Below, in pieces: positions 1 through 64,000 of a DNA stretch of 64,000 bases. The translations under genes were made by a program, and so were the position numbers. Location: contig JAKFUZ010000011.1 in the NCBI GenBank assembly GCA_021732445.1, positions 1 to 64,000 on the forward strand, in the 5' to 3' direction. The notes beneath the pieces were generated by a model. That model did not search any database and had not been told where the DNA came from. It saw only the letters and a program-made list of their open reading frames with translations. Numbering within the stretch: position 1 is the stretch's first letter; every line of letters starts with the position of its first letter. The stretch comes from Sphingomonas sp. (GTDB lineage Bacteria > Pseudomonadota > Alphaproteobacteria > Sphingomonadales > Sphingomonadaceae).

Positions 1-371
1 CCTTCGCTTCCGTTTAACCGGAGCGGAGGAAGCGCCGAGCGCCGCAGAGGTGCAAGCAAGATCAGCAACGGACGCAGGCGGCGCACCCTTCGTGCGCGCC
101 GCCAAGTCCTCGCCAAATACAGCGGCAGTCACCTTCTTCACTCTGGTAACGGTCCGAAGTTCGCACCTTGCTCGCCGCTTCTGTGGATGCGCGACTACGA
201 ACCTCGGGTGAAAACTTGTTCGTTGTTTTGCTCATATCGGCTCCGCTTTCTCAGGCATTGGAGCCTCCGACAATCCCTTGGCGGTTCGAAGAAGTCTGTG
301 GTGTGGGTCGCGACGGTAGACAATATGGCCTATGCTGGCCCCAGCTCTCTGACGAAGGCAAGGATGCGCTG

Positions 372-1103
372 ATGACGATGACATTGCATATCTTCAAGGC
401 TGCGTGGGGCGGAATGCAGCCCAGCAATCTTTGCCTCAAGGTCGATGTTTGGCTGCAATTGGCCGGGCTGGAGTTTGAGCGCGTCGCGAGCAACCTTGCG
501 TCGCGTGCGCCCCGCCGACGGGTTCCCTTTGTCAGATTAGACGACGGCAGCTGGATCGACGATAGTGAGGTGATCATCGCTACGCTGAGCGCGCGTCACG
601 GGATCGATGTTGATGTCGGGCTGAGCGATGCCGAGCGCGGCCTGAGCCGCGCGGTGCAGCAGATGATCGACGAACATATGTTCTTCATGCTGATCGACAG
701 CCGATGGAACGACGATGCGGTGTGGCCCCATGTTCGCGACAATTTTCTGGGGCCGTGGCCCTGGCCGCTGCGCCTGCTGGTGGGGATGATCTTTCGTCGG
801 GGGGTGCGCAGGCGCATTCGCCTGCAGGGCTATGGGCGCTATACGGTTGCTGAACGTCAGCAAAAGGCAGAGGCCAATCTGCTCGCGCTCGATCAGATAT
901 TGGGCGACAAGCCCTTCATGCTGGGCGATGTCCCGCGCAGCATCGACGCGGCGGCCTATGGTATGCTGGCCTCCATCCATTTTGCCAATCTGGAGACGTC
1001 ACTCGCGGCGATATTGCGGCGCTTTCCCAGGCTAGTTGCGCACACGCAGCGGATGGAGGCCCGTTTTGGCCGCGGCATCGCCGTGCCCAAGGGGAAGGCT
1101 TAG
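372..1103 (+). CDS. Glutathione S-transferase family protein (metaxin/Fax-like)
   Basis: A 243-residue GST-fold protein of the kind related to metaxin and the failed-axon-connections family. The N-terminal thioredoxin-like half has the segment LCLKVDVWLQLAGLEFE and the proline-containing VPFVRLDDG strand. The C-terminal half is helical (residues about 95-235) with the family pattern of the metaxin GST C domain. I chose ATG 372 because AAGGA lies about 9 nt upstream and the sequence before it has no GST similarity, although the frame stays open back to 168. Its substrate cannot be told from the sequence. It stands alone, with coding-poor DNA on both sides. Confidence 0.8.
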   Translation: MTMTLHIFKAAWGGMQPSNLCLKVDVWLQLAGLEFERVASNLASRAPRRRVPFVRLDDGSWIDDSEVIIATLSARHGIDVDVGLSDAERGLSRAVQQMIDEHMFFMLIDSRWNDDAVWPHVRDNFLGPWPWPLRLLVGMIFRRGVRRRIRLQGYGRYTVAERQQKAEANLLALDQILGDKPFMLGDVPRSIDAAAYGMLASIHFANLETSLAAILRRFPRLVAHTQRMEARFGRGIAVPKGKA

Positions 1104-1511
1104 TATCTTTCTCATTTAAAATGAGGCATAAATTCGTACCTCATCTCCGAACACTTGCCGATTTCTGCCAATTCCCCCGCCGCCGATGCAGGTGACGATT
1201 ACTTTGGCGGCAGCCCCAAAGGCCAAGCGATCTCAAGCGGCGGACGACGGTTATGACAGCATGATCACCGCAGCGCACATGCACGCTCTGCGCCGCGCAG
1301 AACGCCAGAGGGTTACGGCTGGCCTTCCAGTCGGTGACGGCACTTCAAACATGCGGCTGACGCTTGCAACGCTTTGGGCTTGCCGGCGGAGATTTGCGCA
1401 AGATCGTGCAGATCAAAGCGTCGCGCATCGATAGCTATTGTTGCAGTTACGGCGCCAAAGAATGTATGCAGTGTTAAATAATTGAAGCGAATCTGGGCTG
1501 AGGAGCGAAAT
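1104..1511. other. Intergenic region with a 15-bp palindrome
   Basis: About 400 bases without a convincing gene. A short open frame near 1186-1434 has no recognisable protein features and no good ribosome-binding site. The notable element is the palindrome CTCATTTAAAATGAG at 1111-1125, just after the GST stop codon. It could be an operator or a weak terminator stem. Confidence 0.6.
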
Positions 1512-1949
1512 ATGGACAATCTGGCAATCGTACGCCGATTTACCACCGAATTTCTTGGCCGTGCCGATCTGGCGGCTGCAGATGCGACCATGCACCACGA
1601 TATTCGAGGGTTTACCGGGCTGAAACCATCAGGGCCGATTGAAGGTATCGAGGAATATAAGGCGACGCTGACCGGCTTTGCCGACGCCTTTCCGGCGGAA
1701 TCACCGGTCGAGATCATCGACCAGTTCGAATCCGCTGATGGCACGCGCGTGGTAACGCGCTTTCATTCGCGCCAATGCCACGCCAAGGACTATTACGGAG
1801 TCGCCGCGACCAACCGGATCATCCTGTTCGACGAAACCCATGTCGCGCGGCTTAAGGACGGCAAGATCATCGAGAATATCGTTTCGGCCACCAATCTTGA
1901 GTTCGAGATGCTGATGGCCCCCGTGCTGTCGCCGATGATCCTTGGATAG
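1512..1949 (+). CDS. SnoaL-like / NTF2-fold protein
   Basis: A 145-residue protein of the SnoaL-like polyketide cyclase/ester cyclase type (NTF2 fold). It begins with the usual helix (NLAIVRRFTTEFL), followed by HHDIRGFTG, a GIEEYKATLTGF helix and strands ending in the characteristic HVARLKDGKIIEN turn. ATG 1512 is preceded by AGGAG at 1501-1505; a longer frame from TTG 1482 lacks such a site. SnoaL-like proteins act on small organic molecules but the family is too broad to name a substrate. The SDR gene follows after 12 nt, so the two probably form an operon. Confidence 0.8.
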   Translation: MDNLAIVRRFTTEFLGRADLAAADATMHHDIRGFTGLKPSGPIEGIEEYKATLTGFADAFPAESPVEIIDQFESADGTRVVTRFHSRQCHAKDYYGVAATNRIILFDETHVARLKDGKIIENIVSATNLEFEMLMAPVLSPMILG

Positions 1950-1961
1950 GCGGGTCGCAAT

Positions 1962-2639
1962 ATGACACAATCAAAAGGGCCAGCGATCATCATCGGCTAT
2001 GGGCCGGGCGTAAGCGGTGCCGTCGCCGAGGCCTTCGCAAAAGAAGGTTATCCGCTGGCGCTGATTGCGCGTGACACCGCCAAGCTGGATGCGGCGGTGA
2101 CGGCGTTTCACGCGAGCGGCATCGCGGCGCGCGGTTTTGCTGCCGATGCCGGTCATGCGACCGCGCTGACCACGGCACTCGATGCCGCGCGCGATGCGTT
2201 CGGAGATGCCGAGGTTTTGGTCTATAACGCGGCACTGTGGCGCCCGGGCCCGGTGCTGGCGACGACACCCGAAAGCTTTGATGCGGATTTCCAGCTGTGT
2301 GTGACCGGCGCGCTGGTCGCCGCGCGGGCGCTCGCCCCGGCGATGATTGCAGCAGGGCGCGGGACTTTGCTGTTCACCGGCGGCGGCCTTGCGCTTTACC
2401 CCTCCCCTCAGGCACCCTCGCTGTCGGTGGGCAAAGCCGGCATCCGCGCATTGGCGCTGATGCTGGCCGCAGAGCTGGCACCCAGTGGCATCCGCGTTGG
2501 CACGGTCACGATCGCTGGTGAGGTTGCAGCTGGCACCGCTTTTGCGCCGGAGAAGATCGCCGACGCCTTCCTCGCGCTGCACCGTTCGCCGCCTGACCCT
2601 GCGACAGCAGAGGTCGTTTTCCGCGGTTCAGGGTCTTGA
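1962..2639 (+). CDS. SDR family protein with non-canonical active site
   Basis: A 225-residue Rossmann-fold short-chain dehydrogenase/reductase relative. The nucleotide-binding motif IIIGYGPGVSGAVAEAF is at the N-terminus (residues about 9-25) and a variant NNAG motif appears as YNAAL. The catalytic YxxxK is not standard: in the matching position LSVGK keeps the lysine but has leucine for tyrosine. The protein may therefore bind the cofactor without classical SDR chemistry, or use another acid. It follows the SnoaL-like gene by 12 nt and is probably co-transcribed with it. The reaction is unknown. Confidence 0.8.
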   Translation: MTQSKGPAIIIGYGPGVSGAVAEAFAKEGYPLALIARDTAKLDAAVTAFHASGIAARGFAADAGHATALTTALDAARDAFGDAEVLVYNAALWRPGPVLATTPESFDADFQLCVTGALVAARALAPAMIAAGRGTLLFTGGGLALYPSPQAPSLSVGKAGIRALALMLAAELAPSGIRVGTVTIAGEVAAGTAFAPEKIADAFLALHRSPPDPATAEVVFRGSGS

Positions 2640-3010
2640 TCAAGAGCTTTGCGACTCGCCAATCGAGGCGTACGCTGTTGCAGGTTTCGGTCGTTTATCG
2701 CGGAATGCACCTTGAGTTTTGGATCCCATCGAGGCGCGATCTCGGGGTCGATTGCCGCGATCCACACCTCGCTGGCGCAGAAGCGCGAGGTCACACTGCT
2801 GCCATGACGTCCTCGGAACCCTTGTCGATGGACCGTCGAGATTTGGCTGGAGAATCCAATTGACCCCGAAACACCTTTATGCTGAACTGTTGTTCAGCTT
2901 TCGGCTCCGCCATGGTGTTCAGCGAGTCCTACAAATCACGTGCCTGTCCATCGTGTTCCAGCCAGCCGATTCCGACCATATTCGAGACAATTGATACGAG
3001 GAAAGCTTGC
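2640..3010. other. Intergenic region upstream of the first P460 gene, with GTTCAGC repeats
   Basis: No convincing gene. A perfect inverted repeat, GCTGAAC-tgtt-GTTCAGC, lies at 2881-2898, and a third copy of GTTCAGC occurs at 2917-2923. They sit about 90-130 nt before the first cytochrome P460-type gene. The arrangement fits a regulator-binding site, but no regulator can be assigned. Confidence 0.5.
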
Positions 3011-3589
3011 ATGCGTAAGATCAAACCGCTCGCCTTTACCGCACTGCTGCTTGCGGTTGCCGGATGCGACAAGCCAGCCGCAACCACCGCCACCGGCCCG
3101 GTCGAGAAAGTGGCTGTCGACAGCGGCGCTGACGCTTCGGGCACCTTGCGGGTGCCGACCAATTATCGCGATACCTATCAGTATCTCGGAACCTGGGCTG
3201 TGGCAGACGACAAGGCAGCTGGATCGAAGGAGATGCACATCGTCTATGCCTCGCCCGGTGCCGCAGCCGGGCATCGCGCCAACGGCAAATTCGCGGACGG
3301 CACGACGCTGGTGAAAGAAGTATTCGAGGCGACGACAGGACCAATGACGACGGGCACGGTCAGCCATACCAAAACGCTGAAAGGCTGGTTCGTCATGGTC
3401 AAGGACAGCAAGAACAGCCATCCCGACAACAAATTGTGGGGCGAAGGCTGGGGCTGGGCATGGTTTGACCAGGGCGCGCCGACCAAGACAACATCGACCG
3501 ATTACAAGGTAGATTGTCTGACCTGCCACGAGCCGGCCAAAGCCACCGACTGGACTTATGTCGATGGCTATCCGGTGCTGGAGAAATAA
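3011..3589 (+). CDS. Cytochrome P460-type haem lipoprotein, copy A
   Basis: A 192-residue secreted lipoprotein of the cytochrome P460 family. The signal peptide ends in the lipobox LAVAGC, so a diacylated cysteine should anchor it to a membrane, facing the periplasm. A single c-type haem motif, CLTCH, lies near the C-terminus, after the family's WGEGWGWAWFDQ segment. Characterised P460 enzymes oxidise hydroxylamine or nitric oxide; that activity here is inference. ATG 3011 has GAGGAAA about 7 nt upstream. From base 3113 to the stop it matches the gene at 7557-8147 without any gap, 150 of 158 residues being identical, while the N-termini differ. Confidence 0.85.
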   Translation: MRKIKPLAFTALLLAVAGCDKPAATTATGPVEKVAVDSGADASGTLRVPTNYRDTYQYLGTWAVADDKAAGSKEMHIVYASPGAAAGHRANGKFADGTTLVKEVFEATTGPMTTGTVSHTKTLKGWFVMVKDSKNSHPDNKLWGEGWGWAWFDQGAPTKTTSTDYKVDCLTCHEPAKATDWTYVDGYPVLEK

Positions 3590-3595
3590 AGGGGA

Positions 3596-3619
3596 GCGGC
3601 ACCCCTGTTGGAGTGCCGC
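3596..3619 (+). terminator. Hairpin after P460 copy A
   Basis: GCGGCAC at 3596-3602 pairs with GTGCCGC at 3613-3619, with two more GC pairs inside, 6 nt after the stop codon. There is no T-tract, so it may be a weak terminator or an mRNA-stabilising stem. Confidence 0.5.
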
Positions 3620-3804
3620 ACACCGCCTCGCCTTGCGCCGAGCGGGCTCGTTTTCATCGGCTGGTCGCTGTTGGCTGATGCTGCAAAAGCCAGAACGGAG
3701 AGGCATTGAGCTCTGTAAGGAAATTTCACCTGCCGACTGAATCACGGCGCTGAGGGCGTTGGTCCATAACCCAGATCGTGGAGCCACACGCCAGACGTGC
3801 CGTA

Positions 3805-3834
3805 CCCTGCATGCCGCGACCGGGACATGCAGGG
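3805..3834. terminator. Perfect 9-bp inverted repeat between convergent genes
   Basis: CCCTGCATG at 3805-3813 is repeated in inverse orientation at 3826-3834 with a 12-nt spacer. It lies between the plus-strand P460 gene and the end of the minus-strand pair at 3877-4863. Location and symmetry fit a bidirectional terminator, though no T-tract is present. Apart from this and the hairpin at 3596, the 3590-3876 gap shows nothing. Confidence 0.45.
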
Positions 3835-3876
3835 TGGCATTGTTGATAACAACAGTCGTGTCCTTGTTAGACGTGC

Positions 3877-4248
3877 TCAGGCAGCGGCGCTCTGCCGGAT
3901 TGATGGGTCGGCACGCGCGGTAAAGGCAACCACCGCGAGCACGCCAGCCGCCATCACCGGATAATAGATTGATGCGAGGAAGCCGAAGCCGAGGACGAAC
4001 GGCGCAACAATGAACGCCACCCCAGCCGCGAGATCGAGCAACAGGTGGAGGTCAAAAGACACCAGCTTGATTATACCGAACGCATAATCGGTGAGCAGGC
4101 TGTAGAGGATCAGGCCGGAACCGCCCGCGACGGACAGCCAGAGCTCAATGCCCTGAAGACCGAGCAGGAAGGGCAACACGATCAGCGCACCAGCGGCGAT
4201 ATAGTCCAAAGCGCCATGCAGCTTCGGGGTAAGGAATTGCAGGTTCAT
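3877..4248 (-). CDS. Small SPW-type integral membrane protein
   Basis: A 123-residue hydrophobic protein with about four membrane helices: residues about 13-30, 35-55, 68-86 and 90-110. It resembles the SPW-repeat/DoxX-like small membrane proteins but carries no clear catalytic residue. The start at 4248 has AAAGGAA about 10 nt upstream; a longer frame back to 4308 is not supported. It lies 69 nt after the AhpD-like gene on the same strand, so the two are probably one operon. Function unknown. Confidence 0.75.
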   Translation of the reverse strand: MNLQFLTPKLHGALDYIAAGALIVLPFLLGLQGIELWLSVAGGSGLILYSLLTDYAFGIIKLVSFDLHLLLDLAAGVAFIVAPFVLGFGFLASIYYPVMAAGVLAVVAFTARADPSIRQSAAA

Positions 4249-4317
4249 GGGTCGTGTTCCTTTCAAATCAGGTTGGGGCGCGGGCCGATGCGTTGCACCG
4301 GCCCGCAAGCAATACGA

Positions 4318-4863
4318 TCAGGCCGCAATCGCCACATCGACGACCGGGAAGTCGATCTTGGTCTGGGCGACGTTGTTCATGAAGTTGGTCAGCACATTGT
4401 GCGCAACATTGCCGACGATTTCGACAATGCGGGCATCGTCAAGACCGGCGAGACGGGCTTCAGACAGATCGGCGTCGCTGACCTGACCGCGCGTTTCGAC
4501 GATACGCAGCGCAAGCGTCGCAATGGCGTTGTCGATCGCGCTTTCGCCCTTGCCCTGACGGGCAGCGCGGATGGCAGCGGGCGACAGGCCGGCACCCTTG
4601 CCGAGCAGCGTGTGTGCCGACAGGCAATAGTGGCAGCTGTTATACTGGGCGACAGCGAGCGAAACGATTTCGCGCTGTGCGGCGGTCAGAACGCCCTTGG
4701 TCAGCGCATCGGCGAAAGCGAGGTTGCCGTTCAGCACGGCGGGGGCCTGAGCGAAGGTTGCAAACAGATTGGGGACCATGCCAATCTTCGCCTTGACAGC
4801 GCCGAGGGTTGCCTGGACGCCAGTGTCAGCGGTGGCGAGTTCTACGGGGTTGATACGGGGCAT
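4318..4863 (-). CDS. Carboxymuconolactone decarboxylase / AhpD-like peroxidase-related protein
   Basis: A 181-residue protein of the carboxymuconolactone decarboxylase-like superfamily (AhpD fold). The family redox motif is visible as SCHYCLSAH, giving CxxC followed by histidine, inside an all-helical sequence (residues about 80-95). Such proteins often act as alkylhydroperoxidases, so a role against peroxides is likely but not proven. It is the first gene of a two-gene minus-strand operon. An AraC-type regulator starts 95 nt away on the opposite strand and is the obvious candidate regulator. Confidence 0.85.
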   Translation of the reverse strand: MPRINPVELATADTGVQATLGAVKAKIGMVPNLFATFAQAPAVLNGNLAFADALTKGVLTAAQREIVSLAVAQYNSCHYCLSAHTLLGKGAGLSPAAIRAARQGKGESAIDNAIATLALRIVETRGQVSDADLSEARLAGLDDARIVEIVGNVAHNVLTNFMNNVAQTKIDFPVVDVAIAA

Positions 4864-4958
4864 TTGAATTTCCTTTCATGATCGGTGCGGGGTTGCACAA
4901 CAGCTATATGGGCTGCTATCGATACAGATAGGTTCCAACTTCATTGCAGATCGTTCAA

Positions 4959-5795
4959 ATGGATAATCTTGCCGCCCTCTTTGCGCACACCGCCCCGAGT
5001 GCGCGGGCGTTCTTCGCTGGCAATTTGTGCAACGCGGCGCAGTTTACCGAATGTGGCTATCTTCACCTTCTCAGAAAAGGGGAATTGACGTTGAGCCGAA
5101 CCGGCGCGGCGGACATTACGATCAGCGAACCAACGCTGCTTTTCTTCCCGCGCGGGCGGGCGCACAGCTTGACCGCGCCCCCAGAAGAAGGGGCTGATCT
5201 TGTTTGTGCCAAGGTCGATCTGGGCGGCGATGTCGGCAACCCGATTGGCGAAGGACTGCCCGAACTCATCCTGCTGCCGCTTGCTGAACATTTGGCGCTG
5301 GCGCCGATCTGCGATCTGCTGGTTGCCGAAGGGTTTGGAGAAAGCGATGGGCGGCAGCCCGCCATCGATCATCTGTTCGACTATCTTTTGATCCTGATCG
5401 TGCGGCATGTTGTGGCGAGTGGCCTGGTGAATGATGGCGTCCTGGGTGGCCTTGCCGACCCGCGGCTGGCCAAGGCGTTGACAGCGATGCACGAACAGCC
5501 CCGGCGGTCATGGTCGCTCGATGATCTTGCCGAGGTGGCCGGTATGTCACGCACCCGCTTTGCCACGCATTTTCGCGCGCGCGTCGGGAGGACGCCGATG
5601 GACTATCTGACCCGCTGGCGAATGACGCTGGCGCGCGAACTTCTCGCCAAAGGCAAGCCGGTCAAGATCGTGGCCGGACGCGTCGGATATGACAGCGCGG
5701 CCGCCTTTTCGCGGGTGTTTGCCAGGGTCACCGGCGAGGCACCGCGTCAAGTGGCGCACGCATCGAGGAAGCGCGATCAGCCCGACAATATCTGA
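4959..5795 (+). CDS. AraC family regulator with N-terminal cupin domain
   Basis: A 278-residue transcription factor. Residues about 1-170 form a cupin-type sensor domain of the kind found in cupin_6/AraC proteins. Residues about 180-275 hold two helix-turn-helix motifs (WSLDDLAEVAGMSRTRF and VKIVAGRVGYDSAAAFSRVF), followed by the usual C-terminal signature. ATG 4959 is used; TTG 4944 in the same frame is possible. It is divergent from the AhpD-like gene, with 95 nt between start codons, a common layout for local control. The inducer is unknown. Confidence 0.85.
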   Translation: MDNLAALFAHTAPSARAFFAGNLCNAAQFTECGYLHLLRKGELTLSRTGAADITISEPTLLFFPRGRAHSLTAPPEEGADLVCAKVDLGGDVGNPIGEGLPELILLPLAEHLALAPICDLLVAEGFGESDGRQPAIDHLFDYLLILIVRHVVASGLVNDGVLGGLADPRLAKALTAMHEQPRRSWSLDDLAEVAGMSRTRFATHFRARVGRTPMDYLTRWRMTLARELLAKGKPVKIVAGRVGYDSAAAFSRVFARVTGEAPRQVAHASRKRDQPDNI

Positions 5796-6930
5796 GCCGT
5801 CACCAACGCGAGACCGGCTGGGCAAGGCTGGCGTGGCGGCATGGCCGCATGCTGCGCAATGATGCACGCTGCCGCACCCAAAGCCAACATCGCGCGCCAG
5901 CCAGACCTGTACGACGGCTGCCCCCCTTCCACGCCTGTGCTTGTACTGCGGAAATAGGCTGCAATGGCGGATAGGACGATGGTGAAAATCGCAATCATGA
6001 CATGGGGCGCTCGCTTGGGACAGACGCGCCCTATGGCCGCGAATGGCGCACCGCTTGACCCGGAAATCTTGCCGTGCGTTCCAAATGGTGCGCCTCGCGG
6101 CAGCGCATTTCAGGCAGCCTGTCTGTCCTTTGCGCGAGGACCGTTGGCGGGTCAGGGCGCCGGTGGCTATGCGATCAATTGGCAGCCATGCAGATCTTGA
6201 CGATCAGCCGAGGCGTTGGCCCCAAATGTTCGCCACGGCCAATATGGCGCAATATCGTTCGGTCAATAGCAGCATTGCGCGCGCGGACTCTGTCACAAGC
6301 GGTTAGTTTGCCTGCAATCCAAACGCCTTTGGACAACTTGACTGCGCACCAACCAGCTAACCGGAGGGAGGCGGCCATCAAGACTCAAATCTCGCTCCCG
6401 GCTGATGGGCCTCGGGTGCATGATGACCGTTGCGCCTTCCGCGAATGCCATCCAGCCTTCGCGACGGCCGGCGTGTGCGCAAGGTTGCGTAACCCGCACC
6501 CTCATCTGATTGCAGGGCCTCAAGTCCGGATACGCGCTGTCTGTTCAAGCTCTCGTTCCTGCTGTTTTGGAGCTTTGGCCAAGCTTCGCAGCCACCAGGA
6601 ACCGGGCGTCGGTCGCCTTCCCCACCACCGCCGACGCCCGCATTTTTCCTTTCAGCGCAACGCCTCGCACCGCAAGGGGCGACGCTGCAGGCAGTCAGGA
6701 CTACGTGATCTCTCACTCAGGACCATGTCGGCTTTCGACCGGCGTCTGGACGTCGGCGCGTCTCGACCGGTGGATGCAATACCGAGCCAAATTCGCGCCC
6801 GGCACGAGGATGTATCTTGCAGCCTCCGATGCCGGGCAGCGAGCAAAGCTTGTCGCGTAGCTTCAGTGCGTTTTGGCGCCCGTCACAAAACGCTGAAACC
6901 GAGATCATAACAGTTGGTAAAGAGGAAATC
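5796..6930. other. 1.1-kb coding-poor region
   Basis: No coherent gene is visible on either strand. Open frames are short, overlap each other and look like noise. The only one with any structure is a possible 73-residue minus-strand frame at 5777-5998 with a hydrophobic N-terminus; it overlaps the AraC gene end and lacks other support. The stretch may hold decayed genes. A hairpin at 6862-6897 is listed separately. Confidence 0.5.
6862..6897 (+). promoter_or_regulatory. Inverted repeat before the second P460 gene
   Basis: GCGTTTTG (6868-6875) pairs with CAAAACGC (6886-6893) across a 10-nt loop, and the outer TTCA (6862-6865) pairs with TGAA (6894-6897) with a two-base bulge. It ends 33 nt before the ATG of the P460 gene at 6931, so an operator or a leader hairpin is plausible. 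Confidence 0.45.
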
Positions 6931-7554
6931 ATGATGACCAAAACTAGCTTCGCCGCATTTTCTTTGGGATGTTCTCTGCTTGTTCTTGCAGGCTGCAGCA
7001 AGTCAGAAGCAACAAAGGCTGGTCCGGTCGATGAAACTGCCGTGGCCAGCCCTGCCGTCGAGCGATACATGCCGGAATACACCGCCGCGGGCGAACTTGT
7101 GTTGCCCAAGAAGTTCGAACGGTGGGTCTATATGGGCTCCCCGTTGACACCGCATGGGTTGAACAATGGCAAGGCCAATTTCCCCGAGTTCCACAACGTC
7201 TATATCCAGCCATGGGCCTATGACGAATACAAGAAGACCGGTGTCTTCCCGGAAGGGACAATCCTGTTCAAGGAGCTTCAGCTGACCATCAAAGGAACAT
7301 ATCCGGACGGGTCGCGCGACGAGGCATCAGGGCGCGGATATTTCCCCGGCAAGCTCAATGGCGCGGATGTTTCGGTCAAGGACAGCAAGCGTTATGCGGA
7401 CACTCAAAACTGGGGATATTATAACTTCAATCATGGCGAGCCGAAATTTGAGACTGCCAAATTGAGGCCGATCGGTGAGTGCGCGCAATGTCATATCGAT
7501 GGTGCCAAGAAAGATATGGTGTGGACGCAGTTCTATCCGCGGCTGGATCAATAG
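6931..7554 (+). CDS. Cytochrome P460-type haem lipoprotein, divergent member
   Basis: A 207-residue lipoprotein of the cytochrome P460 family. The signal peptide ends in LVLAGC and the single haem-binding motif CAQCH lies near the C-terminus. The middle contains family-like segments such as PEFHNVYIQPWAYDEYKK and FPEGTILFKEL. ATG 6931 is preceded by AGAGGAAA. It is clearly more distant from the two near-identical copies at 3011 and 7557 than they are from each other. The second P460 gene begins 2 nt after its stop codon, so the pair is an operon. Oxidation of hydroxylamine or NO is the family activity; the role here is inferred. Confidence 0.82.
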   Translation: MMTKTSFAAFSLGCSLLVLAGCSKSEATKAGPVDETAVASPAVERYMPEYTAAGELVLPKKFERWVYMGSPLTPHGLNNGKANFPEFHNVYIQPWAYDEYKKTGVFPEGTILFKELQLTIKGTYPDGSRDEASGRGYFPGKLNGADVSVKDSKRYADTQNWGYYNFNHGEPKFETAKLRPIGECAQCHIDGAKKDMVWTQFYPRLDQ

Positions 7555-7556
7555 AG

Positions 7557-8147
7557 ATGCTGCCCCGTGGTGCCACAGTTGTCGGGTTGCGAGCGTTATC
7601 GTTGGCCGGTGCCCTGATCGTGACGGCCTGTGCGCCGCAACCGAAATCAAGTGCCGTTGTTGACAGCGTTGCTGTCGACAGTGGCGCTGACGCCTCGGGC
7701 ACCCTGCGGGTACCGGCCAATTATCGTGATACCTATCAGTATCTCGGCACTTGGGCCGTGGCGGACGACAAGGCAGCAGGATCGAAGGAGATGCACATCG
7801 TCTATGCGTCACCCGGTGCCGCAGCCGGGCATCGCGCCACTGGCAAGTTCCCGGACGGCGCGACGCTGGTAAAAGAGGTTTTCGAGGCGACGACAGGGCC
7901 TATGACAACGGGCACGGTCAGCCATACGAAAACGCTGAAAGGCTGGTTCGTGATGGTCAAGGACAGCAAGAACAGCCATCCCGACAACAAATTGTGGGGC
8001 GAAGGCTGGGGCTGGGCGTGGTTTGACCAGGGCGCACCGACCAAGACAACATCGACCGATTACAAGACCGACTGTCTGACGTGCCATGTGCCGGCCAAAG
8101 CCACCGACTGGACCTATGTAGAAGGCTATCCGGTTCTGAAAAAATAA
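7557..8147 (+). CDS. Cytochrome P460-type haem lipoprotein, copy B
   Basis: A 196-residue lipoprotein with signal peptide, lipobox VTAC and a single CLTCH haem motif. From base 7671 to the stop it matches copy A (3113-3589) with no gap over 477 nt and eight residue differences. The signal peptide and the first residues of the mature protein are unrelated, so only the haem-protein body was duplicated or converted. ATG 7557 starts 2 nt after the upstream P460 stop codon, showing tight coupling. Function as for the other P460 proteins is inference. Confidence 0.85.
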   Translation: MLPRGATVVGLRALSLAGALIVTACAPQPKSSAVVDSVAVDSGADASGTLRVPANYRDTYQYLGTWAVADDKAAGSKEMHIVYASPGAAAGHRATGKFPDGATLVKEVFEATTGPMTTGTVSHTKTLKGWFVMVKDSKNSHPDNKLWGEGWGWAWFDQGAPTKTTSTDYKTDCLTCHVPAKATDWTYVEGYPVLKK

Positions 8148-8231
8148 GGCTGAACCCGTGATAGGCTTTAACCTGGCATCGGCATTGAAACGGGCGCCAT
8201 GACGCGCGGAAAACTATTGGAGACATTGGTT

Positions 8232-9542
8232 ATGCGTTTCAAGCTCGCCCTGGTCGCCTTGATATTGTTCGGTATCGGTGTAGCGCAGACCGCGAAAGTA
8301 GCGGCTCTCACGCTCACCGTTGCTGCGCTGCAGCAGCCGACGCCCACGTCGGCAAAGGTGGTCGGCCACCTTTACATGCAGTCCAACACCATCGCCAACG
8401 AGATCGTGCATTTCGCGCGTCGTGCCGACGGCACGCTGGCCGAGGTTGAGCGCGTCGCCACGGGCGGTGCCGGGTCGGGCGTATTCAAGCCAGTCAGCGG
8501 GCAAGCCAGCGCACCCAATGCCTTCGAAGGTGCCGGCAGCGTCATCCTGGCCCCGGGCAATAAGCTGCTGTTTGCCACCAATGGCGGCGACAATACGGTG
8601 TAGAGCTTTCGTGTTGCGGCCGGTGGTCGCCTTACGCTGCTCGATCGCCAGAGCACTGGCGAACCGGTAACCGGCAAAAGCGGCACGGCCAAGTCGCTCG
8701 CCTATAGCCCGGCGAGCCATACGCTGTTCGTGCTCCATGCCTTCGGACCCAACCATATTCGCGCGTTTTCGGAAAAGGCCGGCAAACTGACGTTGCGCGA
8801 CGCGCGCTACAGCGTCAACAACGCCACCAAGACCGACCGAATCCCCACCCAGTTGGTTCTGTCGCCCGATCAGAAGTTTCTTCTCGTCGACATATTGTTT
8901 GATTTTCGCCCGGCGGAAAATGCCGATGGATCGGCAAAGCTGGTTGTTGCCAACGCGCCCGACAAAGACGGGCTGGTCGTCTTCCCGATCGATTCGCGGG
9001 GCGCCTTGCGTGAACCGATCTTCAATGATGCGGGGGGAGCCGGCCCCTTCTACATCGGTTTCGTAAAAGGTCGACCGGGCACCTTCATCAACGGCTATGC
9101 GGTGTCCGACGGGATCGCGATCAGCCATATCGACGCGAAGGGGCACGTTACCAGTGGAGCAGCGGTCCAGATCAATACCGCTGCTGGCAAGCCCTCGGAG
9201 CTTTGCTGGCTGGCGATATCCGCCGACGGCAAGCGCGTTTATGCGACCAATTTCGGATATGGCAGCTTGACCAGCTTCGCGCTCGACGGGGCTACGCTGC
9301 GGATTCTCAAAGATCCTGCGAACGATCCAATCCCCGGCGATGGCACCTTCCGCGCCGTCAATGGCCTGGTCAGCAGTGGCCCAAGCGACAGCTGGTTGAG
9401 CCCCGACGACGCTTTTCTGTACCAGATATTTGGCAACGCCTCGACGCTGATTGCCTATCGTGTGGTCAAGAATGGCAGCTTGGCCGAAGTGTCGCGCCAT
9501 CCAATTGCCTATAACAGCCCGCAGGGTTTAGCCGGCTTTTGA
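8232..9542 (+). pseudogene. Lactonase-type beta-propeller gene interrupted by an amber codon
   Basis: Two open stretches, 8232-8603 and 8604-9542, are in the same frame and are separated only by TAG at 8601-8603. Read through, they give a secreted seven-bladed-propeller protein of the lactonase/YncE type, about 435 residues, with an N-terminal signal peptide and repeated blades (for example LLFATNGGDNTV before the stop and RVYATNFGYGSLTSF after it). ATG 8232 has GGAGA upstream. The expected residue at the stop is serine, so TCG to TAG is a simple explanation. It could be a recent pseudogene, a sequencing error, or a gene read by suppression. The 3' part has no good start of its own except GTG 8730. 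Confidence 0.75.
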
Positions 9543-9806
9543 TCGCCCTCGACAATGGCGGCCCAGGCTGGCGACTTTCTCCAACGGTCGCCGTCTGATC
9601 CATAACGGCGAATGCAGCGGAGCGACCAGCGACGAGCACAGAGATGCCGATGTCCTCGGTTGCGAACTCGGTCAGGTGTTCCGTGCGCGGCGATGTTACG
9701 TTCTGAAAACATCAAAAATGTGCTATCAACAGGTCAATAGCGAATCGCTGGCGATGTTGACTGTCTTTAGCAACTCCCCGATTGCTTGTGACCTTGGGGG
9801 TAGCTT

Positions 9807-10745
9807 GTGGCAACAGTACCCGACCGAACGGGCGACCAGCACGAGACAGCATCCGGTCGGCATAGCCCGGACCGGACAGAGGCGATTTATGCGAAGCAAA
9901 CCATAGCCAAGGGCCTCGGCTCCCTGGGTGTGTCAGCGGCACTTTGGCAAACGGAAATCTTCGCGGGTTTCGATCACAATATCCCCGCCTGCCAGCATAC
10001 CCATGCGATTTCGACCTGCCTTAACGGCGGGGGCGAGAGTAGCTCTTTCATCAATGGTCGTTTTCGTTATCGTCGGCAGATCGTTCCTGGCAGTACGGGC
10101 ATTCTTCGGGCGGGAGACACGGCACGTGCCGTCACCCACGCCGGCTGGGGTCACTGTCTGCATCTCTATCTGCCAGACAGTCTGTTGCAACAAAGTGCGG
10201 AAGATGGCTTTGGGCAAAATGCTCAGGTCGAGCTGCTGCCAAGCGATCTCAGAGTCGATCCGGCCATCACCCAGTTGGGAAAGATTGTTGCGCAAGAAAT
10301 TCGGATTCCGAGCTGCGGCAGCCGGATGATGCTGGACAGCGTTTCTTTGGCCCTGGTCGTCCACGTGCTGCGGTCCTGGTCGAGCCTGTCAGCACCCACC
10401 GAACTGCATCGGTCAGGCCTTGCGCCCTGGCAGCAACAGCGCGCCATTGAGCAGCTTCAAAGTCGCTATCACGAGAATTTGTCGATCGACGATCTTGCAG
10501 CGGAGGCGCGGCTTTCCCCGTTTCATTTCATCCGCAGTTTCAAGGCGTCCGTTGGTGTTCCGCCGCATCAATATCTGACGCAGATAAGGATGGAACGCGC
10601 CCGTGTACTGCTGGAGACTACCGATTTGGCCATCACGGATGTTGCCTTCGAAACTGGTTACCAATCTCCAGCCCATTTTGCGCGGCTCTTTCGCCGACAT
10701 TACGGGATGACGCCGACAGCCTATCGGCGCGAACGGAACAGGTGA
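9807..10745 (+). CDS. AraC family regulator, tandem copy 1
   Basis: A 312-residue AraC-type activator. Residues about 30-200 form the sensor part, with a histidine-rich segment (ACQHTHAISTCLNGGGES) and HCLHLYLPD. The C-terminal 100 residues are a standard two-HTH AraC domain (LSIDDLAAEARLSPFHFIRSF, then ITDVAFETGYQSPAHFARLF). The start at GTG 9807 is supported because copy 2 begins in the same nucleotide context (AGCTTGTG). It lies 264 nt after the interrupted lactonase gene; that gap shows nothing recognisable. Target genes are unknown, the neighbouring P460/lactonase genes being the nearest candidates. Confidence 0.85.
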   Translation: MATVPDRTGDQHETASGRHSPDRTEAIYAKQTIAKGLGSLGVSAALWQTEIFAGFDHNIPACQHTHAISTCLNGGGESSSFINGRFRYRRQIVPGSTGILRAGDTARAVTHAGWGHCLHLYLPDSLLQQSAEDGFGQNAQVELLPSDLRVDPAITQLGKIVAQEIRIPSCGSRMMLDSVSLALVVHVLRSWSSLSAPTELHRSGLAPWQQQRAIEQLQSRYHENLSIDDLAAEARLSPFHFIRSFKASVGVPPHQYLTQIRMERARVLLETTDLAITDVAFETGYQSPAHFARLFRRHYGMTPTAYRRERNR

Positions 10746-10922
10746 TTGGGTCGCGCAACGTGATCCCCATCATTCGGCAAGCGACCGCCAGGGTACGACA
10801 GGTATTGCCGTGCAAGAAAGCGGGTAGGCCGAAGGGAGGGTTCAACCCCGCGCCGTTCCTGTTCGAGTTGGGCGCCGAACACCGCCAGTGTGCTATGGGC
10901 CAAGCGAGAAGTGGGATAGCTT

Positions 10923-11861
10923 GTGTCAACAGTGTCTGATCCGACCGGCAGTCTGCCCGGGACTGAAACCGGTCCGCTCAACGCAGATCGGATAGAGCTT
11001 TCCTACAGCCAAACGCCCATAGCCAAGGGTTTTGGCTCATTGGGCATGTCGGCTGCACTTTGGCAATCTGATGTTTTCGCCAATAGCGAAGCGTCACGCC
11101 CTGCCTGCCCGCACACGCACATGATCGAGACTTGCCTTTTCGGCGGGGGCGAGAGCAGCCTCTTTATCGATGGCCGCCACGTCTTCCATCGGCGCATTGC
11201 TCCGGGCAGCACGGCCCTGGTGCGAGCAGGAGAAGCGCCGCGTTCCGTCACCTACTCTGCCTGTGGTCAGTGCATGCATCTCTATCTTCCCGACAAATTG
11301 TTGCAGCAGAGCGCGACGGAGGAATTCAATTGTCCCGGGTCGGTCGAATTGCAGCAGCGCGGTCTCCAGGACGATCCAATGATCGCCCGGATGGGCCGAC
11401 TGGTTGCTCAGGAAATCCAGGCTCCGAGCGGCGGCAGCCAGATGATGCTGGACAGCGTTTCGCTGGCCCTGACCGTAAGAATGCTTCGGACATGGTCGAG
11501 ATTAACAGAATGCTCCGATCTTCTCACCTCAGGTCTTGCTCCCTGGCAGCAAAAACGTACAATTGAAGTGCTCCAAAGTCGCTACGCAGATGATTTGTCG
11601 ATCGCCGATCTTGCGGCGGAAGCGCGACTTTCGCCCTTTCATTTCATCCGCAGTTTCAAGCGCTCCGTTGGTGTTCCGCCGCACCAATATCTGACGAAGA
11701 TTAGGTTGGAGCGAGCCTGTGTGCTGCTGGAAACGACCAATTTGGCCATCACGGATGTTGCCTTCGAAACAGGTTATCAATCTCCAGCCCATTTTGCGCG
11801 GCTCTTTCGCCGACACTACGGGCTCACCCCGACAGCCTATCGACGCAAAGCCCGCACCTGA
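10923..11861 (+). CDS. AraC family regulator, tandem copy 2
   Basis: A 312-residue paralogue of the preceding regulator, of identical length, with GTG start 10923. Similarity runs along the whole protein and is highest in the DNA-binding domain (LSIADLAAEARLSPFHFIRSF, ITDVAFETGYQSPAHFARLF), which is nearly identical. The sensor half has changed more (for example PHTHMIETCLFGGGES). This suggests tandem duplication with the same operator preference but altered ligand sensing. The 177-nt gap between the copies has no other gene. Confidence 0.85.
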   Translation: MSTVSDPTGSLPGTETGPLNADRIELSYSQTPIAKGFGSLGMSAALWQSDVFANSEASRPACPHTHMIETCLFGGGESSLFIDGRHVFHRRIAPGSTALVRAGEAPRSVTYSACGQCMHLYLPDKLLQQSATEEFNCPGSVELQQRGLQDDPMIARMGRLVAQEIQAPSGGSQMMLDSVSLALTVRMLRTWSRLTECSDLLTSGLAPWQQKRTIEVLQSRYADDLSIADLAAEARLSPFHFIRSFKRSVGVPPHQYLTKIRLERACVLLETTNLAITDVAFETGYQSPAHFARLFRRHYGLTPTAYRRKART

Positions 11862-12391
11862 CAGGAGTCAGCTGACTGCAACCCCGCCTGCATATGAGCG
11901 AGCGCCGGATCGCGCCAGAGCGGCGCGCAGTGCAGGATTGTCGAGGCTGAGTGACTGCTTGACTGTCAAATGCCAGAGGTGGGATGCGTTGTGCTCGGTT
12001 TCGTGGCTACCGAGACAAGGTGTTTTATAGAAGCGCAGTGCATGGATGCACCGGGCGGTTGAGGCGCCCGCAGGCGCCGACCGCGCGACCTGACCCATGA
12101 TGGTGGCGCGATCGGTGATCGCCGACAAGGTCGCTGCTGGCCAGTTCATCACCGCGGCGCACGAAGTGCCTCGCATCTGGACCGCTGCGGGGGGCTGGAT
12201 GTCGCTGCAATGATCTGACGACGGACAGCAGCGACGGAATTGTCCCGCGCATCGGTGACAGATTACGCAAGATAGCGGTTCGGCCAGGGGGTCATCAGAG
12301 AGCTATGGCGTAATCGTAGTGATCATCACTATCGTCCGTGGCCCGCCAATTTTGTGCGCGGCGCGCGTGGTGCCTGATTGTCGCGTGGCGC
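11862..12391. other. Coding-poor gap
   Basis: About 530 bases with no supported gene. A minus-strand frame at 11868-12176 has no recognisable features. The stretch marks the border between the accessory-looking left end and the densely packed minus-strand genes that follow. Confidence 0.5.
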
Positions 12392-12727
12392 CTAGTCGGC
12401 CTTGCGCAGCGACTGATCGAGGTCGACCAGCGCCTCATAGGCGGCTGGCTCCAGTGTTGTGGTGAACTGGCAGCCGGCGACAAAATCGTCCGACCACACG
12501 ATTGTCGCCGCGACCGGGCCGGTTTGCGGCATCGTCAGCCAGATCATCGAGCCAACCCGCAGTGGCGAGTAAATCTCAAGCCGCGCGCCATGGATCGACA
12601 GATCGACCACCCGGCACAAGGCCCGGTCCAGCCCGCCCCGGCCGATGCGCGCATCAAGAGAAACCGGCGCGCGCGGGCTGCGGCGCCGTCCGGTGCTTTC
12701 AGCAGGCTCGAATTCAGCAGCGAGCAT
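12392..12727 (-). CDS. PilZ domain protein
   Basis: A 111-residue single-domain PilZ protein, probably a c-di-GMP receptor. The binding signature appears as RRRSPRAPVSLDARI (the RxxxR element) followed by VDLSIHGARLEI (the D-x-S-x-x-G element), then a short beta-barrel. An ATG at 12733 is in frame, but the GAGG upstream is spaced properly only for ATG 12727. The EAL protein at 25.4 kb would be an opposing c-di-GMP component. Partner unknown. Confidence 0.85.
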   Translation of the reverse strand: MLAAEFEPAESTGRRRSPRAPVSLDARIGRGGLDRALCRVVDLSIHGARLEIYSPLRVGSMIWLTMPQTGPVAATIVWSDDFVAGCQFTTTLEPAAYEALVDLDQSLRKAD

Positions 12728-12808
12728 GGGCATTCCTCGTTGGTTGACGAAGAAAGCCTAGGCGAACAGGGCTAACGCGCCGTTAACGAGGTGGGAGCCG
12801 GCCCGGCC

Positions 12809-13039
12809 TTATTTTTTGCCGAGCGAAAGGCCGCCAAAGCGCTTGTTGAAGCGCGCGACCTGGCCGCCGGCATCGAGCAGACGCGAGTTGCCGCCAGTCC
12901 ATGCCGGATGCGCCAGCGGGTCGATTTCCAGCGTCATGAGGTCGCCTTCCTTGCCCCAGGTCGAGCGCGTCTCATATGTGGTGCCGTCGGTCATCTGCAC
13001 CTTTATCATGTGATATTCAGGGTGCGTGTTCTTTTTCAT
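12809..13039 (-). CDS. rpmE: 50S ribosomal protein L31
   Basis: A 76-residue L31, starting [19 protein letters not shown] and containing the family segment HPAWTGG. It lacks the CxxC zinc-binding cysteines, so it is the zinc-independent form, which is normal in many alphaproteobacteria. GGAG precedes the ATG at 13039 by about 11 nt. The upstream in-frame extension to 13102 is not supported. Confidence 0.95.
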
Positions 13040-13126
13040 GCGAAATGCTCCATCGGTGGCTGGTTCCAACCAGCCTGAACAGGAAGCGGCGGCGCCTAGC
13101 ATGGCGCCCCCGGCTTGGCAATGCGC

Positions 13127-14020
13127 TTAGGTGGGCGTGCCCAGCATTTTCGCGCTGTCATCCCACAGCCGCGCCGCGGCCTCGTCGTCGCGGGCAAGCG
13201 CTGATGGCGCGATGGAAACCAGGTGCTTGCCGCGCACCGACCAATAGTCGCCGTGGCACCCGGCATAGCCCGGTGCCGCCGCCAGATCGGCCAGAAACTG
13301 GCCGGAGCGCGCGATGGTGCTCACCCGGTCTGACGACATCATCAGGGGCAATATATACCCCACCGCGCGAGCGATCCATTTGCCGTTGTCGCGCGCAAGC
13401 CCGGTATGCGGCACATAACCGGGGTCAAGGCTCATCACGCTCAGCGCCGGATAGCGCCGGGCGGCCTCCCGCGCGGTCATGATGTTGCACAGCTTTGACG
13501 AGGAATAGGCCCGAAAACACGCGGCCCGTGTCCGCGTTTCGCGGCGCGGATCGCGATCGGGATAGGCAAGCAAGGTCGCATCGGCATGGATTGGCGGCGT
13601 GACCGGCGTCTTTTCGGCCGGGTCATGGGTGCCGCTGCCGGTAAAGATGACTCGCGCGCCAGCCGCCATCCGGTCTTTGACCAGCGCCAGCAACAGGAAA
13701 TGGGCAAGATGGTTTACGGCAAATGTCCGCTCAAACCCGTCGCTGCTCGTTGCAGGACGCGCCAGTTGCAGCCCGGCATTGAGGACCAGCGTGTCAATCG
13801 GGTCAGGCCCGAGCGCGGCGGCAAAAGCGCGGACATTGGCAAGCGCATCGAGATCCAGGGGCACCGCCAGAACGTGCCCCGCAAGCGCGGCGGGCAGCGC
13901 GCCCGGGTTTCGCGCGCCGATCGTCAGCCGGTGTCCGCCCGCGACCAGGCGCTCGGCCGCGAACAGGCCGAAACCGGCGGTGGCGCCTGTCATCACGATG
14001 TGGCGCGTGGTGCTCACCAC
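13127..14020 (-). CDS. SDR family oxidoreductase (protochlorophyllide-reductase-like)
   Basis: A 297-residue short-chain dehydrogenase. It shows the TGATAGFGLFAAERL cofactor motif at residues about 11-25, LVLNAGLQ (NNAG position), and a canonical active site YSSSK preceded by serine. The C-terminal tail is long, as in the light-dependent protochlorophyllide reductase/retinol dehydrogenase-like branch, but there are no photosynthesis genes here. It starts at GTG (14020 or 14017) and overlaps the 3' end of the M2 peptidase gene, so translation is coupled. Substrate unknown. Confidence 0.85.
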   Translation of the reverse strand: MVSTTRHIVMTGATAGFGLFAAERLVAGGHRLTIGARNPGALPAALAGHVLAVPLDLDALANVRAFAAALGPDPIDTLVLNAGLQLARPATSSDGFERTFAVNHLAHFLLLALVKDRMAAGARVIFTGSGTHDPAEKTPVTPPIHADATLLAYPDRDPRRETRTRAACFRAYSSSKLCNIMTAREAARRYPALSVMSLDPGYVPHTGLARDNGKWIARAVGYILPLMMSSDRVSTIARSGQFLADLAAAPGYAGCHGDYWSVRGKHLVSIAPSALARDDEAAARLWDDSAKMLGTPT

Positions 14021-15861
14021 CCGGCGGGCTTTCCCTTGTTCTGCGCGTCAAGCCAGGCCTTGAGCGGTGCGAAATACGCCGCCATCGCCGCGCCAGAGAT
14101 TTCGCGCGATCCGGTGAATGCCTCCAGCGCTTCGGGCCAGGGTTTCGACTGGCCAAGCTCCAGCATCGCGTTCAGGCGGGCACCAACCTCTTTGTTGCCA
14201 TAAAAAGAGCAGCGGTGGAGCGGCCCGGTCCAGCCCGCCTGCTTGCACGCTGCGGCATAGAATTGAAACTGGAGCAGCCGCGCCAGGAAATAGCGCGTAT
14301 AGGGCACGCTGGCCGGCACATGATATTTGGCGCCAGGGTCGAACCGGGTCGCGTCACGCTCGACCGGCGGGGTGATACCCTGATATTGCAGCCGCAGCGC
14401 GTTCCACGCCGCTTCATAGCCGTCGGGCTTGATGACGCCCGAAAATACCGCCCAGCGCCATTTGTCCACCAGCAGGCCAAAGGGGAGGAACGCTACCTTG
14501 TCCATCGCCTGTTTCAGCAACAGGCCGATGTCCTTGTCTTCGCTTGGCACGCGGGCGGCGTCGAGCAGGCCAATCTGGACCAGATATTGCGGCGTGATAG
14601 ACAGCGCGACAAAATCGCCAATGGCTTCGTGAAAGCCATCATTGGCGCCGTTCTGATACAGCGTCGGCTGGTTCTTGTAGGCGCGCTGATAATAATTGTG
14701 ACCCAGCTCGTGGTGAATGGTAACAAAATCATCGCCATTCACCTTGGTGCACATCTTGATGCGCACATCGTCCTGACTGTCGAGATCCCACGCCGAGGCG
14801 TGGCAAATCACATCGCGGTCGGCCGGCTTCACGATTTGTGACCGCGCCCAGAAGGTGTCCGGCAGCGCCGCGAAGCCCAGTGACGAATAGAACCCCTCGC
14901 CGGCCCGCACCATCTTTACCGGGTCATAGCCTTTCTCGGTCAGCAGGTCGCCCACATCAAAACCCAGGTCACCAGCACCCTTGGGGGCAACGATGTCATA
15001 GATATTGCCCCATTCCTGCGCCCACATATTGCCCAGCAGGTCGGCGCGGATTGGCCCTGTTTTCGGCTGCACCGCGTCGCCATATCTGGCGTTGAGCTTC
15101 CAGCGCACATAGGTGTGCAGCGACTGGTACAGCGGCTCCACCTCGCGCCATAATTTGTCGGTTAGCTGCGCGAATTCCTGAGGGCTCATGTCATAGCCCG
15201 ATCGCCACATCGCGCCGACATCCTTGTATCCCAGCTCGACGGCGCCCTGATTGCTGATCTCGACGGTGCGCGCATAATCGTCATGCATCTGCGCGCCGAC
15301 ATTGTCGTGCCAGCTAATCCACATTTCCTTGAGCTGCTGGGGGTCGCGGACGGTGCCCATTGCCGCTTCGATGTCACTGCCGTTGATCGGCTTGCCGCCC
15401 AGCGTGCCCTTGCCCTTGCCATATTGCGACGACATGCGTGTGACGATGGTTGACAGCTCGTCGGCCGCGCCGGCTTTGGTAGGTGCTGGCAGGGTGATGC
15501 CGCCGCGCAGCAGATTGAGTTTGCGCACCGTATCGGCCGACAGCCCAGCGACTGCCTGATATTTCGCAGCCTCCAGCGCGAGCTTTACGGAGAGTTCGGT
15601 CCCTTCCGCGCCGCTTTTTGCCGCCAGCGCGTCGGTATCCTCGGTGATGTAGGTCGCGTTGATCCACGCGATGCGGCTGGCGTCGATCGAAAACGCGGCG
15701 AGCTGCTGTTCGGCGGCGGCCACAAAAGCGTCGGCATCTGCCGAGGTGGGGGCAGCAGCGGTTGCCGCGGCGGGCGCAGCCGGTGACGGCGGACCGGCCA
15801 GCGCCGGGCTGGTGAATAGCGCCACGCCAAGCGCGAAAGTCGAAATGCCAAATCGGGTCAT
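14014..15861 (-). CDS. M2 family metallopeptidase (angiotensin-converting-enzyme-like)
   Basis: A 615-residue secreted zinc peptidase. A signal peptide (ISTFALGVALFTSPALA) is followed by a low-complexity Ala/Pro linker and the M2 catalytic domain. The zinc motif HELGH lies in HHELGHNYYQ, followed by the family's GFHEAIGDFVALS segment that supplies the third ligand. The ACE-type dipeptidase activity (release of C-terminal dipeptides) is known for the family and inferred here. GGGAA precedes the ATG at 15861. The downstream SDR gene overlaps it by 4-7 nt. Confidence 0.9.
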   Translation of the reverse strand: MTRFGISTFALGVALFTSPALAGPPSPAAPAAATAAAPTSADADAFVAAAEQQLAAFSIDASRIAWINATYITEDTDALAAKSGAEGTELSVKLALEAAKYQAVAGLSADTVRKLNLLRGGITLPAPTKAGAADELSTIVTRMSSQYGKGKGTLGGKPINGSDIEAAMGTVRDPQQLKEMWISWHDNVGAQMHDDYARTVEISNQGAVELGYKDVGAMWRSGYDMSPQEFAQLTDKLWREVEPLYQSLHTYVRWKLNARYGDAVQPKTGPIRADLLGNMWAQEWGNIYDIVAPKGAGDLGFDVGDLLTEKGYDPVKMVRAGEGFYSSLGFAALPDTFWARSQIVKPADRDVICHASAWDLDSQDDVRIKMCTKVNGDDFVTIHHELGHNYYQRAYKNQPTLYQNGANDGFHEAIGDFVALSITPQYLVQIGLLDAARVPSEDKDIGLLLKQAMDKVAFLPFGLLVDKWRWAVFSGVIKPDGYEAAWNALRLQYQGITPPVERDATRFDPGAKYHVPASVPYTRYFLARLLQFQFYAAACKQAGWTGPLHRCSFYGNKEVGARLNAMLELGQSKPWPEALEAFTGSREISGAAMAAYFAPLKAWLDAQNKGKPAGW

Positions 15862-15917
15862 GTGCTGGTTCCCAAAAATCGGTTGATGGCGCATGTGACC
15901 ATCCCGGCGCCACTTGG

Positions 15918-16676
15918 TCAACCCGCCAGAAATGCCGCCATTGCCTGCCCCAGTTCCGGCTTCAGCACCGCGCTCATATGATTGCCGGGAACACCGCGAT
16001 ACTGGGCGTTGGGGAGCGCGGCCGCGAGCCGCTCGGCAGAGCCATTGTCATGGTCGTCCACGCCGCACAGCACCAGCGTCGGCGACGTCATGTCGGCAAG
16101 TGCTTCCGGCGGCGTGTTCACGAAGCTGTCGAGCACGCGCACCAGCGCGGCGGCGTCGCCCCCCGTTGTCTTGAGAAACCCCGCTGCCATCCATTCGGCC
16201 GATCCACGCTCGAACGAGGTTGTCGAGGTAAGCACGCGGCGGAAGAAATCAGCCCGTGTGCCGGTTTCGGTCACCCCTTCAAACCCCATGCCCGACAGAA
16301 TCACCCGGCGTGGAAGCGCACCTCCCGCCAGCATCCTGACGACGGTACGCGCGCCGAGCGAATAGCCGCCAAGATCATAATCGGTAAGCGCCAGATGCGC
16401 GATCAGCGCCTGCCCGTCGCGCGCCAGCACGTCGGGCGGATAATATGCGGCGTCATGAGGTTTGGCGCTCGCCCCATGGCCGCGAAGATCGGGCATAATC
16501 ACCCGCCACCCCGACGCTGCCAGATGCGCGGCATGGCCATAACGCAGCCAGTTCGTCACGGCGTCTGACATATAGCCGTGGAGCAGCATGACCGGCCGCC
16601 CCTGCCCCAGCTCGCGCCAGGCAAGCATGGTTCCGTCAAAACTGCTGAAATGATGAAGGTCAGGCTCGGCGGTCAT
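15918..16676 (-). CDS. Alpha/beta hydrolase
   Basis: A 252-residue alpha/beta-hydrolase. The oxyanion motif MLLHGYM, the nucleophile elbow GYSLGA, an acid in LCGVDDHD and the final histidine in PGNHMS are all visible in order. The substrate is not evident; esterase or lipolactonase activity is possible. It ends 56 nt before the M2 peptidase start on the same strand. A MarR regulator begins on the opposite strand 153 nt away and may control it. Confidence 0.85.
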   Translation of the reverse strand: MTAEPDLHHFSSFDGTMLAWRELGQGRPVMLLHGYMSDAVTNWLRYGHAAHLAASGWRVIMPDLRGHGASAKPHDAAYYPPDVLARDGQALIAHLALTDYDLGGYSLGARTVVRMLAGGALPRRVILSGMGFEGVTETGTRADFFRRVLTSTTSFERGSAEWMAAGFLKTTGGDAAALVRVLDSFVNTPPEALADMTSPTLVLCGVDDHDNGSAERLAAALPNAQYRGVPGNHMSAVLKPELGQAMAAFLAG

Positions 16677-16829
16677 GATGGACGCAATCCGTTGGGTCGG
16701 GTGCATCAGCCTATGCCCGTGCGCCCCGTGTCGCAAAGCCAAATGGCATCGTGCCGGCCGATGGCGTCGTCAAGGCCGATGCGCGTGGCACGGCTGGCAC
16801 GACAGCGCTTGCCCCGCTATATTCATGCC

Positions 16830-17276
16830 ATGGCGTTGATGCTTGAATTTCTCATCGGCGATGTCGCGCGGTTGCAGCGGCGGCGTTTTGGCGAGCGGGC
16901 CAAAATGCTGGGCGCGACACGGCCGCAGTGGCGCACGCTGACGACGCTGGCGCGGCATGAGGGGATCGCCGAACCCGGCCTGGCTGAGCTTCTCGAAATC
17001 GAACCGGCGAACCTGTCACGCATGGTTGACCGGCTGGTGGCCAGCGGGCTGGTCGCGCGCCGGCCGAACCTCGATGGCGGTCGCGATGCGCAACTCTTTC
17101 TCGCAGACGTCGCACGTCCGGTGATGCGCGAATTTCTGCAGATCGCCGATGACGTGTTTGAAGAGGCGCTCGCCGGCGTATCTCGGCAGGACCGCGCCGT
17201 GCTGCAAGCCGCGCTCGCCACGATGCGCGCGAACCTTGCCGGGCCAATGGCAGCACGCGGCGGCCAGCCGCCGTAA
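16830..17276 (+). CDS. MarR family transcriptional regulator
   Basis: A 148-residue winged-helix protein of the MarR family. The core HTH is visible as GLAELLEIEPANLSRMVDRLVASGLV, followed by the wing RRPNLDGGRDAQLFL and C-terminal dimerisation helices. ATG 16830 is chosen; ATG 16839 is also possible and a longer frame back to 16578 overlaps the hydrolase gene on the other strand. Its divergent position relative to the alpha/beta hydrolase suggests local control. Ligand unknown. Confidence 0.85.
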   Translation: MALMLEFLIGDVARLQRRRFGERAKMLGATRPQWRTLTTLARHEGIAEPGLAELLEIEPANLSRMVDRLVASGLVARRPNLDGGRDAQLFLADVARPVMREFLQIADDVFEEALAGVSRQDRAVLQAALATMRANLAGPMAARGGQPP

Positions 17277-17299
17277 TGACGCAAGATCAGGGCCCGCGA

Positions 17300-17761
17300 T
17301 CAGGCCCGGCGGCGCATGAGCAGTGACGCAAATTCTGCCGCCGGTGGATCGGCGGGATAGGCCGGTATGCCTCTGGCCAGCAGCACCCAGGGTTGCTTGC
17401 GAGAAACCCAAAGATGGGCGCGGGGCGATAGCGCGCTTGTGTCGTCGAGCGTGCCGGCCCGGATAACGGCGATCATCGGCCGTGCGGTGTTCGTCGTCCA
17501 TAATCGCGTATGGCACGCCGCACACATATGATGCGTCGAGGCGCCGCCTGCCGGTCGCGGAAAATCAAATCCGGCAACCGCGCCCTCAACCGCAATCATC
17601 GCCGCCATGACCACCATCTGCACGGTAAAAGCGCTGCCGGTCGATCGCTGGCAGTCCTGACAATGGCAACAATAAACGGGTGGCGGAGCGCCAGCGGCGA
17701 TGCTGAAACGCACCGCGCCGCAGCGGCATCCGCCCGCGATATCGGCGAGCGCCGCTGCCAA
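17300..17761 (-). CDS. GFA family (CENP-V/Gfa) zinc protein
   Basis: A 153-residue protein of the glutathione-dependent formaldehyde-activating enzyme family. Zinc-binding cysteines are seen in GGCRCGAVRF, CCHCQDCQR and HHMCAACH, in the order and spacing of the family. Many members are not formaldehyde enzymes, so the activity is open. It begins 3 nt after the asd stop codon on the same strand and is probably co-transcribed with it. Confidence 0.85.
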   Translation of the reverse strand: MAAALADIAGGCRCGAVRFSIAAGAPPPVYCCHCQDCQRSTGSAFTVQMVVMAAMIAVEGAVAGFDFPRPAGGASTHHMCAACHTRLWTTNTARPMIAVIRAGTLDDTSALSPRAHLWVSRKQPWVLLARGIPAYPADPPAAEFASLLMRRRA

Positions 17762-17764
17762 GCC

Positions 17765-18793
17765 TTACGCCGCCTTCTTCAAATGCCGGCGGCCCAGCAG
17801 TTCGGCAATCTGGACGGCGTTCAGCGCGGCGCCTTTGCGCAAATTGTCGCTCACGCACCACAGCACCAGGCCATTGTCGACAGTTGGGTCTTCACGCACC
17901 CGGCTGACAAAGGTCGCATATTCTCCGACGCATTCAACGGGCGTTACATAGCCGCCATTTTCGCGCTTATCGACGAGCATCACGCCGGGTGCCTCGCGCA
18001 AAATGCTTTGCGCCTTTTTGGCCGAGATTTCGCGCTCAAACTCAATGGTTATCGCCTCGCTGTGCCCGACGAACACCGGCACGCGCACGCAGGTTGCCAC
18101 GACCTTGATCTTGGGGTCGAGGATCTTCTTGGTTTCGACCACCATCTTCCATTCTTCCTTGGTGAAACCGTCATCAAGGAAGCTGTCGATGTGCGGAATG
18201 ACGTTGAACGCAATCTGCTTGGTAAATTTGTTGGCATCGGCCGAATCGCCGACAAAAATGTTGCGGCTCTGTTCAAACAGTTCGTCCATGCCCGCCTTGC
18301 CCGCGCCCGACACCGACTGATAGGTCGAAACAACCACCCGCTTGATCGTCGCGTAATCGTGCAGCGGCTTGAGGGCGACGACCATCTGCGCGGTCGAGCA
18401 ATTGGGGTTGGCGATGATGTTCCTTGCACGATATCCGTCAATCGCCTGCGGGTTTACCTCGGGCACGATCAGCGGAACATCAGGGTCCATGCGGTAGTAG
18501 GACGAATTGTCGATGACCGTGCACCCGGCAGCGGCAAAGCGCGGCGCGTGGATTTTGGTCGCCTCGGAGCCGATCGCGAACAACGCCATGTCCCACCCGA
18601 GCGGATCGAAATTTTCGATATTCTGGACGCGCAGCTTCTTGCCGCTGTCTCCGAACTCGATTTCGTCGCCCTGGCTGCGCGACGACGCGACGGCTGCCAC
18701 ATCCGCCAGCGGAAATTCGCGCTCGGCAAGAATGTTGAGCATCTCGCGCCCGACATTGCCCGTCGCCCCGGCGACGACGATCCGGTATCCCAT
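17765..18793 (-). CDS. asd: Aspartate-semialdehyde dehydrogenase
   Basis: A 342-residue NADPH-dependent enzyme that reduces aspartyl phosphate to aspartate semialdehyde, for lysine/diaminopimelate, threonine and methionine synthesis. The N-terminal GATGNVG motif, the catalytic cysteine in NPNCSTAQ (about residue 130) and the conserved C-terminal half with VGHSEAITIEFE are clear. GGAG lies 9 nt before ATG 18793; an in-frame extension to 18841 is not needed. Confidence 0.95.
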   Translation of the reverse strand: MGYRIVVAGATGNVGREMLNILAEREFPLADVAAVASSRSQGDEIEFGDSGKKLRVQNIENFDPLGWDMALFAIGSEATKIHAPRFAAAGCTVIDNSSYYRMDPDVPLIVPEVNPQAIDGYRARNIIANPNCSTAQMVVALKPLHDYATIKRVVVSTYQSVSGAGKAGMDELFEQSRNIFVGDSADANKFTKQIAFNVIPHIDSFLDDGFTKEEWKMVVETKKILDPKIKVVATCVRVPVFVGHSEAITIEFEREISAKKAQSILREAPGVMLVDKRENGGYVTPVECVGEYATFVSRVREDPTVDNGLVLWCVSDNLRKGAALNAVQIAELLGRRHLKKAA

Positions 18794-18875
18794 GGCATTA
18801 CTCCAACCGCGTATGTTTGTTACGTCGGCATAGCCGTTCACGTAATTTTGTCCAGCGCCCTGTTGCAGCGCAGCA

Positions 18876-21113
18876 TCACTTCGCGGCAGGCATCCTGCGG
18901 TCGAGAAAATTGAGGATGGTCGTCCACAAATGTTCGCTTACCCCTGGCCCGCCAACGCGGTGGGTCTGGCCGGGATAGAACATCATCTCAAACGGCGTGG
19001 CACTGTGCTGCATCTTTGCTGCAAAGGCCGTGGAGTTTTCAAACACCACATTGTCGTCGGACATACCGTGGATGAGCAGCAGCGGATCGGCGATTTTTTC
19101 GGCGTCGCCAAGGGCGTCGGAGGTGGCGTAGCTCGTCGGGTCGGCGCGCGGATCGCCCAGATACCGCTCGGTGTAATGCGTGTCATACAGCGCCCATTTC
19201 GTAACGGGCGCGCCGGCAATCCCGGCCGCGAACACGCCCGGCGCCGCTTCCAGCATCTTTAGCGTCATATAGCCGCCATAAGACCAGCCGTTGATCGCAA
19301 TCCGTTTGGCATCAACGAAAGGCAAGGTCTTCAGGAACCTGGCACCGGCAAGCTGGTCTGCGACTTCTACCGTGCCCATTGCGTGATAAATGTGGTTTTC
19401 AAACGCCTTGCCGCGATTGAACGATCCGCGATTGTCGATCTGGAAATAGACATAGCCGCGCGACACCAGATATTGCGGCAAGGCGCCATCCCAGCCCCGC
19501 GTTACTTGCTGGCCGGTGCCGGGGCCGCCATAATGCTGGTAGAACACCGGATAGGTTTTGCCCGGCTCGAGCTTTGGCGTAATCATTTCCCAATACAGCG
19601 TGGTCCCGTCATCGGCCTTGATTGTGCCGAACTTGCGCTCGTGATGCGCGGCGAGATAGGGATAATAAGGGTGCCCCTCGACCAGCGCGTTCTGGTTGAT
19701 CCACGACAGGCGCTTGCCGCTCGCGTCTGCCAGATAGCTTTGTGGCGGCTGATTGGGGTTTGACCGCGCCACGATGATGCGGCTGGCACGCCCGTCCATC
19801 ACCGCATTGTTCCACCATCCGGCCTCGGTCAGCCGGGTCACCGCACCGGGCCGCGCTATGTCGACCGAATAGAGGTGCTGCTCAAGCACATCGTCCTTGT
19901 TGCCGGTGAAGAACAGCCGCCCCCGGGCCTCATCCACCCCGACAAGCTGCTGCACGACCCAGTCGCCGCTCGTGAGCGCCGTCCATTGCCCGCGCGCAAA
20001 CCGGTAGAGATGGCCAAAGCCGGTGCGTTCCGACCGCCAGATGAGGCTGCCGTCCTTCATCGGCCGGTAGGCATCGGACAAGTTGATCCAGCTCCGCTCG
20101 CCCGATTTCTCGGTGAACAGCACCGTTGCCTTGCCGCTTGCCGGATCGACCGAGAGCATGTCGAGGCTGGTCTGGTCGCGGTTTTGGCGCTGCACCAGCA
20201 GGCTCTTGCCGTCGGGCGTCCAGTCAACCCGCGCCAGGTAGATGTCGGGGTTTGCGCCCAGATCGACCTTCACGCGCCCGCTGCCGTCGGCGTTCATCAC
20301 ATAGAGCGCGACCAGCGAATTGGGGGTGCCGGCCGCCGGATAGCGCTGATTGAAAACGCTTGTGCCTTCCGCACCAATCGCTGCGCGGGTGACGATGCCC
20401 ACCGGCGCGTCGTCAAACCGCTCGACCGCGATCCTTTTGTCGTCTGGCGACCACCAATAGCCGGTGCGGCGGTCCATCTCTTCCTGCGCGACAAATTCAG
20501 CCTCGCCCCAATGGACCGTGCCGGCGCCGTCCTGCGTTATGGTTCGTGCGGCGCCGCCGCCAAGCGGTTGCACCACCAGATTCTGGTCACGAACGAAGCT
20601 GGCGAAACCGCCTTTGGGGCTGATGACCGGGTTGAGCGCGCCATCTTTGGTGTCGGTCAGGCGCACCACTGACCCGTCAAGGCCGGCAAGAAACAGGTCA
20701 CCGTCAATCGGCACGAGGATGGATTTGCCATCGGGCGCCCAGTCATAAGCGACTATCCCGCGCGACCCGCCAATGCGCGCGCGCTCGCGCTGCATTTTTT
20801 CGGCTTCGGACAGCGCCGCGCCGGAACCGATTTTCTTGGAGTCGACCAGCATCCGCTCTTGGCCGGTGCGCGTATCGAGCGCCCACAGGTCATAGCGTTC
20901 CTTTTCGTCGGGGCGCGGCCTGAGCGATGTGAGCAGCGTGCCGTCGGGCGAAAGCCGCAGCGCGCGCGGCTGCGATCCGGAAAGGTCCGGGCTGGCAAAC
21001 AGGCGTTTTAGCGTGAGCGGCGCAGGGCTCGCCGGACCATCAGCCGCCATTGCGGGCGTGCCCCATGTCAAAAGCAATGCCGCAAAAATACGCCAGGATT
21101 TGCCCGCCATCAT
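18876..21113 (-). CDS. S9 family peptidase, dipeptidyl peptidase IV type
   Basis: A 745-residue secreted serine peptidase. A signal peptide (cleavage after AMA) precedes a DPP IV beta-propeller and a C-terminal alpha/beta-hydrolase domain. The double glutamate that binds the substrate N-terminus is present in AQEEMDRRTGY. The catalytic serine is in GWSYGGY, with the acid in HGMSDDNV and histidine in GQTHRVGG. It should remove Xaa-Pro dipeptides in the periplasm. It is a single gene; the 200-bp gap to rplS shows no further gene. Confidence 0.92.
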   Translation of the reverse strand: MMAGKSWRIFAALLLTWGTPAMAADGPASPAPLTLKRLFASPDLSGSQPRALRLSPDGTLLTSLRPRPDEKERYDLWALDTRTGQERMLVDSKKIGSGAALSEAEKMQRERARIGGSRGIVAYDWAPDGKSILVPIDGDLFLAGLDGSVVRLTDTKDGALNPVISPKGGFASFVRDQNLVVQPLGGGAARTITQDGAGTVHWGEAEFVAQEEMDRRTGYWWSPDDKRIAVERFDDAPVGIVTRAAIGAEGTSVFNQRYPAAGTPNSLVALYVMNADGSGRVKVDLGANPDIYLARVDWTPDGKSLLVQRQNRDQTSLDMLSVDPASGKATVLFTEKSGERSWINLSDAYRPMKDGSLIWRSERTGFGHLYRFARGQWTALTSGDWVVQQLVGVDEARGRLFFTGNKDDVLEQHLYSVDIARPGAVTRLTEAGWWNNAVMDGRASRIIVARSNPNQPPQSYLADASGKRLSWINQNALVEGHPYYPYLAAHHERKFGTIKADDGTTLYWEMITPKLEPGKTYPVFYQHYGGPGTGQQVTRGWDGALPQYLVSRGYVYFQIDNRGSFNRGKAFENHIYHAMGTVEVADQLAGARFLKTLPFVDAKRIAINGWSYGGYMTLKMLEAAPGVFAAGIAGAPVTKWALYDTHYTERYLGDPRADPTSYATSDALGDAEKIADPLLLIHGMSDDNVVFENSTAFAAKMQHSATPFEMMFYPGQTHRVGGPGVSEHLWTTILNFLDRRMPAAK

Positions 21114-21315
21114 TCATCCCCGAACCCGTTACCGCTTGCCCGACCCGATCCGGTGCGGGCATGATTTGCGTAATGGTATTGCGCGTCGGTGAAAGAACCG
21201 CAATGGTAAAGCCCGGAGGCGCCAAAAGCCTGGGGCGTGGCAGGTTGCCCCGCCACGCCCCGCTTTTCGCCATAACTTTGCCATCGCCATTGCCTGGGCT
21301 GGCGTGTGGTGAAAA

Positions 21316-21708
21316 TTACTCGGCGGCAGTGCTGCCCTTGGCGGGGCGCGGATCGCGCCGTTCGGCGATGCGCGCCGATTTGCCGCGGCGACCGCGCAGA
21401 TAATAAAGCTTTGCCCGGCGCACCACGCCGCGACGCACCACTTCGATCGAATCGATATTGGGCGAGTAAAGCGGGAACACGCGCTCCACGCCCTCGCCGA
21501 ACGAAATCTTGCGCACGGTGAAGTTGGAGCCCATGCCCTTGTTCGAGCGCGCAATGCACACGCCTTCATAATTCTGGACGCGGGTGCGCTCGCCTTCCAC
21601 GACCTTCACGCCAACCTTCAGCGTGTCGCCAGGGCGAAACTCAGGGATTTTCTTGGCCGCGAGAAATTTTGCAATATTCTCGGCTTCAATCTGCTGGATG
21701 ATATTCAT
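21316..21708 (-). CDS. rplS: 50S ribosomal protein L19
   Basis: A 130-residue L19, starting [12 protein letters not shown], with the family segments [16 protein letters not shown] and [19 protein letters not shown] precedes the ATG at 21708, so in-frame sequence further upstream is not part of the protein. The start follows the trmD stop codon by one base. It closes the conserved rpsP-rimM-trmD-rplS operon. Confidence 0.96.
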
Positions 21709-21709
21709 C

Positions 21710-22441
21710 TCAGTCGTCCTCATGTCGTTGCCGCGCGCCAGAGGGCGACTGGACCCGAGCGCCCTCATGGCGCTCCCACAAGTCCGGCCGCCTTAGCCGT
21801 GTATCGGTCTCGGCTCTGGCTTTGCGCCATGCCTTGATCCTTGCATGATCCCCCGATCGCAGCACTTCGGGGATCGTGCGCCCTTCCCACATTGAAGGTC
21901 GGGTATAGTGCGGATATTCGAGAAGCCCGCTTTCAAAGCTCTCGTCATCGCCGCTGGAAGGCGCGCCCATTACGCCGGGCAGCAGCCGAATGCAAGCGTC
22001 GAGCAGCACCAGCGCGCCAATTTCGCCACCTGACAGCACATAATCGCCAATCGAGATCTGCTCGATGTCGCGCGCTTCAAAAATGCGCTCGTCAAACCCT
22101 TCGAACCGCCCGCATAGAATTATCGCCCCGGCGCCTGCCGCCAGCGCGCGTATCCGCGGCTGCGTGAGCGGCGCGCCGCGCGGTGTCATCGCGAGCACGG
22201 GCCGCCCGTCTGCTACAGTGTCGAGCGCAGCGGCCACGACATCGGCCCGCAACACCATGCCCGCCCCGCCGCCTGCTGGCGGGTCATCGACCGTTCGATG
22301 CCTGTCGGCCGCGAACGCCCGGATATGAACCGTGTCGCAAGACCATTTTCCCTCAGTGAGCGCGCGCCCGGCGAGCGACAGCCCGAGCGGCCCCGGAAAC
22401 ATTTCCGGGTAGAGCGTAAGGACCGTCGCGGCAAAGGTCAT
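21710..22441 (-). CDS. trmD: tRNA (guanine37-N1)-methyltransferase
   Basis: A 243-residue trefoil-knot methyltransferase that makes m1G37 in tRNAs and protects the reading frame. The SAM-binding knot is seen as [13 protein letters not shown] and GDYVLSGGE, and [11 protein letters not shown] is in the N-terminal part. The C-terminal tail beyond WERHEGA is somewhat extended. The start codon overlaps the rimM stop codon by 4 nt (ATGA). Confidence 0.96.
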
Positions 22442-22932
22442 TGCGGCAGAAACGCTTCTGCCAGCACCAGTTTTGCGTCATCCCACGCGGGCACGGCTTC
22501 GTGGCGCATGGGCACCATAAAGCGTGTGGCGGGCTGGCCACCGGCCGCGGGTCGCTCAATATCGAGCACGTCCCCTGCGCCGAAATTGTCGATTGCGGCG
22601 ACGGTGCCGATGGTTTGGCCAGCCGTCGACACGACGGCCAGGCCAAGCAGGTCGGCGTGATAATATTCGCCCTCGCCAAGCGGCGGCAGCGCGGCGCGGG
22701 GCACGGTTATCGCGATCCCCCGCAGTGCTTCCGCCGCATTCCGATCGGGCACCTCGACGAAGCGGGCAATCGCGCCGTTGCTGCCGTCACGCAGCGATTT
22801 CAGCGTCAGCTTGCCGTCGTTGAAGCGCGCATAGGCCCGCAAATCATCGGTGAAGAGTTTCAGCCGTACCTCCCCCGTCACGCCGTGCGCGCCAATGACG
22901 ACGGCGAGCGTAACGGGGGCATCGGCACGCAT
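22438..22932 (-). CDS. rimM: Ribosome maturation factor RimM
   Basis: A 164-residue 16S rRNA processing protein that binds ribosomal protein S19 during 30S assembly. The N-terminal RimM barrel begins [20 protein letters not shown], and the C-terminal PRC-barrel contains [17 protein letters not shown]. It starts directly after the rpsP stop codon and overlaps trmD by 4 nt, so the whole set is translationally coupled. Confidence 0.95.
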
Positions 22933-23667
22933 TCAGGCGTCGGCCGCTGGCGCTTCTGCGGCGGCAGCCGTTGCTTCAGATGCGGGCGCCGCTTCAGGTG
23001 CGGATGCCGTTTCTGCAACGGGCGCTGCGTCGGCGCCTGCGGCCGGGTCGGCGACAGGCGCTGCGTTCGCCGGGGTTTCGTCGGCGACAGCGGCTTCAGC
23101 GGCAGGTGGCTCGGCGGCAGGCGTTGGCATCGGCGCTGCTTCAACCGCAACCTCAACGGCCGGCGCGTCTTCGACCGGCGCGGCCTCGACGGGGGCTTCG
23201 GCAACCGCCGCCTCTTGGGCGACAGGGGCTTCGGCAATCGCCTCGGCAACTTCGGGTGCGGCCTGTTCAGCTATGGGCGCCGGCTCTGGCGCGGGTGCCG
23301 CGGCGGCCTCGGCAGCGGCTGCGTCGGCTGCCTTCAGCTTTTCGGCGCGCTCTTCAGCCCGCTCGGTCGCCTTTTCGCCGGGCTTGCCTTTGGTCGGGTT
23401 GTTGCGTGCGGGCCGTTCCTTGATGCCCATCACGTCGAGAAAGCGCGCGACCCGGTCGGTCGGCTGGGCGCCCACGCTAAGCCAGTGTTTGGCGCGGTCG
23501 GCGTCAAGCTTGATCCGCTCGGCCGAATCCTTGGCGAGAAGCGGGTTGTAGGTACCGATTTTCTCAATGAACCGGCCGTCTCGCGGGGAGCGGGCGTCGG
23601 CCACAACTACCCGGTAATAGGGTCGCTTTTTGGAGCCGCCGCGCGACAAACGAATGCTAAGTGCCAT
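22933..23667 (-). CDS. rpsP: 30S ribosomal protein S16 with long Ala/Glu/Pro tail
   Basis: A 244-residue S16. Residues 1 to about 85 are a normal S16 core ([19 protein letters not shown] and later [15 protein letters not shown]). The rest is a disordered tail rich in alanine, glutamate, proline and valine, preceded by a charged linker ([17 protein letters not shown]). S16 is usually 80-165 residues, so the tail of roughly 140 residues is at the long end, although extensions are common in alphaproteobacteria. First gene of the rpsP-rimM-trmD-rplS operon; ffh ends 43 nt upstream. Confidence 0.94.
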
Positions 23668-23710
23668 TAATAGTCCTTCTTGGTCATGCTGTTATGGGCA
23701 AACGCGCCCG

Positions 23711-25216
23711 TCACTTCTTCTTTTTTACGAAATTTTCGAAACCGGGCGGCAGCTTTGGCATCCCAGGTCCGCTCAGGCCGGGCAACCCGCCGCCTGCCTT
23801 GCCCATCAGGTCGCCAAGCTCGGCCCCGCCAAGCGCGTTGCCAAGGCCACCCATGCCGCCGCCCGGCCCGCCCTTGCCGAGCATGGCCATCATGCCCTTC
23901 AGGCCGCCCATTTTTTTGAACCTTTTCATCGTTGTTGCCATTTCCTGGTGGATCTTGAGCAACCGGTTGATGTCCTGCACGGTCGTGCCGCTGCCCTTGG
24001 CAACGCGAATCTTGCGCTTGGCGGAGAGGATTTCCGGCTTGGCGCGCTCCTTGGGCGTCATCGAGGTAATCATCGCGTCCATCCGCAGCAAAATTTTCTC
24101 GTCAACGGCCCCGGAGGCCATTGCGGCCTGCGCCTTTTTCATGCCGGGCATCATGCCGGCAAGGGCGCCGAGCCCGCCCATCCGCCGCATTTGCGCCAAT
24201 TGACCGCGCAGATCGTCAAGATCGAACTGGCCCTTGGCCATCTTGGCGGCCATTCGCTCGGCATCCTCGACCTGAATGGCCTCGGCGGCGCGTTCAACGA
24301 GCGATACGACGTCGCCCATGCCCAGAATGCGCCCGGCAACGCGCGAGGGGTGAAACGCCTCAAGCGCGTCCATTTTTTCACCGGTGCCGGCAAATTTGAT
24401 AGGCTTGCCGGTAACCGCGCGCATCGACAGCGCCGCACCGCCGCGCGCATCACTGTCCATGCGGGTGAGCACCACGCCCGTCAGCGGCACGTGATCCGAA
24501 AAATTCTGCGCGACATTGACCGCGTCCTGCCCGGTCAGCGCATCGACCACGAGCAGTATTTCGGCGGGCATGGCGATGTCGGCAATCGCCTTCATTTCGT
24601 CCATCAGTGCCTGATCGACGTGCAGCCGGCCGGCCGTGTCGAGCATCAGCACGTCATAGCCCTGAAGCCTTGCCGCCTGCATGGCGCGCCGGGCAATCTC
24701 CACTGGACGCTGGCCCGCCATGATGGGCAGCGTTGCCACCTCAATCTGCTTGCCAAGCGTTGCAAGCTGCTCCTGCGCCGCCGGTCGATTGACGTCGAGC
24801 GACGCCATCAGCACTTTTTTCCGCTCGTGCCCGGCAAGTCGTTTGGCGAGCTTGGCGGTGGTCGTCGTCTTGCCCGAGCCTTGCAGGCCGACCATCATCA
24901 CCACGGCCGGTGGCGTCACGTCGAGCAGCAGCTCGCTCTCGTCGGCGCCCAGCATTTCCGTGAGCGCGTCGTTGACGATTTTCACGACCTGCTGGCCGGG
25001 CGTTACCGAGCGCAGCACATTCTGGCCAATCGCCTGCTCGGTCACCTTGTCAACGAAATCGCGCGCAACCGGCAGCGCGACATCGGCTTCGAGCAGCGCC
25101 ACGCGCACCTCGCGCATGGCCGCCCTGACATCTGCCTCCGTCAGCGCGCCACGGCCGCGCAGGCGATCGAAAACGCCGCCTAACCGCTCGCTGAGATTGT
25201 CGAACATCGCCCGCAC
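23711..25216 (-). CDS. ffh: Signal recognition particle protein Ffh
   Basis: A 501-residue SRP GTPase that binds signal sequences and 4.5S RNA for co-translational targeting to the inner membrane. N domain at residues 1-90, then the G domain with GLQGSGKTTTTAKLA, DTAGRL and TRMDSDARGG, then a methionine-rich M domain ending in a glycine-rich tail and KKKK. Its partners are also in the window: the receptor gene ftsY at 28.4 kb and the SRP RNA at 50.1 kb. Confidence 0.97.
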   Translation of the reverse strand: MRAMFDNLSERLGGVFDRLRGRGALTEADVRAAMREVRVALLEADVALPVARDFVDKVTEQAIGQNVLRSVTPGQQVVKIVNDALTEMLGADESELLLDVTPPAVVMMVGLQGSGKTTTTAKLAKRLAGHERKKVLMASLDVNRPAAQEQLATLGKQIEVATLPIMAGQRPVEIARRAMQAARLQGYDVLMLDTAGRLHVDQALMDEMKAIADIAMPAEILLVVDALTGQDAVNVAQNFSDHVPLTGVVLTRMDSDARGGAALSMRAVTGKPIKFAGTGEKMDALEAFHPSRVAGRILGMGDVVSLVERAAEAIQVEDAERMAAKMAKGQFDLDDLRGQLAQMRRMGGLGALAGMMPGMKKAQAAMASGAVDEKILLRMDAMITSMTPKERAKPEILSAKRKIRVAKGSGTTVQDINRLLKIHQEMATTMKRFKKMGGLKGMMAMLGKGGPGGGMGGLGNALGGAELGDLMGKAGGGLPGLSGPGMPKLPPGFENFVKKKK

Positions 25217-25367
25217 TCCATTGCTACGCCCGCACCAGAACCGACAAACGCAAAATGAGCCGGCGGACGAAACCTCGTCGGCCGGCCTGCGCCCTTGGGC
25301 GGTGTCATTTCACGTCCACGGATGGAACAGAAGGGCTGGCCTTTATCGTAACCACCGCGCTTTGGCA

Positions 25368-27080
25368 ATGTGCGCCGCGCCGTCACCGCGTTTAACGCCA
25401 TGTACACCGCTTGCGTGGCACAGCCCGCCGATGACGCCGCAACGCGAGCAACCGGCGGCCGCCGCCAATGGACGTGTCCCTGCGCGCTTGTCAGGCCGCG
25501 CGCGGCAGCGTCGCGAGCATGGTCGCCTGGCTGCATTTTCGTCCCTCTTGCTGGTCGTGCAGGCCACAGGGTTCGTGCTGATGATGGCGCGGTCGGCGCC
25601 GCAATTCCCGCTCGCGCAGGTCGCGTGCGCAGTCTGCGCACTGGCCCTGAACGCCGCAATTGTTGCATTGGCGGTGCGGAACCGGCACTGGCATGGGCTG
25701 GACGCGACCGGAACTGGCGCGGTTGCGGGCAGGCGCACAGGCGTTGCGGTACATGACGAAGTAACCGGCTTGCTGAATGCCCGCTCGTTTATCGAGGCCG
25801 GCGCGCGCCTCCTCGATTCGAGCCGGGGGCGCGGCAAATCGCTTGCCGTGATGGTGCTGAGCCTTGCCGGACCACCAAATGGCGGGGCCAATGGGCCGCC
25901 TGCCACCGGCAGCGGCGCTATCCCGGCCTTCCCCACCGTCGCGCCGCTGCTTGCCGCGGCGCTGCCCGCCGGCGCGCTTGTCGCTCGCCTGAACGACCAG
26001 TCGTTTGCGGCCGCGATCATATTTGACGGCGGCCACCCGCTGCCGGTCGACCGCGTCGCCGAGCGCGTGCTCGCGCTGGTCGCCGGGCAGCTAAAAACGT
26101 CCCAGGGCGAGCAAGGCGCTTTCGCGAAAATCGGGCTGGCAGGCTCGGACAGGGTGAGCGGCGGGATTGCCGCCCTGCTTGAAAGCGCAAGCACCGCGGC
26201 CGAGGCAGTCATTTCCTCCGGCGCCCCTCAGTTCCTGTGGCATTCGGCAGCAATGGCCGCGCAAACGCAGACCCGCCAGGCGATCGATTCCGGCCTTCGC
26301 CCGGCATTGGGCAGGCATGAGATCCTGCCTTATTTCGAGCAGCAGATTGCCCTGGCGACGGGCCAGCTTGTCGGGCTGGAAGTGCTGGCGCGCTGGGCGC
26401 ACCCGACCCGGGGCCTGCTTGCGCCGCACGAATTCATTGCAGCGGCCGAGCAGAATGGCACGATCGGCGACCTGTCGTTGCTGGTGATGCGGCAGGCCTT
26501 TGTCGCCGCTCGCGACTGGGACAAGGCCCTCACCCTCTCCGTCAACCTATCGCCCGTGCAGATGCAGGATCCCTGGATCGCCCAGAAGATCGTGATGCTG
26601 CTGGCCGAAACCGGCTTTGCCCCGAACCGGCTTGAAATCGAAATTACCGAGGCCGCGCTGTTTGCCGATCTGGCAATGGCCCAGTCAATTGCGGTGTCGA
26701 TGAAGAATCACGGCATTGCGATTGCGCTGGACGATTTCGGTACCGGGTTCAGCGCGCTTGCCCATTTGCGAGCCGTGCCGTTTGACCGCATCAAGGCGGA
26801 TCGCAGCTTTGTAACTGAAATGCAGCACAACGCGCAGAGCGCCGAGCTGGTCCGTGCGCTGATTGGCCTGGGCGAAAACCTGCGGCTGCCGGTGACGGCC
26901 GTTGGCATCGAAACAGCCGAAATTGAGGAGCGGCTGCGCAGCTTTGGCTGCGTGGCGGGGCAAGGCCATTTATATGGGCGCCCGGCAAATGCCGCAAACA
27001 CGCGGCGGCTGATCGCGGAACGCGGACTGTTGCGACACAATGCGACGCCGGTTTCCGGGGATGCGCGATTGGCCGGGTAA
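25368..27080 (+). CDS. Membrane EAL-domain c-di-GMP phosphodiesterase
   Basis: A protein of up to 570 residues with two N-terminal membrane helices, a degenerate GGDEF-like middle region (starting DEVTGLLNARSFIEAG, no GGDEF signature) and a C-terminal EAL domain. The EAL domain keeps the main catalytic residues: EVLARW, NLSPVQ, EIEITEAAL, DDFGTGFS, KADRSFV and GQGHLYGRP. It should therefore hydrolyse c-di-GMP to pGpG. The start is uncertain: ATG 25368 or ATG 25431, neither with a clear ribosome-binding site. It is divergent from ffh. Confidence 0.82.
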   Translation: MCAAPSPRLTPCTPLAWHSPPMTPQREQPAAAANGRVPARLSGRARQRREHGRLAAFSSLLLVVQATGFVLMMARSAPQFPLAQVACAVCALALNAAIVALAVRNRHWHGLDATGTGAVAGRRTGVAVHDEVTGLLNARSFIEAGARLLDSSRGRGKSLAVMVLSLAGPPNGGANGPPATGSGAIPAFPTVAPLLAAALPAGALVARLNDQSFAAAIIFDGGHPLPVDRVAERVLALVAGQLKTSQGEQGAFAKIGLAGSDRVSGGIAALLESASTAAEAVISSGAPQFLWHSAAMAAQTQTRQAIDSGLRPALGRHEILPYFEQQIALATGQLVGLEVLARWAHPTRGLLAPHEFIAAAEQNGTIGDLSLLVMRQAFVAARDWDKALTLSVNLSPVQMQDPWIAQKIVMLLAETGFAPNRLEIEITEAALFADLAMAQSIAVSMKNHGIAIALDDFGTGFSALAHLRAVPFDRIKADRSFVTEMQHNAQSAELVRALIGLGENLRLPVTAVGIETAEIEERLRSFGCVAGQGHLYGRPANAANTRRLIAERGLLRHNATPVSGDARLAG

Positions 27081-27195
27081 GGCTCGTGGCACAGGTGATG
27101 GCACGGGTGATCGCGCGCGCGATGGCGATGGCGTGGACTTCGGGCGCGCAGGCCCCTAGATCACCGGGCATGACGCGCATTTGCTGGCGGGCGTG

Positions 27196-28440
27196 ATGGC
27201 CGCCCCCACCATCATCAGCCTGGGTTGCCGGCTCAACATCGCCGAGAGCGAGGCGATCCGGCTTTTGCTGGGGGCAAGCGACGCCGTGGTGGTCAACAGT
27301 TGCGCGGTGACCAATGCCGCGGTCAGCGAAACGCGCAGCGCTATCCGCAAGGCCCGGCGGTTGCGGCCGGCCGCCACCCTTATCGTCACGGGATGCGCCG
27401 CGCAAATCGACCCGGCCGGCTTTGCGGCAATGCCAGAAGTGGACCGCGTGCTGGGTAATGTCGAAAAGCTCGACGCCGCCTGCTGGGCGTCTGACGACCG
27501 CGTCATGGTTGGTGACATCATGCAGGCGCGCGGCGAACAGGTGGAGGAACGCGGCGCTGCGGCGACAAGTTTTGCCGGCCACGCCCGTGCCTTTGTCGCG
27601 GTGCAAAATGGCTGCGACCACCGCTGCACCTTTTGCGCTATTCCCTTTGGCCGGGGCAACAGCCGCTCGGTTGCGGCAGGTGCCGTGATCGACCGGATTT
27701 CCGCGCTGGTCGGGGCAGGATATCGTGAAGTTGTGCTCACCGGCGTTGATCTCACCAGCTATGGGCCGGATTTGCCAGGTGCGCCCACGCTCGGGCTGCT
27801 CGTGGAACGGGTGCTGCGGCATGTGCCGGGCCTCAAGCGCTTGCGCCTGTCGTCACTCGATTCGATTGAGATCGACCCGCGCCTGTTTGACCTGATTACC
27901 AGTGAGCCCCGCATCATGCCGCACGTGCATCTGTCGCTTCAGTCTGGCGACGACATGATCCTCAAACGGATGAAGCGTCGCCACACCCGCGCCGCGGCGA
28001 TTGCGCTCATCGAGCGGTTGCAGCGCGCGCGGCCCGGCATCGCGATTGGCGCTGACATAATCGCCGGTTTCCCGACCGAAACCGATGCAATGGCCGAAAA
28101 TACCCGGGCGCTGATCGCGCAATGCGGCATCGTGCATGGCCATATTTTTCCTTATTCGGCGCGGGCGGGAACGCCGGCGGCGCGGATGCCGCAAGTCGCG
28201 CCCGCCATCCGCAAGGCGCGCGCCGCTGCGCTGAGGGCAACCGTTGCTGAAACACGCGCGGGCTGGCTCGCTTCGCTGGTCGGCACGGTGCAGCCGGTGC
28301 TTGTCGAGCGGCCCGGCACGCGCGGCCACACGCCGGGCTTTGCCGAAGTTCGCTGGGCAGAGGCGGTGGCGCCGGGCGACATCCGTGCCATCCGGATCAC
28401 TGGTGCCGATGGCGACCGGCTGGAGGGGATGGCAGCATGA
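27196..28440 (+). CDS. mtaB: tRNA t6A37 methylthiotransferase MtaB
   Basis: A 414-residue radical-SAM enzyme that converts t6A37 to ms2t6A37 in tRNA. The N-terminal methylthiotransferase domain holds three cluster cysteines (LGCRLN, NSCAVT, GCAAQ). The radical-SAM motif CDHRCTFCAIPFGRG follows, and a TRAM-like C-terminal part ends the protein. ATG 27196 is preferred over TTG 27181. The stop codon overlaps the ftsY start by 4 nt (ATGA). Confidence 0.92.
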   Translation: MAAPTIISLGCRLNIAESEAIRLLLGASDAVVVNSCAVTNAAVSETRSAIRKARRLRPAATLIVTGCAAQIDPAGFAAMPEVDRVLGNVEKLDAACWASDDRVMVGDIMQARGEQVEERGAAATSFAGHARAFVAVQNGCDHRCTFCAIPFGRGNSRSVAAGAVIDRISALVGAGYREVVLTGVDLTSYGPDLPGAPTLGLLVERVLRHVPGLKRLRLSSLDSIEIDPRLFDLITSEPRIMPHVHLSLQSGDDMILKRMKRRHTRAAAIALIERLQRARPGIAIGADIIAGFPTETDAMAENTRALIAQCGIVHGHIFPYSARAGTPAARMPQVAPAIRKARAAALRATVAETRAGWLASLVGTVQPVLVERPGTRGHTPGFAEVRWAEAVAPGDIRAIRITGADGDRLEGMAA

Positions 28441-29369
28441 GCACGAGCTGGCACGACCGGCTGCTGGGCGGGTTCAAGCGCACCTCCGACCGGCTGATCG
28501 GCAATCTGGCCGGGCTTGGCACCGCGCGGCTCGACGACGCAACGCTCGATGACATCGAAGAGGCGCTGATAGCGTCGGATCTGGGCCCTGGCGCTGCGGC
28601 GCGCATCCGCGCCCGCCTTGCCCAGGGCAGTTTTGAGCGCAACATGGAAGATCTTGGCGTTCGCCTGATCGTTGCTGAAGAAATTGAAAAAATACTCGCA
28701 ACCGTTGCCTGCCCGCTGGAGATAAGCGCCTTTCCCCGGCCGCAGGTCATCCTCGTGATCGGGGTTAACGGGTCAGGCAAAACGACGACGATTGCCAAGC
28801 TTGCCAAGCTTTTCACCGAGCAGGATTATGGCGTGATGCTGGCCGCCGGCGACACATTTCGTGCGGCCGCCATCGGTCAGCTTGCAACCTGGGCGGAACG
28901 CGTCGGCGTGCCCATCGTTCGCGGGCCGGAAGGCGGCGACGCGGCCGGCATCGTGTTCGAGGCGGTGAAAAAAGCGACCGATACCGGCATCGACGCGCTC
29001 ATCGTCGACACCGCCGGCAGGTTGCAGAACCGGCGCGAGCTGATGGATGAGCTCGCCAAGATCAAGCGCGTGCTCGGGCGGATCAACCCGGCTTCCCCGC
29101 ACGATGTCGTGCTGGTGCTCGATGCCACAACCGGGCAGAATGCGCTTTCGCAAATCGAGATATTCAAGGAGGTTGCCGGCGTGACCGGGCTGGTGATGAC
29201 AAAACTCGATGGCACGGCGCGGGGCGGCGTGCTCGTGGCGGCGGCGGAGCGCTTTGGCCTGCCTATTCATGCCATTGGCGTAGGTGAAACCGCCGACGAC
29301 CTGCGGCCGTTCAACGCGCGCGACGTCGCCCGGATCATCGCCGGGGTCGAGGGCGTGCCGCATGGCTGA
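28437..29369 (+). CDS. ftsY: Signal recognition particle receptor FtsY
   Basis: A 310-residue SRP receptor GTPase consisting only of the NG domain. Motifs: GVNGSGKTTTIAKLAKLF, DTFRAAAIGQL, DTAGRLQNRREL, TKLDGTARGG and GVGETADDLRPF. The acidic A domain seen in Escherichia coli is absent, as in many alphaproteobacteria. It overlaps mtaB upstream by 4 nt and yciB downstream by 8 nt, so the three genes are one translationally coupled operon. Confidence 0.96.
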   Translation: MSTSWHDRLLGGFKRTSDRLIGNLAGLGTARLDDATLDDIEEALIASDLGPGAAARIRARLAQGSFERNMEDLGVRLIVAEEIEKILATVACPLEISAFPRPQVILVIGVNGSGKTTTIAKLAKLFTEQDYGVMLAAGDTFRAAAIGQLATWAERVGVPIVRGPEGGDAAGIVFEAVKKATDTGIDALIVDTAGRLQNRRELMDELAKIKRVLGRINPASPHDVVLVLDATTGQNALSQIEIFKEVAGVTGLVMTKLDGTARGGVLVAAAERFGLPIHAIGVGETADDLRPFNARDVARIIAGVEGVPHG

Positions 29370-30009
29370 TCGGCCGGGCCCCGATGCGCTGCCGCCACCT
29401 TTGGAAACTGGCGCGCCATCGGCCCCGGCGGGCCTTGCCCTGGCCTGCGACATCGGGCCGATCGCGGTTTTCTTCCTCGTCAATTTCCTGACGCCGGGCT
29501 TGCAGATTTCGCGGCTGCTCACCGCGACGGGGGCATTCATGGCGGCCAGCATTGCTGCCATGGTCGTGTCGCGCTGGAAGCTGGGCAAAATATCGCCCAT
29601 GCTGTGGTTTTCCACCGCGCTGGTGCTCGTGTTCGGCGCGCTGACGCTGTATTTTCACAATGAAGAGTTCATCAAGCTCAAGCCGACGGTAATCTACGCT
29701 TCGCTGGCAGCGATCCTGGGCTATGGATGGCTCACCAACCGCCCGCTGCTGCAAGCGATGTTCGGCACAACCTATCAGGGCGTCTCCGCGCGCGGATGGG
29801 CCTTGCTCACGCGCAACTGGGCATTTTACCTGGCGTTCATGGCGCTTCTGAACGAAATAATCCGCCACAGCTTCAGCACCGATTTTTGGGTTGGCTTCAA
29901 GCTGTGGGGCGCCATCCCGTTGACCATGTTGTTTTCCATTGCCAACATGCCGATGCTGCTGCGCCACGGCCTACAGACAAAAAAGTCGCCGGTGCCGCCA
30001 GCAGGTTGA
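29362..30009 (+). CDS. yciB: Inner-membrane septation protein A (YciB/IspZ)
   Basis: A 215-residue polytopic membrane protein of the YciB/IspZ family, with five to six helices. Family segments include IGPIAVFFLVNF, KLKPTVIYASLAAILGYG and WAFYLAFMALLNEIIRHSF. Family members affect envelope integrity and septation; the exact role is unsettled. ATG 29362 lies inside the last codons of ftsY, so an upstream in-frame extension is excluded. Confidence 0.92.
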   Translation: MADRPGPDALPPPLETGAPSAPAGLALACDIGPIAVFFLVNFLTPGLQISRLLTATGAFMAASIAAMVVSRWKLGKISPMLWFSTALVLVFGALTLYFHNEEFIKLKPTVIYASLAAILGYGWLTNRPLLQAMFGTTYQGVSARGWALLTRNWAFYLAFMALLNEIIRHSFSTDFWVGFKLWGAIPLTMLFSIANMPMLLRHGLQTKKSPVPPAG

Positions 30010-30029
30010 GGCCCCGCGCGTGCGGGGCC
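30010..30029. terminator. GC-rich hairpin between yciB and sodB
   Basis: GGCCCCGC (30010-30017) and GCGGGGCC (30022-30029) form a perfect 8-bp stem with a 4-nt loop, between two convergent genes 30 nt apart. It is well placed to end both transcripts. No T-tract follows on the plus strand. Confidence 0.65.
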
Positions 30030-30039
30030 CCTTGCCGGT

Positions 30040-30660
30040 TCAGCCCTGGTCGGCGCGCGAAATGCCCTTGCCGTCAAGGTTCATCGCCGCAAATTCCCAG
30101 TTCAGGATCTTGGACGTCACCGCCTCCAGATACCCGGGCCGGGCGTTGCGATAATCGATGTAATAGGCGTGCTCCCACACGTCGATGGTCAGCAGCGGCT
30201 GCATGCCTTCATAGGCAACCGGCGTGTCGGCATCGTGCAGCGACGTCACCTTCAGCTTGCCGCCATCGAGCACCAGCCAGCCCCAGCCGCTGGCGAAATG
30301 ATTGGTCGACTCGGCGACCAGCGCCTTCACCAGCGCTTCGGTTGACCCAAAATCGCTTGCGATCATGTCGGCGAGCTTGCCGCTGGGCGCTGCATGATCG
30401 GGCGTCAGGCTGTGCCAGAAAAAGCTGTGGTTCCAGATTTGCGCCGAATTGTTGAACAGGCCCTTGTCGCCCGTTTCCTTGGCGTGGCGGATGACCTTGG
30501 TCAGCGCGGCGCCTTCCAGCCCCTTGTCGCTCAGCATGCCATTGGTTTTGTCGACATAGGCCTTGTGGTGCTTGCCATGGTGGAAATCGAATGTCTCAGC
30601 GGACATTGTCGGCGCAAGTGCATCCTTGGCATAGGGAAGCGGCGGCAGTTCGAAAGCCAT
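30040..30660 (-). CDS. sodB: Superoxide dismutase (Fe/Mn family)
   Basis: A 206-residue Fe/Mn superoxide dismutase, more like the iron type (MAFELPPLPYAKDALAP, AQIWNHSFFWHSL). Metal ligands are visible: His in HHGKHHKAY, His in WNHSFFW, and Asp and His in DVWEHAYYIDY. It is cytoplasmic, with no signal peptide. AGGAG precedes the ATG at 30660 by about 9 nt; in-frame sequence up to 30735 is not coding. Single gene next to the psp locus. Confidence 0.95.
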   Translation of the reverse strand: MAFELPPLPYAKDALAPTMSAETFDFHHGKHHKAYVDKTNGMLSDKGLEGAALTKVIRHAKETGDKGLFNNSAQIWNHSFFWHSLTPDHAAPSGKLADMIASDFGSTEALVKALVAESTNHFASGWGWLVLDGGKLKVTSLHDADTPVAYEGMQPLLTIDVWEHAYYIDYRNARPGYLEAVTSKILNWEFAAMNLDGKGISRADQG

Positions 30661-30755
30661 TATCGGGTCTCCTGACTCGGGTTTGCGGGTGTAACGCGGC
30701 CAGGCCCAATTGGGTCCGTGGCGCTTGTTTCGCAACCGATTCCTGCGCGCGATGG

Positions 30756-31781
30756 TCAGTTTGCGCCGGGCAGCATGTCGTGGCGGCGCAGCGCGTGGCG
30801 CAACTGGTCATAGCTCAGCCCGAGCGCTTCGGCCGTCGCGCGCTGGTTATAGCGCTGCTCCCCGAGCGCGCGCGTCAGCACATCGCGCTCAAACTGCGCC
30901 ACCTGATCCTTGAAATCGCCAGCATAAGCGGGCGGCGGCGGGGGCCCTGGCGCCACCATCGCGCCGGGTTGCGGGTCGGTGGGCCGGCCATGCGGTGACG
31001 GTGCCGGGCTGTAAGGCGAATGGAAGGGATCAAACTGGATCGCGTCGATCGGGCCTTCGCGCTCCCAGCGATACACGGCTCGCTCCACGACATTGCGCAG
31101 CTCGCGCACATTGCCGGGCCAGGCATAGCTTTCCAGCTCTTCGGTCGCGTGGCGGCTGAAACCGGGCCAGTCGCCCCAGCCCAGTTCGCTTGCCATCCGC
31201 CGCCCGAAATGCTCGGCAAGCACCAGCACATCGCCAGGCCGCGCGCGCAGCGGCGGCAGGGTGACGACCTCGAACGAGAGCCGGTCGAGCAAATCGGCGC
31301 GGAACTGGTTGTTCAATACCCGGTCCGGCAAATGCTCGTTGGTCGCCGCGACGATCCGCACGTCGACGCGCACTGGCCGCGACGAGCCGATGCGCGTCAC
31401 CTCGCCATATTCCACCGCGCGCAGCAGGCGTTCCTGCGCGCCCATCGACAGCGTGCCCAGCTCATCAAGAAACAACGTGCCGCGGTGCGCCTCTTCGAAC
31501 CGCCCGGTTCGGGCCTTGGTCGCGCCCGTGAAGGCGCCCGCCTCATGGCCAAACAGCTCGGCCTCGATCAGCGTTTCGGGAAGGGCTGCGCAATTCATGA
31601 TGACGAGCGCCTGGTCCCACCGGGGACTGAGGCGATGAAGGCGCTCGGCCACCAGTTCCTTGCCGGTGCCGCGCTCGCCGATGACCAGCACCGGCCGGTC
31701 AAGCGCTGCGGCGCGGCTGGCCCTTTCGAGAACATCAAGAAACTCGGTTGATTGCCCGATAACCTGTGTGGCCCGCTCCAT
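30756..31781 (-). CDS. pspF: Phage shock protein operon activator PspF
   Basis: A 341-residue sigma54-dependent activator without an N-terminal receiver domain, as in PspF. AAA+ motifs: Walker A GERGTGKE, the sigma54-contact loop GAFTGA, Walker B GTLFLDEL and the R-finger region. The C-terminal HTH is NQRATAEALGLSYDQLRHAL, separated by a proline-rich linker. ATG 31781 is used, with ATG 31799 possible. In the known system PspA binds PspF and blocks it until envelope stress occurs. It is divergent from the psp operon and its sigma54-type promoter. Confidence 0.92.
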   Translation of the reverse strand: MERATQVIGQSTEFLDVLERASRAAALDRPVLVIGERGTGKELVAERLHRLSPRWDQALVIMNCAALPETLIEAELFGHEAGAFTGATKARTGRFEEAHRGTLFLDELGTLSMGAQERLLRAVEYGEVTRIGSSRPVRVDVRIVAATNEHLPDRVLNNQFRADLLDRLSFEVVTLPPLRARPGDVLVLAEHFGRRMASELGWGDWPGFSRHATEELESYAWPGNVRELRNVVERAVYRWEREGPIDAIQFDPFHSPYSPAPSPHGRPTDPQPGAMVAPGPPPPPAYAGDFKDQVAQFERDVLTRALGEQRYNQRATAEALGLSYDQLRHALRRHDMLPGAN

Positions 31782-31800
31782 ACCCAAACTATGGCGCATT

Positions 31801-31852
31801 TTACCAATATTTGGCAACACTAATCTGAACGAGGATGACAGCCAATGTTCAG
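31801..31852. promoter_or_regulatory. Dyad elements between pspF and the sigma54 promoter
   Basis: TTACCAA-tat-TTGGCAA at 31801-31817 is a near-perfect dyad, and CTGAAC (31825-31830) faces GTTCAG (31847-31852). They lie 30-80 nt upstream of the -24/-12 element, the usual place for activator sites, so they are candidate PspF-binding sites. The first dyad also overlaps the pspF start region and could serve autoregulation. Confidence 0.45.
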
Positions 31853-31881
31853 AAATCCCCAAATTCCGCCAAAAACAAAAC

Positions 31882-31897
31882 TGGCACGGTAGCTGCA
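31882..31897 (+). promoter_or_regulatory. Sigma54 (-24/-12) promoter of the psp operon
   Basis: TGGCACGGTAGCTGCA carries GG and GC separated by exactly 10 nt and matches TGGCAC-N5-TTGCA except at one position. It is 63 nt before the first ATG of the operon and points away from pspF, matching the known PspF/sigma54 control of psp genes. Confidence 0.8.
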
Positions 31898-31959
31898 ACG
31901 CTCTGGATAACTGCCGATCGGGCAGCAATTTTGAACCACGGTTTTTGGGAGTGACTGCA

Positions 31960-32118
31960 ATGACTAACGGCTATCAATCGAATGATCCGGTCCGCAAGCT
32001 GGCCGCTTTCGCCTTCGCTTTCGCGTTCAGCGCGGTGTGTGTGCTGGGTGCGGTGGCGCCGGCGCACGTACAATCGGCGACAATGGCGGCAAGCGCTCAG
32101 CCAACGCTTGTTGCCTGA
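31960..32118 (+). CDS. Small leader membrane/secreted protein of the psp operon
   Basis: A 52-residue protein, first in the transcript from the sigma54 promoter and 91 nt before pspA. It has a polar N-terminus (MTNGYQSNDPVRKLAA), a hydrophobic stretch of about 20 residues rich in Phe/Ala/Val, and a short Ala/Gln/Ser tail. The stretch could be a membrane anchor, or a signal peptide cleaved near the histidine-containing PAHVQSA. GGGAG precedes ATG 31960 by 7 nt. I do not recognise it from characterised psp loci. Its position implies induction with PspA. Confidence 0.65.
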   Translation: MTNGYQSNDPVRKLAAFAFAFAFSAVCVLGAVAPAHVQSATMAASAQPTLVA

Positions 32119-32209
32119 CGCGATGGGCGACCGCATCAGCGGGGTGGTCGTACGCCTGGCAGAACCCGGCACCCCACCCCCCCAAACCCGCGTATTCAGG
32201 AGTAACCTC

Positions 32210-32878
32210 ATGGGCATTTTTTCGCGAACCCGAGACATCATCGCCGCCAATGTCACCGACTTGCTCGACAAGGCGGAAGACCCGGCCAAGATGATCCGCA
32301 TGATAATCCTCGAAATGGAGGAAACCCTGGTTGAAGTGCGTGCCTCTGCTGCGCGCACCATTGCTGACCAGAAGGAGATGCGGCGCCACATCGCCAAGCT
32401 GGAAAAGCTTCAGGAAAGCTGGACCGAAAAGGCCGAGCTGGCGCTGTCAAAGGATCGCGAAGACCTTGCCAAGGCGGCCCTTGTCGAGCGCCAGAAAGCG
32501 ACCGACATGTGCGACCAGCTTGGTGCCGAAATTTCGGTGCTCGACGATGCGCTGCGCCATGCCGAGGAAGACATCACCAAGTTGCAGAACAAGCTGCGCG
32601 AGGCCCGTACCCGGCAGAACTCGATCATGACCCGGCTGGAAACCGCGCACAACCGTGTGCGGATGCGCGAAATGTATGCCGGCCCCAAGGTCGAGGAGGC
32701 ATTTTCACGCTTTGAGCTGATGGAACGCCGGGCAGATGCGGTTGAGGGCCATGCCGATGCGCTGAGCCTGGGCTCTTCCAAGAAATCGCTCGAGGAGGAA
32801 ATCGCCGAGCTGAAATCGAGCGACAAGGTGGAAGCGGATCTCGCAGCGCTCAAGGCGCGCGTGAACCGCGAGAACTGA
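32210..32878 (+). CDS. pspA: Phage shock protein A
   Basis: A 222-residue PspA/IM30 family protein, almost entirely coiled coil. It begins MGIFSRTRDIIAANVTDLLD (the amphipathic helix that binds stressed membranes) and carries DPAKMIRMIILEMEE, typical of the family. It inhibits PspF in the soluble state and, as known for the family, forms membrane-protecting scaffolds. AGGAGT lies 6-7 nt before ATG 32210. pspB follows after one base. Confidence 0.95.
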   Translation: MGIFSRTRDIIAANVTDLLDKAEDPAKMIRMIILEMEETLVEVRASAARTIADQKEMRRHIAKLEKLQESWTEKAELALSKDREDLAKAALVERQKATDMCDQLGAEISVLDDALRHAEEDITKLQNKLREARTRQNSIMTRLETAHNRVRMREMYAGPKVEEAFSRFELMERRADAVEGHADALSLGSSKKSLEEEIAELKSSDKVEADLAALKARVNREN

Positions 32879-32879
32879 G

Positions 32880-33152
32880 ATGAGCGACGCAATAATCCCG
32901 ATCTTCATCTGCGCGATGTTGTTCATCGGCCTGCCGTGGCTGGTGTTCCATTACATCACCCAGTGGAAGAAGACCGGCGCGCTTACGGGCGAAGATGAAA
33001 AGTTGCTCGACGAGCTGCACTACACCGCGCGCATGCTGGAAGACCGGCTGGGCACTATCGAACGGATCATCGCCGCCGATCATCCGGATTGGAAAATCGG
33101 CAGCACCAGAGCGCCAGAGGTGCTCGACTACGACGCTAACAGGAGGAATTGA
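32880..33152 (+). CDS. pspB: Phage shock protein B
   Basis: A 90-residue PspB. One membrane helix (IIPIFICAMLFIGLPWLVFHYI, about residues 5-25) is followed by a coiled coil (ARMLEDRLGTIERIIAADHP) and a polar tail. PspB and PspC transmit envelope stress to PspA in the known system. ATG 32880 follows the pspA stop by one base. Its coiled-coil end is the template repeated in the six genes further downstream. Confidence 0.92.
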   Translation: MSDAIIPIFICAMLFIGLPWLVFHYITQWKKTGALTGEDEKLLDELHYTARMLEDRLGTIERIIAADHPDWKIGSTRAPEVLDYDANRRN

Positions 33153-33153
33153 G

Positions 33154-33531
33154 ATGAGCGGGAGCCGCACCAAATTCTATCTCGACAAGCAGAATGCCAA
33201 ATGGCTGGGTGTCTGCGCCGGGATTGCGGATTACACCGGGATTGATCCGCTGCTGGTTCGGGTGGGCGCTGTGCTGCTCACGCTTGCGACGACCGGCAAT
33301 GTCATCATCGCCTATCTCGTTATCGCCTGGCTGGCGAGCGCCAAGCCCACCGGCCTTTACGAAACGAAGGAAGACGAGCAGTTCTGGCGCGGCGTGCGGG
33401 CCAACCCGCAGCGCACCACCCGCGACGTGCGGTCCAAGTTCCGCGACATCGACCGTCGCCTGGCCGACATCGAGACGATGTACACCAGCCGCAACACGCG
33501 CCTGGCCGAAGAGATCGAAAATCTGCGCTAA
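33154..33531 (+). CDS. pspC: Phage shock protein C with added coiled-coil tail
   Basis: A 125-residue PspC-domain protein. The PspC domain (KFYLDKQNAKWLGVCAGIADYTGIDPLLVR and the following membrane helix) covers residues about 5-65. The C-terminal third is a charged helix, FRDIDRRLADIETMY and then LAEEIENLR. That end resembles the C-termini of the small genes that follow (REIDALR, REIESLR, DEIEKLR). AGGAGG precedes ATG 33154. The longer frame from 32995 overlaps pspB and is not real. Confidence 0.92.
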   Translation: MSGSRTKFYLDKQNAKWLGVCAGIADYTGIDPLLVRVGAVLLTLATTGNVIIAYLVIAWLASAKPTGLYETKEDEQFWRGVRANPQRTTRDVRSKFRDIDRRLADIETMYTSRNTRLAEEIENLR

Positions 33532-33564
33532 GCGCCGACTGCGCACACGCATCAGGAGGGATAT

Positions 33565-33855
33565 ATGAACTGGGGTATCCTGGTACCAATCGCCGCGCTT
33601 ACCGTCGGCCCGATCTGCTGGGCCTTCACCACCTGGGTCCGTGCCCGTCACGGTTATCCGCTGGAAGGCAAAAAAGGGCAGATGGTTTCGCGCGACGGTG
33701 ACCTGGCCAGCAGCCGCAAGGTCGAGCTGCTGACGAGCGAGAATGAACGGCTGGCGGGCCAGGTTTTGCGCCTCGAAGAACGGATTGCGGTGCTCGAACG
33801 CATCGCCACCGACCCGGCCGAGCGCACCGCCCGCGAAATCGACGCGCTGCGCTGA
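33565..33855 (+). CDS. Psp-array mini-protein 1 (one TM plus coiled coil)
   Basis: A 96-residue protein with an N-terminal membrane helix (residues about 3-24), a short basic/GYPLE segment and a C-terminal coiled coil reading RLEERIAVLERIATDPAE and ending REIDALR. The coiled coil matches that of PspB (LEDRLGTIERIIAAD) in spacing of hydrophobic residues. AGGAGGG precedes the ATG. It is the first of six similar genes behind pspC. I do not recognise a named family beyond the PspB likeness; a role in sensing or damping envelope stress is inference. Confidence 0.8.
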   Translation: MNWGILVPIAALTVGPICWAFTTWVRARHGYPLEGKKGQMVSRDGDLASSRKVELLTSENERLAGQVLRLEERIAVLERIATDPAERTAREIDALR

Positions 33856-33886
33856 ATTTCCAGGCATTATTGCAGGAGTTATCAAC

Positions 33887-34150
33887 ATGAACGACCCCAC
33901 GCCCTTCTTCATCATGGGCATGCTGTTCGGTGCTGGCCTGACCTTGCTGATCCAGGCTTATGGGCGGCGCAAGGTGCGCCTTGCGACTAAAACTCTGGCG
34001 ACGCCGCCGCCTGAGGTCGGCATTCTGGCGCGCGAGAATGAGCGTCAGGTCGGCCAGATTTTACGGCTGGAGGAACGAATAGCGACGCTCGAACGCATCG
34101 CCACCGACCCCGCCGAACGGGCCGCCCGCGAAATTGACGCGCTGCGCTGA
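33887..34150 (+). CDS. Psp-array mini-protein 2
   Basis: An 87-residue protein with the same plan: membrane helix at residues about 7-25, a basic stop-transfer segment (YGRRKVR) and a C-terminal coiled coil RLEERIATLERIATDPAE ending REIDALR. Its last 29 codons are close to those of mini-protein 1 also at DNA level, so the two come from a recent tandem duplication. GCAGGAG precedes the ATG. The membrane half has diverged strongly while the coiled coil is conserved, which points to the coiled coil as the shared interaction surface. Confidence 0.8.
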   Translation: MNDPTPFFIMGMLFGAGLTLLIQAYGRRKVRLATKTLATPPPEVGILARENERQVGQILRLEERIATLERIATDPAERAAREIDALR

Positions 34151-34180
34151 CCCCGGTCACTGCGCTGAAAGGAACCTGTC

Positions 34181-34498
34181 ATGACGGCTGAACAAGTGCT
34201 GCTCATTATCTTTTCCGGCATGTTTGTCGGCGTGCTGGGGATCGGCGGATGGGTTTACACCACCCGGCTGCGCATCACCAACGGTTATCCGCTGGAAACG
34301 TCCTGGGGCAAGCCGATCTATCCAAAGGCCGATCAGGAAGCGGTTGAGCGCATCAGGCTGCTCAGCCAGGAAAATGCCCAGCTTCGGGCGGAGCTTGGCG
34401 CGATCAAGGACCGGCTCATCACGGTTGAGCGCATCGTCACCGACACCGGCGCCAGCCTCGATCGTGAAATTGAGAGCCTGCGCGGCCCGGCCAACTGA
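34181..34498 (+). CDS. Psp-array mini-protein 3
   Basis: A 105-residue protein. The N-terminal helix (VLLIIFSGMFVGVLGIGGWVY) is followed by RLRITNGYPLETSWGKPIYP, which shares GYPLE with mini-protein 1, and by a longer coiled coil with LSQENAQLRAELGAIKDRLITVERIVTD, ending REIESLR. AAAGGAA precedes the ATG. The GYPLE link sequence in two members suggests a fixed membrane-proximal element. Spacing of 30 nt to the previous gene and 11 nt to the next supports one operon. Confidence 0.8.
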   Translation: MTAEQVLLIIFSGMFVGVLGIGGWVYTTRLRITNGYPLETSWGKPIYPKADQEAVERIRLLSQENAQLRAELGAIKDRLITVERIVTDTGASLDREIESLRGPAN

Positions 34499-34509
34499 GA
34501 GGACGAACG

Positions 34510-34785
34510 ATGGACAACGGCACACTAGCGTTGATGATCCCGGTGCTTGGCATAAGCTGCGGCCTGCTCGCGATTATTGGCGGGGTGTTCGTAAAGCCCA
34601 TGTTCAAGCTGCGGGAGCGGCGCCTGGAGATCGAGGCGCAGATGATTGCGGAACGCGCGGCGCAATATGCATCGGGTACGGGACGCATTGAAGAAAGGCT
34701 GCGCGTGCTGGAACGGATTGTCACCGATCGCGGCATCGACGTCGCCGACGAGATCGAAAAGCTGCGCGACGCGCCGCTCAACTGA
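34510..34785 (+). CDS. Psp-array mini-protein 4
   Basis: A 91-residue protein with a hydrophobic segment at residues about 6-28, followed by a charged helix (KLRERRLEIEAQMIAERAA) and the conserved end RIEERLRVLERIVTD then DEIEKLR. GAGAGGAC precedes the ATG. The linker helix between membrane and conserved end is longer than in mini-proteins 2 and 5. No catalytic residues or cysteines typical of enzymes are present apart from one Cys in the membrane part. Confidence 0.78.
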   Translation: MDNGTLALMIPVLGISCGLLAIIGGVFVKPMFKLRERRLEIEAQMIAERAAQYASGTGRIEERLRVLERIVTDRGIDVADEIEKLRDAPLN

Positions 34786-34809
34786 AACGATATTTGGGGA
34801 GCACGGTAG

Positions 34810-35055
34810 ATGGGTTTCGGAACAGCAATGGTAACAATCGTGGCGATCATCATGGTCGCGCGGGTGCTCAGGGCAAAATACGAGGCCGAAGGCCGCGGTC
34901 GCCGCAACTTTCTGCCAGAACGCGACACGAGCACCCTGGAACGCGAAGTCAGCGTGCTGAAGGAACGGATCGCCGTTCTGGAACGCCTTGCAACCGAAGA
35001 TAACACCGCCGCGCAGCTCGATCGCGAGATCGCCAAGCTGCGTGACCGGACTTGA
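34810..35055 (+). CDS. Psp-array mini-protein 5
   Basis: An 81-residue protein with a short N-terminal membrane helix (residues about 5-20, ending in VLRAKYEAEGRGRR) and the coiled coil LEREVSVLKERIAVLERLATED, ending REIAKLRDRT. GGGGAG precedes the ATG. It keeps the heptad pattern and the final REI-x-KLR of its neighbours. Membrane-anchored with the coiled coil most likely in the cytoplasm, judging from the positive residues right after the helix. Confidence 0.78.
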   Translation: MGFGTAMVTIVAIIMVARVLRAKYEAEGRGRRNFLPERDTSTLEREVSVLKERIAVLERLATEDNTAAQLDREIAKLRDRT

Positions 35056-35069
35056 GTGGAGCGCAGACC

Positions 35070-35309
35070 ATGATCGATACGAATATGTACATGACGCTTG
35101 CCGCAACCGCGCTTGCCGCGCTTGGCCTGGTCACTTTTGCAGCGCTCAGTGGCTGGCGCGGCTGGCTGCGGCTCAAGCAGCAGGAGCTCGCCGCGCGCCG
35201 CGAAGACTCGGCGCCTGCCATGCCCAGCGCCAGCGCGCGCATCGAAATCGCTGACTTGAAGGAGCGGATCCGCAAGCTTGAAGCAATCGCCGCCGGGGTG
35301 GACCTTTGA
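35070..35309 (+). CDS. Psp-array mini-protein 6
   Basis: A 79-residue protein, last of the series. Its membrane helix (TLAATALAALGLVTFAALSGW) is followed by RLKQQELAARR and a short coiled coil IEIADLKERIRKLEAIAAG. The final REI-x-x-LR present in the other members is missing, so it is the most reduced copy. ATG 35070 has GGAG upstream; an in-frame TTG at 35052 is less likely. A hairpin follows its stop codon directly. Confidence 0.75.
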   Translation: MIDTNMYMTLAATALAALGLVTFAALSGWRGWLRLKQQELAARREDSAPAMPSASARIEIADLKERIRKLEAIAAGVDL

Positions 35310-35310
35310 T

Positions 35311-35330
35311 GCCCGCTGCTGCTAGCGGGC
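35311..35330 (+). terminator. Hairpin at the end of the psp array
   Basis: GCCCGCT-gctgct-AGCGGGC is a perfect 7-bp stem starting two bases after the last array gene and ending four bases before the sufE ATG. It may terminate or attenuate transcription, and it also lies where the sufE ribosome-binding site should be. Confidence 0.55.
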
Positions 35331-35334
35331 GGGG

Positions 35335-35787
35335 ATGACCGATACCCCGCCTGCCCCCCCGCTGCCTGCCTCGCCACCCGTCTCGCTGGCCGATGTTTGC
35401 GACGAATATGCAGCACTTGATGCCGATGACCGCTACCGGTTGCTGATTGACCTCGGCCGGGCGCTTGCGCCAATGCCCGAGCCGCTCAAGACCGAGGCAA
35501 CGCTCGTGCGGGGATGTTCGGCCGCTGTGTGGGTTTATCCAACCCAGGGTGCCGATGGCCGGCTGCATTTTCTGGCTGACAGCAATGCCGCGATAACCAA
35601 GGGGATTATCGCGCTGGTCCTGCTGGTTGTTGCAGGCAAATCGGCAGCCGAGATCGGCGCGACCGACATCGCCGGCGCTCTGGCGCCCTTTGACCTCAGG
35701 AACCAGCTCAGCTCCAACCGGACGCAAGGGATCCCCAACATGATCGCGCTCATCCAGCAAACGGCAGGGCGGCTGGCAGCGGCATAG
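35335..35787 (+). CDS. sufE: SufE family cysteine desulfuration protein
   Basis: A 150-residue SufE-type protein that accepts persulfide sulfur from a cysteine desulfurase for Fe-S cluster building. The acceptor cysteine lies in VRGCSAAVWV (about residue 61), and the family's Asp-rich start (DDRYRLLIDLGRALAPMP) and NRTQGIPNM end are clear. The desulfurases at 50.6-52.8 kb are possible partners. The usual suf operon is not adjacent. A hairpin covers the region just before its start codon. Confidence 0.9.
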   Translation: MTDTPPAPPLPASPPVSLADVCDEYAALDADDRYRLLIDLGRALAPMPEPLKTEATLVRGCSAAVWVYPTQGADGRLHFLADSNAAITKGIIALVLLVVAGKSAAEIGATDIAGALAPFDLRNQLSSNRTQGIPNMIALIQQTAGRLAAA

Positions 35788-35809
35788 CGGGTTTTCCAGC
35801 CCGGCGGGG

Positions 35810-36160
35810 TCACTCTGCGGCAGGCAGGCGCCGCTGACAGGTATCGGGCGGTTGCAGACCCAGCGCCTCGGCAATTTTGGCGAGGTCAGTACCCGCCAGC
35901 GCGCGGTGGCACCTATGAGGATGGCGCGCGTTGACGACGGCAACGCCGCCGCGCGGGCACATGCCGAGGCATTTCACCTCGACAACGCCCAGCGAATTCC
36001 TGGCAAAGCGCCTGATACCCAGATGGCGCCGCAGTGCCGTCGCCAGCCGCTCGCGGTTTCTGGCGCCAAAGCCCCTGCCCAGCCGGGTCGAGCATGTCGC
36101 ACACACCAGGATGGCGGTGGACCAATGCGCCTTGACGTACGTCTCTAGTCCGGCTGCCAT
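35810..36160 (-). CDS. Thioredoxin-like (2Fe-2S) ferredoxin domain protein
   Basis: A 116-residue protein of the thioredoxin-fold 2Fe-2S type. Four likely cluster ligands are seen: two in LVCATCSTRLGRG and two in CLGMCPRGG. Such proteins occur in cobalamin and hydrogenase contexts and as stand-alone redox carriers; nothing around it points to a specific partner. Its start overlaps the J-domain gene's end by 16 nt on the same strand, so the two are coupled. Confidence 0.82.
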   Translation of the reverse strand: MAAGLETYVKAHWSTAILVCATCSTRLGRGFGARNRERLATALRRHLGIRRFARNSLGVVEVKCLGMCPRGGVAVVNARHPHRCHRALAGTDLAKIAEALGLQPPDTCQRRLPAAE

Positions 36161-36693
36161 TGCCGGTTTTCCTCAGCCACGCGCAACACATCATACGCCG
36201 CCTGAATCGCCTGAAAACGCACCGCTGCATCCTTGTCGCCGGGGCGCACATCGGGATGGTTGGCCTTGGCAAGGCGGCGCCAGGCGGCGCGCACCGCGTC
36301 GAAATCGGCATCGGTTTCAAGCTCAAGCACATCGAGCGCGCGCAATTCGTCGCGGCTGCGGGAGCCATCTCCCGGTCCTGCCCAGCCATAGTGTTTGGCT
36401 TCGCTATAGCCCGATGTGTCGCCGGTTTCCTCCGCCTCGCGCGCGGCCGCCTCTTCGGCGCTCAGCCCTTCGAAATAATTCCAGCCGCGATTATATTCGC
36501 CGGCATGGCGCTCGCAGAAATACCAGCGCTCGGGGCTGTTGGGGGATTTTGGCGCCGGGCAATTGCCAGGCTCGGCGCACCCGTGGCGATCACACAGGCG
36601 CACGGTTATGGCTTCGCGGCCGCTGCCATAGCCGCGCCAGCGGGGAAACCCCCAGTCAACTGATCTCGTTGTTCGCGCCATCATGGTTGACAT
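36145..36693 (-). CDS. J-domain (DnaJ-like) protein
   Basis: A protein of about 182 residues with a C-terminal J domain (residues about 118-178) that carries the HPD motif in KANHPDVRPGDK. A DnaK partner is implied. The N-terminal part has cysteines in RLCDRHGCAEPGNCP and FCERHAGEYNRGWNYF that may bind metal. Starts at 36693, 36684 and 36681 are all in frame. The much longer frame to 37128 runs through the RNase P RNA gene and is not real. Confidence 0.85.
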   Translation of the reverse strand: MSTMMARTTRSVDWGFPRWRGYGSGREAITVRLCDRHGCAEPGNCPAPKSPNSPERWYFCERHAGEYNRGWNYFEGLSAEEAAAREAEETGDTSGYSEAKHYGWAGPGDGSRSRDELRALDVLELETDADFDAVRAAWRRLAKANHPDVRPGDKDAAVRFQAIQAAYDVLRVAEENRQWQPD

Positions 36694-36758
36694 AAACCCG
36701 CAAGGCGCGAGCGCAAGCGCTGTTGCTTGGCTTGGCACTGGTAGTGCGCCAAAAAAAT

Positions 36759-37153
36759 GCCAGAGGGTCTGTAAGCCGGGTTCTGTTCCCCCTTTGCAGG
36801 GATCGGCGACCATTCCTCTAGGCCATGGATTGCTCCATGGCTCAAGCAACCAACCCGGGCAGCGGGCCGGAAACATTGCCCCGGGGTTTGCGCCCCATGC
36901 CGCCCCTATTCGGTCTTGCTCCCGGTGGGGTTTGCCGTGCCGCTCCTGTTGCCAGTCGCGCGGTGCGCTCTTGCCGCACCCTTTCACCATGGCGTCGCCG
37001 AAGCGGTCGCCGTCTGCTCTCTGTGGCACTTTCCCTAAGGCCGGGAAATGCTCCCCGGCCCCGCCGGACGTTATCCGGCACCGTGTTTTCCGTGGAGCCC
37101 GGACTTTCCTCGCGGTGCAAAATCGCACCCCGCGGCCGCCCGACCCTCTGGCA
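36759..37153 (-). ncRNA. rnpB: RNase P RNA (type A)
   Basis: The catalytic RNA of RNase P, about 395 nt on the minus strand. The 5' side carries the hallmark GAGGAAAGTCCGGGCTCCA, followed by ACGGTGCCGGATAACGTCCGG, typical of alphaproteobacteria. The 3' end has AGAACCCGGCTTACAGACCC. The P1 helix forms between GCCAGAGGGTCG at the 5' end and AGACCCTCTGGC at the 3' end. Its 5' end lies 9 nt from the stop codon of the amidase gene, so its promoter must lie inside that gene. Confidence 0.95.
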
Positions 37154-37162
37154 CGCCGCTGC

Positions 37163-37876
37163 TTACTCGTCTCCGCGCGGTCTTGGCAACAGGAGCGCGA
37201 GCAGGATCATGCGGCACTCGGCATCAATCTCGCCGTCGATGAGGTCGGGACGGAAACGCCGCTGAAACGCCATGATCGCCGCCATCGGCTCGGTCACGTC
37301 ATAACCAAAGCGTTCCAGCGCCAGCAGAAAGCCCGATTGGGTCCAGCCTGGGTCCATCAGATTGTGCGTCGGGCGCGGCAGCGCGAGCCTTAACCGTGCC
37401 AGCGCGGACCATGGGAAAAGCTCGCCCGGATCCCGCTTTCGCGCCGGCGCGATGTCGGAATGCCCAACGATGTTGCCGCGCGTGATGGCATGTCGCTGCT
37501 TCACCGAAGCGACCAGTTCGATAACCGAAGCGATTTGGGCGTCGGGAAACGGGCGATAGCCAAATTCGTGGCCGGGATTGACGATTTCGATGCCAATGCT
37601 TGCGCTGTTCACATCATCGGTATCGCGCCAGTGCGACAGGCCAGCGTGCCAGGCGCGCTTGTCCTCATCGACCAGCCGGAGCACCGCCCCGTCCTCTTCC
37701 ACGACATAATGCGCCGATACCCTGGCTGCCGGGTCGCACAGCCGGGCGATTGCGGTCGGCCCATCGACCATGCCGGTGTAATGGAGCACGATCATCGACA
37801 CCGGCAGCGCCCGCGCGTCAAAATTGGGCGACGGGCACGCGGTGACCGGCCGGTCGCCAATGAAGTCAACGGTCAC
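37163..37876 (-). CDS. N-acetylmuramoyl-L-alanine amidase (AmpD type)
   Basis: A 237-residue amidase_2 domain enzyme that cleaves the bond between muramic acid and the stem peptide. Zinc ligands fit VLHYTG near the start and VGHSDIAPARKRDPG near the end of the domain, with SIGIEIVNPG between. A C-terminal peptidoglycan-binding-like helix region follows (residues about 170-230). No signal peptide is visible, suggesting cytoplasmic recycling of muropeptides. GTG 37876 overlaps the EamA gene's stop codon by 4 nt. Confidence 0.9.
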   Translation of the reverse strand: MTVDFIGDRPVTACPSPNFDARALPVSMIVLHYTGMVDGPTAIARLCDPAARVSAHYVVEEDGAVLRLVDEDKRAWHAGLSHWRDTDDVNSASIGIEIVNPGHEFGYRPFPDAQIASVIELVASVKQRHAITRGNIVGHSDIAPARKRDPGELFPWSALARLRLALPRPTHNLMDPGWTQSGFLLALERFGYDVTEPMAAIMAFQRRFRPDLIDGEIDAECRMILLALLLPRPRGDE

Positions 37877-38775
37877 GTGGCCGTTCCCGCCCGCGCGGTT
37901 CTGATGGTCACGATCGCCACGCCCAGCATCGCCACTCCTCCGCCGATGAGCATGATCGCCGTCACCGGTTTGTCGAAATACCAGCTTGCGGTGAACACTG
38001 AAATTACCGGTGCTGCAAGCGTCAGCGGGGTTACCACCCCAATGCTGTGCCGCTGGAGCAACCAAGACATCGCCCCCTGCCCCGCTACAGTGGAGCCAAT
38101 TGCCGAAAACGCGACAAAGCCAAGCGTGCCCAGTCGCAGCTGCGGAATCGCCTCAACCGCCAGCGGCTCCCGCCACAGCGCCACCGCGCCGACGATGAGC
38201 GTGCCCCAAAACCCGATCCACGCATAAATGGTGAGCACCGGCACGCCAACCAGCCGCCGCTGCAACAGCGAGCATAGCGCCCAGATGAAACTGCCAAGTG
38301 CGGTCAGCGCCAGTCCGAAATGCTCGTTGGCAGCGGCCGGGTCAAACACCAGCAGCGCGACCCCGGCAAGCGACAGCGCTATGCCGGTGATCCGCGGCCA
38401 GTGGATGCGCTCGCCCAGTACCACCACCGCCAGCAGCAATGAAAACGGCACGCCAAGCTGGCCGGCAATCGCCAGCGCGCCGACATTGCTCGAAACGGCA
38501 AGCGACAGGTTGATGACGATGTAGAAAACCCCGCCTGACAATATCCCAAGCGCGGTCAGCGCGAACATTCGCCCGGGGATGATCCGAAGCGAAGAAGCGC
38601 AGACCAGCAGCACGATCGCCTGCCGGAGAAACCCTGCGGTAAATGGCGAAATGGCATCCACCGACACCTTCACCGCAATGATGTTCAGCCCCCACAAGAT
38701 GTTCATCGCAACCGCCACGGCGATGTCTCTGGGACCGAAACGAGCGGCAAATCTATATGGGTCAGCCCGGTTCAT
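37873..38775 (-). CDS. EamA/DMT family transporter
   Basis: A 300-residue membrane protein with ten predicted helices in two EamA repeats, the drug/metabolite transporter fold. The first repeat begins IAVAVAMNILWGLNIIAVKVSVDA and the second starts near residue 150 (GLALTALGSFIWALCSLLQ). The substrate cannot be predicted. It overlaps the amidase gene by 4 nt, forming a two-gene operon. Confidence 0.88.
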   Translation of the reverse strand: MNRADPYRFAARFGPRDIAVAVAMNILWGLNIIAVKVSVDAISPFTAGFLRQAIVLLVCASSLRIIPGRMFALTALGILSGGVFYIVINLSLAVSSNVGALAIAGQLGVPFSLLLAVVVLGERIHWPRITGIALSLAGVALLVFDPAAANEHFGLALTALGSFIWALCSLLQRRLVGVPVLTIYAWIGFWGTLIVGAVALWREPLAVEAIPQLRLGTLGFVAFSAIGSTVAGQGAMSWLLQRHSIGVVTPLTLAAPVISVFTASWYFDKPVTAIMLIGGGVAMLGVAIVTIRTARAGTAT

Positions 38776-38837
38776 GACCGCAAGGGGTGACGGTTTACCC
38801 CGGCAAAGTAAAGCCGTGGTCGCGTGGCTCAGACCAC

Positions 38838-39692
38838 CTAGCTGCCCGGCAGCCGGTCCGTCACCGGCGCGTAAGCCGTGCGCCGATCATCGCATGGCAC
38901 AAACAGTTCGGTATGGCCAAGCGCGGTCTCGCCCGCGCCAAGGATAAGGCGGCCGCCGGGTCGAATGACGCTTGCGATAAGCGCAAATACCTGCCGGCGC
39001 AGGGCCGGTGACAGATAGATGAGCACGTTGCGGCACAAAACCACGTCAAACCGGCCAGCCGGTGCCGCTTCGCTCACCAGATTGTGCTGACGGAAGGAAA
39101 TTTTCTGGACAAGCTCGGGCTTGGCGACCCAGTCCAGATCAACGGGGTCGAACCAGTCGATCATTTGCCGGACAGGAAGCCCGCGCTGGATTTCAAACTG
39201 CGAATAGCGGCCTGCCCTGGCCCTGCGCAGCGCGGTTTCCGATACATCGGTCGCCAGCAACTCCGGCTCTGCCTTGCCGGATGCCGCAAAGCGGTCCGCA
39301 AACAACATGGCCAGCGTTAGCGGTTCCTGCCCGGTTGAACATGCAGCAGACCAGATGCGCGGGCGTCGGCCGAGTCCGCCTTCCTGTAGCCGGTCGACCA
39401 CCTCGACAACCGCGTCAAATGCTGTGGGGTCGCGAAAGAACGACGTCTCTTGATTGAGGAGCATGTCAACAATTGCCCGCTCAAGATTCCCCTGCTGATC
39501 CGCCATCATCGCCGCGACAAGCGCATCCAGCGAAGGCAATTTATGCTCTCGCAGCAACGGTTTGAGCGAAGTCTCAATCCGCCAGGAACGGTTGGCGGCG
39601 ATTTGCTGGCCGGTGCGTGCCTCAAGCAGGTCCGTCAGGATGGTTGCCGCCCCGGAACGCTTGGGCGTCGGGCGATCGGGCATCATCATCAT
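38838..39692 (-). CDS. cheR: Chemotaxis protein methyltransferase CheR
   Basis: A 284-residue SAM-dependent methyltransferase that methylates glutamates of chemoreceptors. The N-terminal helical domain is followed by the catalytic domain with RIWSAACSTGQEPLTLAM, ATDVSETALRRARAG and LCRNVLIYL. ATG 39692 overlaps the cheB stop codon by 4 nt. It ends the minus-strand che cluster. No receptor gene is in the window. Confidence 0.94.
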   Translation of the reverse strand: MMMMPDRPTPKRSGAATILTDLLEARTGQQIAANRSWRIETSLKPLLREHKLPSLDALVAAMMADQQGNLERAIVDMLLNQETSFFRDPTAFDAVVEVVDRLQEGGLGRRPRIWSAACSTGQEPLTLAMLFADRFAASGKAEPELLATDVSETALRRARAGRYSQFEIQRGLPVRQMIDWFDPVDLDWVAKPELVQKISFRQHNLVSEAAPAGRFDVVLCRNVLIYLSPALRRQVFALIASVIRPGGRLILGAGETALGHTELFVPCDDRRTAYAPVTDRLPGS

Positions 39693-40750
39693 GGGCGTCG
39701 TTGCGCCGCAATAAGTTGCCCAATTTCGTCCGGCGGAATGACAAGCGTTGCGTCACCGGCATTCACGACCGCGCCGGGCATGCCCCACACGACCGAACTG
39801 GCGCGGTCCTGTGCTGCAACCACACCCCCTGCCTGCACGACGCGCTTGGCACCCGCCGCGCCGTCGCGCCCCATGCCGCTCAGCACGACGGCAAGCGCCC
39901 GCTGACCAAATACCTCGGCGACTGTTTCAAGCATCGGGTCGACCGACGGCAAACAGCCGCTCGCCACCCGCTCGGTTGACAGCCGCAGGGAAACCCCATC
40001 GGCAAAGCGCGCGCAGCGCATGTGCGCATCGCCCGGCGCGACATATATCCGCCCGCGCAACAACCGCATATGATCCTCGGCAACCACGGCCGGGCGCCCG
40101 CCGAGCACCGCGAGCTGTGCGGCAAAATAGGGCATGAACGAGCCTGGCAGATGCTGTGTCACCAGAATGGGCAACTGGAACGAGGCGGGGATTGCGCGCA
40201 GCAACTGGCCCATCGCGTGGATGCCGCCGGTTGACGCGCCAATAGCCACCACGTCAAATTCATTGCCGGTCGCCCGCACCCGGGCAGCGGGCGCCTGCGG
40301 GGCGGCAGCGCGAGGTTCGTGGTCAACCAGGCGAGAGAGCTTGTCGGTCAGAACATCGGCAAAGCGGCCGACGAAATTGCCGACACCGGGCTTCACCAAC
40401 GTGTCGGCCGCGCCGAGCGTAAGCGCCTGAATGGTTGCTGCGGCCCCTTCTGCGCACGATGACGACACAACGAGAATTTTTGCGCCCTGCCCCGCCGCCA
40501 GCAGATCCGGCAGCGCGGTCAGCCCATCGACGCCGGGCATTTCGATGTCGAGGAGCACGATATCGACCCGCTCGTCTTGCAGAAAAGCCATCGCTGCATG
40601 CACGTCGGGCACCGCGGCTGCCACAGCAAAGCCTCTGGCCGCGCCGATCATCCGGCTAATAACCGCGCGCGCCACTGCCGAATCGTCGACGATGAGCACG
40701 CGGGCGCTGGCGTTGGCCGCCGCTGCTTTCAAGATGGTGTTGCTGGCCAT
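39689..40750 (-). CDS. cheB: Chemotaxis methylesterase/glutamine deamidase CheB
   Basis: A 353-residue response regulator with an N-terminal receiver domain (phospho-acceptor Asp in LLDIEMPGVDG) and a C-terminal methylesterase with the catalytic triad in GASTGG, TQHLPGSF and GMGRDG. It removes methyl groups from receptors and counteracts CheR. ATG 40750 is preferred over TTG further up. It lies 13 nt after the cheY stop codon. Confidence 0.94.
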   Translation of the reverse strand: MASNTILKAAAANASARVLIVDDSAVARAVISRMIGAARGFAVAAAVPDVHAAMAFLQDERVDIVLLDIEMPGVDGLTALPDLLAAGQGAKILVVSSSCAEGAAATIQALTLGAADTLVKPGVGNFVGRFADVLTDKLSRLVDHEPRAAAPQAPAARVRATGNEFDVVAIGASTGGIHAMGQLLRAIPASFQLPILVTQHLPGSFMPYFAAQLAVLGGRPAVVAEDHMRLLRGRIYVAPGDAHMRCARFADGVSLRLSTERVASGCLPSVDPMLETVAEVFGQRALAVVLSGMGRDGAAGAKRVVQAGGVVAAQDRASSVVWGMPGAVVNAGDATLVIPPDEIGQLIAAQRRP

Positions 40751-40763
40751 TGCCGCCGCTGCC

Positions 40764-41129
40764 TCAGGCGACGCCAACGATTTGCAGCTTGCTCTCAAGC
40801 GTCTCGCGGTCAAACGGCTTCATAACATATTCGTCGGCCCCTGCGTCAATTGCGGCGCGGATATAGGCCATGCCGTTTTCGGTGGTGCAGAACACCACTT
40901 TGGGGCGCTGTGGCAGCGCGCTGTCGCGCAGCGCTCGCAGAAAATCCATGCCGCTCATGACGGGCATGTTCCAGTCGAGCAGGATGACGTCGGGGGCCGA
41001 TTTGAGGCACGAATCGAGCGCCTCGCGACCGTCACCGGCTTCGGAAACCTCGAAATTCAGCGTTTCGAGGATGTGCCGGGCGACTTTTCGGATCACCTTG
41101 GAATCGTCGACCACCAGACAAGTTTTCAT
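40764..41129 (-). CDS. cheY: Single-domain response regulator CheY
   Basis: A 121-residue receiver domain protein. The acidic pair is VVDDSKV, the phosphorylated Asp lies in LLDWNMPVMSG, the switch Thr/Ser region in VVFCTTENG, and the conserved lysine in MKPFDRE. It would be phosphorylated by CheA. The ChpT-like protein nearby could also pass phosphate to it or to a CtrA-type regulator. Part of the che operon. Confidence 0.92.
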   Translation of the reverse strand: MKTCLVVDDSKVIRKVARHILETLNFEVSEAGDGREALDSCLKSAPDVILLDWNMPVMSGMDFLRALRDSALPQRPKVVFCTTENGMAYIRAAIDAGADEYVMKPFDRETLESKLQIVGVA

Positions 41130-41209
41130 CGGGAACCATCCTGTTCGAAACGCAACATGATGGTTTTGGCCGAAAAGCGTAATCTTCCCGTTAATGGCTG
41201 TTTCTGATT

Positions 41210-41644
41210 TTATGCGGCAATCGCGATGCCGGGGATAAGAACGCTGAGGTCAATCACCAGAACCGGGTCGCCGTCACGGTCAATAATGCCGCAGCCGGCG
41301 CTGCGCCATCCGGCATCAAGCGCGATACCGCTTGGAAGCGGCGACCAGGCAAACAGCGCGACATCCTCCAGCGCATCGACCAGAATCGCATAATGATGGC
41401 TCTCGACCTGGGTAATGATCGCCCGCGACGGTGCCTTGGGCGACGGCGGGAGCGCCAGCGCAGCACAGGTGTCGATCACCGTGACTACTCGGCTGCGCAG
41501 CGCAGCCAGCCCGCGGATATGCCCCTGCGCCGACGGAACGGGCGTGATTTCGCCAATGTCGATCACCGACTCGACTTGCGCCGAATCGATTGCGACCGGG
41601 CGCTGGGCAATGCGCGCGATGAGGAAGAGTTTGGTGTCGCTCAT
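41210..41644 (-). CDS. cheW: Chemotaxis adaptor CheW
   Basis: A 144-residue CheW-domain protein linking CheA to receptors. Typical segments: LFLIARIAQRPVAIDSAQVESV, GLAALRSRVVTVIDTCAAL and DPVLVIDLSVLIPG. It follows the cheA stop codon by 19 nt on the same strand. Note that CheA here already carries additional CheW-like regions. Confidence 0.9.
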   Translation of the reverse strand: MSDTKLFLIARIAQRPVAIDSAQVESVIDIGEITPVPSAQGHIRGLAALRSRVVTVIDTCAALALPPSPKAPSRAIITQVESHHYAILVDALEDVALFAWSPLPSGIALDAGWRSAGCGIIDRDGDPVLVIDLSVLIPGIAIAA

Positions 41645-41663
41645 GACGATGTCCGGTTTCCCT

Positions 41664-44009
41664 TCATGCGCGGCGCTGCCCGGTGCATTGGGCTATTGTC
41701 TCCAGCAGGCCGCTGCGGTCGTAGCGATAGATGCTGCCATCATCGCCGGCGCCGGCAACCGCTGCATCGCGCAAGCGAACGACGGGATGGCCGCCGGAGG
41801 CCTCGATCGCGTCCGCTGCCATCGCCAGGGTTACCGCTGCGCGTTCGTGCGCGCCAAGGCTGGTTGCGACGCGGTATCCTGCGCCCTCCAGCACCGGGCG
41901 CAGGAACATGTCCATCCAGTCGCTCTCACCGCCGGCGAGCAGGCACAGGGGGGCTTTGCCTTCCCCGCCTGCCTTTTCGGCATGAGCGGCGAACAGCCAG
42001 TGAATATCGAGAATTTCAATCGGTTCCCCGTCAACCTGGACGACGCCGGCAACGGGCCCCGGCGCGCGGGCGGGGAGCATTGACTCCACGACATGGACGA
42101 TATCCAGGGCCTCTGCGATGGCGTAGCCGATTTCGGACCGGCCATCGACCATCCGCAGCACGTCAATGTCGGTCTGCCCGGCCAGCGCTTCGGCGGCGAG
42201 CGGTGAGCCGCAGGTCGCCAGCGGGATGATCGCGGTTCCCGTTGCCCAGCGCAACAGGCCAGCGGACTGCCGGATCGTCTCAGCGGGCGCCAGTTCCACC
42301 CGGTCGATCACGTCCAGCGGCGCGGCGCGGCGAACACCGTCAAAGTCCATAAACAGCAGCACCGGCATCCCGGCGACATGCCGTGCGGCGTCGTCCTGCT
42401 CGGCAAAACGGTCAGCGTCGGCGGTTACAAATTGCAGGCCCGCAGCATTGGCAATGCCGGCGCAATCCAGCAGCAGCATCGGCAGGCCCGAATCGGGCAA
42501 TGTCTGGCCAGCATAAAGCCCGGTATTCATGATAGCGGGCGGGGCCGGCTTGATAACAAGCTCTTCATTGTCGAATATCGCGTCCACGGCGATCGCAAAT
42601 GTGCCCGCCGCTACCGAAACGATGGCAAGGGTGGTCGGCAGCGCGTTGCCCACGCGCTTGATCCCCAAAACCCGGTCAAGCGCGACAAGGGGCAGCCGCC
42701 GGTCGCGCACGGTGGCAACAGGTGTCTCGCCCAGCATGTCCACGCGGACCGAGTCGCCGCGCACGGTAACGATTTCCTCGATGGCAGGGCGTGAAATGGC
42801 AAAGCGCTGGCCCGCCACCCCGACGACGATGGTGGAAATTATCGACAGCGTCAGCGGCACATAAATCGAAAGCGACAGGCCCCGGCCCGGCGTGTTTACA
42901 ACATCGATGCGGCCACCAATTTGTTCTATGTTGGCGCGCACGACATCCATGCCGACTCCGCGCCCGGAAATGGCGGTGGCCTCAGCCTTGCTCGTCACAC
43001 CCGGCTCAAAGATCAGGTTCAGTTTGGCCTGTTCGGAGAGCGCGTTGAGGGCAGCCTCGCTCCGGGTGCCGTTGGTTGCCAGGCGCGCCACCAGGGCTGC
43101 AACATCGATACCCCGGCCGTCATCGGCAATTTCCACGATAATCTGGTTGCCGGACTGGCGCGCCGACACCGTAAGGCGACCATTTTCACGCTTGCCCGCC
43201 GCGCGGCGCTGGCCCGGCGTTTCGATGCCGTGGTCAAGCGCATTGCGAATGATGTGGACCAGGGGATCGCGCATCATCTCGATCATCTCGCGGTCCAGCT
43301 CGACATCGGCGCCGTCGATATGCAACGTCACTGACTTGCCGAGTTCTGCCGCGGTATCGCGCACCATGCGCGGCAACGCCGAGAACAGGGCGTCGATTTT
43401 CTGCATCCGGGTTCGCGTAACCGTGTCGCGCATTTCGGCAACCGTATGCGACAGCCGGTCGAGCGCTGCCTCCGTCGCGGGATCAACCGCTGCATCGCGC
43501 AACCGGCGCGACAGCTCGTTGCGGGCAAGCACCATATCGGACATGCCGCTCATCATCCGGTCGAGCAAATCGACATTAAGCCTTACGCTGCGCGTGGGTG
43601 AGCGCGGCGCCGTGGTGATGACACCCGGAATCGCGGCTTCGGCGCCCTCATCGAGCGCGGCGATGAGCAGATCTTCGCCCGAATCGTCAAGCGCGGTGCC
43701 GGCATCGATCGCTTCGATAATCTCGCCGATCCGGTCGACAATGGCGAGCACGGCGTTGACCAGCTTGGTATTGGGTGCCCGCTCCCCGCTTCGCACCGCC
43801 GCGAGCACATCTTCAGCGGCATGGCTCAGCCGGCTGAGGCGCGGCAGATCGAGAAAGCCACAGCTTCCCTTCACCGTGTGGACAAAACGGAAAATCGCAT
43901 CGAGCCGGTGCCGGTCGGACGGGTCGGACTCCCAGGCGATGATTTCGCCCGTCAGCGCTTCCAGTGTTTCGCGGGTTTCAGCGATAAATTCTTGAAGCAG
44001 ATCGTCCAT
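41664..44009 (-). CDS. cheA: Chemotaxis histidine kinase CheA, atypical architecture
   Basis: A 781-residue CheA. HPt domain at residues about 1-110 with His44 in HTVKGSCGF; dimerisation helices about 141-215; kinase core about 220-385 with N-box HIIRNALDHG, G1 DDGRGI and G2 GRGVGMD; a CheW-like domain about 390-520. After this comes a second CheW-like region (about 540-665) and a C-terminal stretch resembling a receiver fold (LCLLAGGESDWMDMFLRPVL) that lacks the phosphorylation Asp. The linker between HPt and dimerisation helices is too short for a standard P2 domain. It starts the che operon, about 60 nt downstream of chpT. Confidence 0.92.
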   Translation of the reverse strand: MDDLLQEFIAETRETLEALTGEIIAWESDPSDRHRLDAIFRFVHTVKGSCGFLDLPRLSRLSHAAEDVLAAVRSGERAPNTKLVNAVLAIVDRIGEIIEAIDAGTALDDSGEDLLIAALDEGAEAAIPGVITTAPRSPTRSVRLNVDLLDRMMSGMSDMVLARNELSRRLRDAAVDPATEAALDRLSHTVAEMRDTVTRTRMQKIDALFSALPRMVRDTAAELGKSVTLHIDGADVELDREMIEMMRDPLVHIIRNALDHGIETPGQRRAAGKRENGRLTVSARQSGNQIIVEIADDGRGIDVAALVARLATNGTRSEAALNALSEQAKLNLIFEPGVTSKAEATAISGRGVGMDVVRANIEQIGGRIDVVNTPGRGLSLSIYVPLTLSIISTIVVGVAGQRFAISRPAIEEIVTVRGDSVRVDMLGETPVATVRDRRLPLVALDRVLGIKRVGNALPTTLAIVSVAAGTFAIAVDAIFDNEELVIKPAPPAIMNTGLYAGQTLPDSGLPMLLLDCAGIANAAGLQFVTADADRFAEQDDAARHVAGMPVLLFMDFDGVRRAAPLDVIDRVELAPAETIRQSAGLLRWATGTAIIPLATCGSPLAAEALAGQTDIDVLRMVDGRSEIGYAIAEALDIVHVVESMLPARAPGPVAGVVQVDGEPIEILDIHWLFAAHAEKAGGEGKAPLCLLAGGESDWMDMFLRPVLEGAGYRVATSLGAHERAAVTLAMAADAIEASGGHPVVRLRDAAVAGAGDDGSIYRYDRSGLLETIAQCTGQRRA

Positions 44010-44070
44010 GGGCCCCCGGCGTGCCGCTTTTTCGGCAGCCCTTCATGGACACAAGCGGTTAATTTGCGGT

Positions 44071-44715
44071 TTACCCAGCGTTCAGCGATGCGCCGAACAG
44101 CAGCACGGGTGCATCTGGCGGTGACACCTGAACCGAACCACCGCCTAGCGCTACGATTTCGTGCACCAGATGCGCGGCGGCCGCGCGTGGGGTGATGACG
44201 GTGTCGGTACCGCCGCCGAGCAGCGCGCCGCGCAACTCGTCATCCAGCACGATGCGCGGCCCGTCTGCGCGCACGACGATTTCCACAAGCGACCCGCGCT
44301 GCTCGGCGCCAATATCAAGTTGCCCCCCGCGGACCAGCGCGTCGCCTGCGATGAGTGCCAAGTTCATCAACACTTTTACCGATTGCTTGGGCAGCACCGT
44401 TTCGTCGACCAGCCAGCCGATTTTCACGCGGTGGCTGTCCCCGAACAGGCCGTCAATCGCGGCGCGCGCCTCGCGCGTGTCGATCGTATCTCCAAAGCCG
44501 CCCGCGGCGCCAAAGGCCAGCCGGAAGAATTTCAGCTTGTTGGCAGAGGCCTTGGCACTTTCGCTCAGCAGTTCAAGGCAGCGCGCGCGCATTTCGGGGT
44601 CATGCTCGTCGGCGAGCAGCTCAAGCCCGTTGTTGAGCGCGCCCACCGGGCTGAGCAGATCGTGGCACAGCCGCGAGCACAACAGGCTGGCGAAATCAAC
44701 CGGGGTTATCGTCAA
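44071..44715 (-). CDS. chpT: ChpT-type histidine phosphotransferase
   Basis: A 214-residue protein with the ChpT plan: a DHp-like helical pair with the phospho-acceptor His in SRLCHDLLSPVGALNNGLELL and a degenerate ATPase-like C-terminal domain. In Caulobacter ChpT passes phosphate from CckA to CtrA and CpdR. Here it sits between the che genes and a JAMM protease, so a link to motility control is likely but inferred. Its start overlaps the JAMM gene's stop by 4 nt. Confidence 0.85.
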   Translation of the reverse strand: MTITPVDFASLLCSRLCHDLLSPVGALNNGLELLADEHDPEMRARCLELLSESAKASANKLKFFRLAFGAAGGFGDTIDTREARAAIDGLFGDSHRVKIGWLVDETVLPKQSVKVLMNLALIAGDALVRGGQLDIGAEQRGSLVEIVVRADGPRIVLDDELRGALLGGGTDTVITPRAAAAHLVHEIVALGGGSVQVSPPDAPVLLFGASLNAG

Positions 44716-45221
44716 ACCGCTTCACTCCTTGGCGCGTGGTGATCGCCTGGATATGCCACTACCCGCAGTGGCGCCCGCTTGCCAACCACCAAGTCAAACC
44801 CGACCGGATCGAACCGGCCGTGAATCACCCCATCGGGCACGGCACGGAATATGCGGGCTTCGCGCGCGGTCGCGATCAGCCATAGCGCGCCATCGGGCGC
44901 TGCGCTCGCCGCATCGGTTGGTGATGGCATGACGTCATCGGTCAGGTGCGTGTGGTAAAAGCCCAGCACGGCAAGCGCACCGGGCCGCCGCGCGCGCCGA
45001 TAGGCCGCGATCAGCGCTGCTGGATCAATCTCGAAATGGGTGCGCGGTGTGGGCGACACATTTGCCGCCGGCACCACGCGGCGCACCTTGCCCCCGCGCC
45101 CCAGCAAAATGCCGCATCGCTCCTCCGGGGGGCCGGCGGCACCGCCGTGCAGCGGGGTAGTCACCGCCGGGCGCAATATCGTTCGCAGCAGCGCGCTTGA
45201 TATCTGCGGGACGATTTCCAT
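44712..45221 (-). CDS. JAMM/MPN family metalloprotease (Mov34-like)
   Basis: A 169-residue MPN-domain protein with an intact JAMM motif: Glu in PEERCGILLG and HTHLTDDVMPSPTD, giving HxH-x7-SxxD. Eukaryotic relatives remove ubiquitin; bacterial ones include sulfur-carrier proteases and enzymes of unknown substrate. Fused to chpT by an ATGA overlap and divergent from rluD with only 11 nt between start codons. No ubiquitin-like gene is visible nearby, so the substrate is open. Confidence 0.85.
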   Translation of the reverse strand: MEIVPQISSALLRTILRPAVTTPLHGGAAGPPEERCGILLGRGGKVRRVVPAANVSPTPRTHFEIDPAALIAAYRRARRPGALAVLGFYHTHLTDDVMPSPTDAASAAPDGALWLIATAREARIFRAVPDGVIHGRFDPVGFDLVVGKRAPLRVVAYPGDHHAPRSEAV

Positions 45222-45232
45222 ATCGGCATGGT

Positions 45233-46183
45233 ATGAACCGGGGGGGCGAAACCATTCAAGTGCGCATTGCCAGCGATGCCGGCGGCATCCGGCTTGACCG
45301 CGCGCTTGCTCAGTCGGTTGCGGATGTGTCGCGCGAGCGGCTGAAGGCGCTGATCGCGGCGGGCAATGTTGCTGAAGCCAGCGGGCTTGCAACCCGTGAC
45401 CCCGCCCGAAAGACGCAGGCCGGCGAAGTTTTCAGCGTCACCCTGCCCCCACCGACCGCGCTTGCCAATGAAGCGCAGGACATTGCACTCAATGTCGTGT
45501 TCGAAGATGCGCACCTCATTGTGATCGACAAGCCGGCGGGGCTGGTCGTGCACCCGGCAGCCGGCAATCTCGATGGCACGCTGGTCAACGCGCTGCTCCA
45601 TCACTGCGCGGGCCAGCTATCCGGCATTGGCGGGGTGGCCCGGCCAGGCATTGTCCACCGCATCGACAAGGACACCTCAGGGCTGATGGTGGCGGCCAAA
45701 AGCGACCGCGCGCACGAAGGGCTCGCCCGCCAGTTTGCCGTGCACAGCATCGACCGGCGCTACCGTGCGATCGTTGCCGGTCGCCCGAACCCGGCTGCCG
45801 GCACGGTTGATGCGCCGCTCGGCCGCTCGCCTGCAAACCGCAAGAAAATGGCGGTTGTTGAAAGCGGCAAGCGTGCGGTCACCCATTTCCGGCTGATCCG
45901 TCCGCTGCGCGATGCAGCGCTCGTTGAATGCCGGCTGGAAACGGGGCGCACACATCAGGTGCGGGTGCACATGGCGTCAATAGGCCACGCCTTGCTGGGC
46001 GATCCGGTATATGCCAGAACAAAATCGGGGCACCGGGCGGTGCTGGAGAATCTTGGGTTCAGGCGCCAGGCGCTGCACGCGGCCCATTTGGGTTTTGTTC
46101 ATCCGGCAAATAGTATCGCTTTGTCGTTTGAAAGCGAATTGCCAGACGACATGGCGCAGCTTTTGGATACACTCAATGTCTAG
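45233..46183 (+). CDS. rluD: Ribosomal large subunit pseudouridine synthase, RluD type
   Basis: A 316-residue pseudouridine synthase with an N-terminal S4 domain (IRLDRALAQSVADVSRERLKALI) and the RluA/RluD catalytic domain, with the catalytic Asp in HRIDKDTSGL. RluD modifies helix 69 of 23S rRNA; assignment among RluA-type enzymes rests on the S4 domain. ATG 45233 is 11 nt from the divergent JAMM gene start, so its promoter must overlap that gene. Confidence 0.9.
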   Translation: MNRGGETIQVRIASDAGGIRLDRALAQSVADVSRERLKALIAAGNVAEASGLATRDPARKTQAGEVFSVTLPPPTALANEAQDIALNVVFEDAHLIVIDKPAGLVVHPAAGNLDGTLVNALLHHCAGQLSGIGGVARPGIVHRIDKDTSGLMVAAKSDRAHEGLARQFAVHSIDRRYRAIVAGRPNPAAGTVDAPLGRSPANRKKMAVVESGKRAVTHFRLIRPLRDAALVECRLETGRTHQVRVHMASIGHALLGDPVYARTKSGHRAVLENLGFRRQALHAAHLGFVHPANSIALSFESELPDDMAQLLDTLNV

Positions 46184-46231
46184 CGCAGCACCCTGCCCGC
46201 CACGGCAGCGGCGCTGCCACCATAAGGAGTA

Positions 46232-47143
46232 ATGACGATGGCCAGCGGAAGCAACGTCCCGGCGACGATCCCCGCGCTCGGCGGAGAAGCCAGCCTCAAT
46301 CGCTATCTGGCGGAAATCAAGAAATTTCCGATTCTGGCGCCCGAGCAGGAATATATGCTCGCCAAGCGCTTTGAAGAACATGGCGACCCCGATGCGGCAG
46401 CGCAGCTCGTGACATCGCATCTGCGCCTCGTCGCCAAGATCGCGATGGGCTATCGCGGCTATGGCCTGCCCGTGTCCGAGCTGATTTCGGAGGGTAATAT
46501 CGGCCTGATGCAGGGCGTGAAGAAGTTCGAGGCAGACCGGGGCTTTCGCCTGGCGACCTATGCGATGTGGTGGATCCGCGCGTCGATCCAGGAGTTTATC
46601 CTGCGCTCGTGGAGCCTTGTCAAAATGGGCACGACCGCCGCCCAGAAAAAGCTGTTCTTCAACCTGCGGCGGATGAAGGCCAAGCTCGACGCCTTCGAAG
46701 ATGGCGACCTGAAGCCTGAGGATCTGGCGAAAATCGCCAAAGATCTGGGTGTCACCGAAGATGAGGTGACGAGCATGAACCGCCGTATGGCGATGGGCGG
46801 CGATACCTCGCTCAACGTGCCGATGCGCGAGGATGGCGAGGGCCAGTGGCAGGATTGGCTGGCCGACGATGCGCCGCTGCAGGATGCGGTCGTCGCCGAC
46901 GCGCAGGAGGCCGATGTGCGCCACTCGATGCTGGTCACCGCAATGGACGCCCTCAATGAGCGCGAGAAGCACATTTTGACCGAGCGCCGCCTGACCGACG
47001 ACCCAAAAACGCTCGAAGAGCTCAGCCAGGTCTATAATGTCTCGCGTGAACGGGTGCGCCAGATCGAGGTGCGCGCCTTTGAAAAACTGCAAAAGGCAAT
47101 GATGCGGCTGGCCGGCGACCGGCCCATGCTGGCGATGGGTTGA
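46232..47143 (+). CDS. rpoH: RNA polymerase heat-shock sigma factor RpoH
   Basis: A 303-residue sigma-32. Region 2 has SEGNIGLMQGVKKFEADRG and ATYAMWWIRASIQEFILRSW, the RpoH box is QKKLFFNLR, and region 4 has LSQVYNVSRERVRQIEVRAF. AAGGAG precedes ATG 46232. It directs transcription of heat-shock genes. It lies 48 nt after rluD on the same strand. Confidence 0.95.
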   Translation: MTMASGSNVPATIPALGGEASLNRYLAEIKKFPILAPEQEYMLAKRFEEHGDPDAAAQLVTSHLRLVAKIAMGYRGYGLPVSELISEGNIGLMQGVKKFEADRGFRLATYAMWWIRASIQEFILRSWSLVKMGTTAAQKKLFFNLRRMKAKLDAFEDGDLKPEDLAKIAKDLGVTEDEVTSMNRRMAMGGDTSLNVPMREDGEGQWQDWLADDAPLQDAVVADAQEADVRHSMLVTAMDALNEREKHILTERRLTDDPKTLEELSQVYNVSRERVRQIEVRAFEKLQKAMMRLAGDRPMLAMG

Positions 47144-47269
47144 TCGGGCGCGGAACGAAATAAGCCGCACGCCGGGCAGCCGCGGCCGCTCGGGTCCGCA
47201 GACCGCCGGGCCGGTGCGGGGCCAGCGCGGGCTTGATCGCGCCTGCCGCTTTGTGCAAGCGGATACCCC

Positions 47270-47944
47270 ATGGCCTGGCGCATTGCCCTGTTCGTTATAA
47301 AGCTGGTAGGCGGTTTCCTGCTCGTGTCGGTGTTGTGGGTGCTCGCCTACCGGTTTGTTGCGCCACCGATCACCTTCACCATGATCGGCGACGCGCTTGG
47401 CGGCCACAGCATTTCAAGGGCGTGGATGCCGCTTGCAAAGATCGACCGCAACATGGCGCGCGCCGTTATTGCCGGGGAAGATTCGCGATTTTGCGAGCAT
47501 CGCGGCTTTGATTTCGGCGCCATTGAAAAGGCCTATCAGCGCAACGCGCAGGGCGGACGCATCCGCGGTGGCTCGACCATCAGCCAGCAGACCGCCAAGA
47601 ACGCCTTCCTCATCCAGGGTGGGGGCTATGTCCGCAAGGCGTTCGAGGCCTATTTCACCGTGCTCATCGAGGCGCTGTGGGGCAAAAAGCGGATCATGGA
47701 AATTTATCTCAACATCGCCGAAACGGGCATTGGCACTTATGGCGTAAATGCAGGTGCCCAGCGTTATTTCGGCCATGATGCCGCGCACCTGAGCCCGGCC
47801 GAGGCCGGACGTATCGCAGCGGTGCTGCCCTTGCCCAAAAAGCGCGCGGCGGTCGCGCCCCGCGGCTTCACCCGGCGGCACGGGAACACCATCACCCGCC
47901 GGGTTGGCGTGGTGCGCAACAGCCGCCTCGACTCCTGCCTGTGA
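47270..47944 (+). CDS. mtgA: Monofunctional peptidoglycan transglycosylase
   Basis: A 224-residue GT51 glycosyltransferase that polymerises lipid II into glycan strands. An N-terminal membrane helix (FVIKLVGGFLLVSVLWVLAY) anchors the periplasmic domain, which has EDSRFCEHRGFD (catalytic Glu) and RGGSTISQQTAKN. No transpeptidase domain is present. It is 126 nt downstream of rpoH on the same strand. Confidence 0.93.
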   Translation: MAWRIALFVIKLVGGFLLVSVLWVLAYRFVAPPITFTMIGDALGGHSISRAWMPLAKIDRNMARAVIAGEDSRFCEHRGFDFGAIEKAYQRNAQGGRIRGGSTISQQTAKNAFLIQGGGYVRKAFEAYFTVLIEALWGKKRIMEIYLNIAETGIGTYGVNAGAQRYFGHDAAHLSPAEAGRIAAVLPLPKKRAAVAPRGFTRRHGNTITRRVGVVRNSRLDSCL

Positions 47945-47980
47945 CGCGCCCGGCGGCGCCAGCTGCCTGTCCGCTTTGCG

Positions 47981-48304
47981 TCAGAACGGCAGCTTGAAGC
48001 CCGGCGGCAGCGGCAGGCCGCTGGTCATTTTCTGCATTTCGCTGTTTGAGGCGGCATCGGCCTTGGCGCGCGCATCATTCAGCGCGGCAACGACCAGATC
48101 TTCCACGATCGCCTTTTCGCTTGGCTGAAGCAGGCTGTCGTCAATATCGAGCGCGATGATGCGCCCTTTGGCCGACGCCCTGACCTTTACGAGCCCGCCG
48201 CCTGCCGCCCCTTCCACCTCGATGGTGTCGAGACTGGCCTGCGCCTTTTGCAGCTCGGCCTGCACATTCTGCGCCATGGCCAGCATGTCTTCGATATCTT
48301 TCAT
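47981..48304 (-). CDS. YbaB/EbfC family nucleoid-associated protein
   Basis: A 107-residue YbaB protein, with MKDIEDMLAMAQNVQAELQKAQ at the start and GLVKVRASAKGRIIALDIDD in the core. Such proteins bind DNA as dimers and are usually encoded after dnaX, as here. The ATG overlaps the dnaX stop codon by 4 nt. Confidence 0.92.
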   Translation of the reverse strand: MKDIEDMLAMAQNVQAELQKAQASLDTIEVEGAAGGGLVKVRASAKGRIIALDIDDSLLQPSEKAIVEDLVVAALNDARAKADAASNSEMQKMTSGLPLPPGFKLPF

Positions 48305-49956
48305 GATATGCTCCGTTGTCGTGGTTCTGCGGCAAGAATTTGCGCATCGGGAAACTGGTTGAGCACCGCGCGAGCCAGCGGCATTTGCTTGAGCTGTTCC
48401 AGGGCGGCGGCGTCGCTGGCGGCCACCGTTTCGCGCATCGTCGGCGCGCCTGGCTGATCGGCCAGCGTCACGCGCCAGCTCGCTCCAGTAAGCGCACGCA
48501 GCGCCGCGGTCAGCTCGGCGGCCACCTCGGCAGGAACGGGCCGCGCATTTGACAGGGTAATGGCCCCCGGAGCGAAGGACACGATGCTTGCCGTAAGCCG
48601 CAAGGTTTCCGCCAGCCGAAGCTGGCCGCGCTGTTCGAGCAGGTGAACCAGCGCTTCGCAACTGGCGATGACCGGCGTTGGCGGCCCTGCACCCCCCGCC
48701 TCGCCAGTCGCTGCCCCGGCCCCCTGCGTTTCGGTGCGAACAGCCGGCGCGCCCTCGCCCGCCATCAGCCGCCGGGCAAGGTCTGCCGGGTCTGGCAGGC
48801 TTGCAGCGTGGATGAGGCGCAAAAGGGCCATTTCACACGCCTCTATCGGCAGCACGGCGCGCGCAACCTCATCATGGCCGCGCAGCAGCAATTGCCACAG
48901 GCGGTGCAGCGCCGGGAACGAAAGCTGCTCGGCCCAGGCGCTCAGCGCGGTGCGCTCTTCGGCTGATTGCCCCGCATCGGCCGGCGTGCCCAGTTTGGCG
49001 AGTGTTATGGCGTGAACCAGCTCAAGCAGCGCGCGCATCACGGCTTGCGGATCGACGCCCAGCGCATATTGCTGGCGCAGTGCGGCGAGGGAGGCCGTGC
49101 CCTCGCCTTTCACGAGATGGTCGAGCAAGGTGCGCACCGCGCCCCGGTCGGACAGGCCAAGCATGTCGCGCACCGCCGCCGCCGTCACCGCGCCACCTTC
49201 CACGCCGGCATGGGCAATCGCCTGATCGAGGATGGAAAGCCCGTCGCGCGCTGACCCTTCCGCCGCCCGCGCGATCAGCGCCAGCGCCTCGGGCTCGGCC
49301 ACGACCTGTTCGGCCTGGGCGACATGGGCGAAATGCTGGGCGAGCTTGTCTGCTGGAATGCGCCTCAGGTCAAAGCGCTGGCACCGCGACAAAACGGTCA
49401 CCGGGACCTTGCTCACCTCAGTAGTTGCAAACAGGAATTTGACGTGCGCCGGCGGCTCCTCCAGCGTCTTGAGCAGCGCGTTGAACGCGTTTTTCGACAG
49501 CATGTGCACTTCATCGACAATGTAGATCTTGAACCGAGCCGACACCGCTGAATAGCGCGATGCGTCGATGATTTCGCGGACATCATCCACGCCGGTATGA
49601 CTCGCAGCATCCATTTCGATCACGTCGATATGCCGACCGCCGGCGATCGCCTGGCACGGCTCGCACATGCCGCATGGGTCAATGGTCGGGCCGCCCGTGC
49701 CGTCTGTGCCGATGCAGTTCAGCGCCTTGGCAATCAGCCGCGCGGTGGATGTCTTGCCCACCCCGCGCACGCCGGTCAGCAAAAACGCGTGTGCAAGGCG
49801 CCCCCGCCTGATGGCGTTGGCAAGCGTCGTCACCATCGCGTCCTGTCCGATCAGTTCCGCGAAATTGCGCGGGCGATATTTGCGGGCAAGGACGCGATAG
49901 GCCTCGGGCTTGGCAGGCTGTTCGGGGTCACCCAAATCGAGGAAGGAGTCGGCCAT
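48301..49956 (-). CDS. dnaX: DNA polymerase III subunits gamma/tau
   Basis: A 551-residue clamp-loader ATPase. The N-terminal AAA+ domain has GVRGVGKTSTARLIAKAL, a zinc-binding group in DPCGMCEPC, the DEVHML Walker B motif and the sensor segment LSRCQRFDLRRI. The C-terminal half is the tau part that contacts polymerase and helicase. No frameshift signal was identified. It is co-transcribed with the YbaB gene and lies downstream of the SRP RNA. Confidence 0.95.
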   Translation of the reverse strand: MADSFLDLGDPEQPAKPEAYRVLARKYRPRNFAELIGQDAMVTTLANAIRRGRLAHAFLLTGVRGVGKTSTARLIAKALNCIGTDGTGGPTIDPCGMCEPCQAIAGGRHIDVIEMDAASHTGVDDVREIIDASRYSAVSARFKIYIVDEVHMLSKNAFNALLKTLEEPPAHVKFLFATTEVSKVPVTVLSRCQRFDLRRIPADKLAQHFAHVAQAEQVVAEPEALALIARAAEGSARDGLSILDQAIAHAGVEGGAVTAAAVRDMLGLSDRGAVRTLLDHLVKGEGTASLAALRQQYALGVDPQAVMRALLELVHAITLAKLGTPADAGQSAEERTALSAWAEQLSFPALHRLWQLLLRGHDEVARAVLPIEACEMALLRLIHAASLPDPADLARRLMAGEGAPAVRTETQGAGAATGEAGGAGPPTPVIASCEALVHLLEQRGQLRLAETLRLTASIVSFAPGAITLSNARPVPAEVAAELTAALRALTGASWRVTLADQPGAPTMRETVAASDAAALEQLKQMPLARAVLNQFPDAQILAAEPRQRSIS

Positions 49957-50025
49957 TGCCTGCCCGTCTATCGTTTCGCCCGCGCCCGCGCCAGCAATTG
50001 CGACACAGGACGGCGCCGGTGTGGC

Positions 50026-50125
50026 AGGGTGGGAGCCGGGACGACCCGCAGCGAAAATCGTTACGGCTGCTTCCTTCCGGACCTGACCGGGTTGGCGACG
50101 GCTACGCCCGCCCGACTCCCGGGGT
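50026..50125 (-). ncRNA. ffs: Signal recognition particle RNA (4.5S type)
   Basis: A small SRP RNA of about 100 nt on the minus strand. The conserved tip GGTCAGGTCCGGAAGGAAGC is at about 50069-50088. The flanks pair as a long hairpin, GGGAGTCGGG on the 5' side with CCCGGCTCCC on the 3' side. It lies between dnaX and the ferredoxin gene, a common place for it. Ends are approximate to about 5 nt. It is the partner of Ffh at 23.7 kb. Confidence 0.92.
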
Positions 50126-50190
50126 GCATATGGGGGACCTGGGCGGATCGATCAAGCGTGCTCAGCGATAAACGCGAACTGGGCGGCAGC

Positions 50191-50229
50191 GCCGCGCACG
50201 GTAGCCGCGCACAGTGGCCGCGCACAGTG
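50191..50229. repeat. Three 13-bp tandem repeats upstream of ffs
   Basis: GCCGCGCACGGTA is followed by two identical GCCGCGCACAGTG units with no spacer. The block lies 65-105 nt upstream of the SRP RNA 5' end, inside its likely promoter region. Confidence 0.7.
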
Positions 50230-50250
50230 GCGAATTATGGGCATCCCGCG

Positions 50251-50278
50251 GCACCCGATGCAAAAGCGCATCAGGTGC
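50251..50278 (-). terminator. Hairpin after the ferredoxin gene
   Basis: GCACC/GGTGC and GATGC/GCATC form a stem with one mismatch and a 6-nt loop, 8 nt beyond the ferredoxin stop codon on the minus strand. It would separate the Fe-S operon from ffs. No T-tract follows. Confidence 0.55.
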
Positions 50279-50285
50279 CTAATGA

Positions 50286-50618
50286 TTAGCGGCCCTGCAT
50301 GTTCCGCGCCTCGCGTGGAATGTGCACCGTCAACCCATCAAGCGCTGCGTCCAGCATGATCTGGCAGGCGAGCCGGCTGGTCCGCGTGGCCCCGAGCGCG
50401 AGGTCGAGCATATCCTCTTCCTCCTCGGTTGGAGGCGTCAGGCGCATCACGTCTGCGGCAGCGATGATGACATGGCAGGTCGAACACGCCATCTGCCCCT
50501 CGCAGGTGCCCTCCAGCGGCTGCCCGTCGGCCTGCGCGACATCGAGCAGCCGATCGCCGGGCGCGGCGCTGGCCGAGCGCACCGAGCCGTCTGCGGCGAC
50601 GAAATTGACGGTAATCAC
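50286..50618 (-). CDS. 2Fe-2S ferredoxin
   Basis: A 110-residue ferredoxin of the adrenodoxin/ISC type. Cluster cysteines are in GTCEGQMACSTCHV (C-x5-C-x2-C) and a fourth in SRLACQIML. It probably supplies electrons for Fe-S cluster assembly or a monooxygenase. Its ATG overlaps the stop codon of the cysteine desulfurase gene by 4 nt, so it is the third gene of a coupled operon. Confidence 0.9.
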   Translation of the reverse strand: MITVNFVAADGSVRSASAAPGDRLLDVAQADGQPLEGTCEGQMACSTCHVIIAAADVMRLTPPTEEEEDMLDLALGATRTSRLACQIMLDAALDGLTVHIPREARNMQGR

Positions 50619-51703
50619 AGCCCTTGCGCCGTGGCGGCGGCATTGATCCGGTCAATCGCGGTCACAAGCTCCTGCTCCGTCGTGTAGCGGCCAAACCCAA
50701 GCCGGATGCTTGCCCTCGCCTGGCGATCCGTCAAGCCCAGCGCGGTCAGCACATGGCTTGGCCGACCCGAACCGCTGGCACAGGCAGAACCCGCGGAAAA
50801 GGCAATGTCGCGCAGGTCAGACATTAGTCGCGCAACGTCAAGCCCGTCGCGCCAGATGTTGAGGTTGCCGGGGTAGCGGGGCGCAGGCGCGCCGTTCAGC
50901 CGCCACGGCGCGCCAAGCCGGTCGCGGCCAATGTCGTGCAGGCGGGCTGCATGGGCGATATCCGTCGCCAGGCGCTGATGCGCCAGCGCGGCCGCCACGC
51001 CAAAGCCTGCACACAGCGCCGGTGACAGCGTGCCTGAACGCCCCGCCGCTTCCTGCCCGCCACCATGCAGCAAGGGTGCAAGCGTAATGCCGTCGCGAAT
51101 CCACAAGGCACCTACCCCCTTTGGTCCGTGAATCTTGTGCGCGGAAACGGCGATGAGGTCGCAGCAATCGGGGATGGCCATCCGGCCATAACCCTGCACC
51201 GCGTCGCACAACAGCAACGCGCCTGCGCCATGGGCGAGCGCGCCCAGCGCCGCAATGGGCTGGATGACGCCAATCTCGTTGTTCACCAGCATCGCCGCCA
51301 CCAGCGACACGCCTGGCACAATAGCGTCGCGCGCTGCTGCAAGATCGACGATGCCCGCGGGCGTTACCGGCAACACCGTGACCTCGCGCCCGCTGGCGCG
51401 CAGCGCCGCGACGCAATCGAGCACGGCGGCATGTTCGGTCGCGATTGTCACGATGCCGCCCGGTGGCGTGCCCTTGATCGCCCAGTTGAGCGCCTCGGTC
51501 GCGCCGCTCGTGAAGGCAAGCTTGCCGCCCGGTGGCAGCAGCGCCGTGATCCGGTCGCGCGCTGCCTCCACGGCGGCCCTGGCCACACGGCCGGGCGCGT
51601 GCGCTGCGTGCGGGTTGGCAAAATCGTCCCGCAGCCACGGCAGCATGGCGTCAAATGCCTCGGGCGCGAGCGGCGTCGTCGCCTGATAATCGAGGTAGAT
51701 CAT
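50615..51703 (-). CDS. Cysteine desulfurase family protein, second copy
   Basis: A 362-residue class V PLP enzyme of the NifS/IscS type. The PLP lysine is in SAHKIHGPKGVGALW, and the sulfur-carrying cysteine in FSAGSACASGSG. It moves sulfur from cysteine to an acceptor such as SufE or tRNA-modifying enzymes. It overlaps both neighbours by 4 nt. Sequence similarity to the next upstream gene suggests old duplication with divergence. Confidence 0.9.
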   Translation of the reverse strand: MIYLDYQATTPLAPEAFDAMLPWLRDDFANPHAAHAPGRVARAAVEAARDRITALLPPGGKLAFTSGATEALNWAIKGTPPGGIVTIATEHAAVLDCVAALRASGREVTVLPVTPAGIVDLAAARDAIVPGVSLVAAMLVNNEIGVIQPIAALGALAHGAGALLLCDAVQGYGRMAIPDCCDLIAVSAHKIHGPKGVGALWIRDGITLAPLLHGGGQEAAGRSGTLSPALCAGFGVAAALAHQRLATDIAHAARLHDIGRDRLGAPWRLNGAPAPRYPGNLNIWRDGLDVARLMSDLRDIAFSAGSACASGSGRPSHVLTALGLTDRQARASIRLGFGRYTTEQELVTAIDRINAAATAQGL

Positions 51704-52770
51704 GCGCGCGCCGCCGCGTCATGCGCAACTTCAAGCCAGGCCTCGCGGAACGCGTCGATCTCGGCGGGCGTCGTGCTCCAGCCAAAACTCACGCGGATGG
51801 TGCGGCTGGCCGTGTCCTCATCGATGCCGAAGGCGGCCAGCGCCCGGCTGCGCTTGAGTGTGCCTGACGAGCAGGCGCTGCCGGCCGAAACGGCAAAGCC
51901 CATCGCGTCGAACCGGATCAGTTGCGCGGCGGCGGAAAGATGCGGCATCGCTACTGCCCAGATATGGCTGCATTGCACACCGGGGCTGATGATTTCGCCA
52001 ACGCGCCAAAGGTCATTCTTGAAATCAAAATGTTGTTCGGCATCGGTCGGCCAATCGGCGACCGAACCGGCTTCGAGTGCCGCTGCAAACCCAAGCGCGC
52101 CTGGCAAATTCTCGGTGCCGGTCCGATAGCCGAATTCGTGCCCGCCAACCGGCGTCAGCAGCGCCAGATCGCGCACCAGAAGCGCGCCGATCCCCGGCGG
52201 CCCGCCAAGTTTGTGCGCCGAAACAACCGCAAAATCGACATCGGGCGCAATAGTGCCGAGCGCCTGGGAGCAATCAGCGAGCACCAGCGCGCCGGCCTGC
52301 CGTGCTGCGGCAACGGCGGCATTGCTGGCGGAAAACGGCAGCAGCTTGGTGCCGGTTTCCGAGTTTACCGACTGAACGGCGACCAGCGCCGTGCCGGGTG
52401 CGGCAAGATAGGTGCCGAGCACATCCAGGTCGGGCGTCCCTTGGGCAATCGGCAGCACATCTGCGCCCGGAGCCGCGCGGAACGCCGCGTCATGCTCCAC
52501 GGCCGATATGATCCGCCGGTCAACCTTGGCGCGGTTGAGGGCAATTCCCAGTGCTTCACTGGCGCCGCTGGTGAAGATCAGCTCGCCCGCCCAGCCCAGC
52601 GCCGCCTTGATCCGGGCCCGCGCATCCTCCAGCGCTGCCCGCGCCGCACGGCCCTCGGCATGGGGCGATGACGGGTTTGCCCAGCGCGCCATGCCGTGCG
52701 CTACCGCTGCCACCGCTTCAGGGCGCATTGGCGTGGTCGCAGCATGGTCGAGATAGATGCGCTTGCTCAA
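51700..52770 (-). CDS. Cysteine desulfurase family protein, first copy
   Basis: A 356-residue PLP enzyme of the NifS/IscS family, starting MSKRIYLDHAATTPMRPEA. The PLP lysine is in SAHKLGGPPGIGALL, and the active cysteine in SAGSACSSGT. It is the first gene of the three-gene operon with the second desulfurase and the ferredoxin. Two different desulfurases in one operon suggest different sulfur acceptors; neither can be named from sequence alone. Confidence 0.9.
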   Translation of the reverse strand: MSKRIYLDHAATTPMRPEAVAAVAHGMARWANPSSPHAEGRAARAALEDARARIKAALGWAGELIFTSGASEALGIALNRAKVDRRIISAVEHDAAFRAAPGADVLPIAQGTPDLDVLGTYLAAPGTALVAVQSVNSETGTKLLPFSASNAAVAAARQAGALVLADCSQALGTIAPDVDFAVVSAHKLGGPPGIGALLVRDLALLTPVGGHEFGYRTGTENLPGALGFAAALEAGSVADWPTDAEQHFDFKNDLWRVGEIISPGVQCSHIWAVAMPHLSAAAQLIRFDAMGFAVSAGSACSSGTLKRSRALAAFGIDEDTASRTIRVSFGWSTTPAEIDAFREAWLEVAHDAAARA

Positions 52771-52875
52771 TGAATGGTCCTGGAAGATTGCACGTTGCGC
52801 GCTCAGGTCTATATAGCGTCCACGCTTTTTCGCGCTACTGGCGCGGCTTTACCCTCAATCCGATCAGCAGGTCTC

Positions 52876-53532
52876 ATGCCAGAAGTCATTTTCCCCGGCC
52901 CCGACGGCCGCCTCGAAGGCCGTTTTTCCCCACCGCCGCGCCCGCGTGCGCCGGTTGCCATGATCCTGCATCCGCACCCCAGTTCCGGGGGCACGATGAA
53001 CAACCGCATCGTGCAGGAGCTTTACAAGACCTTCCAGCGGCGCGGGTTTGCGACACTGCGCTTCAACTTTCGCGGGGTTGGCAAGAGCCAGGGCACGTTC
53101 GACAATGGCGTTGGCGAGCTGTCGGATGCCGCTTCTGCGCTTGACTGGGTGCAGAGCATCCACCCTGAAGCACAGACGACCTGGATTGCCGGCGTAAGTT
53201 TTGGTGCGTGGATCGGGATGCAATTGCTGATGCGCCGGCCTGAAATCCGCGGCTTCATCTCCATCGCGCCGCCGGCCAACATGTATGATTTCACCTTTTT
53301 GGCGCCGTGTCCGTCATCGGGAATCATCATCCAGGGTGAGGGCGACGAAGTGGTGACCCCGCTTGCCGTGCAAAAGCTGGTCGACAAGCTGCGCACGCAA
53401 AAGCACATCACCATCCACCACGACGTTTTGCCGCGCGCGAACCATTTCTTCGAGCATGAAATGAGCGAGCTGATGCTCAGCGTGGACAATTATCTCGACA
53501 TGCGGCTTGATCCCAACTCACCGATAAAGTGA
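52876..53532 (+). CDS. Alpha/beta hydrolase
   Basis: A 218-residue alpha/beta-hydrolase of the small cytoplasmic type. It has ILHPHPSSGGTMNNR near the start, the nucleophile in GVSFGAW, an acid in GEGDEVV and a histidine in RANHFFEHEM. Similar proteins are found widely in alphaproteobacteria with unknown substrate. ATG 52876 is preceded by a weak AGGT. It is divergent from the cysteine desulfurase operon, with about 105 nt between starts. Confidence 0.85.
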   Translation: MPEVIFPGPDGRLEGRFSPPPRPRAPVAMILHPHPSSGGTMNNRIVQELYKTFQRRGFATLRFNFRGVGKSQGTFDNGVGELSDAASALDWVQSIHPEAQTTWIAGVSFGAWIGMQLLMRRPEIRGFISIAPPANMYDFTFLAPCPSSGIIIQGEGDEVVTPLAVQKLVDKLRTQKHITIHHDVLPRANHFFEHEMSELMLSVDNYLDMRLDPNSPIK

Positions 53533-53544
53533 GCGCCGGCGCCA

Positions 53545-53724
53545 TCAAAGCGTCCAGATAAGCACATTGCCGACCAGTACGGCCGCCATCACCAGCAGCA
53601 GCGTGGCCCTGCGCTTGTCTTCGCCTTTTGCGAGGTGCCAGATACCCCCGGCGACGCAGGCGAACGCCGCCAGCATGGCAATGGAGGGCGCAGCCTGCGC
53701 CACTGAATCGAGCGTGGGCGTCAC
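53545..53724 (-). CDS. Small two-helix membrane protein
   Basis: A 59-residue protein with two membrane helices (IAMLAAFACVAGGIWHLA and ATLLLVMAAVLVGNVLIW) joined by the charged loop KGEDKRR. It begins at GTG 53724, overlapping the stop codon of the threonine dehydratase gene by 4 nt. No function is known to me; coupling suggests co-expression with the dehydratase. Confidence 0.7.
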   Translation of the reverse strand: MTPTLDSVAQAAPSIAMLAAFACVAGGIWHLAKGEDKRRATLLLVMAAVLVGNVLIWTL

Positions 53725-54692
53725 GCGGAGGCTCTGGCAAGGGCGTTGGCATAGCCTGCGATGTCGACATTGCCGCCGGATAAGATGACGAGCATCCCCG
53801 GTTCGGCCTTCACCTTGCCCGCAAGCACCGCGGCCAGCGCCACTGCCCCGCCGGGCTCGACCACCAGCCGCAAATGGCGCGCGGCCCAGGCTTGCGCGGT
53901 CGCCGTCTCCTCCTCGCTGATGGCAAGGCCGATTGCGCCGCGCCGGGACAGCACGTCGAAAGTGAGCGGTGACACTGCGAGCGTTTGCAGCGAATCGCAG
54001 GCGGTAGGTGGCGGATTTGCGCCAACCGGCTCGATCCGCCCTGCGGCCAGCGAGCGTGCCATATCGTCCCACCCCTGCGGCTCGCACAGGGTGATGGCCG
54101 CCTCTGGCAGCGCCAGCGCAATGCCTGCGGCAAGTCCGCCACCGCCGCAGGGAACCACCACATGGCGCGGCACCCCAAGCCCAAGCGCTTTCATCTGCGC
54201 CTCAGCCTCGATAGCGGCTGAGCCCTGCCCTTCGATCACCCATGGATCATCAAAGCTCGGCACCAGAACGGCGCCGCGCGCGTGCGCCAGATGGGCGGCA
54301 ATTTTCTCCCGGCTTTCGGTCGCCCGGTCATAGCTCACGATTTCGGCACCAAGCGCAAGCGTGGCCTCGCGCTTCACGGCCGGCGCATCGCTCGGCATCA
54401 CGATGACGGCGGGCATCCCCAGGCGCTTGGCCGCCCAGGCGACGCCTTGCGCGTGATTGCCCGATGAAAAGGCGACCACCCCCCGGCTCCGCGCCGTCGA
54501 CTCGATTGCAGTCAACCGGTGCCAGGCACCGCGCAGTTTGAACGCACCCACCGGCTGTAGCGATTCGGCCTTAAAAGCGATCGGGGCGCCGTTGATCTCG
54601 TGCACAAATAATGGGCTTGGCGGCACCACGAGTGCCAGCTTTGCGGCCGCATCTCGAACCCCGGCACGGGTGGGTTGTCGCAAAATCGTCAT
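53721..54692 (-). CDS. Threonine/serine dehydratase
   Basis: A 323-residue fold-type II PLP enzyme that deaminates threonine or serine to the 2-oxo acid. The PLP lysine is in GAFKLRGAW, the Asn loop in SSGNHAQGVA and the phosphate-binding glycines in PCGGGGLAAG. It lacks the C-terminal ACT-like domain of biosynthetic IlvA, so a catabolic role is more likely. ATG 54692 has no strong ribosome-binding site. It is divergent from the decarboxylase gene. Confidence 0.88.
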   Translation of the reverse strand: MTILRQPTRAGVRDAAAKLALVVPPSPLFVHEINGAPIAFKAESLQPVGAFKLRGAWHRLTAIESTARSRGVVAFSSGNHAQGVAWAAKRLGMPAVIVMPSDAPAVKREATLALGAEIVSYDRATESREKIAAHLAHARGAVLVPSFDDPWVIEGQGSAAIEAEAQMKALGLGVPRHVVVPCGGGGLAAGIALALPEAAITLCEPQGWDDMARSLAAGRIEPVGANPPPTACDSLQTLAVSPLTFDVLSRRGAIGLAISEEETATAQAWAARHLRLVVEPGGAVALAAVLAGKVKAEPGMLVILSGGNVDIAGYANALARASA

Positions 54693-54827
54693 AAATGCAC
54701 CATCGACCTTCAATTCGCTATTTACAATCCGGCAGTACGACCCTATTTCGCCCATCCGCTGCCCCATGGGACTTCCAACCGCAAGGCAGCTTTTTCGTCC
54801 GCCTATTGGCATTGGAGGTCCCTTGAG

Positions 54828-56048
54828 TTGCACAAGCATCATAGCGCGCTGGGGCTAGCGACCGCCCCGTTCAATTCCGCCCGCGGAATTGCTCTTGCTG
54901 AACGCCCGGTTGATCCGGTGACGCTCATCCGCCCGCACGCAGCATCGCGTGCCGCTCGGTACTTCGTCGAGAAGTTTCCGGGAACGTCGATGTATGCTGT
55001 AAAGGCAAACCCTTCGCCTGCCTTGCTGCGGGTGCTGTGGGCAAGCGGAATCACGCATTACGACGTCGCCTCGATAGCGGAGGTGCGGCTGGTGGCGCAG
55101 ACGCTGCCGGGCGCCACGTTGTGCTTCATGCACCCGGTCAAGGCCGAAGAGGCGATTGCAGCGGCCTATCACGAGCACGGCGTGCGTGTGTTCAGCCTTG
55201 ATTCGCTTGAGGAGCTGGACAAGATCATGCGCGCGACCGGCAACGCCGCCGACCTCACGCTGTGCGTTCGGCTGCGGGTGTCGTCGGAGCATTCAAAGCT
55301 TAGCCTTGCGTCAAAATTCGGCGCAGCGCCTGGCGAGACGAGGCAATTGCTGTTTGCCGCACGTCAGGCAGCGGATGCGCTTGGCATCTGCTTTCATGTC
55401 GGCTCACAGGCGATGACGCCCGAGGCTTATGCGCAGGCCATGGAGCGGGTGCGGGCGGCCATTGTCGATGCCGCAGTAACTGTGGACGTGGTGGACGTGG
55501 GCGGCGGATTTCCGTCATCTTACCCCGGCATGGAGCCGCCGCCGCTCGACCGCTATTTCGAGACCATCCACCGCGCGTTTGAAAGCCTGCCGATTTCCTA
55601 TTCGGCTGAGCTCTGGGCCGAGCCGGGTCGGGCGCTGTGCGCCGAATATAGCTCGCTCATCGTGCGCGTGGAAAAGCGTCGCGGGTCCGAACTTTACATC
55701 AACGACGGCGCTTATGGCGCTTTGTTCGATGCCGCGCATATCGGCTGGCGTTTTCCCGTCGCGCTGCTGCGTGAGCCGGATTCGGGTGCGCGCGATATGG
55801 AGTTCAGCTTCTACGGCCCGACCTGTGACGATATGGACCATATGGCCGGGCCATTCCTGCTGCCGGCCGATGTGCAGGCGGGCGATTATGTCGAGATCGG
55901 CATGTTGGGTGCCTATGGCGCGGCGATGCGCACGGCGTTCAACGGCTTCGGATCGGGCAAGACGATGGTCGTGGATGACGAACCGATGACCTCGCTTTAT
56001 CTTGACGACGCGATCGAGCCGGTTCCGTCCAACGTCGTCACGCTGTAA
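54828..56048 (+). CDS. Group IV (fold III) PLP decarboxylase, ornithine/lysine type
   Basis: A 406-residue alanine-racemase-fold decarboxylase. The PLP lysine is in YAVKANPSP; FHVGSQ, VGGGFP and AEPGRAL bind the cofactor; the catalytic cysteine lies in GPTCDDMDHM, the mark of ornithine/lysine decarboxylases. The best start is TTG 54828, with GGAGG 9 nt upstream; no ATG fits as well. It should make putrescine (or cadaverine), and it is followed by the deoxyhypusine-synthase-like gene, a polyamine module. Confidence 0.88.
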   Translation: MHKHHSALGLATAPFNSARGIALAERPVDPVTLIRPHAASRAARYFVEKFPGTSMYAVKANPSPALLRVLWASGITHYDVASIAEVRLVAQTLPGATLCFMHPVKAEEAIAAAYHEHGVRVFSLDSLEELDKIMRATGNAADLTLCVRLRVSSEHSKLSLASKFGAAPGETRQLLFAARQAADALGICFHVGSQAMTPEAYAQAMERVRAAIVDAAVTVDVVDVGGGFPSSYPGMEPPPLDRYFETIHRAFESLPISYSAELWAEPGRALCAEYSSLIVRVEKRRGSELYINDGAYGALFDAAHIGWRFPVALLREPDSGARDMEFSFYGPTCDDMDHMAGPFLLPADVQAGDYVEIGMLGAYGAAMRTAFNGFGSGKTMVVDDEPMTSLYLDDAIEPVPSNVVTL

Positions 56049-56129
56049 CATCCTGCTAACATTACCGACGCTTCGGCGCGCGCCTGGGGAAGCCGGCGCG
56101 CGCCGAAGCGATTGCCTATGGAGACTTTC

Positions 56130-57179
56130 ATGACTGAAGCCATCAACGATACGCGCAAGGCCGCGCTGCTTTCCACGCCAGTGGAGCATGTCGATATCAC
56201 CAGCTTTGATGCCCGGCCGATCATTGATGCGATGGGCAAGATGAGCTTCACCAGCCGCGATCTTGCGCGCGCAACCGGCATTTACAACCAGATGCTGAAC
56301 GACCCCGCGTGCACGATTTGCCTCGTCATCGCCGGCAGCACAAGCGCTGGCGGCTGCATGGATCTTTATGCCGAACTCGTCCGCTCCAACATGGTCGACT
56401 GCATTATCGCGACCGGCGCGACCATCGTCGACATGGATTTTTTCGAAGGACTGGGTCACAAGCATTATCAGGCGCTTGAAGTGCCCGACGATGACACGTT
56501 GCGCTCGCTCTATATCGACCGCATCTATGATACCTATATCGACGAGGAGCAGCTTCAGGATTGCGACCACACCATCCTGCGTATCGCCGATTCGCTGGAG
56601 CCGCGCCCTTATTCCAGCCGCGCTTTCATCGCCGAGATGGGCAAATATCTTGTTGCGCACGGCAAGAAGGACAACAGCCTCGTCAAGCTGGCCTATGAGC
56701 ATGACGTGCCGATTTTCTGCCCCGCCTTTGTCGATTCGTCGGCGGGCTTTGGCCTCGTCAAGCACCAGGTTGACCGGGCCAAGGAAGGCAAGCCCTATAT
56801 GGTGCTCGATGCGATCGCCGATTTCCGCGAACTGACCGACATCAAGATCAAAGCCGGGACGACGGGTCTGTTGATGATCGGCGGCGGCGTGCCCAAAAAC
56901 TTTGTGCAGGACACGGTCGTTTGTGCCGAAATTCTTGGCCATGACGATGTGGAAGTTCACAAATATGCCGTGCAGATCACCGTTGCGGATGTGCGCGACG
57001 GGGCGTGTTCGTCGTCCACGCTGCAAGAGGCGGCGAGCTGGGGCAAGGTCAACACCGGCATTGAGCAAATGGTGTTTGCCGAAGCCGGCTCGGTTATGCC
57101 GCTGCTTGCCTCCGATGCCTATCATCGCGGTGCCTGGAAACAGCGCGCAAAACGGCGCTGGGCAACGCTGTTTTCCTGA
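56130..57179 (+). CDS. Deoxyhypusine-synthase-like enzyme (homospermidine/aza-nonane synthase type)
   Basis: A 349-residue NAD-dependent enzyme of the deoxyhypusine synthase family. NAD-binding segments STSAGGCMDLYAELVR and IIATGATIVDMDFFE are clear, and the reactive lysine is probably the one in GGGVPKNFVQD. Bacteria have no eIF5A, so hypusine formation is excluded; bacterial relatives couple two polyamine or agmatine units, giving homospermidine-like products. Sphingomonads are known for homospermidine, which fits. GGAG precedes ATG 56130 by 6 nt. Confidence 0.85.
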   Translation: MTEAINDTRKAALLSTPVEHVDITSFDARPIIDAMGKMSFTSRDLARATGIYNQMLNDPACTICLVIAGSTSAGGCMDLYAELVRSNMVDCIIATGATIVDMDFFEGLGHKHYQALEVPDDDTLRSLYIDRIYDTYIDEEQLQDCDHTILRIADSLEPRPYSSRAFIAEMGKYLVAHGKKDNSLVKLAYEHDVPIFCPAFVDSSAGFGLVKHQVDRAKEGKPYMVLDAIADFRELTDIKIKAGTTGLLMIGGGVPKNFVQDTVVCAEILGHDDVEVHKYAVQITVADVRDGACSSSTLQEAASWGKVNTGIEQMVFAEAGSVMPLLASDAYHRGAWKQRAKRRWATLFS

Positions 57180-57358
57180 TGGCCGAAAAATTTGAGCGCC
57201 ACCGCCAGCCATGGAGGCAGGATGAAATCCAAAAGCTCCATCTGCTGGCGAAAAAGGGCATGGCGCTGAAAGCGATCGCCAAGGCACTGACCCGGAGCGA
57301 GGAATCGGTAAAGGACCGCGCCAAGGCCGACGGGCTGGCGATTGCCCGGCTCCGGTAG
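57179..57358 (+). CDS. Small HTH (SANT/Myb-like) protein
   Basis: A 59-residue basic protein beginning MAEKFERHRQPWRQDEIQKL. Its core looks like a single helix-turn-helix: QKLHLLAKKGMALKAIAKAL, then SEESVKDRAKADGL. The ATG shares a base with the stop codon of the polyamine synthase gene (TGATG), so it is translationally coupled. It may bind DNA or RNA. I do not recognise a characterised member. Confidence 0.75.
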   Translation: MAEKFERHRQPWRQDEIQKLHLLAKKGMALKAIAKALTRSEESVKDRAKADGLAIARLR

Positions 57359-57411
57359 TTGCGTAACGCGCCTCTTGGCGTCATCCTGTGGCAAAATGGG
57401 GGATGCACATA

Positions 57412-57870
57412 ATGCCTGAACACAGCCCGATCCTGACGCCGATCGTTGCGCTCATTGGCTGGACGCTCGTTATCTGGGTGTGGATGTATGCCACCCGCCT
57501 GCCCGCGATGAGCCGAGCCAAGATCGATGGCGTTGGCATGGTGGGCTCCACCGGCCCATCGTTGCGCGCCGATCTCATCGCCCGTGGCGAAGTGCGGGCC
57601 TCATGGGTCGCCGATAATTACAACCATCTCCATGAACAGCCGACGCTATTTTACGCGGTTGCCTTGGTCCATGCGCTGATCGGCACCGGCAGCGGGCTTA
57701 ATCTGACGATCGCCTGGGCTTATGTTGGCCTGCGGATCATTCACAGCATTGTGCAGGTCACCGTCAACCGCGTGGTCGTGCGCTTTTCGGTCTTCATGTT
57801 GTCGTCGCTCTGCGTGGTTGCGCTGACGCTGCACGCGGCCATGGCGCTGCACGGCTGGCATCATTTCTGA
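57412..57870 (+). CDS. MAPEG family membrane protein
   Basis: A 152-residue protein with four membrane helices of the MAPEG superfamily (glutathione-linked membrane enzymes). Typical residues: ADNYNHLHEQPTLFYAVAL, which holds the conserved Asn/Glu cluster, and WAYVGLRIIHSIVQVTVN. ATG 57412 has GGGGG about 9 nt upstream; ATG 57403 is possible. Substrate unknown. It lies 53 nt after the small HTH gene. Confidence 0.88.
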   Translation: MPEHSPILTPIVALIGWTLVIWVWMYATRLPAMSRAKIDGVGMVGSTGPSLRADLIARGEVRASWVADNYNHLHEQPTLFYAVALVHALIGTGSGLNLTIAWAYVGLRIIHSIVQVTVNRVVVRFSVFMLSSLCVVALTLHAAMALHGWHHF

Positions 57871-57890
57871 TCGGCTCGCCCGGCCCGCGC

Positions 57891-59780
57891 TCATCCGAAC
57901 AGGCGCGCCATCGAGCGCTCGAGCATCACCAGTTGCCACAGCGTGCGGCCATGCTCGGCGCGGCCGCTGCGGTGATCCTCGGCAAGCCGCGCAATTTCGG
58001 CCATGGTGAACCAGCCGGTGCCCGCGAGCACCCGCGATGCGGCCAGTGCTTTCGCGTCGCCGGCAAGCGCGCCGCGAAACCACGCGCTGATGGGCGTCAC
58101 AAACCCCATTTTTTGGCGGTACAGAATATCGCGCGGCAAATGGCGCTCCAGCGCATGTTTCAGCACCCATTTGCCCTGCCCGCCCCGAATTCGCATGGAA
58201 ACGGGCAGCGTCGCGGCAAATTCGATGAGGCGATAATCGAGCAGCGGCTCGCGCGCCTCAAGCCCCACCGCCATGCTGGTGCGGTCCACCTTGGTCAAAA
58301 TGTCGCCGGGCAGCCAGTGCTTGAAATCGGCATATTGCGCTGCATCAAGCGGCTGGCGCGCGGGCGCTGTGCGCATCGTTTCGATATAGCGGTGCTCGGC
58401 CCGGTGCCCGTCAAGCGCCTTCATGCCCGCCGGCGAGAATAATCGCGCCCGAATGGCAGGCGAGGTAACGCCGACGGAGCGCGCATAAGCGGTCGCGCCA
58501 TCATCGGCCAGGCCAAGCAGCGTCGATTTGGCGCGGAATGGTCGCGGTGCCCAATCCGCCTTGGGGTAGGCGGCACCCAGCGCGCCAAAAATGCCCCGCA
58601 GCGGCACCGGCACCAGCGCCCGTACGCGTTCCTCCGCTGCCTGAAAGCGATAGCGGCGATAGCCGGCAAAGGCCTCGTCCGCGCCGTCGCCCGACAGTGC
58701 AACCGTCACCTCCTCGCGCGCGAGCGCACAGACCTGATAGGTCGCCAGCGCCGAGGCATCCGCAAACGGCTCGTCAAAGGCGCCGACCAGCGTGTCGATG
58801 AGCGCAAAATCGTCGGCCGCGACCATGCGCTCGCGATGATCGGTCTTGAACAGCGTTGCGATTTGGCGGGCATAACCGCGTTCGTCATGCTCGGTTGAAT
58901 CGAACCCGATGGTACAGGTCTTGACCGCCCGCGCCGAGCGTTCCGCCATCAGCGCAACCACCGCCGAGCTGTCGACCCCGCCCGACAGAAATGCGCCGAG
59001 CGGCACATCCGCCACCATCCGCAGGCGCACCGCGTCCCGCAGCCGCTCGACAAGTTCTTCCTCGATTTGCCCGGCGGCGGCGCTGGTGCGGGATGAAAAA
59101 TCCACATCCCAATATCGTTCTGGATGGGGCACGGGCTGCCCCCGGTGCACGAACAGGCAATGCCCGGCCGGCAGCTTGCGCACGCCGCTCACCATGCAGC
59201 TATCATCGGGCACATAGCCAAGCGCCAGAAAATCCTCGACAGCGCGCACATCGACCACCCGGCGCAGCAGCGGGTGCGCGAGCAGGCCTTTCAATTCCGA
59301 CGCAAACGCCAGCCCGCCATCTGACAACATGACGTAATGCAGTGGCTTCACGCCCAGCCGGTCCCGGGCCATGAAAAGCGATTGCGTGCGCGCGTCGTGC
59401 AGGGCAAAGGCGAACATGCCGTTCAACCGCTCCAGCATGGCCGGGCCCCAAACCGCCCAGCCGTGCAGCAGCACTTCCGTGTCGCTGCTGGTGCGGAACC
59501 GCGCGCCCCTTGCCTCCAACGCCGCGCGGGCCTCGGCGAAATTGTAGATCTCGCCATTATAGGTAACCGTCAGGGCACCATCGGCGCTGTGCATCGGCTG
59601 CGCGCCGCCGTCCAGATCAATGATCGAGAGGCGACGATGGCCGAAGCCCACTCCTTGCGCAGTCCAGATTCCTGAACCATCCGGCCCGCGATGTGCCTGC
59701 ACGTCAGTCATCGCGCCGATGCGCGCGGGGTCAACGGGCTTGGGTGTATCGGGGTAAAAAATCCCGGCAATGGCGCACAT
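57891..59780 (-). CDS. XrtA/PEP-CTERM system asparagine-synthetase-like amidotransferase
   Basis: A 629-residue class II glutamine amidotransferase/asparagine synthetase. The catalytic Cys2 is in MCAIAGIF, the glutaminase domain covers about residues 1-210, and the synthetase PP-loop is LSGGVDSSAVVAL. Its place in an exosortase A operon identifies it as the amidotransferase type that probably amidates sugars or acids of the exopolysaccharide. Its start overlaps the xrtA stop codon by one base. Confidence 0.9.
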   Translation of the reverse strand: MCAIAGIFYPDTPKPVDPARIGAMTDVQAHRGPDGSGIWTAQGVGFGHRRLSIIDLDGGAQPMHSADGALTVTYNGEIYNFAEARAALEARGARFRTSSDTEVLLHGWAVWGPAMLERLNGMFAFALHDARTQSLFMARDRLGVKPLHYVMLSDGGLAFASELKGLLAHPLLRRVVDVRAVEDFLALGYVPDDSCMVSGVRKLPAGHCLFVHRGQPVPHPERYWDVDFSSRTSAAAGQIEEELVERLRDAVRLRMVADVPLGAFLSGGVDSSAVVALMAERSARAVKTCTIGFDSTEHDERGYARQIATLFKTDHRERMVAADDFALIDTLVGAFDEPFADASALATYQVCALAREEVTVALSGDGADEAFAGYRRYRFQAAEERVRALVPVPLRGIFGALGAAYPKADWAPRPFRAKSTLLGLADDGATAYARSVGVTSPAIRARLFSPAGMKALDGHRAEHRYIETMRTAPARQPLDAAQYADFKHWLPGDILTKVDRTSMAVGLEAREPLLDYRLIEFAATLPVSMRIRGGQGKWVLKHALERHLPRDILYRQKMGFVTPISAWFRGALAGDAKALAASRVLAGTGWFTMAEIARLAEDHRSGRAEHGRTLWQLVMLERSMARLFG

Positions 59781-61318
59781 TAGCGGTGTATTCCGGCGCT
59801 ATGGTCGGCGATGGCATCGACCCCGCCAAGCGCCGCGACGAAGCGTTGCATGGCGGCCTGCGCGTCACCGCCAGGGATTATCGGCGCTGAAATCAGCACC
59901 GCAACGGCGGCCTGCGAGCCGCCGAACAGCTTGGCTTTCAGGGTGTTGATCTTGACGGTCCGGTCGCTTGTCGTAGTCATGCCGCCAACGCGATACCAGA
60001 GCGCCACCAGACGTTCCACCCGACCCGATGCCGTGATGCGCATCGCGCGGCCGCCGGCAATATCGGGCACATCGGCGACCCTCACCCAGCGGTCATTTTC
60101 GCGCAAAGGGCCAATGCCAAAGCCGACAAGCTCCTTGCCCTCACGCTGGCTGCCATAGACCGCGATGGCGAGGTCAACCGAGGCGCCCTGCCCATCCCCA
60201 TAGCGGCCAAGCAGAAAGTGATCGGCGCCGGGATAATTAGGGGACCATGACGCACCGGCGTCAGCGCTTATGCGCGCCCAGCCCGGCACCACCGGCAGCG
60301 AAATCTGCTCGGGCAGCGGCGCCGTCCGCCCGGCGATTGCCGCGCCCCAGGCCGGGAAGATCGCGGCAACGGCCAGCACCAGCGCTGCCGCAACCAGCAT
60401 GTCGGTGGACATGCGCGGCGGCGCCAGCGCGGCGGCATCCACCCATGCCGCATCAGGATCACGGTCAAACCATTTCCAGCCGATGGCGAGCACGGCCGCC
60501 ATCACCAGCCCGAAAAACACCCAGCCGAAGATGATATGGTCAAAACCCGTGGCTTGCTCAACTGACGTGAGATAGGCCGCATAAATGGTGCCCGCCGCCC
60601 GCAGGCCATTGGCGATGACGGGGACAATGAGCGCCATGACCATGAAGGCTGCACGGCGACCCCAGGTTACATAGCAGACATTGGCCACCAGCGTGCCATA
60701 AGCCAGCATTGCGATGACGAATTTGGCGCCTGAACACGCCTCTGCCACTTCGAAATAGCCGTTGGGAATGGTGATGAGCACGCCGTCCACGACCGCTGGC
60801 ACGCCCGCCATATGGAGCAGCGCCACCGACATGCTCACCGTCACCGACTGAAGCGGTCCCTCCAGCGATTCCCCAAAGGGCACCAGGAAAAACGCATAGC
60901 ATAGCGGGAACAGCAGCCCGCGCGCCACCTGCGGCCCCAGCATCGTCACGACCGCGCCCTGTAGCAGCATCACCAGGCCAAGGTGGCGGGCAAGCGCAAC
61001 GCTTGCTGCATCGCCCACCAGCCACGCCAGCCCCCCAAGCGCGACAAGCCCAAGCCCGGGCGCCCAGGCCAATGGTCTTATCGGTGCCAGGTCGTGCCGG
61101 CGCTGCCACACCAGCCAGGTGATGACCGGTCCGATGAACAGGCAATGCCCAAAGGTCGTGTTGGTCCACCAGATATGCGCCAGCCCCGCCGCATCGTTGA
61201 AAAACAGCAGCAACAGCGCAGTCACTGTGCCGGCAAGCAGTGCCAGGTGGCGCTGCCACGCTGCCGCCGCGTCATGATCGAGCGGGGCGCCGCCAGTGAT
61301 TGGAAGCGCGGCCGTCAT
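59780..61318 (-). CDS. xrtA: Exosortase A fused to an EpsI domain
   Basis: A 512-residue fusion. Residues about 20-300 are a multi-helix exosortase with the catalytic Cys in AEACSGAKFVIAML, Arg in VPVIANGLRAAGTIY and His in FDHIIFGW. Residues about 310-505 are the EpsI (DUF3485) domain, starting after another membrane helix. Exosortase A cleaves PEP-CTERM proteins at the envelope and is tied to exopolysaccharide export. It overlaps the glycosyltransferase gene by 4 nt and the amidotransferase gene by one base. Confidence 0.92.
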   Translation of the reverse strand: MTAALPITGGAPLDHDAAAAWQRHLALLAGTVTALLLLFFNDAAGLAHIWWTNTTFGHCLFIGPVITWLVWQRRHDLAPIRPLAWAPGLGLVALGGLAWLVGDAASVALARHLGLVMLLQGAVVTMLGPQVARGLLFPLCYAFFLVPFGESLEGPLQSVTVSMSVALLHMAGVPAVVDGVLITIPNGYFEVAEACSGAKFVIAMLAYGTLVANVCYVTWGRRAAFMVMALIVPVIANGLRAAGTIYAAYLTSVEQATGFDHIIFGWVFFGLVMAAVLAIGWKWFDRDPDAAWVDAAALAPPRMSTDMLVAAALVLAVAAIFPAWGAAIAGRTAPLPEQISLPVVPGWARISADAGASWSPNYPGADHFLLGRYGDGQGASVDLAIAVYGSQREGKELVGFGIGPLRENDRWVRVADVPDIAGGRAMRITASGRVERLVALWYRVGGMTTTSDRTVKINTLKAKLFGGSQAAVAVLISAPIIPGGDAQAAMQRFVAALGGVDAIADHSAGIHR

Positions 61319-62526
61319 GCGGCCGACCGTGCAGCGCCATCGCGCCCGACAAGGCCCATCAGTGCTTCAAGCGGCGCGAGGCGGGCGTTCCAGCCATAGC
61401 GCCGGATGACCTGCGCGCGGGCCGCCTGCCCCAGAGCGCGCGCCCGTTCCGGCTCGGCGAGCAGCGCGTTGATGGCCGACGCCATGGCGCCGTCATCCTG
61501 TGCCACGTGCAGTGTGCCTGCATGGTCAATGCCCTCGGCTGCGACCGCCGATGCCACCACGGGCCGCGCCATGGCCATTGCTTCGAGCACCTTGTTCTGA
61601 ATTCCCCGCGCCACCCTGAGCGGTGCTGCAACTATATCGGCCGCCGCGAGCCAGCCGCGCACGTCGGCGACCTCGCCCGTCACCACCACGCCCGGCAGGC
61701 CGGCAAGCGCGCGAACCGCGGCGCCAGGATTGCGCCCGACAATGGCAAATTCCGCTTCCGGGTGCAGCGCCCTTACCTGCGGCAGGACATCGCTCGCAAA
61801 CCACGATACTGCGTCCACATTCGGCGGATAATCCATCTGGCCCGTAAACGCGATGAGCGGGCCATTGGTCGCAACGCGGGAAAATGCCGCCATGGGGTCA
61901 AACAACGCGGTATCGATCCCGTTTTCAACCACATGCACGCGTGGCGTGCCGGTTGCGGCGGTGAACAGCGCGGCCTCGGCATCGCTCACGAACAGGCTGG
62001 CATCAGCCCTTGCCGCGACCGTCGTTTCGTGTGCGCGCAGCAACCGGCCCTCGCGGCGCAGCATCCACCGCATCGGCGCACGGGCCTGTTCAGCATAGGC
62101 GGTGAACTTGGCCGAATCCATGTCGCAAAAGTCCATGATGATCCGCGCGCCGCAACCGGGCGGCACATATTGTGCCATCTGGCTTGAAAACACATAGATG
62201 GTCTCAATTGGACGCTGCCGGAGAGTGGCGGCCACGGCTGCGTGCATCGCAGGGCTGTCGAACGCGGCCAGCGATGCCGCGCGGCCGCTCGCCAGTGCCC
62301 GCAGCGCCGCCACGGGCTTGGAGATGCCGCGCCACTGCGCCACAAGGTCGCCGACCAAGGGCGCAAGATCGGCCTTGCGCGACATATCGCGCGCGTCATC
62401 GACAAAGGTGGCCAGATGCACGGTTCCGCGGTCAGCCAGAAACTTCAGGATATTGAAGCTGCGGATCTTGTCGCCCCGGTCCGGCGGATATGGAATTCGG
62501 TGCGCCAGAAACAGGATGTCGCCCAT
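61315..62526 (-). CDS. XrtA/PEP-CTERM system glycosyltransferase (TIGR03087-like)
   Basis: A 403-residue GT-B glycosyltransferase. The start MGDILFLAHRIPYPPDRGDKI is characteristic of the exosortase-associated family, and the C-terminal half has the GT4-like segment APLRVARGIQNKVLEAMAMARPVV with the UDP-sugar glutamate. It should add a sugar to the lipid-linked exopolysaccharide repeat. ATG 62526 shares one base with the FemAB stop codon. Confidence 0.9.
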   Translation of the reverse strand: MGDILFLAHRIPYPPDRGDKIRSFNILKFLADRGTVHLATFVDDARDMSRKADLAPLVGDLVAQWRGISKPVAALRALASGRAASLAAFDSPAMHAAVAATLRQRPIETIYVFSSQMAQYVPPGCGARIIMDFCDMDSAKFTAYAEQARAPMRWMLRREGRLLRAHETTVAARADASLFVSDAEAALFTAATGTPRVHVVENGIDTALFDPMAAFSRVATNGPLIAFTGQMDYPPNVDAVSWFASDVLPQVRALHPEAEFAIVGRNPGAAVRALAGLPGVVVTGEVADVRGWLAAADIVAAPLRVARGIQNKVLEAMAMARPVVASAVAAEGIDHAGTLHVAQDDGAMASAINALLAEPERARALGQAARAQVIRRYGWNARLAPLEALMGLVGRDGAARSAA

Positions 62527-63599
62527 CACCCAAGGCCCGCAGAAATTAGTGGCCCCGCCCGGTTGGCGATCCACAGCGGCAGCTTGCGCCACATCGCGAC
62601 CTGCAGGCGGTAGCGCGGGCTCAGCGGGTTTACCTCGCGCGGCGCGGCGCCATCTGCCGCGCGTTTGAAATAGGTGAGCGGGTTGCCCTCAAAACCCCAG
62701 TTCTTCTTGAAGGCCGCCGGCCCTGTGCCCGCCTTTGACCGGCCAAAGTCAAACCGCGTGCAGCCCCGGCGGCGGGCATGGCCCATCAGCGCGAAATACA
62801 TCAGGTCATTCGCGCGCAGCCCCCGCGCTGCCTGTGTGCCGCCGCCCCAATAGGGAAACACCGTTTCGCCCCTATACAGGCTGAGCACGGCGGCAACCGG
62901 TGCGCCTGCAAGCCAGACCACGAGAATATCGGCCGCGTCGCCAAAGGCCGTGAGCACTTCTTGGAACAGCTTTTGCGGAAAAACCGGCGTGCCAAGATTG
63001 CGGACCGATTCAGCATATACCGCATAATGCGCGGCCTGATGGCGGGCATCGGCGCCCGTGGTTACGACAAGGTCGCCACAAAGCGCCTTGCGCACCTCAG
63101 CGCGCTGCTTGCGCGGGATGGCCAGCAGTTCGGCCTCATCATCAGCGGCCAGCGACCGGACAAAACCCAGATAGGTGTCTGCGTCCACCGACCAGCCTGC
63201 ACCCGGATGTGCCCCGCCACGCAGCTCCATGGTCGGGCAGCGGCGCTCGGCGGCGAGCGCCCAGCCGGCATCGACCAGCGCCGTTGCGGCATTGTCGGCG
63301 GTTGCCAGCACCCCCCCGCCGACGCCGAACCCCGCCGATACCAGCGCCCGGCCAAACAATGGCGACCCAATTTCGGTAAGCGGCACCATGCCCGCAATCT
63401 GGCCATCGGCACGCTCAGCGACCAGACAATGCGCCCGCTGCCCGCAACCCCGCGCGACCGCCATCGTCCAGTGCGGCAAATGGAAGGGCGTGGCGGCCGG
63501 GTGCGCCTCGACAAACGCCGTCAGGCGAGCGATCTCGGCGGTATCATCCAGCCGGGCCGCGCGCACCGCAACCGGCGTGCCGAGAAGCGCCATCGTCAT
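62526..63599 (-). CDS. FemAB family XrtA/PEP-CTERM system-associated protein
   Basis: A 357-residue protein with two GNAT-like folds of the FemAB type. Recognisable segments: AIPRKQRAEVRKAL, PVFPQKLFQEVL and LMYFALMGHARRRGCTRFDFGRSKAGTG. Members of this class sit in exosortase gene sets and are thought to acylate or aminoacylate envelope polymers. Its start overlaps the deacetylase gene's stop codon by 4 nt. Confidence 0.88.
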   Translation of the reverse strand: MTMALLGTPVAVRAARLDDTAEIARLTAFVEAHPAATPFHLPHWTMAVARGCGQRAHCLVAERADGQIAGMVPLTEIGSPLFGRALVSAGFGVGGGVLATADNAATALVDAGWALAAERRCPTMELRGGAHPGAGWSVDADTYLGFVRSLAADDEAELLAIPRKQRAEVRKALCGDLVVTTGADARHQAAHYAVYAESVRNLGTPVFPQKLFQEVLTAFGDAADILVVWLAGAPVAAVLSLYRGETVFPYWGGGTQAARGLRANDLMYFALMGHARRRGCTRFDFGRSKAGTGPAAFKKNWGFEGNPLTYFKRAADGAAPREVNPLSPRYRLQVAMWRKLPLWIANRAGPLISAGLG

Positions 63600-64000
63600 G
63601 CGCCGCGTGCCGCTTCATCTGCGACCACGGAGTCCACGCGCCCCCATTCGTGGCGTGCAATGAGGGTGCGCAGTTTTCCCGCCATCGCGCCCAGCCGGCT
63701 GTAATGCCGCAGGCGCGACTTGAATGGCGCGCCGGGGATGCGGGGCTGGCCGGGGTCGATTTCCCATGGATGGAAATAGAAGATGGCGGGCCTGCCCTCG
63801 CCCTCATTGACCTGCCGGACCGCCCAGTCAGTGAAGGCGCCGGGGAATAGCCGGAAAAAGCCGCCGCCCGTCGCCATGCGCCGCTTGCCCAGTTGCGCAA
63901 CCGTCACCGGCAGCTCGACAAGCGGGGAACCGGCAACGGGGCGAAAGCCAAAGCGCGGTGCTTCGGGCCAGCCATAATGGTCGTGCGCGAGCGGGGCGAC
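63596..64000 (-). CDS. XrtA system polysaccharide deacetylase, C-terminal part (partial)
   Basis: The last 134 residues of a gene that runs off the window end. The visible part contains GGGFFRLFPGAFTDWAV and AIFYFHPWEIDPGQPRIP, typical of the exosortase-associated polysaccharide deacetylase family; the histidine in FHPWE is a conserved catalytic-domain residue. The metal-binding Asp/His residues lie outside the window. It is the first visible gene of the minus-strand operon. Confidence 0.85.
   Translation of the reverse strand, partial: VAPLAHDHYGWPEAPRFGFRPVAGSPLVELPVTVAQLGKRRMATGGGFFRLFPGAFTDWAVRQVNEGEGRPAIFYFHPWEIDPGQPRIPGAPFKSRLRHYSRLGAMAGKLRTLIARHEWGRVDSVVADEAARGA

Follow-up and report, generated by a model that had tools for sequence, protein, structure and literature searches.

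A psp-linked array of small genes for predicted membrane proteins with PspC- and PspB-like tails in Sphingomonas and its family

PSP systems and their small proteins

In the ON state of the enterobacterial system, the C-terminus of PspC captures PspA and thereby frees PspF. A tail switch involving PspC, PspB and PspA was reportedly the subject of a Yersinia study by Flores-Kim and Darwin in 2015.

According to passages of PMC3068692, the leucine-zipper region of E. coli PspC is needed for the interaction with PspA. The relevant part of PMC5596341 states that in Yersinia PspA is bound in the ON state by the C-terminal cytoplasmic domain of PspC, and that PspBC forms a complex with mislocalised secretins and is sufficient to counter their toxicity. 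Further small accessory proteins of the enterobacterial psp regulon are PspD, PspE and PspG (parts of PMC3068692 and PMC9239133). Additional PspB-like genes inside psp operons have been mentioned in one clause on 'PspB duplicates' by Ravi et al. 2024 (PMC11237479, section 17; example AOL22920.1). In the parts of that article's text covered here, nothing was found on arrays, their distribution over families, classes of paralogues or an analysis of the tails, and the string 'sphingomon' occurs 0 times in its main text.

Layout of the array

The window, i.e., the whole stretch of 64,000 nt of Sphingomonas sp. DNA analysed here, carries on its + strand pspA (32210..32878; PF04012, E 2.8e-38), pspB (32880..33152; PF06667 5.2e-24, TIGR02976 8.7e-20) and pspC (33154..33531; PF04024 2.8e-16, TIGR02978 3.9e-33), so the genes upstream of the array are pspABC, as the preliminary description had it. 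The ORF list of the window gives six small genes (M1-M6) on the same strand directly behind pspC. The gaps, counted from the pspC stop, are 33, 31, 30, 11, 24 and 14 nt, and an AGGA/GGAG-like sequence lies 5' of each of the six genes. A hydrophobic segment near the N-terminus of all six products corresponds to one predicted membrane (TM) helix each.

M1 (33565..33855, +, 96 aa) combines the TM helix with an HGYPLE linker and a PspB/PspC-like tail. M2 (33887..34150, +, 87 aa) has almost the same tail as M1, 84% of 90 nt being identical between the two, and a TM half of another kind. In M3 (34181..34498, +, 105 aa), the TM helix is followed by an invariant GYPL/WG/YP linker and a long tail helix. 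M4 (34510..34785, +, 91 aa) has a TM helix and an AAQYA...VLERIVTD...DEI..LR tail, and M5 (34810..35055, +, 81 aa) a TM helix and a LKERIAVLERLAT..LDREI..LR tail. M6 (35070..35309, +, 79 aa from ATG, or 85 aa from an alternative in-frame TTG at 35052) consists of a TM plus amphipathic helix and the near-invariant RIEIADLKERIRKLEAIAAGVDL tail. Five of the six proteins end in or near [RD]EI-x-x-LR: M1 and M2 terminate with REIDALR, while REIESLR (M3), DEIEKLR (M4) and REIAKLR (M5) are followed by 3-5 more residues. The C-terminus of M6 is KLEAIAAGVDL, its own near-invariant tail. The gene order and spacing, the single N-terminal membrane helix and the five REI/DEI-x-x-LR endings given in the preliminary description thus all agree with the window, the helix as a prediction.

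Resemblance of the tails to PspC and PspB

The mini-proteins resemble PspB in being small, with one N-terminal TM helix and a predicted cytoplasmic helical C-terminus containing [RK]-h-x-x-h-E-x-h, and in being encoded behind pspA. They differ in that PspB ends with D/E-x-P-x-W, whereas most of M1-M5 have TD...EI..LR instead, and in that PspB is encoded by one gene and the mini-proteins fall into several paralogous classes. The pspC product ends with RLADIETMYTSRNTRLAEEIENLR, which is collinear with the mini-protein tails over R-h-x-x-h-E-x-h-h-T-[SD]...h-x-x-E-I-x-x-L. Unlike PspC, the mini-proteins have a simple TM anchor in place of the PspC domain, and PF04024 had no match in M1-M6.

The tails were compared by hhalign probabilities with outgroup and own-family PspB and PspC profiles, with reversed sequences as controls, because short helical tails can resemble each other by composition. 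The M3, M4 and M5 tails matched the M1 tail at 98.9-99.1. Own-family PspC tails matched M1, M3, M4 and M5 at 89.1, 95.5, 84.3 and 86.0, against 52.3, 85.3, 68.6 and 33.4 for own-family PspB, PspC being closer for all four. With the outgroup profiles, the values were 80.5, 87.7, 39.9 and 73.8 for PspC tails and 81.7, 48.3, 85.0 and 83.7 for PspB; here PspB was closer for M4 and M5, and the two were about equal for M1. Reversed M3 reached 30.3 with outgroup and 56.6 with own PspC tails, and M5 reached 18.7 with a reversed PspC tail. The remaining reversed controls stayed below 12, those for PspB at 6.2 or less. The M1 and M3-M5 tails thus appear to be mutually related and similar to the helices at the C-termini of PspC and PspB. 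M6 scored at most 10.6 with PspB and PspC tails (2.7 with PspB) and 89.8 with M5. The label 'PspB-like', given earlier to all six proteins, may suit the M1 and M3-M5 tails, which resemble PspC as well, and M6 is not demonstrably PspB-like.

None of M1-M6 of the window exceeded the PspB or PspC cut-offs of Pfam and NCBIfam, and they lie far under those for PspB. Among 22 hand-chosen mini-proteins of other genera (19 of 64 listed and 3 others), the NCBIfam models of PspB and PspC matched 10 and 9, respectively, all under the cut-off; the Pfam PspB model matched 2 (E<0.01, as for the 10 of NCBIfam PspB). The best NCBIfam match among them (8.1e-8) covered residues 4-67 with the TM helix included, and the best NCBIfam PspB score shown was 32.4 bits, the cut-off being 51.7. 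Two genes of the order survey, one of M5 type (L221; 32.8 bits) and one of M4 type (L222; 27.2 bits), of genomes G150 and G201, respectively, were above the PF06667 cut-off of 25.6.

The mini-proteins might also be unrelated small envelope proteins having only operon membership and coiled-coil composition in common with PspB and PspC. The family cut-offs missed by every window mini-protein, the poor fit of M6 to either protein, the reversed control at 30-57 and the M5-like genes found away from psp (see below) would agree with this. Such an origin is nevertheless very improbable: in nearly all comparisons, M1 and M3-M5 have a profile similarity above that of the reversed controls, some relatives match the PspB model over both TM helix and tail, and the operon linkage is tight.

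No PspD, PspE or PspG family occurred among the Pfam and NCBIfam matches of M1-M6 up to E 1, a level at which HMMER filters drop most weak matches. The genes had been described earlier as unlike the known psp additions. This holds for those three proteins; duplicated PspB in psp operons had already been mentioned in the section of PMC11237479 cited above. M6 matched PspM of Actinobacteria (NF047839) with E 0.0034 and 17.3 bits, where the cut-off is 80. PspM, a membrane protein of greater size (220 profile positions), belongs to a different PSP system (PMC11237479, in part), and the match is regarded as chance.

Distribution and linkage to psp

M1 was present in 57 of 61 Sphingomonas genomes. 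Within the GTDB family of the window (Sphingomonadaceae, broadly taken), the order survey found M6 in 62 of 64 genomes; outside it, M6 gave a marginal match in 1 of 83 genomes of the order, and PspB was present in 72 of these 83. In 56 of the 62 genomes, the distance from pspB to the M6 gene behind it is 989-2637 bp. In all six others, it belongs to a second pspA-pspC-M6 locus, and the main locus retains three to six other mini-genes. The assignment of these genes to psp is borne out by this linkage, and M6 is probably the member tied most closely to the PspA-PspC core.

Six genes behind pspC is the number for the genome of the window; elsewhere 3-7 occur per locus. By HMM, the 78 named loci have 3-6 mini-genes; loci L037 and L221 have seven. 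Genes of M2 type occur rarely, in 9 of 80 named loci. Genomes G112 and G204 have neither PspB nor M6 and retain mini-genes, hence PspB is not an obligatory partner. In G112, a single case, PspC also lacks its C-terminal tail, yet the tails of M4 and M5 are retained.

Outside the window's family, an M5-like gene was present in all 13 sampled genomes of the alphaproteobacterial family f153 and lay within 5 kb of pspA in just one of them. Regular occurrence of homologues away from psp loci and without PspB similarity had been named beforehand as evidence against the psp assignment; the f153 genes, which stand away from pspA in 12 of the 13 genomes, agree with it in part. One extra PspB-like gene in a psp operon was seen in another Sphingomonadales family (L211). 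Two class-wide profile searches (A2 and A4, 240 genomes each) matched the three genomes of the window's family and one of f153 (G385). The remaining matches covered short segments of long frames in further genomes. A match in G131, located in a frame of 555 aa, was dismissed as chance. A zinc-ribbon-like protein of G030 (L194) is fused to a mini-protein tail. As the full form occurred in 1 of 61 genomes, the other matches being the tail alone or the zinc-ribbon part alone, the fusion was taken as an isolated case. Viral contigs searched with M1 contained no relative, and the plasmid search with M3 gave one record, an 880-kb Sphingomonas replicon bearing the entire psp locus. Neither search gave a sign of a mobile-element feature.

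Conservation of membrane halves and tails

Identity among orthologues was 0.32-0.57 over the first 28 residues and 0.66-0.84 over the last 32, in line with the earlier statement that the membrane parts differ and the coiled coils are conserved. For orthologues of M1 and M3-M6, the dN/dS medians were 0.31-0.53, compared with 0.22 for pspA, 0.34 for pspB and 0.33 for pspC. The array is old and real; its recurrence across the family and these dN/dS values speak for this over chance.

As in PspB, more K/R follow the TM segment than precede it in 98-100% of M1-M6 sequences, and a single N-terminal TM helix with a cytoplasmic C-terminus is predicted. The structure model of M3 has helices at 3-34 and 51-100 (mean pLDDT 80, pTM 0.35) and that of M6 at 4-46 and 54-75 (mean pLDDT 88, pTM 0.44). 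Foldseek with the M6 model gave no match and the PDB profile search one weak, unrelated match; both are uninformative for simple helices.

The divergence of the TM halves, which is the fastest within the proteins, could arise from contact with varied targets. The mini-proteins would then be diversified inner-membrane guards, the variable TM segments engaging different mis-inserted proteins and the tails merely holding onto PspB/PspC, by analogy with the protection from mislocalised secretins afforded by enterobacterial PspBC independently of PspA. The secretin complex of PspBC described above would fit such a role. This explanation is unlikely but keeps some weight. Hydrophobic anchors drift anyway under weak sequence constraint, the gene-wide dN/dS medians give no sign of positive selection at gene level, and the targets are so far hypothetical.

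Within genomes, the tails of the mini-proteins showed no amino-acid covariation (p 0.10-1.0; for the comparison with PspC, its motif was recognised in only 22 loci). At third codon positions, M1 tails were slightly homogenised within genomes with those of M4 (p 0.0015) and M5 (0 of 2000 permutations), an effect that is perhaps partly due to base composition and was missing from the M3 and PspC comparisons. In a tree of 146 rows from many genera, which has few columns and an unsettled bootstrap, the M3, M6, PspB and PspC tails each formed a single group; M1, M4 and M5, labelled approximately by best HMM match, did not. The grouping of M3 and M6, the slight homogenisation and the common tail grammar on different TM and linker types would suit mixed mini-protein coiled coils that detect differing states of the membrane and act on PspA, as was first proposed. 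Such a combinatorial sensor is nonetheless quite unlikely to be the explanation, given that the tails do not covary and that the number and kind of mini-genes vary, which is odd for a dedicated stoichiometric sensor.

Possible role of the mini-proteins

In view of their PspC- and PspB-like tails and the capture of PspA by the PspC C-terminus in enterobacteria, the mini-proteins are most likely extra anchors. The array would be an enlargement of the PspB/PspC module peculiar to this family, supplying additional membrane anchors for PspA, PspB and PspC that dock PspA; about an even chance is given to this reading. PspA, PspB, PspC and some three to seven single-TM proteins would all be encoded by one transcript from the PspF/sigma54 promoter before pspA. 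Each of the single-TM proteins is predicted to have its N-terminus outside and its helical tail facing the cytoplasm, the tail of M1-M5 appearing to be related to the PspC and PspB C-terminal helices. The tails could bind PspA, PspB or PspC, and induction of the operon might thus provide PspA with more places to dock on a stressed membrane. The differing membrane and linker segments may correspond to different membrane surroundings or different partners.

The similarity to PspC and the location behind pspABC in a seemingly autoregulated operon would also be expected of decoys or brakes, whose tails rival PspC for PspA binding and end the response after induction, without any sensing role. A dosage effect of this kind is improbable, for it explains neither the maintenance of distinct classes nor the presence of M6 with the second pspA-pspC copy.

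The anchor reading may be extended, tentatively and with some doubt, to a rebuilding of PSP in nearly all of the window's family. The two-component PspB/PspC sensor would have become a modular membrane array of a common PspA-engaging tail and changing TM/linker heads in one PspF/sigma54 operon, with M6 as the dedicated PspA-PspC link. The array would be able to replace PspB and even the tail of PspC (G112), and would include two microproteins, one signal-peptide-like before pspA and one with DRPxRR mostly between M4 and M5.

As far as seen, the scale, the near-universality in one family, the ordered paralogue types and the common tail are new beyond the 'PspB duplicates', as are the tie of M6 to pspA-pspC and the two microproteins. 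The array bears on the detection of membrane trouble by PspB and PspC and on the handover of PspA, as an entire bacterial family has multiplied the seemingly relevant tail on different anchors and kept several copies as distinct classes. Natural reduced versions exist, namely pspA-pspC-M6 and, in G112, pspA with a tail-less pspC, M4 and M5. Such minimal systems, together with the many variants, offer a way to find the PspA-binding part and the contribution of the TM helix. The anchor reading also gives a working hypothesis for several genes per genome, which are annotated simply as hypothetical in one annotated record.

Promoter region and flanking genes

A sigma54 activator gene, the enhancer-binding pspF, lies divergently at 30756..31799 on the - strand (start uncertain, ATG at about 31781 or at 31799), and its homologues occupy the same position in most loci. 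The name follows from positional similarity and from the pspF annotated in NZ_CP155749.1. A sigma54 (-24/-12) promoter-like site, TGGCACGGTAGCTGCA, was located by pattern at 31882..31897 (+). It is the sole match to TGGCACGNNNNTTGCW with one mismatch in the window, where matches with two mismatches are no commoner than by chance. Of 78 named loci, 61 have a relaxed form of this pattern in the 450 nt before pspA and 17 do not; shuffled sequences gave an expectation of 0.14.

Inside the 78 arrays, no sigma54 site was found against 0.2 expected, the same as chance. A sigma70-like promoter match occupies 34511-34538, where M4 starts; such matches number 4 in 5 kb against 1.2 expected. Promoters internal to the array may exist, since the absence of sigma54 sites is at chance level and M4 starts with a sigma70-like match. 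No terminator-like site was found on the + strand between pspA and M6 in the window.

The usual downstream neighbour of the array, in most loci, is a sufE/csdE-like gene (window: 35335..35787, +; TIGR03391 9.6e-28, under that model's cut-off), which is probably outside the function of the array.

Between the promoter and pspA, an ORF contains a 52-aa signal-peptide-like microprotein (31960..32118, +). Comparable candidates were picked heuristically in 79 of 117 loci, and NZ_CP155749.1 has a hypothetical CDS annotated at this place. The array loci contain the further microprotein with DRPxRR, mostly between M4 and M5.

Organization and recurrence of the array

The psp region of the window, situated on contig C15 of a 2.84 Mb genome, has the gene order pspF, sigma54 site, 52-aa microprotein, pspA, pspB, pspC, M1-M6 and a sufE-like gene. 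The first gene in this order, pspF, is located on the minus strand. The sigma54 site (31882-31897) is followed by the signal-peptide-like, Ala-rich microprotein (31960-32118, plus strand), which sits between this site and pspA. The preliminary description of the six small genes M1-M6 (33565-35309) proved correct on re-reading as to positions, sizes, gaps and motifs. M6 is the sole member without the [RD]EI-x-x-LR ending.

Such a row of mini-genes (array) was found in all 20 same-genus loci examined, which were picked from the best M1 matches, with 3 to 7 mini-genes per locus; the locus with three runs off its contig. M1 is present in 57 of the 61 genomes of the genus. Three M1-negative genomes (G005, G020 and G060) carry M4-M5-M6 behind pspC (L252-L254), and the fourth, G007 (84% complete), gave no PspA match. 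A wider set of 80 named loci (Sphingomonas, Sphingobium, Hephaestia, MAGs), ranking best among 469 confirmed stretches, was fetched through M6, which is present there by construction. The span from pspC to M6 is complete in 78 of them, the remaining two being short contigs. HMM-detected mini-genes in these 78 numbered three in 3 loci, four in 37, five in 30 and six in 8. Gaps within the named arrays have a median of 26 nt, and the dN/dS medians of 0.31-0.53 point to coding constraint on the mini-genes. The recurrence of the array is not due to chance. In one draft MAG locus (L131, about 4268-4700, same contig as L038), M4 is apparently frame-disrupted, its N- and C-terminal parts lying in different frames, possibly through sequencing error given the draft status.

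In 61 of 78 loci, the 450 nt preceding pspA contain a relaxed sigma54 consensus, against a mean of 0.14 and a maximum of 1 in shuffles. Inside the arrays this consensus was found in 0 of 78, the chance expectation there being just 0.2. In a scan of 31500-36500 of the window, nothing resembling a plus-strand terminator turned up between pspA and M6, and there was one weak sigma70-like match (34511-34538), where M4 begins. This promoter and terminator pattern is compatible with, and not proof of, one PspF-driven operon.

Distribution and linkage to psp

The order was surveyed in 147 genomes, 64 of the window's GTDB family and 83 others. M6 was detected in 62 of the 64, covering 25 of 26 genera, and in one of the 83, as a marginal match inside a 555-aa frame. 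PspB is present in 62 of the 64 family genomes versus 72 of the 83 others, and the PspB-positive and M6-positive family genomes form identical lists. Ten psp loci from the 72 PspB-positive genomes outside the family were examined: all contain pspABC and none an array, and one of them (L211) has one additional PspB-like gene after pspC. On this distribution, the array appears to have arisen within a single family.

The class survey (240 genomes; M1/M3 and M5 profiles) yielded, beyond this family, one convincing case (G385, of family f153) and fragments. In f153 an M5-like gene occurs in all 13 sampled genomes (13 of 60 in its order), and lies within 5 kb of pspA only in G491. Among loci L158, L242 and L244-L249 this gene is away from psp except in L242, and a second small gene precedes it in four of the eight (L158, L244, L247, L248). 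In L158, the one locus whose neighbours were translated, it adjoins a gene that looks by eye like dut.

In 56 of 62 genomes, M6 lies on the same strand as pspB, 989-2637 bp behind it. The remaining six are G194 and five genomes of genus g12; their main psp operon contains three to six mini-genes without M6, and a second psp locus (L148, L195-L198, L210) consists in every case of only pspA, divergent pspC and M6, without pspB and the remaining mini-genes. Where loci split, M6 therefore goes with a PspA-PspC pair. The two family genomes without M6, G112 and G204, have lost pspB too and kept pspA-pspC with M4-type and M5-type genes. In G112 (L250, 4622-4888), pspC stops after the membrane domain and so encodes PspC without its C-terminal tail, no remnant of which was found in any frame before M4; the M4-type and M5-type genes keep their tails despite the loss of PspB and M6. 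Mini-proteins can therefore persist without PspB and, in G112, even without the PspC tail.

Architecture and tail kinship of the mini-proteins

In all mini-proteins, positive charges follow an N-terminal hydrophobic stretch, from which an N-out/C-in topology is predicted. The AlphaFold2 model of M6 has two helices, 4-46 and 54-75 (mean pLDDT 88, pTM 0.44), and that of M3 has helices 3-34 and 51-100 (mean pLDDT 80, pTM 0.35) with invariant GYPL, WG and YP residues in the loop; given the low pTM, these models are reliable for the helices alone. Sequence identity is 0.32-0.57 over the first 28 residues, which drift, and 0.66-0.84 over the last 32, which are kept; identity of PspC's own tail is 0.84.

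In profile comparisons, the tails of M3, M4 and M5 align with the M1 tail at probabilities of 98.9-99.1, and each of the four is similar to both the PspC C-terminal helix and the PspB cytoplasmic part of outgroup families; reversed controls were low, the exceptions being reversed M3 against PspC tails (30.3, 56.6) and the reversed PspC tail against M5 (18.7). The M6 tail matches M5 (89.8) and neither the PspB nor the PspC profiles. The NCBIfam PspB and PspC models were the commonest matches of 22 mini-proteins hand-chosen from other genera (10 and 9, all below cut-off). In a tail tree built on few columns, M3, M6, PspB and PspC each form a single group (support 100/99 or better), and M1, M4 and M5 do not separate cleanly. 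An array tail (LQERVATLETIATDPGERTSREIESLR) was also noted near the C-terminus of a zinc-ribbon-like protein of 128 aa that has no clear TM segment (L194, G030:C34:1637-2020); the full fusion occurs in 1 of 61 genomes.

Possible role

For E. coli, PMC3068692 describes PspB-PspC contact via membrane segments and a requirement of the PspC leucine-zipper region for PspA interaction, and discusses whether this region is periplasmic or dually placed. For the ON state in Yersinia, the C-terminal cytoplasmic domain of PspC is described as binding PspA, with release of PspF (PMC5596341). With PspC/PspB-type tails carried by many simple anchors of one locus, the mini-proteins would most likely be extra docking posts for PspA or PspB/PspC, which the psp response itself would build up. 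The strongest rival is an effector role, like that of PspBC against mislocalised secretins.

No word starting with "sphingomon" occurs in the main texts of PMC11237479 and PMC9239133. A search for psp literature on Sphingomonadales, Sphingomonas, Novosphingobium, Sphingomonadaceae, Erythrobacter and Sphingopyxis, most subscription journals falling outside its scope, gave no title or abstract opening treating these genes. In one annotated record, NZ_CP155749.1, three mini-proteins and the pre-pspA microprotein, annotated there as a CDS, are all labelled "hypothetical protein".

Further microproteins

Candidates resembling the 31960-32118 microprotein (36-70 aa) were found heuristically in 79 of 117 loci, three of the 79 being outgroup loci and perhaps chance; 72 of the 79 end in Ala. 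Such a candidate also precedes the second pspA copy in L148, L198 and L210. Another conserved TM microprotein (38-46 aa, DRPxRR motif) is absent from the window, where the M4-M5 gap is 24 nt. It lies mostly between M4 and M5. Of the 80 named loci (L060-L139), 43 contain it; it fills 43 of the 47 array gaps longer than 90 nt, among them 38 of the 40 between M4 and M5.
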